Shown here: positions 1 through 20,183 of the stretch, one piece after another
Layout of the letters: each line of letters starts with the position of its first letter
Numbering within the stretch: position 1 is the first letter of the stretch
Source of the DNA: a virus
Virus record (IMG/VR): IMGVR_UViG_3300001968_000054
Span: 1-20,183 of that record
Length of the DNA stretch: 20,183 nucleotides
Strand: one strand, 5' to 3'
Program-made: the position numbers and the translations under genes
Notes under the pieces: model-generated
Database searches by the model: none
What the model was told of the DNA's origin: nothing
Seen by the model: the letters and a program-made list of their open reading frames with translations, nothing else

Positions 1-1608
1 TGGCTCATCCTGCTCATCACGCACATAACAGCCGTTATAAAGTTCGGAATGGTCATATTCGCCTTCCGCCACACCTTGCTCCATGATATCGCCCTCATCT
101 CTGGCCTGTACCATGCGATCGTAAAAGTCCATTTCGCCTTGGAAACCACGTACAGGACCTATACCAAACTGTTGTGCGGCTTTGCTGATCACGCCAGGGT
201 ATCCTCGCCGGAGCTCGATGAAACTGATCTCATCATCAAGGTATTGGTTGATGGCTGCAATCTCTTCAGGCGAGAAAGCGGATTCGTTGACCTGTTGTTG
301 CGCCATATCTTGTTCGTCCACTTGCTCGGTATCCTGCTGGCCGGGCGCAGGTTGGCGCGTGAGGTCCTGCTGTGCGGGTTCTGGTATGGGAGGCTCGGGC
401 AAGTCGATGCCCATCTCTTGGGCACGGCTGTGGATTTCAAATCTGGCATCAGCATCAGGGTCGCGCTCGGCCAGTGCCTGCAGCCGATCAAACAGGTCAT
501 CGTCACCAAAGATATCATAGAGCTGCTCAATGGCGTTGGCTGCATCTGGTCCCACGGGCAGCTCCTGGCTCATGAGCTGTTCTAGTTTTTTCTTGGCCTC
601 TGGTGTATCCGGTGTGCTCCAGGTGCCTTCGGTTACTCGATCAATCCAGCTTTCAAAAATATCTGCTTCACGCATGGTGTTTCCTTGTAGTCGGCTCAGT
701 ATAGGCAGTGCTGCTTCGATGCGGGCATCCAGTGTGGTTTCCACGAACAGTCCCTTGACTTCTTCCACCAGAGCTTCGGTATCAGCGATGTCGGCGGGAG
801 ACCAGGACTCAAAATATGTCTGATATCCGCGACTGCTGCCCAGATTCTTGAGCGTGCCGCGAGCAGATTCCAAATACTGCGTGGCCTGTTCTACCAGGCC
901 CTGTGCCACACCCTCCACCACGCGACCCTGGGTGGCCCTGCGGAAACGGCTCAGCACATTGATCTCTTCCACCATCTGGGAAATATGTACTCCGCGCACA
1001 TCATAGGGCCGACCACCTTGTCGCACATGCTCCAGCATGGCTCGGCCACCGGCCAGCATACGGAACGGCAGCTTCCAGCGTTCACCTTCGGCAGTTTCTA
1101 CGAACAGGCTTTCCACATAGCGATAACGAGCATCGGTTTCGCCCAGGGGCTTGCGATGGCGTATCATGAGGCGCGCTTCGGTGGGCTCGCCCGAGTAGCT
1201 CACTGTGCGATTGCCGTAATAGCTTTCAAACAGGCCTTCTCGTATCGCGGCCATTCCGGCCATGGTGTGTTTGAGTTGATTGAGGTTACGTGGGCTGAAT
1301 GTGTGGAAGTCGTGGCGCGTGGCAAACTGTTTCATCTGTTGCAGGAAATCAAACCACTCATCCTTGTCCTGCTCTTCCATGCCCCTGCCCAGATTGTCCC
1401 CGTAGTACAGCTGGAGGTCACCTTCATCGTCCAGCACAGCCACCGCGGTGCCATAGTTCTGTCCGCTGGTGCTCACATAATCAAAGGTGAAAATGGTGGC
1501 TTCTTGGGGTTGGCTGGGCTGTCCTTGGGCATCCGTGCTTTCGGGCTCCCAGCCACGGCTGATCAACAAATCGTACAAGTCTTGGGATATGTTCTGTTCT
1601 CGTGCCAT
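1..1608 (-). CDS. Large conserved phage protein, unknown function, 3' end outside window
   Basis: An open frame from the ATG at 1608 to the left edge gives at least 536 residues with no stop. The first 330 residues look globular: TIFTFDYVSTSGQNYGTAVA, a RHDFHTFSPRNLNQLKHTM segment, MAGMAAIREGLFESYYGNRT, SYSGEPTEARLMIRHRKPLG, RYRYVESLFVETAEGER and PFRMLAGGRAMLEHVRQGG. The middle has two F-E-S-W motifs in helical sequence. The later part is Gln/Pro/Glu-rich and disordered, then SPEEIAAINQYLDDEISFIE. It ends in a VAEG-containing linker also seen in the 425-aa protein. It probably belongs to the virion, from its place after gp17 and its size, but it matches no T4 protein I can name. It starts 10 bases after the terminase stop with no ribosome-binding site. 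Confidence 0.8.
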   Translation of the reverse strand, partial: MAREQNISQDLYDLLISRGWEPESTDAQGQPSQPQEATIFTFDYVSTSGQNYGTAVAVLDDEGDLQLYYGDNLGRGMEEQDKDEWFDFLQQMKQFATRHDFHTFSPRNLNQLKHTMAGMAAIREGLFESYYGNRTVSYSGEPTEARLMIRHRKPLGETDARYRYVESLFVETAEGERWKLPFRMLAGGRAMLEHVRQGGRPYDVRGVHISQMVEEINVLSRFRRATQGRVVEGVAQGLVEQATQYLESARGTLKNLGSSRGYQTYFESWSPADIADTEALVEEVKGLFVETTLDARIEAALPILSRLQGNTMREADIFESWIDRVTEGTWSTPDTPEAKKKLEQLMSQELPVGPDAANAIEQLYDIFGDDDLFDRLQALAERDPDADARFEIHSRAQEMGIDLPEPPIPEPAQQDLTRQPAPGQQDTEQVDEQDMAQQQVNESAFSPEEIAAINQYLDDEISFIELRRGYPGVISKAAQQFGIGPVRGFQGEMDFYDRMVQARDEGDIMEQGVAEGEYDHSELYNGCYVRDEQDEP

Positions 1609-1615
1609 AGTCAAG

Positions 1616-1623
1616 TATTTAGT
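1616..1623 (-). promoter_or_regulatory. Late-promoter-like ACTAAATA overlapping the terminase stop
   Basis: ACTAAATA includes the terminase TAA stop and lies 7 bases upstream of the next ATG. No Shine-Dalgarno sequence lies between, so a transcript from here would have almost no leader. It is a two-mismatch late-promoter variant. Confidence 0.35.
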
Positions 1624-3187
1624 GGAAAGTGGCTAGAAAGGGCATGGGGTCGATGATCTTGTCCGCATGATCTTTCATCTGTTTGTCCAGATCTGCATGA
1701 TATTCTTGCAGCACCATGAGCATGCGCACAGCCAGCACAGTGGCCATGACTAGATCGTCTGTTTCGCCCGGTTTGGCAGCATAGCTCATGCCGTGCGCCA
1801 CGAATGTTTTGAGTTCACTGATCAGGGGTCTGCTGCGAAGACTCATGCGCCCGGTTTCTATCAAGACCTTGAGCTTGTTGCAGGCAGTGAGCTTGGCCTT
1901 GGGCGTGGTGTTGAAGCCCTTGCGCCAGCGTCGCTCGCCAATCACGCTGCGATCACTGAGGAAATAGCCCTTGATATTCTCTTCACCGTACTCTGCAATA
2001 CTGAGCAGAGCAGCTTCACCTATGGTGTTGTTTTCCACGCTGTAGTAGATATTCTGTGGGTTGTCCACGACTGCATTGATCTCTGAGATGATGTCTGCCA
2101 TGATCCTGATCTGTTCGGGTATGGTAGTGCGATTGTGTTGCCATTCTCCCACCTGCTCGGTGGTGTTGGCTTCGTAGATCTGGATGGCCGCGGGATCGCC
2201 GCCGGTGCCTAGGCTGGGATCCAGGGCTACCACATAGATACTGTCTTTGTTGAACGGTTTGTACCAACGTACCTGCCCGGTTTTTCGTATGGGCTCGATG
2301 CCTTCCAGATCCAACAGCTTGGCCGGTGCGATCAGAGTCTCATCGTTGATGATGAATTCGCAGCCGATTTCCCTACGGAAACGATCGTCTCCCAGTTGTG
2401 CACGCTGTTGCTCGCCCCAGGCTTGATCACGATCAGGGTGTTCGCTCCAGTGAGCACTGTAGGCCTTGAACCCGTTGATGCCTAGCTCGGTGGTATTGCC
2501 AAACTCGTCCAGACATTTGTTGGCGCCTTTCCACAGGTAAGCAAACTGATCCTCATCTGAGTTAGGTGTCGAAGTGATGATAGCTTTACCGCCAGTGGCC
2601 AAGGTAGGTGATATGGAAGTCCAGAACTCACGGGCTATGGTGGGTCTCACAAACGCAAATTCGTCTGCATACAGGAGAGAAATACTCATACCTCGGCCTG
2701 TTGTTTCAGTGGTGGTCTGGCTCACTATGCGGCTGCCGTTATCAAACTCCAGACTGCCCTTGTTGTAACTGGTAGCACCGGCACGGATGTGATCGGGGCA
2801 GAATTCATAGGCATAGCGTATGCGCTGCATGATCTCCTGGGCGCCGGTGTACTTGTGTGCAGCGATCAAGATGGTACTGTCAGGAACGAACATAGCATAC
2901 CACAGGAGATAGCCCGCAGCCGATGTTGACTTACCGCTCTGCCTGGGCATGAGACTGATGCTGTAGCGATAGCCATGATAGGTATTGATCAGGCGTTTCT
3001 GATAGTCATATGGGTGATACAGCATGCGTCCACGAGTGGGATGCTGGATCATGAAAAAATTGTCCATGAAATACATGGGACCTGTCACAGGATCAGCACA
3101 ACGGGCAAAGTCCAGGATCTGTTCCTGGCTGTAAATTTCCTGCCGGTGCGGGCTCTTGACCAGTATGGTTTCTGTGGCGTTCTTCAT
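1619..3187 (-). CDS. gp17: Terminase large subunit (T4 gp17 family)
   Basis: The DNA-packaging motor ATPase and headful nuclease. It has 522 residues, against 610 in T4 gp17. ATPase domain: Walker A RQSGKST (82-88), Walker B LLYADEFAF (171-179, with Asp175 and Glu176) and coupling motif STPNS (206-210). The RNase-H-like nuclease domain has Asp323 (VVALDPSLGTGGDPA), Glu385 (YYSVENN) and Asp478 (GETDDLV), matching the three metal-binding acids of gp17. No intron or intein interrupts it. It starts 4 bases after the radical SAM stop without a clear ribosome-binding site, suggesting coupling. Its TAA stop lies within the motif ACTAAATA before the next gene. It works with the gp16-like protein and the portal protein (not in this window). 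Confidence 0.96.
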   Translation of the reverse strand: MKNATETILVKSPHRQEIYSQEQILDFARCADPVTGPMYFMDNFFMIQHPTRGRMLYHPYDYQKRLINTYHGYRYSISLMPRQSGKSTSAAGYLLWYAMFVPDSTILIAAHKYTGAQEIMQRIRYAYEFCPDHIRAGATSYNKGSLEFDNGSRIVSQTTTETTGRGMSISLLYADEFAFVRPTIAREFWTSISPTLATGGKAIITSTPNSDEDQFAYLWKGANKCLDEFGNTTELGINGFKAYSAHWSEHPDRDQAWGEQQRAQLGDDRFRREIGCEFIINDETLIAPAKLLDLEGIEPIRKTGQVRWYKPFNKDSIYVVALDPSLGTGGDPAAIQIYEANTTEQVGEWQHNRTTIPEQIRIMADIISEINAVVDNPQNIYYSVENNTIGEAALLSIAEYGEENIKGYFLSDRSVIGERRWRKGFNTTPKAKLTACNKLKVLIETGRMSLRSRPLISELKTFVAHGMSYAAKPGETDDLVMATVLAVRMLMVLQEYHADLDKQMKDHADKIIDPMPFLATFH

Positions 3188-3191
3188 AGCA

Positions 3192-4346
3192 TTAGTTATG
3201 CAGTAGATGAGTCAGTTCGGGCCATAGCTGTTCAAACTGTCCCTGTTTGTCCGGGTGCCAGCGATGTTCGGTGTCTCGTATATGCTGCTGGAATGCTAGC
3301 GATACCGGTTGGGACTGAGTTGGGCCTTTTTGCAAATTGTCACGCGCATGTTCAAAAAACTGCCGCTCGCTGTCGGCCATCACAGTACCGCAACGATCCA
3401 TCAATCGATCCACTTCCTGGATGGCCAGTTGCCGTGTAGATGGACCATGCTGCACCGGATCAAGGTACACAGGCTGGAACAGATTTTGCCACAGCACTGT
3501 AAGTGCACGTGACTGTGCCCACTCTCGGAATTCAACAAGGCGTGTGCAGTTGTAAATGTTGTACACTGCATGGATACCACCCCAGTGTCCTTGATCACGC
3601 ATCAGACCTTGTATGCGATCTATGTTGCGATTTAGCAGACTCCAATCGCCGCCGTGGCGCACATACTCATATCTGTCGTGTATGTTATCAAAACTCATGC
3701 TCCAGCCCACACGATGTCTCTGGGAGATTTTTTGGAATATGCGATTGTGCTCCAGATCCACTGAGGTATTGGTGATCAGAGTCACTATGCAATCCCGTGG
3801 TATAACATCCAGTAGTCGTTCATTTTCGGGCAATAGCAGAGGTTCACCACCTACCATGGCCACTTCACGTATGTCCGTGGCGTGCTGTTGTAGGAAGTCG
3901 CAGACCTGATCATAATAGGGACGCGCCTGGCTGCGTACCACGCGTCCATCCTGTATGCTCTGCCACCGGCTGCTGCAATAGGGTCCGCAGTAGTTGCAGC
4001 TGAGATTACAGGTGGTGTTCCAGCGTATGTCTATGATCGTGGGATCAAAATAGTCCAGCTGGGCCCGGGCAGGGTCAAAATCCTGATTCACATCATTGTG
4101 CCAGTGTCGCTCGCTGCGTCCATACTGCTCGGCCTGGATGCAGTTGCGGCAATATTTGGGGTGTAGCTGTCCCTGCTGTATGGTCTCGCGTATGCCGCGC
4201 AAGGTATTTCCGTGCACAATATCTTGTATGGAATGCTGGGTCAGTGAACCCAGCATGTTGGGATCACCCGCACAGCAGGTCTTGACGTCGCCGCGGAAGT
4301 TGATGTGCAGACCGCGCCAGGGCGCTGCACAGTATTTGGGTTCCAT
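3192..4346 (-). CDS. Radical SAM enzyme with N-terminal twitch/SPASM-like domain
   Basis: A 384-residue iron-sulfur enzyme that would cleave S-adenosylmethionine to make a radical. The radical SAM CxxxCxxC motif is CNLSCNYC (Cys113, Cys117, Cys120), followed by the GGEP SAM-binding motif (166-169) and a TLITNTS strand. Before it, residues 1-70 hold a cysteine-rich region (Cys6, Cys24, Cys25, Cys66, Cys69; KTCCAGDPNMLGSL and HPKYCRNC) of the twitch/SPASM type. Such domains hold an auxiliary Fe-S cluster in peptide-modifying enzymes but normally follow the core. No substrate peptide is obvious next to it. It lies between the secreted nuclease and the large terminase, 4 bases from the latter. 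The start at 4346 has no ribosome-binding site. The family is sure; the reaction is unknown. Confidence 0.88.
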   Translation of the reverse strand: MEPKYCAAPWRGLHINFRGDVKTCCAGDPNMLGSLTQHSIQDIVHGNTLRGIRETIQQGQLHPKYCRNCIQAEQYGRSERHWHNDVNQDFDPARAQLDYFDPTIIDIRWNTTCNLSCNYCGPYCSSRWQSIQDGRVVRSQARPYYDQVCDFLQQHATDIREVAMVGGEPLLLPENERLLDVIPRDCIVTLITNTSVDLEHNRIFQKISQRHRVGWSMSFDNIHDRYEYVRHGGDWSLLNRNIDRIQGLMRDQGHWGGIHAVYNIYNCTRLVEFREWAQSRALTVLWQNLFQPVYLDPVQHGPSTRQLAIQEVDRLMDRCGTVMADSERQFFEHARDNLQKGPTQSQPVSLAFQQHIRDTEHRWHPDKQGQFEQLWPELTHLLHN

Positions 4347-4350
4347 CTGC

Positions 4351-4358
4351 TATTTACT
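4351..4358 (-). promoter_or_regulatory. Late-promoter-like AGTAAATA close to the radical SAM start
   Basis: AGTAAATA lies only 4 bases upstream of the radical SAM ATG, in the 51-base gap after the nuclease gene. No Shine-Dalgarno sequence is visible. If active, the RNA would be leaderless or start inside the codon, so function is uncertain. Confidence 0.3.
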
Positions 4359-4397
4359 AGCCGCGATCAGTCCGGAAACATAAGCCAGGTGGTCGGA

Positions 4398-4835
4398 TCA
4401 GTTGCACCAGCTCTGCTTGGCGTCGCCGTAGTATTCTCGCGCAAAGCCATTGGCAATCAGCTGTTGCCGATGGCTCACACCATCCAGCAGCAGGTCGCCC
4501 AGAACTCGGCCACCAAACTTGTCCCATTGATACAGTGTGATCTGGGTCTGGCGGGCTGCGGCCACGCGCTGTTTGGTAAAGGCCGTGGCAGCTTCACCGC
4601 GCTGCGCTTCAGACGGGCACTGGGCGCGATGACCTTTTTCTGGTGTGTCCACGCCAAATATACGGAGGGCCAGCTCGGGCTTGAGTGGCGCCGGCAAGAA
4701 ACGTGCGCTAAAGACCACGGTGTCGCCGTCGGTTACCCGGAGTACCGGTACATCGTAGGTCACACCCGGGGGCGTTTTCTGCGCCTGGGCCAGTAGGGGA
4801 CATAGAGCCATCAGTGCCAAAAGTATGAATTTCAT
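4398..4835 (-). CDS. Secreted staphylococcal-nuclease-like (TNase) endonuclease
   Basis: A 145-residue protein: a Sec signal peptide (about 1-18, MKFILLALMALCPLLAQAQ) followed by an SNase-fold nuclease, which cleaves DNA or RNA with calcium. Visible active-site elements are DGDT (36-39), LRIFGVDTPE (57-66, with Arg58, Asp63 and Glu66) and DKFGGR (105-110, Arg110), matching the SNase catalytic Asp/Arg/Glu/Arg set. Cys73 and Cys144 could form a disulfide. Length equals the mature family core. The start at 4835 has TGAGG 8 bases upstream and follows the previous stop by 8 bases. A periplasmic or secreted location is predicted, unusual for a gene in the virion and packaging region. It could degrade host or competitor DNA in the envelope; that role is inference. 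Confidence 0.88.
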   Translation of the reverse strand: MKFILLALMALCPLLAQAQKTPPGVTYDVPVLRVTDGDTVVFSARFLPAPLKPELALRIFGVDTPEKGHRAQCPSEAQRGEAATAFTKQRVAAARQTQITLYQWDKFGGRVLGDLLLDGVSHRQQLIANGFAREYYGDAKQSWCN

Positions 4836-4843
4836 ATAGTGCC

Positions 4844-5050
4844 TCAGTTGGTTATTTCTTCCCAGCCAAACTTGTACAAGAGATCTGAATTGCTCTGCGT
4901 GTAGGCCACAGCCAGTGTGAGTGTGATCGGTGTGCCCGACACAGACCTTTTGAGCTGCAGGCGCTTTCTCACTTCTTCTTGGATTTCTACTTCGTCACGG
5001 CTGCTGGTCAGTCCAGCAAAAACCACTGTGCCGTCGGTGATGACGTTGCT
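4844..5050 (-). pseudogene. Displaced C-terminal segment of the 4995-6425 gene
   Basis: In the +1 frame relative to the upstream gene, this continues SNVITDGTVVFAGLTSS, then EEVRKRLQLKRSVSG and TLAVAYTQSNSDLLYKFGWE, and stops at TGA 8 bases before the next gene's ATG. Skipping one base at about 5051 joins the two frames into one protein of about 526 residues. The join lies in a CAG/ACA-rich run prone to slippage. It is either a true frameshift, a sequencing or assembly error, or programmed frameshifting. A GTG at 5026 could start a separate 60-aa protein but has no ribosome-binding site evidence. Confidence 0.7.
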
Positions 5051-6425
5051 GTGCTGTCTGTACCACGGAGTTGGTCACATTGCTCCAGGACGCACTGAAA
5101 GTGGCATTTTCTATCAACTGGTATTCACCGTATCTCACATCAACCAGCAGTAGATCCAGTTGGCTGGGATAGACCACTGCATCGGGATAGGCGGGATTGA
5201 GACGGATACTTGCCAATGCTGTGACAGTGTTGGCCGCGCTGATCCTGGTCACTGAAGTGCCGTTGGTCACGTAGTTCACAGAGCTCACAGGCTGGAAACC
5301 ACCTTCGGATATCACAGTGGAGCAGATCTGCTTCATGGTAGTCGCGCCCGAAGTGGCCCCTGTGTTGGTGATCTCGTAACGGGGATTGAGCGTGGCCGTG
5401 GTCATGTAAACACGAGTGTTACCTGGTTGGTTGGCATGCTGGAATGTGTGGCACACGATGAATTCACCGTTGATCACAAATCCTGCCCGCACATTGCCCA
5501 CACCCAGCCATTCGATGTCACACCAGAAAATCTGCGTGAGCGTGGGATCCAGGGTAAGTCCCGATGGATTGTTGGCGCCACCGGCGCCGTTGAGTCTGTC
5601 TCCGTTCCAGGAGCTCTGCTGTATCTGTTGTTCCACCAGTGACCCCGACGACGACGAGCGTATCACTAGATTGAGCGCGGTACCGTCAGCTTCAAAGTAT
5701 ACACCATCAGTGGCCGTGAACTGCCCCACTCGCTGGCGGCAGTTGGCCTTGAGCGTGCCAAAGGCAAATGTGTCCAGGCACAGCAGGCTCTTGCCTGGCT
5801 GATAGGGCTGGGTGGTGTAGCTCTGATTGATCACGCTGGAACCACTGGCCGCCGTGACTGCTAGATCAAACGAACTTTCGGCGGACACATAGGTGATGGT
5901 ACCGCCCGTGGCCGTGACATTGGAGAACTGTCCACCATCGAGATAGCGATTTTGGCTGTCAAATAGAGTAAAGGGTTCGCTCACGCGCAGGCGGCCGAAC
6001 GCATCTGACGTGGGTCCTGAAAATCCCGATATGACCACGTTGGCATCATCGGCCAAGACCACATTGGCATTACCGGTAATACCCACATTGCCAGATACCA
6101 CCCAGGGTGATGTGCCCTGGGTTACATTCACATTGCCCAGGATACCCACGTTGCCTGTTATGGGATTGACCGTGATATTGCCGGTGATGCCCGCGATATT
6201 GCCGGTGATGCCCGCGATATTGCCGGTCACGCTCACGGGCAGATAGCTGTTGGACAGATCCACGTTGCCCAAGCTGCCAATGGCCACATTGCTCACGGTC
6301 ACATTGCCTACTATTGTTGCGTCTGTGCGCACGAACACCTGACCCGTGGCTTCATTGAGCTCCAGGGCCTGGGTGATATTGCGAAGATACCAGGGCGCTA
6401 CTTCTGTGGGATTGGGTTCAGCCAT
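4995..6425 (-). CDS. Repeat-rich virion or fibre-like protein, C-terminus frameshifted
   Basis: A 476-residue reading of a phage structural protein. The N-terminal 130 residues are Gly-Asn-Val repeats (GNVTVSN, GNIAGIT, GNVGILGNVNVTQG), typical of beta-helical or collagen-like fibre shafts. The larger rest (about 135-460) is a globular beta domain starting near DAFGRLRVSEPFTLFDSQNR, with YQPGKSLLCLDTFAFG, QIFWCDIEWLGVGNVRAGFV and a TMKQICSTVISEGG segment. No enzyme motif is present. The last about 20 residues (after VVQTA near position 5052) are Arg/His-rich and out of character. The +1 frame continues sensibly to 4844 (see next entry). It probably belongs to the tail or capsid surface, perhaps host contact. 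The start is fixed by a late promoter and GAGG. Confidence 0.82.
   Translation of the reverse strand: MAEPNPTEVAPWYLRNITQALELNEATGQVFVRTDATIVGNVTVSNVAIGSLGNVDLSNSYLPVSVTGNIAGITGNIAGITGNITVNPITGNVGILGNVNVTQGTSPWVVSGNVGITGNANVVLADDANVVISGFSGPTSDAFGRLRVSEPFTLFDSQNRYLDGGQFSNVTATGGTITYVSAESSFDLAVTAASGSSVINQSYTTQPYQPGKSLLCLDTFAFGTLKANCRQRVGQFTATDGVYFEADGTALNLVIRSSSSGSLVEQQIQQSSWNGDRLNGAGGANNPSGLTLDPTLTQIFWCDIEWLGVGNVRAGFVINGEFIVCHTFQHANQPGNTRVYMTTATLNPRYEITNTGATSGATTMKQICSTVISEGGFQPVSSVNYVTNGTSVTRISAANTVTALASIRLNPAYPDAVVYPSQLDLLLVDVRYGEYQLIENATFSASWSNVTNSVVQTAQQRHHRRHSGFCWTDQQP
6181..6222 (-). repeat. Tandem 21-bp repeat encoding NIAGITG
   Basis: Two exact tandem copies of a 21-base unit (6181-6201, 6202-6222), with partial copies on both sides, encode the 7-residue repeat in the shaft of the virion protein. 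Such repeats can gain or lose copies by slippage and change shaft length. Confidence 0.9.
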
Positions 6426-6443
6426 TTCTCTACCTCGTTTGGG

Positions 6444-6451
6444 TATTTATG
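6444..6451 (-). promoter_or_regulatory. Late promoter CATAAATA before the repeat-rich virion gene
   Basis: CATAAATA on the minus strand is one base from the T4 late consensus. It lies 18 bases upstream of the ATG at 6425, with a GAGGTAG ribosome-binding site between. It sits in the 36-base gap after the 128-aa gene. Confidence 0.75.
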
Positions 6452-6461
6452 GCCAGGCAGT

Positions 6462-6848
6462 CTATCTTGCGTAACCGGAGAAGGATCTTATGGGGCTGGT
6501 TTTGTTGACCAGACTGGGCTCATCGCTGTCGGGGGTGCTGATCAATTTCTTGCCGCCCGGAGTCTTGGTCATGCGCAAAGCAGCATCTATCACGGGAGCG
6601 ATGCCCGAGTTCATACCTACCACTACCCCATGCTCGCCAAACGCAGTCTCAGGCGACCAGGCGGGTCTATCGGGGTTGATGTCATCTTGGCCCACATCGC
6701 TGCGAGCGCGAGCTATGGCCACCCCAAATCTATAATTGCGATAGGGATCGGCGGCACTGAGTCCCGGGATCACATAGGTCTGCCGCAGTGGCTCGGCCTG
6801 CTCAGGTGGTAGGTCGTGTTGTTCAGTGATGAATTCGCGAGCTCTCAT
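6462..6848 (-). CDS. Second NKTSPI-tagged small protein (128 aa)
   Basis: A 128-residue protein starting at the ATG at 6848, overlapping the previous stop (ATGA). A longer in-frame reading upstream to 7355 crosses two other genes with atypical sequence and is rejected. It begins MRAREFITEQHDLP (targeting-like, I-T-E site) and ends VNKTSPIRSFSGYAR (114-128), paralogous to the preceding gene at both ends only. The middle differs: DPYRNYRFGVAIARARSD, an AFGEHGVVVGMNSGIAPVID beta/Gly segment and a MTKTPGGKKLISTPDSDE stretch. The GVAIARA and VVVG pattern suggests a compact globular core. No enzyme family is recognised. Confidence 0.78.
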   Translation of the reverse strand: MRAREFITEQHDLPPEQAEPLRQTYVIPGLSAADPYRNYRFGVAIARARSDVGQDDINPDRPAWSPETAFGEHGVVVGMNSGIAPVIDAALRMTKTPGGKKLISTPDSDEPSLVNKTSPIRSFSGYAR

Positions 6849-7228
6849 CGGGGATAGCCCCCAAAACTCTTGATAGGGCTGGTCTTGTTGACCGTGTTCA
6901 TTTCCTCGCTGTCCATATCGCCGTGGTTGAGATCTCGATATTTGGCCCCCGCGGCTTGATAGGCCAGTTTCAGCATGTCTTGTTCTTCTTGTGTATAGGG
7001 GTGAGCGCTGGCGCTCTTGCCTACCCAGCTTTGGCCATCTATGTTGGGCGGCGTCTTGCCGTCGGTTGATGCTGCTGCCATCATGACTCGCAGCGTGGTG
7101 TAATCGGTGTTCCAACCGCTCTGCCAGCGATCGGTATCCTGGAATGTGTTGAGACCACGTGTGGCTGATCGGCGTCGCTTGCCCATCACGCCCCCGTGAG
7201 CTTCTGGCAGGAATTCTAGGGCTCGCAT
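6845..7228 (-). CDS. Small protein with targeting-like N-terminus and NKTSPI C-terminal tag
   Basis: A 127-residue protein of unknown function. It begins MRALEFLPEAHGG, which fits a short amphipathic capsid-targeting sequence ending at an L-x-E site before Ala. It ends VNKTSPIKSFGGYPR (113-127), nearly identical to the end of the following gene product. The middle is hydrophilic: a WQSGWNTDYTTLRVMMAAAS segment and a YTQEEQDMLKLAYQAAG helix. The start is 8 bases after the previous stop without a clear ribosome-binding site. Its TGA stop overlaps the next ATG (ATGA), so the two tagged genes are translationally coupled. It may be an internal or minor virion protein. Confidence 0.75.
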   Translation of the reverse strand: MRALEFLPEAHGGVMGKRRRSATRGLNTFQDTDRWQSGWNTDYTTLRVMMAAASTDGKTPPNIDGQSWVGKSASAHPYTQEEQDMLKLAYQAAGAKYRDLNHGDMDSEEMNTVNKTSPIKSFGGYPR

Positions 7229-7236
7229 GCGGATTC

Positions 7237-7521
7237 TTAGGCCGGATACACGCTGTACAGAGCCGAGCTCTGTGTGCCCAGTTCCAGCGCAGTCCAGTCA
7301 GAGCCTGACACAGTGACCTTGTTGCCGGCGCCGGCATAGAGATCGCGTGTGGCATTGGCTGGAATCTGTATGGCTGCGCTGTAGAGATTGCCTACGGCAC
7401 CTGCTGATCCCAGAGCCACTGCATAGACCTGATAGGTCACGGCGGTATTGCCTGTGCTCACTCTCAGTTTGTCTGTGTAAACTGTGGCGTTAGCCAATGA
7501 TGTATAAACGTTTGCAGACAT
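7237..7521 (-). CDS. Small beta-rich conserved phage protein (94 aa)
   Basis: The start at 7521 (MSANVYTSL) is chosen because a GAGG ribosome-binding site lies 9 bases upstream and the ATG overlaps the previous stop. An earlier in-frame ATG at 7557 has no such site. The 94 residues are rich in Val, Thr, Ala and Gly with alternating hydrophobic strands (VTYQVYAVALG, AAIQIPANATRDLYAGAG, KVTVSGSDWTALELG). That pattern suggests a small all-beta domain such as a virion decoration or spike component. No catalytic motif, signal peptide or membrane segment is seen. The function is not recognised. Confidence 0.75.
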   Translation of the reverse strand: MSANVYTSLANATVYTDKLRVSTGNTAVTYQVYAVALGSAGAVGNLYSAAIQIPANATRDLYAGAGNKVTVSGSDWTALELGTQSSALYSVYPA

Positions 7522-7673
7522 TATCGCATTCCTCGTGGTGCATACTGCTTCAACCATGTATTTAGCACACCCAGCGCGTGTGGGGGTATGGCAACAGGAA
7601 CTGAGGCAGGCACAGTCACGCGATTGTTACCGGGACGCTGCACAGAGATGCTAGTACGGAAGCTGGTGATCAT
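7521..7673 (-). CDS. Small 50-aa conserved-looking protein
   Basis: A 50-residue ORF starting MITSFRTSISVQRPGNN and ending LNTWLKQYAPRGMR. It begins at the ATG overlapping the endonuclease stop (TGATG), with AAGG 9 bases upstream, and ends overlapping the next start (TAATG). Both one-base overlaps, the ribosome-binding site and the return to non-AT-rich composition support it as a real gene. A longer in-frame reading from 7778 runs through the endonuclease and is not favoured. The sequence is short, with beta-type Val/Pro-rich residues and a Trp-containing helix. No function is known; a minor structural protein is likely from context. Confidence 0.65.
   Translation of the reverse strand: MITSFRTSISVQRPGNNRVTVPASVPVAIPPHALGVLNTWLKQYAPRGMR
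7559..7566 (-). promoter_or_regulatory. Possible late promoter GCTAAATA inside the 50-aa gene
   Basis: GCTAAATA on the minus strand lies 37 bases upstream of the 94-aa gene's ATG at 7521, with GAGG between. It would give a leader of about 30 bases. It is a two-mismatch variant of TATAAATA, so support is moderate. Confidence 0.45.
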
Positions 7674-8311
7674 CAATTTAGACCTTGCAAGTTCCAATCT
7701 TTCCTTGCCCATTTTTTTACTAAATCTGACGTTACACCAACAGTCTGGGCTATCGCTTTGATTGTCAGACCTTGACATCTAAGGTCTTGGATTTTATCAA
7801 ATTGATCTTTAGTAAGGCTGCGGCGAGTCATAGCTCTTTTGTTTATTTGCGCCGGGGTCCATTTGACCCAAGGTTTTTTCATACCTATGTGTTTCTCGGA
7901 AATCAACTTTTTAGATTCTGGTTTATGTTTTTTGTTTTTCATGCCTGCATAATTTTTTGGTATACCTTTTAGAGCCTTACTTCTTGCCTGATTTGACTCT
8001 GCCGACATAATAATACCGTTATTACCGTCGCCACCTTTAGTGGCATTATATCCACTGTGATAAGAATTATATTCTGCAATTAGAGCAATTTCTCTGGCTT
8101 TTGCTTGATCAATCGTTTCTACATGTTCCAGAGTTTCAACTTGCCAGCAATCGCAACCGTACTTTCTAATTGCATTATAAAATTTTCTATTATCTCTTTT
8201 TTTCAGGGCATCATTGATGTGTCTTTGCCAACGATCCTCGACAGTTTTACCGGTCCACCCGATATAGATTTTTTGATTATGTGTGTTGGTTATTTTATAA
8301 ACAAATGCCAT
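7673..8311 (-). CDS. Second GIY-YIG homing endonuclease
   Basis: A 212-residue endonuclease starting at the ATG at 8311, one base after the preceding stop. A longer in-frame reading from 8440 only overlaps the upstream gene and adds nothing family-like. GIY-YIG signature: VYKITN (4-9), KIYIGWTGKTVEDRWQRH (14-31, with Arg27), the catalytic Glu74 in a REIALIAEYNS helix, and GYNATKGGDG (88-97). The C-terminal half is Lys-rich DNA-binding sequence. It ends in a helix-turn-helix-like segment (about 163-205, with LTIKAIAQTVGVTSDLVKKW). It is clearly AT-rich compared with flanking genes and differs from the first endonuclease in its C-terminal domain, so the two are separate acquisitions. Its stop overlaps the next ATG (TGATG). 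No late promoter is seen immediately upstream. Confidence 0.9.
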   Translation of the reverse strand: MAFVYKITNTHNQKIYIGWTGKTVEDRWQRHINDALKKRDNRKFYNAIRKYGCDCWQVETLEHVETIDQAKAREIALIAEYNSYHSGYNATKGGDGNNGIIMSAESNQARSKALKGIPKNYAGMKNKKHKPESKKLISEKHIGMKKPWVKWTPAQINKRAMTRRSLTKDQFDKIQDLRCQGLTIKAIAQTVGVTSDLVKKWARKDWNLQGLN

Positions 8312-8312
8312 A

Positions 8313-9590
8313 TCACCACGCTCTACACGACCAATATCGTGCCTTGTGTCTCGGCCCTGGGTTTGCACAATTATGCCGAGCTCGAAAACTTTTTCTACGT
8401 TTAGGATTAGATTTCTTGATCCGTAGTTTTTTATCGCCAAAATTGACTTTCACAACATTGCCTTTGGGATTCTTTACATAGACTGATCGCTTTTTTGGTC
8501 CATCCGGCGTCAGAAACGGTTTTCCTAGACTAACATTACGACCATGATACTCGGCTTCATACAGCCGTTTCTGAATGTGATCATACAAGAGGTCGCCGTC
8601 CTGAGTGAGTTCATCTAACACTTCGTCGGGGATGGGTGTGCCATCCATGTACTCACCTGATGCAAAGTAGGCATCAGCAAAGTCGGGATAGTCTCGGGTG
8701 TCAATGCCGTCTACTACCAGGCTGGTGTAGTCAATCTCTTTGCCGGTGGGGTCTTCCATCATGGGTTCATCATCGTACAGTTCACGATCCAGCTGGTTGG
8801 CGTAGTCGTGGTCATCGTCCTCTTCGCGATCACGCATGTCCAGGAACAGTTCACCGATGTCTTCAATCTTGTCGGGATCTATGCCTTGGCCCTGGAGAAA
8901 CTTGGCCACTACACTGAGATACGCGTCATCATCGATGTCTCGAGGCAGATCGTGGCGTTCTTGGAACTCATAGTAGAGATCATCTACCCAATTTTTTACC
9001 GAGCCTTCTTGCACTGCGGGCATGGCTGCTGGTGGCATACCGGCCAGTTCCTGGATACGAGCGAGTTCTGCTTGAGATTCCTCTATGCCAGGAGTATCAA
9101 GTGAGCCTTCCGCCACACCTTCACCATAATAAGTTGAACTGATTGACCCCCTGAAATCAACCTTACCAGTTGCTGGATCATACTGATGTGAATTAGTGTC
9201 ACCAAAATTATCTTCGTGTTGTATGAAATAACCACCATTAGATGTTTTACTAAATGTTATTACGCCATCGCCATACATTTTTTTCATCTGTGCTTTGGCT
9301 TTTAGTTCGGCATTTTTGTCTTCCGCCACGTCTTCTTCAAACTCTTCGGGACTGGGCGGGCTCACTTCACGGCGGTAGGGATCTGCGGTTTCCAGCATGC
9401 CATAGCTTTCCAGGATCTCGATCAGGCGATCGTCAGCTGCCAAGACCACACCGTCCTCTACCACATCCACGATGTGTGATTCCACCAGGCATTCCTCGCG
9501 GATGTTGATGGCAAAGTCATCGCCCCGGGCTGGAGTATCTACCCAGGCTTCGGCTTGTTGTATGTAGTCGGCAAGTGTTTTGGTGGTCAT
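8313..9590 (-). CDS. Acidic conserved phage protein with C-terminal basic RARH..ARYWS domain
   Basis: A 425-residue protein of unknown function. The N-terminus (about 35-70) has an ESHIVDVVEDGVVLAADDR beta segment. Residues about 90-160 are an insert-like region rich in Gly, Asn and Tyr (YFIQHEDNFGDTNSHQYD). Residues 200-345 are very acidic and helical. The C-terminus (about 364-425) is a basic domain with KKRSVYVKNPKGNVVKVNFG, KKSNPKRRKSFRARHNC and ending NPGPRHKARYWSCRAW. That domain recurs at the ends of many phage proteins. The DNA for the 90-160 region is AT-rich compared with the rest, suggesting an acquired subdomain. It starts 3 bases after the endolysin stop with only a weak GGAT ribosome-binding site. 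Its TGA stop is one base from the second homing endonuclease ATG. It may be a minor virion protein. Confidence 0.75.
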   Translation of the reverse strand: MTTKTLADYIQQAEAWVDTPARGDDFAINIREECLVESHIVDVVEDGVVLAADDRLIEILESYGMLETADPYRREVSPPSPEEFEEDVAEDKNAELKAKAQMKKMYGDGVITFSKTSNGGYFIQHEDNFGDTNSHQYDPATGKVDFRGSISSTYYGEGVAEGSLDTPGIEESQAELARIQELAGMPPAAMPAVQEGSVKNWVDDLYYEFQERHDLPRDIDDDAYLSVVAKFLQGQGIDPDKIEDIGELFLDMRDREEDDDHDYANQLDRELYDDEPMMEDPTGKEIDYTSLVVDGIDTRDYPDFADAYFASGEYMDGTPIPDEVLDELTQDGDLLYDHIQKRLYEAEYHGRNVSLGKPFLTPDGPKKRSVYVKNPKGNVVKVNFGDKKLRIKKSNPKRRKSFRARHNCANPGPRHKARYWSCRAW

Positions 9591-9593
9591 GTG

Positions 9594-10466
9594 TTATCCA
9601 AACAATTTTTTTAGTGTGTTGGGTCCTGCAATACCATCTGCAGTCAGCCCATTGGCAGCTTGCCACTGGCGTAGAGCTGCATCTGTTCCGGGACCAAAAT
9701 TACCATCGGCTGTCAGGCCCAAACATTGTTGCAAACGTTGTACCCACTCGGTATGTGGGCTGCCTTGACGCAGTGTGGGCCAGTTGGCCGTTGATTTATC
9801 TGCCTGTTCCGTGAGCACCGCTGCTGTGTTTTGACCGCCCAGGACCTGGAGGTTATGCTCGGTGTGTGCCCGGCGCTCGTCGAGACCCAGAGTACCACCA
9901 TTGATGATCTTGGTGATCTTGACCACGTCATTGAGATCAGCCCAGTGATTGATGTTGTTTTTCCACCAGAACCAGGCAGCACTTTCCACTGCACCCTGCA
10001 GTGTTTCCAGGTAGTCTACAGCCTGGTCTAGACTGTAATTGATGCTTTCGGCAAATGCAGTATAATTGGCCTTGCCGGTCAGCTGGATGGCACCACGACC
10101 ACGATATCGCCAGCCTTCGCCGGAATGTTCATCACCGTTGCCCATGCGACTGCTGTAGACTTTGTTGGCTATGGCTTCGGGATTGCGATTGTAGGGCTGT
10201 GCGCTCTCTACTGTGGGGAATCTAGAAGGCCACACTCGATGCAATTGCTCTGCGCTGTAATTGAGATTTTCCCGAAGCAGGGTAAAATCTGCACTTTCAT
10301 GCCCGCATTGTGCCAGGAAGTGTGCCACACGTTCAGCAGTGTTGATTTCATAACGAGGTAGAACTGCTTCCAGAGCCTCGTACAGACTCTGGATGTTTTT
10401 GTTACGCTTGACACATTGGGCCAGGCGATCCGCATCAAACTCAAACTGCCATCCCACTGTAGACAT
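9594..10466 (-). CDS. Endolysin: GH19 chitinase-like domain plus peptidoglycan-binding domain
   Basis: Degrades cell-wall peptidoglycan for lysis or entry. It has 290 residues from the ATG at 10466. An upstream in-frame ATG at 10544 exists but lies inside the preceding gene, and 10466 has AAGGGAT in front of it, so 10466 is preferred. The GH19 domain covers about 10-215: HFLAQCGHESADF with likely catalytic Glu57, then GDEHSGEGWRYRGRGAIQLT (111-130) with the second acidic residues and the family GRG-IQLTG motif. Residues about 240-290 form a PG_binding_1 domain (VQRLQQCLGLTADGNFGPG, WQAANGLTADGIAGPNT). No signal peptide or membrane anchor is seen, so it would need a holin from elsewhere. The gene is sandwiched among structural genes, 4 bases after the previous stop. 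Confidence 0.92.
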   Translation of the reverse strand: MSTVGWQFEFDADRLAQCVKRNKNIQSLYEALEAVLPRYEINTAERVAHFLAQCGHESADFTLLRENLNYSAEQLHRVWPSRFPTVESAQPYNRNPEAIANKVYSSRMGNGDEHSGEGWRYRGRGAIQLTGKANYTAFAESINYSLDQAVDYLETLQGAVESAAWFWWKNNINHWADLNDVVKITKIINGGTLGLDERRAHTEHNLQVLGGQNTAAVLTEQADKSTANWPTLRQGSPHTEWVQRLQQCLGLTADGNFGPGTDAALRQWQAANGLTADGIAGPNTLKKLFG

Positions 10467-10470
10467 ATTG

Positions 10471-12357
10471 TTATCCCTTGTATTCTTGCCACAAACGACG
10501 CAGATCCAGGATGCTTTCTTCCACTTTCTTGTCATCCTTGTCATCGGCTGCTTTCTTCATGGGCTCAGTTTTGTTGCCGTCCCGGTCAAGATCCAGGAAG
10601 TCGGGTTTGGCTTCTTGGATACCTGCTAGATTCTGCATGCGCTGGATGCTTTCATCCATGTCTTCTTCCTTGTCGCACTCGCATTTGCTTTCATACATGC
10701 CGCACTCGTTGCAAGTGGATTCATCCAGCTGCTCTTCGCCTTCCCGGACCTGCACTGCTGTCACCGGCACTGTGGTCTGGCCATCACCGGCCACAGTGGT
10801 CTTGGGCTTGTTGAGTCCGCCTGAGTATTGCAGGGCATCATCCGACTGCTCGGTGTTGGTAGGCCAGTCGGGCTGATTCTCATCCACCTGCTCGGCGCAA
10901 CCACAGGGCGAACTGCCGCATGTAGGGCAGGCATCACCGTGGCCACCAATTTCAGTGCCAATGCCAGCTGCTTTCAGGATCTGTGCCAATTTGGCAGCAT
11001 CTTCGTCGGTAGCCGACACTGACACCGAGGGTGAACCTTCGGTGCTGGAACTGATGTTCACGCTCATGCTTTCAGCAATCATGGCTTCTAGATCTCGGCT
11101 CATCGAGTCGTAGATGCCCTTGCCAAACTGCATGCCACCTTTGCTTTTCTTGGGTGCTTCAGCGGGTGCAGTGGCCACTGATCCTGCGGTAGTGGTTTCT
11201 TCCACTTCTTCTTTTTTCTTGGGCAGACCTTTTTCCTTGGTCTTGGCAAACTTTTTGAGTTCTTTGGCCGGCATCTTGGCCATCTCTTTGCTGGCACCAC
11301 GCAGTTCGCTCTTGGGAATATCGCCCTTTTGAGCTGCATGGGCAATACCGGCGGCACGACGTTGTGCCACACTCACGGCCTTCTCGTCCAGAGCCATGTC
11401 CGGTGCCTTCTCGCCGGCACGCTCGCGCTCGGTCTGCATGTAGTCGCTCACGGCCGAGATCATGCCCCGGGCCTTGGTCAGCTTGGCCTGTACCCACTCG
11501 GGCAGGTTGTCATTGTCACCCAGGATCCGCTCAAGAGCTCGCGCATCACGCACCAGGGTGTGGATGTCGTCCTTGGCCATGTCGCCTTCTTGGTCGTACT
11601 CACCGCGATCCTGGATCTCGATGTCGTCTTCGCGGATGGCCGATTGGCGAGCCAGCTTGCTGGTGCCTGTGGACTTGGCACCCAGCTTGCGGCCGGTGCC
11701 TTTGGGGCGACCTTTCTTCTTAGGTGCTTGATCTTGTGCCTCGTCATCGTCGGCTTCGGGCTCGTCACGATACACACGGGTATGGATACGACCAGTAGGA
11801 GTTTCGCGCTCGATACCATGTTGTGTGCGGCGCTCATCGCCGGCAGCTTCTTCCATGTCTTTGCCTTTGGCTGCTGCTTTTTTCTTGACCAGTTGTAGCA
11901 CACCCTTGGCATCACGTTGTGCAGTTTCTTTGCCTCCGGATGCTTTTTCAATTTGACGTATGAGATCCTTGGTCATGTCGCGACCTCCGATACGTGGCTG
12001 ACCTTCTTTGACTGACTTAGCCTGGCGGGCTGCCTGTTTCATTGGCTCGGTCTTGTTGCCGTCCCGATCAAGATCGATATAGTCGGGCTTGGCCGCTTCG
12101 CCTACACCCTTGCGCAGTTTGGCCAACACAGCACCGGCCACTTTCTCGCCGCGCTCTTTTGAGCCATAACGCTCGGCAGCGCTCTTTGCGATCTTGGCAA
12201 AGTTCTTGCCAGGCCGGCCAATGTCTTTGCCAGCACGAGCTTTCTTGGCCGAGTAGTCACCGGTACTACCTTCTTTCACAGCGGCGCTTTCGTTCAGTTG
12301 CTCAGCTCCCCCGGCAATGGTAGCCAGGCGTTTGTTCATGTCATAAAAGAATGTCAT
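10471..12357 (-). CDS. Large charged mosaic phage protein with EF-hand-like repeats
   Basis: A 628-residue hydrophilic, probably largely disordered protein built from short modules. In order these are: a YSAKKARAGKDIGRPGKNF segment (35-53); an EF-hand-like DLDRDGNKTEPM loop (95-106); an AT-hook-like KKKGRPKGTGRK (213-224); an LPEWVQAKLTKARGMISAV helix (285-303); a DUF3008-like block (about 326-380, RAAGIAHAAQKGDIPKSELR to FAKTKEKGLPKK); a Ser/Thr-rich ATDEDAAKLAQILKAAG region (about 430-465); two cysteine clusters, CPTCGSSPCGC (477-487) and CNECGMYESKCEC (549-561), that could bind zinc; and a second EF-hand-like copy (590-600). Several L/I-x-E followed by S/A sites resemble gp21 prohead-protease sites. 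The start has GAGG at good spacing, 4 bases after the previous stop. It may be an internal head, scaffold-like or DNA-binding virion protein. The function is not established. Confidence 0.8.
   Translation of the reverse strand: MTFFYDMNKRLATIAGGAEQLNESAAVKEGSTGDYSAKKARAGKDIGRPGKNFAKIAKSAAERYGSKERGEKVAGAVLAKLRKGVGEAAKPDYIDLDRDGNKTEPMKQAARQAKSVKEGQPRIGGRDMTKDLIRQIEKASGGKETAQRDAKGVLQLVKKKAAAKGKDMEEAAGDERRTQHGIERETPTGRIHTRVYRDEPEADDDEAQDQAPKKKGRPKGTGRKLGAKSTGTSKLARQSAIREDDIEIQDRGEYDQEGDMAKDDIHTLVRDARALERILGDNDNLPEWVQAKLTKARGMISAVSDYMQTERERAGEKAPDMALDEKAVSVAQRRAAGIAHAAQKGDIPKSELRGASKEMAKMPAKELKKFAKTKEKGLPKKKEEVEETTTAGSVATAPAEAPKKSKGGMQFGKGIYDSMSRDLEAMIAESMSVNISSSTEGSPSVSVSATDEDAAKLAQILKAAGIGTEIGGHGDACPTCGSSPCGCAEQVDENQPDWPTNTEQSDDALQYSGGLNKPKTTVAGDGQTTVPVTAVQVREGEEQLDESTCNECGMYESKCECDKEEDMDESIQRMQNLAGIQEAKPDFLDLDRDGNKTEPMKKAADDKDDKKVEESILDLRRLWQEYKG
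10558..10608 (-). repeat. Direct repeat copy 2 encoding the EF-hand-like motif
   Basis: Encodes KPDFLDLDRDGNKTEPM (residues 584-600 of the 628-aa protein). The D-x-D-x-D-G-x-x-T-E spacing is that of a calcium-binding EF-hand or dockerin loop. It pairs with the copy at 12040-12090, about 1.5 kb away in the same gene. Confidence 0.85.
12040..12090 (-). repeat. Direct repeat copy 1 encoding the EF-hand-like motif
   Basis: Encodes KPDYIDLDRDGNKTEPM (residues 90-106 of the 628-aa protein). By eye it matches the copy at 10558-10608 at about 42 of 51 bases, so it is an intragenic duplication or recombined module. Confidence 0.85.
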
Positions 12358-12361
12358 TGCA

Positions 12362-12970
12362 TTATCCTCGAGGTTGGGCGCCGGTGGCCGGCTTGGGTGG
12401 ACGCTTGACCCGGGTCATGGGACTTTTGTCTCCCATGGGCAGGTCATTGGTGGTCTTAGCGGGCGGCGTCCGGCCCCCAGCCACGGTAAAATCAGTTTGA
12501 TAGGCATTTTTCAGGACCACATGATCATGCGGCTCTGCGCTGTAGTCTTTCTTGAGAGCTCGCTGTTCAGCGGTGTCTGCAGGATAGTCTGTGTCTTTCA
12601 ACAGATCTTTGTTTTCATCCTGGATACGTTTGTACTCGTCAACCATGCCGTTGGCAAATTCTGTGTCTTGCATGCACACACGGTTGGGGTCAATGCCTGC
12701 CAGCTGGGCGATCTGTTTGATCTGGGGCTCAACCGCGGGATAACGCAAGCTCACGTCAAACATGCTCACTCGCTCGTTGCGGTGATTGGGGAAATCCGTA
12801 GGGATTGCCTGCACCGGGGTGGTCTTGATGTCGCCTACGCGGGCAGGATCAAACTGATCCAGCTTGGCCCGAATCTGCTTCATGGCATCTGTGCTCAGCT
12901 CACCACAGACCTTGATGCGATAGTCGTATGTGCGCTCACTTTCTGCTAGATAGTTGACAAATGATTTCAT
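12362..12970 (-). CDS. Conserved phage protein with a possible capsid-targeting N-terminus
   Basis: A 202-residue protein of unknown function. It begins MKSFVNYLAES, which resembles the T4 capsid-targeting sequences of internal proteins (MKTYQEFIAEA type) that end at a gp21 protease site of the form L/I-x-E. A compact alpha/beta region follows (about 12-110) with TYDYRIKVCGELS, QFDPARVGDIKTTPVQ and a YPAVEPQIKQIAQLAGIDPN segment. The tail is charged and disordered, ending in Lys/Pro-rich sequence. The start has a GAGGAT site and a late promoter, and the stop is 4 bases from the next ATG. It may be a minor or internal head protein; the cleavage idea is inference. Confidence 0.75.
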   Translation of the reverse strand: MKSFVNYLAESERTYDYRIKVCGELSTDAMKQIRAKLDQFDPARVGDIKTTPVQAIPTDFPNHRNERVSMFDVSLRYPAVEPQIKQIAQLAGIDPNRVCMQDTEFANGMVDEYKRIQDENKDLLKDTDYPADTAEQRALKKDYSAEPHDHVVLKNAYQTDFTVAGGRTPPAKTTNDLPMGDKSPMTRVKRPPKPATGAQPRG

Positions 12971-12988
12971 AGTGAATATCCTCGAATA

Positions 12989-12996
12989 TATTTATC
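12989..12996 (-). promoter_or_regulatory. Late promoter GATAAATA before the 202-aa gene
   Basis: GATAAATA on the minus strand overlaps the TGA stop of the gp16-like gene. It lies 18 bases upstream of the next ATG, with a GAGGAT ribosome-binding site in between. It probably drives the 202-aa, 628-aa and endolysin genes, which are tightly packed behind it. Confidence 0.7.
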
Positions 12997-13492
12997 AGTG
13001 ATTGGTTTTTTGCCCGTCACCGTTGAGTATGTGTGCCAGCAGTTCATTGCGGCTCATGGCCATGCCTGTGCCCGCCTGCGGCGGTGGTGTGTCCCCGCTT
13101 TGCTGGTCCAAACGCACTTTTTTCAGCTGGAGATCTATCATCCGGAGCTTCTTGTTCAGCTTGGCTGTTTTGGCCGTGATAGCATGGCCCAGGAGGTTGC
13201 TGGCCACCCCAAAAATCTCGCTGCTGAAACGCGCATCCACGTTCATGCCCAGATCCATGAGATCCTGGTAGCTTTTGGTGGCCATCTGTGCTAGATCGTC
13301 CATCTCTTGATCGGATGCTTCCAGGCCACGCACACCGGGCAATGCTGCATCAATCTTGTCAATTGTGGCATCAATGGCCGTGATGGTCTGGGGATCTAGG
13401 GGCAGTTCAGACGGGACTGCAGGCTCTGCGCCCAATGGTGGCAGAGGTTCGGACTCGGGCAGGTCAAAAAGTTCTTCCAGTTTCTTGGTCAT
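12995..13492 (-). CDS. gp16: Putative terminase small subunit (T4 gp16-like)
   Basis: A 165-residue protein, close to T4 gp16 (164). The N-terminus is acidic and Pro-rich (LEELFDLPESEPLPPL). The middle is two long helices, MATKSYQDLMDLGMNVDAR and EIFGVASNLLGHAITAK followed by a Lys-rich KLNKKLRMIDLQLKKVRL helix (about 66-130). The C-terminus is short and disordered. This matches the layout of gp16, whose central helical hairpin forms the ring that stimulates gp17. There is no enzyme motif. The start overlaps the endonuclease stop (ATGA), and its own TGA stop overlaps the next late promoter. The call is from architecture, length and the presence of gp17 in the region; an unrelated helical structural protein is possible. 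Confidence 0.6.
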   Translation of the reverse strand: MTKKLEELFDLPESEPLPPLGAEPAVPSELPLDPQTITAIDATIDKIDAALPGVRGLEASDQEMDDLAQMATKSYQDLMDLGMNVDARFSSEIFGVASNLLGHAITAKTAKLNKKLRMIDLQLKKVRLDQQSGDTPPPQAGTGMAMSRNELLAHILNGDGQKTNH

Positions 13493-14268
13493 GCCATATT
13501 TAGTGGCCGTACAGTCCAGCCCTTCCAGTTTGATTTTTTACCTGAGTTGACACTTGACATATGAGTATAAGTTAGTCCTAATTCCTTACATCCGTCTTTC
13601 AGACGATCATAGTGGTATTCCTGTCCTTGAGGCGACTCAATTACCACTGGTTTACCCGATCGACGGATACCAGTCTTACCTTTGTTCCACGGCACCCTTC
13701 CCTTCATATTTTTGGACATTTTTCTGCGAGTTTCTTCTGATTTTTTCTTTCCAGTATTGCAAAGTCTGAGTTTTTCTTTGGTTATTTCAGTCATTGGTGT
13801 CTTTGGGCCAAGCGACATTCCTTTATTCCAGGCCACCTGCGCACCCTTGACACCTTTGTTCCACGGCATACGTCCTTTGAGTTTTTCTCTATGTTCTTTG
13901 GACATTTTTCTGCCTCTCATTTTTAATTTCTGTTCTTCTGTCAGAGTTTTTCCTTTCCTTGATGGAGGATTTGAATTTTTAGAGATGTTCAACAAAATTC
14001 CCCCCGGATCGTAACCCTTGCGACCATACTGTTTGATCAGACTCTCTTCAAGTTGATAAGCATCGGATTCACAATCAAAATGCGCTATTTCCTCTATTAT
14101 AGGATCCAATCCTAATTTTTTCAGAGATTGGATTCGAAAAAATTTTCTTTTGTTTATAGTTGATTTGATTGTTTCTTCTAGGTGATAGAATTTTCTATCA
14201 CCGGAACCTTTTCCAATATAAAACGGGAGATTAGAGCGAGGATCGATATATTGATAAACATAAAACAT
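13489..14268 (-). CDS. Free-standing GIY-YIG homing endonuclease with NUMOD3 repeats
   Basis: A 259-residue mobile endonuclease. The GIY-YIG nuclease domain is N-terminal: the YVY motif at residues 3-5, YIG at 17-19, Arg25 and the metal-binding Glu75 in a YQLEESLIKQYG helix. Residues about 102-195 carry several NUMOD3-type DNA-binding motifs (K-rich SEE.R.KMS repeats and W-NKG repeats). Residues about 206-253 look like a NUMOD1/IENR1 helix-turn-helix (ESPQGQEYHYDRLKDGCKEL, ending NWKGWTVR). The coding region is visibly more AT-rich than its neighbours, consistent with transfer. It lies between the gp4-like and gp16-like genes, and its stop overlaps the gp16-like start (ATGA). The start at 14268 is supported by an AAGGA site and a late promoter. 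Nothing suggests it is broken. Confidence 0.9.
   Translation of the reverse strand: MFYVYQYIDPRSNLPFYIGKGSGDRKFYHLEETIKSTINKRKFFRIQSLKKLGLDPIIEEIAHFDCESDAYQLEESLIKQYGRKGYDPGGILLNISKNSNPPSRKGKTLTEEQKLKMRGRKMSKEHREKLKGRMPWNKGVKGAQVAWNKGMSLGPKTPMTEITKEKLRLCNTGKKKSEETRRKMSKNMKGRVPWNKGKTGIRRSGKPVVIESPQGQEYHYDRLKDGCKELGLTYTHMSSVNSGKKSNWKGWTVRPLNMA
13497..13504 (-). promoter_or_regulatory. Late-promoter-like ACTAAATA just before the gp16-like start
   Basis: ACTAAATA lies only 4 bases upstream of the gp16-like ATG, inside the end of the homing endonuclease. It shares TAAATA with the promoter at the other end of the endonuclease gene. There is too little room for a normal leader, so it may be a relic of the pre-insertion junction rather than a working promoter. 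Confidence 0.3.
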
Positions 14269-14294
14269 GCAGCTTTCCTTTTAGCATGTTTTAT
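14260..14294 (-). promoter_or_regulatory. Hairpin covering the homing endonuclease ribosome-binding site
   Basis: A perfect 11-bp inverted repeat (14260-14270 and 14284-14294) encloses a 13-base loop. On the minus strand the AAGGA ribosome-binding site is in the loop and the ATG (14268-14266) is in the 3' arm. In read-through RNA the start would be sequestered. Late RNA starting at the overlapping promoter would lack the 5' arm and be free for translation. T4 I-TevI is controlled this way. The fold is seen directly; the function is inferred. Confidence 0.65.
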
Positions 14295-14299
14295 TTATC
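14292..14299 (-). promoter_or_regulatory. Late promoter GATAAATA overlapping the gp4-like stop
   Basis: GATAAATA on the minus strand contains the TAA stop of the gp4-like gene. It lies 23 bases upstream of the homing endonuclease ATG. Its last three bases are the first three of the hairpin described at 14260-14294, so a transcript starting here would lack most of the hairpin's 5' arm. Confidence 0.7.
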
Positions 14300-14726
14300 G
14301 TTTACCATTGCGAAAAATATCGTGCTCTGTCAGAATTCTGAAAGTCAGACCTTGTCTTTTGCAAAATTGTTCGGCCGCCGCCCACTTGCAGTAGTTCACA
14401 GCCACAACAGCTCGTTCGCGGTTGCTCATCTTGCTCTCGACCACGCTCTGCTTCTTGGGCTTGATCTCCACGATCTCGGCGTGGATGTGATTTTTGCTGT
14501 CCCGATAGCGTATAAAGAAATCCGGAACATAATTGGTCATCTTGCCTGTGAGCGGATGGCGATAGGGGATGGATATTGCTTCACTGGCCCATTGCAAAAT
14601 ATGATTATTCTGGTCAAGAAATACCATAAACGAAAGTTCCCAGCCCGATCGGTATCTGGGCCTGTTTTTGCCCACATACTTGGCAGGGTTCCGGACCACA
14701 TATTCACCCTGCGCCCAGCGTCTCAT
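14295..14726 (-). CDS. gp4: Head-completion nuclease-like protein (T4 gp4/gp50 type)
   Basis: A 143-residue protein with the restriction-endonuclease-like fold seen in T4 gp4, the head-completion protein needed before tail joining. Visible motifs are YRSGWELSFMVFLD (E30 the likely first acidic residue), ILQWASEAISIPY, YVPDF (D69) and VEIKPKKQ (E87-x-K89), giving a PD-(D/E)xK active site. T4 gp4 is about 150 residues. The start overlaps the preceding stop (ATGA). The TAA stop is embedded in the late promoter GATAAATA that precedes the homing endonuclease. In T4 the gene lies in another cluster, so this placement is a rearrangement relative to T4. Confidence 0.85.
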   Translation of the reverse strand: MRRWAQGEYVVRNPAKYVGKNRPRYRSGWELSFMVFLDQNNHILQWASEAISIPYRHPLTGKMTNYVPDFFIRYRDSKNHIHAEIVEIKPKKQSVVESKMSNRERAVVAVNYCKWAAAEQFCKRQGLTFRILTEHDIFRNGKR

Positions 14727-15088
14727 GTCAACACATTCCTTTGGGCATAACGGTTGGGTGTGGGTGTCACGCTCACTCCCAGCTGAGTGGCTATGCTACG
14801 GATCTGATTGAGGTAGTAGGCCAGCTGCGCATTGAGATTGAGTCCGTCCACTCCCTCAAAAGATTTCAGCAGCGTGAGAGCCGGGGTATTGGTCTCCTGG
14901 GCTATCCTGAACAGAGCCACAGTGAAATTACCTGCGGCCTGGCGATTGCTCATCTCTCGGAGGAAATAGGAATGAACCACATCGTACTCTGCTGCCGGTA
15001 TGTCAGCTTCGTAACGATAGAAGTTGTCATACACACGCACCGTGAGGTCCTTGTTGAGATTGGCAGCGTTGACTGTTCCAGTGGTCAT
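14723..15088 (-). CDS. Small conserved T4-like virion-region protein, unknown function
   Basis: A 121-residue protein. A beta-type start (LTVRVYDNFYRYEADIPAAE) is followed by mostly helical sequence with HSYFLREMSNR, an FRIAQETNTPALTLLKSFEG stretch and a final ALAYYLNQIRSIATQLGV-like helix. There are no catalytic motifs, membrane segments or signal peptide. It starts one base after the stop of the tube-like gene (TAG-C-ATG, with AAGG upstream). Its stop overlaps the gp4-like start as ATGA, implying translational coupling. Its place between tail tube and head-completion genes suggests a neck, tail-completion or minor structural role, but I cannot name a T4 counterpart. Confidence 0.75.
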   Translation of the reverse strand: MTTGTVNAANLNKDLTVRVYDNFYRYEADIPAAEYDVVHSYFLREMSNRQAAGNFTVALFRIAQETNTPALTLLKSFEGVDGLNLNAQLAYYLNQIRSIATQLGVSVTPTPNRYAQRNVLT

Positions 15089-15089
15089 G

Positions 15090-16244
15090 CTAGACTACCT
15101 TGGGTGGGATCAAGATTGATCTAGAGTTGTTGTTGACCAAGGGCGCCTTGGTGCGCACCAGGGCCTCGGTATTGGCCAGTACCCGGGTGCCAGTGGCCAC
15201 GGCTTCATTTATCGCGATACTCTTGAGATTTTTACCCTTGAACGTGTTGTAGGTGTTCATGGCAGTGCGAGCTGCTCCCAGCAGACCAAGAGGACCTTTC
15301 TGGAGGTCGTCTATGATGCCGATGCCCGCATCCAGTATACCACCCTGGCCAAATATGGTAGCATTGGCGCCTGGTCGAGAGATGGGGCTGGGGTTCACAT
15401 CGTAGTGCGCAGGATCAGCGAAGCCGCTCATGTTGGCAGCAGGGCGACCGGCGCCCACGGTGCCCGAAGCATACTTCACGGTTTCATAGGCGATGGTCAT
15501 GGTATGCTGCATGATACCACCACCTTGATTGTAGTCGTAGGTATCGTGATTCCAGGCCGTGATTAGCGGATTGATCAGCACATATTCACAGTATTTGTGA
15601 TTCTGATCCATGCCATAGATCCGGATGTCTTTGAAAAATGCTGTCTTGCCCGACTGGTCTATGTTACTGGGTGTGTCTCCGCCGTCTCTCACGCTCTCAC
15701 CTATAAATCCCCAGTCTGTGACCAAGGGCTTGCCAGAATAGATGTCTCGAACGTTGTAGTCAAAGGCGTTAGAAGTGCCATTGAACTGTGGTTGCGATTG
15801 CGATGCAGGAGTGCCCAGATTGTAGGGCTGATTTGAATCTTTGTAGTAGTAGCTGTAGTAGTAGTACCAGAGCCGGCGAGCATTGTCACCGGTGTCGTCG
15901 TGGAACGTGATGTTCACTTGTTCATAGTTGATCTTGGTCTGTACCAGGCGCTTGCGATTGTATTGATTCAGCGTGTCTACTTCGATGCGATACTTGGGAA
16001 GATCCACTGTTTTTACTATGCAGCTGAGTTCGGGTACCTTGATGTTGGCGCTCTTGAGAAAGGTCACGCTGTCTGTGTTCAGCGTGAAACCCACATGGAA
16101 CTGAAATTTGAATCGGGGTTTGAGTTCGTAGCTGTTAGTGGTAAAGACTCGACTGGCGTGAGTATAATCACGCAGAGTCGAGTCTCCTCTGAAACCACTC
16201 AGTATCTGATTACCGATACCGAACGGGCCACCCCCGTTGGACAT
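15090..16244 (-). CDS. Second tail-tube-like protein, possibly gp54-type tube initiator
   Basis: A 384-residue protein sharing the gp19-fold signature: RFKFQFHVGFTLN, then IKVPELSCIVKTVDLP (about 68-83), an NQYNRKR..TKINYEQV segment and an ITFHDDTGD strand. The likely role is a structural protein at the end of the tail tube. T4 gp54 (baseplate tube initiator, 320 residues) belongs to the same fold family and is closer in length than gp19. A Tyr-rich run, LWYYYYSYYYKDS, lies near residues 125-137. A long C-terminal part (about 265-384) rich in Gly, Ala and Asn has no recognised domain. Its start follows an AAGG site 11 bases after the gp19 stop, so it is probably cotranscribed with gp19. Fold assignment is fairly secure; the exact tail role is inference. 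Confidence 0.75.
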   Translation of the reverse strand: MSNGGGPFGIGNQILSGFRGDSTLRDYTHASRVFTTNSYELKPRFKFQFHVGFTLNTDSVTFLKSANIKVPELSCIVKTVDLPKYRIEVDTLNQYNRKRLVQTKINYEQVNITFHDDTGDNARRLWYYYYSYYYKDSNQPYNLGTPASQSQPQFNGTSNAFDYNVRDIYSGKPLVTDWGFIGESVRDGGDTPSNIDQSGKTAFFKDIRIYGMDQNHKYCEYVLINPLITAWNHDTYDYNQGGGIMQHTMTIAYETVKYASGTVGAGRPAANMSGFADPAHYDVNPSPISRPGANATIFGQGGILDAGIGIIDDLQKGPLGLLGAARTAMNTYNTFKGKNLKSIAINEAVATGTRVLANTEALVRTKAPLVNNNSRSILIPPKVV

Positions 16245-16255
16245 TGATCTAGCCT

Positions 16256-16885
16256 TTAGGCTGCGCCAACACCAGTGACAGCACCGGCGATGGTTCTACC
16301 CACCGCAGTACCAACACCCACACCCACGGGCGACTGATTGGCATTGTCATAGGCGATGCTGAGTTCTATGGTAGCCGCTTCGTTGGTACCATAGTTGAGA
16401 TCGCCGTAGTTGGCTCCCTTGAGGTAACAGCCATACAGTTCCCAGGTTTCCAACACTTCGGGCTGTACCGCACCGTTGCCGCCGTCCAGGATTTCGATCT
16501 TGGTCAGGAACTTGTAGTCGATACCCGAAGCTGCAGATGCCATTTCCAGGAAGTCCATCTGCTTCTGTAGTTGCTGGCCCACCAGGCGGCTGATAGCGCC
16601 CGAGGCATCATCACGAACTGAGCAGGTAATATCGGCCCAGCTGGGTTTGCCGGCCAGTTTCACGGTTGAGTTGTAGACCGGAATCTGGATTTCTTCAAAG
16701 GTGGGATTGGGGCGTGCGCAGCTGATGACCTGTTTGGTCAGCTCAACCACTTCGGCATCAATGCCAAAATTTTGGAAGCTCACCCGGAAGCGATATTTCA
16801 GCTTGGGCATCAACAGACCCTGGCTGGTCGCGCTCTGGTCGCTGGCCAAGGGTACTGTCATTCTGTTTAGTGAGGCGCTTGCCAT
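16256..16885 (-). CDS. gp19: Tail tube protein (T4 gp19 family)
   Basis: Builds the inner tube through which DNA passes during ejection. At 209 residues it is slightly longer than T4 gp19 (163). Family-like features are the LKYRFRVSF strand near the N-terminus, the ISCARPNPTFEEIQIPVYN segment (about 54-72), a WADITCSVRDD strand and an ETWELYGCYLKGANYGDL stretch near 145-163. The C-terminal tail is Gly/Val/Ala-rich and probably flexible. The ATG at 16885 follows an AGGAG ribosome-binding site and a late promoter, which fixes the start. Position directly after the sheath gene matches T4 gene order. Confidence 0.92.
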   Translation of the reverse strand: MASASLNRMTVPLASDQSATSQGLLMPKLKYRFRVSFQNFGIDAEVVELTKQVISCARPNPTFEEIQIPVYNSTVKLAGKPSWADITCSVRDDASGAISRLVGQQLQKQMDFLEMASAASGIDYKFLTKIEILDGGNGAVQPEVLETWELYGCYLKGANYGDLNYGTNEAATIELSIAYDNANQSPVGVGVGTAVGRTIAGAVTGVGAA

Positions 16886-16906
16886 ATACTAATCTCCTAT
16901 ATGCTT

Positions 16907-16914
16907 TATTTATC
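16907..16914 (-). promoter_or_regulatory. T4-type late promoter GATAAATA upstream of gp19
   Basis: The minus strand reads GATAAATA, one base from the T4 late consensus TATAAATA. It lies 21 bases upstream of the gp19 ATG, with a strong AGGAG ribosome-binding site between. Spacing leaves room for a short leader. No -35 element is expected for sliding-clamp-activated late promoters. Confidence 0.75.
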
Positions 16915-16917
16915 TTG

Positions 16918-16945
16918 GGACGCGGCCATGGTTTTGACCGCGTCC
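16918..16945 (-). other. GC-rich stem-loop between sheath and tube genes
   Basis: Arms at 16918-16927 and 16936-16945 pair over 10 bp (one G-T wobble) around an 8-base loop. The hairpin begins 6 bases after the sheath stop codon and ends 3 bases before the gp19 late promoter. No T-tract follows on either strand, so it is not a standard intrinsic terminator. It may instead stabilise the sheath mRNA 3' end, mark an RNA-processing site or act as a weak or factor-dependent terminator. Confidence 0.7.
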
Positions 16946-16951
16946 GAGATA

Positions 16952-19900
16952 TCATGCTCCTGCTGCTATCTCGCCTGTGTTCTTGATACGCAGGGGAATG
17001 TAGATAAACTCCACTGCTTTCACAGGCTCTATGGCAATGTCCACCCACAGTTCGTTGCGATCTATGCGGGCCGGTGTGTTGTTTGACAGATCGCAAACCA
17101 CCAGGTAATCATAGAGCGCACGTTTGGCAACCAGATCAATCATCAGGCTGTTGCAGGTGTTGGTGATCTGGTTGCGGGTGATTTCATCGTTGGGCTCGAA
17201 CAGATAGAGCTTGCCGATTTCTTCCAGGCGTCCACGCAGGAATGCAACCAAGCGTGCCACGTTGATACGATCCAGTGCTGTGGTAACCGTGGTTGAGGTC
17301 TTGTTACCAAAGTTGGTGATACCCACGCCCGGTATGAACGTGATTGGGTTCACATTGCGCTCATACAGGATATCACGCAGGCTCTGGCTCACACCAATCT
17401 GCTGGAATTCACCGGTGGCAGCATCAATGTAACCAATGGCCGACGCATTGTCTACCACACCACGGCGTGTGCCTGAGGGCGCAAACCAGGGATAGCTCAC
17501 GTTGTCGCTGCGGATGATTGTGCGAACCATCATATGGCTGGGAGGAGCCACTACCGTGACGCCCGACAGATCCGAGGTCTGGCAGCTGGGCCAGAAAGTG
17601 GCTGCGTAGTTGCTGGTTGCCACCTGTCCATCTTCGGTATCTAGTCCCAGACCGTTGTTGTTGGTAGCCCAGGCCACAAGATCGTTGCCCACTGCAGGCA
17701 AACGCAGAGGCGTGTCGCCTACCACAAACAAGGTATTGTTGCGCTCGTTGCTGAGAGCGATCATGTTGGGGATCAGCTCAGGATAGCCCGGAGTGGCGAT
17801 CAACGTGAAGTTGTTCTGTTCCTCACGAGCAGCTTCGCTGGTATCGATGCCGGCCTTGAATGCCTGCACAATGAGATTGCGCTGGGCCAGGCGGCCTGCC
17901 CACATACTACCGTTGTCCTTGAGGCCCGAAGCCGACAACCAGGTGCTCTTGACCGAGGGCAACACATCATCGGGGAAACTCTGGGCATTGAAGTAGTTGC
18001 TCTGATACTGTTTGACGTTGTAGCCCGAACGACGAGTATTGAACAGCAGCATGCCCTGGGGATACAGCGCAGGATCGGGTGCATCCAGATCCAGATAGTT
18101 GCTGGTCAAGAGACTCAGGATCGTGGGGATGGGATCGGTGATGGGATCCGTTGTGCCGTTGGGTGCCCAACGTGCATCCGCAAACAGGATACCATTTTCC
18201 GTGACTTGGTCCGTGGTATCGATGGCCACCCATTGATCCACCCCTTCCACTGCTTCCCAACGATACAGCTTGGGGAAGTTTTCAAGATCACTGCTGTCCA
18301 GCCATAGATCACCGTAGACCAGAGGGCTTTCAGCTGTGTCATTCTGCGTGGTAGGTTCGGTAGCAGCCACGATAGGTCCGGTAGCATTGGTCAGTGTGAG
18401 ATCATAGCCACGCACGTCGTTGCTGACGTTTTGGTAGCCATACCATTGACCATTGTCCTGGATCATGATGTCCACTTCACTGGGCGTGCTGTAGTACCAG
18501 TAGGTGCCATTGGCCGGATCAGTGTCGGGTGCAGCATCATCCGCGGCGTACTGGAATAGGTCATAGCCCACAAAGTTAGACAGCACCAGACGGTTACTTA
18601 CATTAGCCGACCGTCGAACCTTGGGTGTTTGTAAAGTAAATCCTGCAGCCACCAACGGTGTTCCAGTGGCTGGTGTAAGAGTGATATAACCACCCTGGCT
18701 GTGCGTGAACACGATGTTACCAGCACTATTCACACTGGCACTCACATAAGGCACATTGGCTGCTGACACCGCTGAGATAAAATCAGCCACTGTGCCGGTA
18801 CCGCCAATGGTCACGGTGCCTGAGTTCAGCGTGTTTTGTCCTGCAGCCGATCCTGATAGGGTAAAGGTATTGCCCGGAGTAAATGCAGTTCCAGTGGGAG
18901 TTGTTGTACCGGTCACTTCCAGTTGACCCAGCTGGTAACGCTCATAAACTGCCAAGGCCAAGACGTCACAGGTGTACAGATAATTCAATCGGTTCCAGGC
19001 CACATAGGTGGTACCAACTGGAATGTTTTTGCCGCCGCCTGCAAGATCATAGTAGTCGTTGGCTTCTGTCTCTGCCGAAAAGGCCGGTGTTTCTTGAGCC
19101 ACCCACTCGCCTAGTGCAGTACTGTATTTTTTGATCTTGAGACTCAGGCCGTTGTTGACCGGACTCATGTTCTGCCAAATCGAACCTGTGGGCTGCGGGC
19201 TGGTATCAGTGGAGCGCCAGCGAGGCACCTGATAGCTATAGGCAGGGTAGTAAGTAGGCGCATTGTATTCACCTGCGGTCAACCCAAGAGCTGCCAACAA
19301 AGCAGTGCCCGACACCGGACCTGCATCTATGGTCACGATGCCACAGCCACCATTGCTGCCATCATTGGTTGCGGTCGAATCAGCATAAATTGCCAGTGCA
19401 CCGTCAACTGCTGCGGCAGTGATGCCTGTGATAGCTGCGTTATTGATTGCGGTGGCAAAACCAGCCACTGTCAAGGCCGTTGCACCTGCACCTACTGTGA
19501 CCAAGGTATCATTGAGATACAGGTTGGCACCGTTGGTCAGGCTGTTGGGAGTATTGGTGCCAGTAACTGTGGGCCACGAATTCTGCCAGTCGTTGCTGCC
19601 AATCACCACCCAGGTGTTGTCTTGATTTTTGTAGAAACCCTGGATGATACCAGGATAGTTGTAGCTCACGCCGGGCAGAACCACTATGGCGTAGTCGCCA
19701 ATGCTGCCTACATCTTCGTTGGGAGTCCAATCACCGGCTTCGTAGTCTACCACATCATCGGTCATGTTGATCAACAATGGAGTCTGTACTGTAAAGGTGT
19801 TGGATGTGGCATTCCATTCCTGGATGCCCCAGCGCGAGGTGCTGAGATCCAACCAGTAGGTTCCATTGGCGGGTTCGCCCACGGGACGGCTCAGGCTGGC

Positions 19901-20183
19901 AGTAAGCTCTGTAAGATTTACATCTACGCGCTGCACATAGGCTCGATTGCTCACGCCCAAGGCGCTGTAGGCAGCCAGTAGTCCATATTCGTTGAGTTCG
20001 TAACCATTGATAGGTGTGCCAGTGGTAGTGCTGTAAAAGAACGGCACACCAAATGTGGCAACCAGATCTCTTTGGCTGGTGACTAAATAGGTCTTGTTGG
20101 CGTTGGCAGCAGTTGTGCCAGCGGCCACGGTGACTCCGTCACCGGAAACTTTGTTCTGTGCAGTGGCGACCAAGAAGTAAGGT
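16952..20183 (-). CDS. gp18: Tail sheath protein (T4 gp18 family), 5' end outside window
   Basis: Forms the contractile outer sheath of a myovirus tail. The frame stays open to the right edge. The first in-window start-like codon is a TTG at 20173, but coding continues upstream of it, so the true start is not seen. At least 1,076 residues are visible, against 659 in T4 gp18. The C-terminal third (about residues 740-1073 counted from 20173) has the conserved sheath core: an IPGVGITNFGNKT segment, the LRGRLEEIGKLYLFEPND helix, and an end rich in VDIAIEPVKAVEFIYI. The N-terminal two thirds are enlarged by several GTYW...W-type repeats (near 103-120, 328-361 and in the middle of the protein). They also hold two Ala/Thr/Gly-rich modules (about 205-303 and 418-512) that resemble flagellin/hook-type beta domains. 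The gene is followed by a hairpin and then gp19, the usual T4 order. The family call rests on the C-terminus; the inserted modules are inference. Confidence 0.93.
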   Translation of the reverse strand, partial: PYFLVATAQNKVSGDGVTVAAGTTAANANKTYLVTSQRDLVATFGVPFFYSTTTGTPINGYELNEYGLLAAYSALGVSNRAYVQRVDVNLTELTASLSRPVGEPANGTYWLDLSTSRWGIQEWNATSNTFTVQTPLLINMTDDVVDYEAGDWTPNEDVGSIGDYAIVVLPGVSYNYPGIIQGFYKNQDNTWVVIGSNDWQNSWPTVTGTNTPNSLTNGANLYLNDTLVTVGAGATALTVAGFATAINNAAITGITAAAVDGALAIYADSTATNDGSNGGCGIVTIDAGPVSGTALLAALGLTAGEYNAPTYYPAYSYQVPRWRSTDTSPQPTGSIWQNMSPVNNGLSLKIKKYSTALGEWVAQETPAFSAETEANDYYDLAGGGKNIPVGTTYVAWNRLNYLYTCDVLALAVYERYQLGQLEVTGTTTPTGTAFTPGNTFTLSGSAAGQNTLNSGTVTIGGTGTVADFISAVSAANVPYVSASVNSAGNIVFTHSQGGYITLTPATGTPLVAAGFTLQTPKVRRSANVSNRLVLSNFVGYDLFQYAADDAAPDTDPANGTYWYYSTPSEVDIMIQDNGQWYGYQNVSNDVRGYDLTLTNATGPIVAATEPTTQNDTAESPLVYGDLWLDSSDLENFPKLYRWEAVEGVDQWVAIDTTDQVTENGILFADARWAPNGTTDPITDPIPTILSLLTSNYLDLDAPDPALYPQGMLLFNTRRSGYNVKQYQSNYFNAQSFPDDVLPSVKSTWLSASGLKDNGSMWAGRLAQRNLIVQAFKAGIDTSEAAREEQNNFTLIATPGYPELIPNMIALSNERNNTLFVVGDTPLRLPAVGNDLVAWATNNNGLGLDTEDGQVATSNYAATFWPSCQTSDLSGVTVVAPPSHMMVRTIIRSDNVSYPWFAPSGTRRGVVDNASAIGYIDAATGEFQQIGVSQSLRDILYERNVNPITFIPGVGITNFGNKTSTTVTTALDRINVARLVAFLRGRLEEIGKLYLFEPNDEITRNQITNTCNSLMIDLVAKRALYDYLVVCDLSNNTPARIDRNELWVDIAIEPVKAVEFIYIPLRIKNTGEIAAGA

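Follow-up and report, generated by a model that had tools for sequence, protein, structure and literature searches.

How a mobile endonuclease gene lying among the late structural genes of a phage might be kept from heavy expression off its neighbors' mRNA is the question posed by a hairpin at the start of one such gene in a virus record of 20,183 bases (the whole stretch analyzed, hereafter the window). The window's minus strand carries a late structural block with genes for tail sheath, tail tube, gp4-like head closure protein and terminase. As the gene order is that of the Pseudomonas jumbo phage PA5oct (Arenbergviridae) and the terminases are 52% identical, the virus is considered an uncultured relative of PA5oct's T4-type group. 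No close DNA relative of the window was found among annotated phages, and no relative of the endonuclease in bacterial and archaeal genomes.

The endonuclease matches the homing endonuclease group phrog_314 (5.9e-20), and Pfam LEM-3_GIY-YIG and NUMOD3 score above cut-off. GC content of the gene is 35-38%, with roughly 50-55% in its surroundings, and most relatives lack it, the next gene following gp4 directly in about 35 loci. Given the domains, the low GC and this absence, the 259-amino-acid frame most likely represents a homing endonuclease gene of the free-standing type. The features of the locus, all on the minus strand, are as follows.

14295-14726, minus: upstream gp4-like head closure gene with a TnsA-like nuclease domain (profile matches)
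14292-14299, minus: T4-type late promoter GATAAATA (motif; in relatives TAAATA shows strand bias and association with gene starts)
14284-14294, minus: 5′ arm of the hairpin, ATAAAACATGC, all 11 of its bases pairing with the 3′ arm
14284-14287, minus: predicted RNA 5′ end, about 14286 (from T4 late promoters and the 4-7 nt spacing of TAAATA and ATG in predicted leaderless genes)
14271-14283, minus: hairpin loop of 13 nt, with Shine-Dalgarno AAGGA at 14280-14276
14260-14270, minus: 3′ arm of the hairpin, GCATGTTTTAT, holding the ATG (14268-14266) and codons 2-3
13489-14268, minus: GIY-YIG (LEM-3-like)/NUMOD3 endonuclease gene, 259 amino acids (profile matches)
13493-13507, minus: late-promoter element of the next gene, GCCACTAAATATGGC, a small inverted repeat within the last codons of the endonuclease
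12995-13492, minus: downstream late gene, predicted leaderless (ATG 4 nt past TAAATA), which follows gp4 in relatives without the endonuclease

The far end of the endonuclease gene is also closely fitted to its neighbor. Its last codons, LNMA and stop, include the TAAATA of the next gene, and the stop overlaps the next ATG (GGCATGACC, 13489-13502); embedded promoters of such an arrangement favor retention of the element, according to a review (PMC2988022). A second GIY-YIG gene is present at 7673-8311 (minus strand), its ATG 1 nt after the stop of the upstream frame (TGATATG), and neither a late promoter nor a hairpin was seen there.

The hairpin, its putative promoter and two predicted RNA forms

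Across the endonuclease start the minus strand reads cgGATAAATAaaacatgcTAAAAGGAAAGCTgcATGttttat. The original prediction was of a perfect 11-bp inverted repeat whose loop holds the ribosome-binding site and whose 3′ arm holds the ATG, and of a late promoter that overlaps the outer edge of the 5′ arm and doubles as the stop codon of the upstream gene. Each of these elements is present: the arms pair throughout, AAGGA lies 7 nt from the ATG, and the 3 outermost nt of the 5′ arm also belong to GATAAATA, which includes the gp4 TAA (14297-14295). The 20-kb window has no second perfect inverted repeat with arms of 11 bp or more and a loop of 3-20 nt, none of this size and loop arose in 20 dinucleotide shuffles of it, and a local AT-rich control yielded a perfect repeat of the kind in 4 of 5000 shuffles. 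The RNA is predicted to fold at -17.4 kcal/mol (z -4.56); Rfam has no match in the window. Such rarity bears on the reading that an AT-rich gene start, ATGTTTTAT, fixed by an MFY motif, happens to lie beside an A-rich promoter and yields the stem by chance. The 3′ arm is indeed partly fixed by coding, and MFY is a frequent start of GIY-YIG proteins; nevertheless, with the comparisons given below, this explanation is very improbable.

The promoter octamer is near TATAAATA and varies at -13/-12, the first two letters, which are also variable in the late-promoter octamers of related phages (PMC2988020). ATAAATA occurs four times in the window, always on the coding strand, where 1.0 is expected. 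In 67 oriented loci of the lineage TAAATA is found 426 times on the coding strand versus 93 on the opposite strand. Hexamers with the same letters in other orders do not match this bias. The distances from TAAATA to the following ATG fall sharply into two classes, one of 16-26 nt with a Shine-Dalgarno and one of 4-7 nt without room for one. By strand bias and spacing, TAAATA is a real signal in the lineage and behaves like a late promoter. T4 late promoters precede the RNA start by roughly one helical turn (PMC2988020), and so the RNA from GATAAATA is predicted to begin near 14286, some 5-8 nt past TAAATA, retaining about 3, and at most 4, of the 11 arm bases. Near that 5′ end, at AUGCUAAAAGG (14287, minus strand), there is an out-of-frame AUG 4 nt past TAAATA that opens a short frame and could compete as a leaderless start.

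The arrangement is probably a translational switch, a promoter within a hairpin, carried by a mobile homing endonuclease gene. Read-through RNA from late promoters further upstream has both arms, so that its start codon would be buried in a long stem whose loop carries the Shine-Dalgarno, and it would be poorly translated; RNA from the internal promoter would lack the stem and be translated. Endonuclease output would then be tied to the gene's own promoter and stay low on the abundant structural-gene mRNA. Folding of both RNA forms, which the original prediction had called for, puts the predicted cost of opening the start region at 16.9 kcal/mol in read-through RNA versus 4.9 in promoter-initiated RNA, and the former is the highest among the window gene starts tested (the others are at 4.0-15.1 kcal/mol). 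Mean per-base accessibility is no lower in read-through RNA (0.65 versus 0.55), since the Shine-Dalgarno is unpaired in the loop; what is predicted to be blocked is the start codon together with the entire ribosome footprint, and it is only the opening cost of the whole start region that separates the two forms.

Read-through RNA had been described as untranslatable, and this is too strong. Because the gp4 stop abuts the 5′ arm, a ribosome finishing gp4 should cover and melt that arm, and terminating gp4 ribosomes may thereby open the hairpin. This leads to another reading, in which translation from read-through RNA is low and gp4-dependent and the promoter is a second source of translatable message. 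The directly adjoining stop (14297-14295) favors it, as does a stop within the first arm bases in the nearest homologue, L003, and coupling has been suspected for T4 mobE (PMC2988022); with the opposing evidence from homologues and relatives considered below it is rather unlikely, though it needs to be kept in mind. The likeness that had been drawn to T4 I-TevI holds for the logic of the switch, which comparison supports well, and not for timing. As the genes upstream of the endonuclease are themselves late, the hairpin would hold down the dose made from polycistronic late RNA; it would not keep early and late expression apart.

The mechanism is already known, from descriptions of I-TevI, I-TevII, I-TevIII, T4 segB and Aeh1 mobE (PMC2988022) and of T4 e, soc and 49 (PMC3014915), and the window is a further instance. 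Its application to a free-standing GIY-YIG gene, presented in the original prediction as a departure, probably holds here and is not new. T4 segB is such a gene, with a late-type promoter, CATAAATA, in the 5′ arm of a hairpin over its Shine-Dalgarno and ATG (PMC2988022), and its predicted opening costs (17.5 versus 5.8 kcal/mol) resemble those of the window. However, segB lies between tRNA genes and its Shine-Dalgarno is paired, whereas the window gene lies between late structural genes, has its Shine-Dalgarno in the loop and has a promoter that contains the upstream stop codon. With I-TevI, as with I-TevII and I-TevIII, the resemblance is that promoter-made RNA is without the 5′ part of the inhibitory hairpin, but I-TevI is intron-encoded, its read-through RNA is early or middle, and a DNA operator is also involved. 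Aeromonas phage Aeh1 mobE, though another free-standing homing endonuclease gene with a late promoter and a hairpin sequestering the ribosome-binding site, is of the HNH family and is inside a ribonucleotide reductase gene. The late genes e, soc and 49 of T4 likewise have the Shine-Dalgarno or AUG hidden in read-through RNA, and the late promoters of e lie in DNA that specifies the 5′ strand of its structure (PMC3014915), yet these are not mobile endonucleases.

The I-TevI operator prompts a different view of the repeat, that the endonuclease itself binds the repeat and promoter region as DNA to repress its own synthesis, with RNA folding incidental. I-TevI does repress its own late promoter via an operator resembling its homing site (PMC2988022), and TAAATA-N3-CATG is common to both ends of the window gene. 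Beyond that motif the likeness of the two ends is weak by eye, and the arms of a related family change letters while staying complementary and vary in length and in loop, which a hairpin fits better than a fixed protein site; autorepression of this type is improbable as the explanation of the repeat.

Homologues and related GIY-YIG families

The nearest homologue, L003, encodes an endonuclease with 67% amino acid identity at the same place after gp4. It retains a 44-nt block of promoter, hairpin and start with a single difference, in the loop, while the gp4 end and much of the coding DNA around the block have diverged; opening costs are 16.2 kcal/mol for read-through and 4.9 for promoter-initiated RNA. 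Near-perfect conservation of its 5′ arm, which is non-coding, is not expected of an accidental stem, though the absence of any compensatory change between the window and L003 is what an accidental stem would also give. In the other close homologue, L004 (L172; L004 4001-4770), the endonuclease is frameshifted near codon 58 and the stem is broken; the promoter and Shine-Dalgarno are still there, and the gp4 stop lies past the arm. By its sequence this is a decaying homing gene. Only these two close homologues were found, and the pattern agrees with a stem that is under selection no longer than the gene stays intact, two cases being few. The promoter motif is retained in both despite the differing position of the gp4 stop, which is against coupling to gp4 as the main source of translation.

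A scan with the fixed arms ATAAAACAT and ATGTTTTAT gave three further GIY-YIG genes (L244, L268 and L291), each with a late promoter and a hairpin that loops out the Shine-Dalgarno and pairs the ATG in its 3′ arm, the stems differing in their apical pairs; in the same scan, MFY-starting frames without a late promoter were not evidently endonucleases. Because fixed arms select for the hairpin itself, these matches served solely to seed a search by protein. That search gave 56 distinct upstream regions, 46 of them with TAAATA within 55 nt. The covarying loci belong to a GIY-YIG family different from that of the window endonuclease, a point that weakens their support for a switch in the window. 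In 24 non-redundant leadered loci the longest pairing between the start region and the sequence preceding the predicted RNA start has a mean length of 11.4 bp, compared with 7.7 bp (sd 0.38) when halves are swapped between loci, a control that retains some effects of shared ancestry. The excess persists without the seed copies and when redundancy is removed more strictly, to as few as n=10. Predicted opening costs for these loci are 16.4 kcal/mol in read-through and 4.8 in promoter-initiated RNA, against 6.2 and 3.9 for 44 structural late leaders (p 1e-10), and in the latter own stems are not in excess of swapped ones. Stems of this kind are absent from the structural late leaders, a further point against a chance origin.

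Covariation extends into coding sequence. In L308 the first codons are ATG CAC TAT, ATGCACTAT, and the non-coding arm, ATAGTGCAT, matches them. Such codon-arm covariation, with own stems longer than swapped ones, weighs strongly against the incidental reading. In L310, L311, L316 and L336 it is the Shine-Dalgarno, and not the ATG, that is hidden in the 3′ arm. As with T4 segB, tRNA genes are nearby, in 36 of 39 non-redundant family loci, and since most adjoin tRNA genes, coupling to upstream translation is not what maintains the hairpins of the covarying family. More broadly, L304-L383 make up a large GIY-YIG family, mostly adjoining tRNA genes of many isotypes, with two switch layouts, ATG hidden or Shine-Dalgarno hidden.

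For the promoter-in-hairpin switch, then, the search of homologous loci proposed earlier shows at close range a stem kept in L003 without compensatory change and lost in the frameshifted L004, and in the related family arms that covary. The conserved block, the loss with gene decay and the covariation together indicate from sequence that the hairpin structure is kept by selection, and the arms that change letters and still pair, first codons included, suggest that such hairpins are under active evolutionary maintenance in many related phages. Uncultured jumbo phages would thus share a classic regulatory trick of T4, and TAAATA together with a start-hiding stem offers a sequence signature for predicting how phages quiet mobile nucleases.

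Late promoters and predicted leaderless genes of the lineage

The 4-7 nt class of TAAATA is represented in the window by three minus-strand sites.

13497-13502, minus: TAAATA 4-7 nt before an ATG
4351-4356, minus: TAAATA 4-7 nt before an ATG
1616-1621, minus: TAAATA 4-7 nt before an ATG

In two large lineage contigs of 332 and 347 kb (G002 and G003; L136-L170) TAAATA is 4-5 nt before the ATG of a frame of at least 50 codons at 24 and 26 sites, with 0-10 such sites for other hexamers of the same letters. So short a distance between promoter and ATG predicts that many late genes of this jumbo-phage lineage yield leaderless mRNAs. In the cultured relative PA5oct the late promoters are mostly leadered, and searches of the open-access literature, which gives partial coverage, turned up no description of T4-type phages with leaderless late genes. 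If confirmed, the pattern would be a distinct mode of phage late-gene expression.

Small covarying hairpins flank TAAATA in two families of the predicted leaderless class (alignments A1 and A2), one of the gene after gp4 and the other of a gene whose protein starts CAAPWRGLH (window 3192-4346). The arms include GCGG/CCGC, GCTG/CAGC, CCCG/CGGG and GCCC/GGGC; covariation in the gene-after-gp4 family is weaker in fixed register. Other leaderless families are without small covarying hairpins. It is conceivable, though still doubtful, that for a broad group of uncultured jumbo phages of T4 type a start-hiding hairpin with the late promoter inside it is a general rule kept up by selection, more than a peculiarity of a few T4 genes; it would serve many homing genes of the GIY-YIG class and, on a small scale, late genes predicted to be leaderless, around their TAAATA with the ATG 4-5 nt after, so that only RNA from the gene's own promoter would be translated.

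Two broader versions were considered and set aside. Hairpins around TAAATA in leaderless genes genome-wide give a weak signal in the two large contigs and a strong one in the two families only. That all leadered late genes of the lineage carry such hairpins is rejected, as own stems equal swapped stems, though single cases exist. Among single late genes of other kinds, L006 (the tail tube gene), L119, L105 and L081 have a stem in which the promoter region pairs with the ATG or the Shine-Dalgarno, that of L119 being ATCCCATA-GGAGATTC-TATGGGAT.
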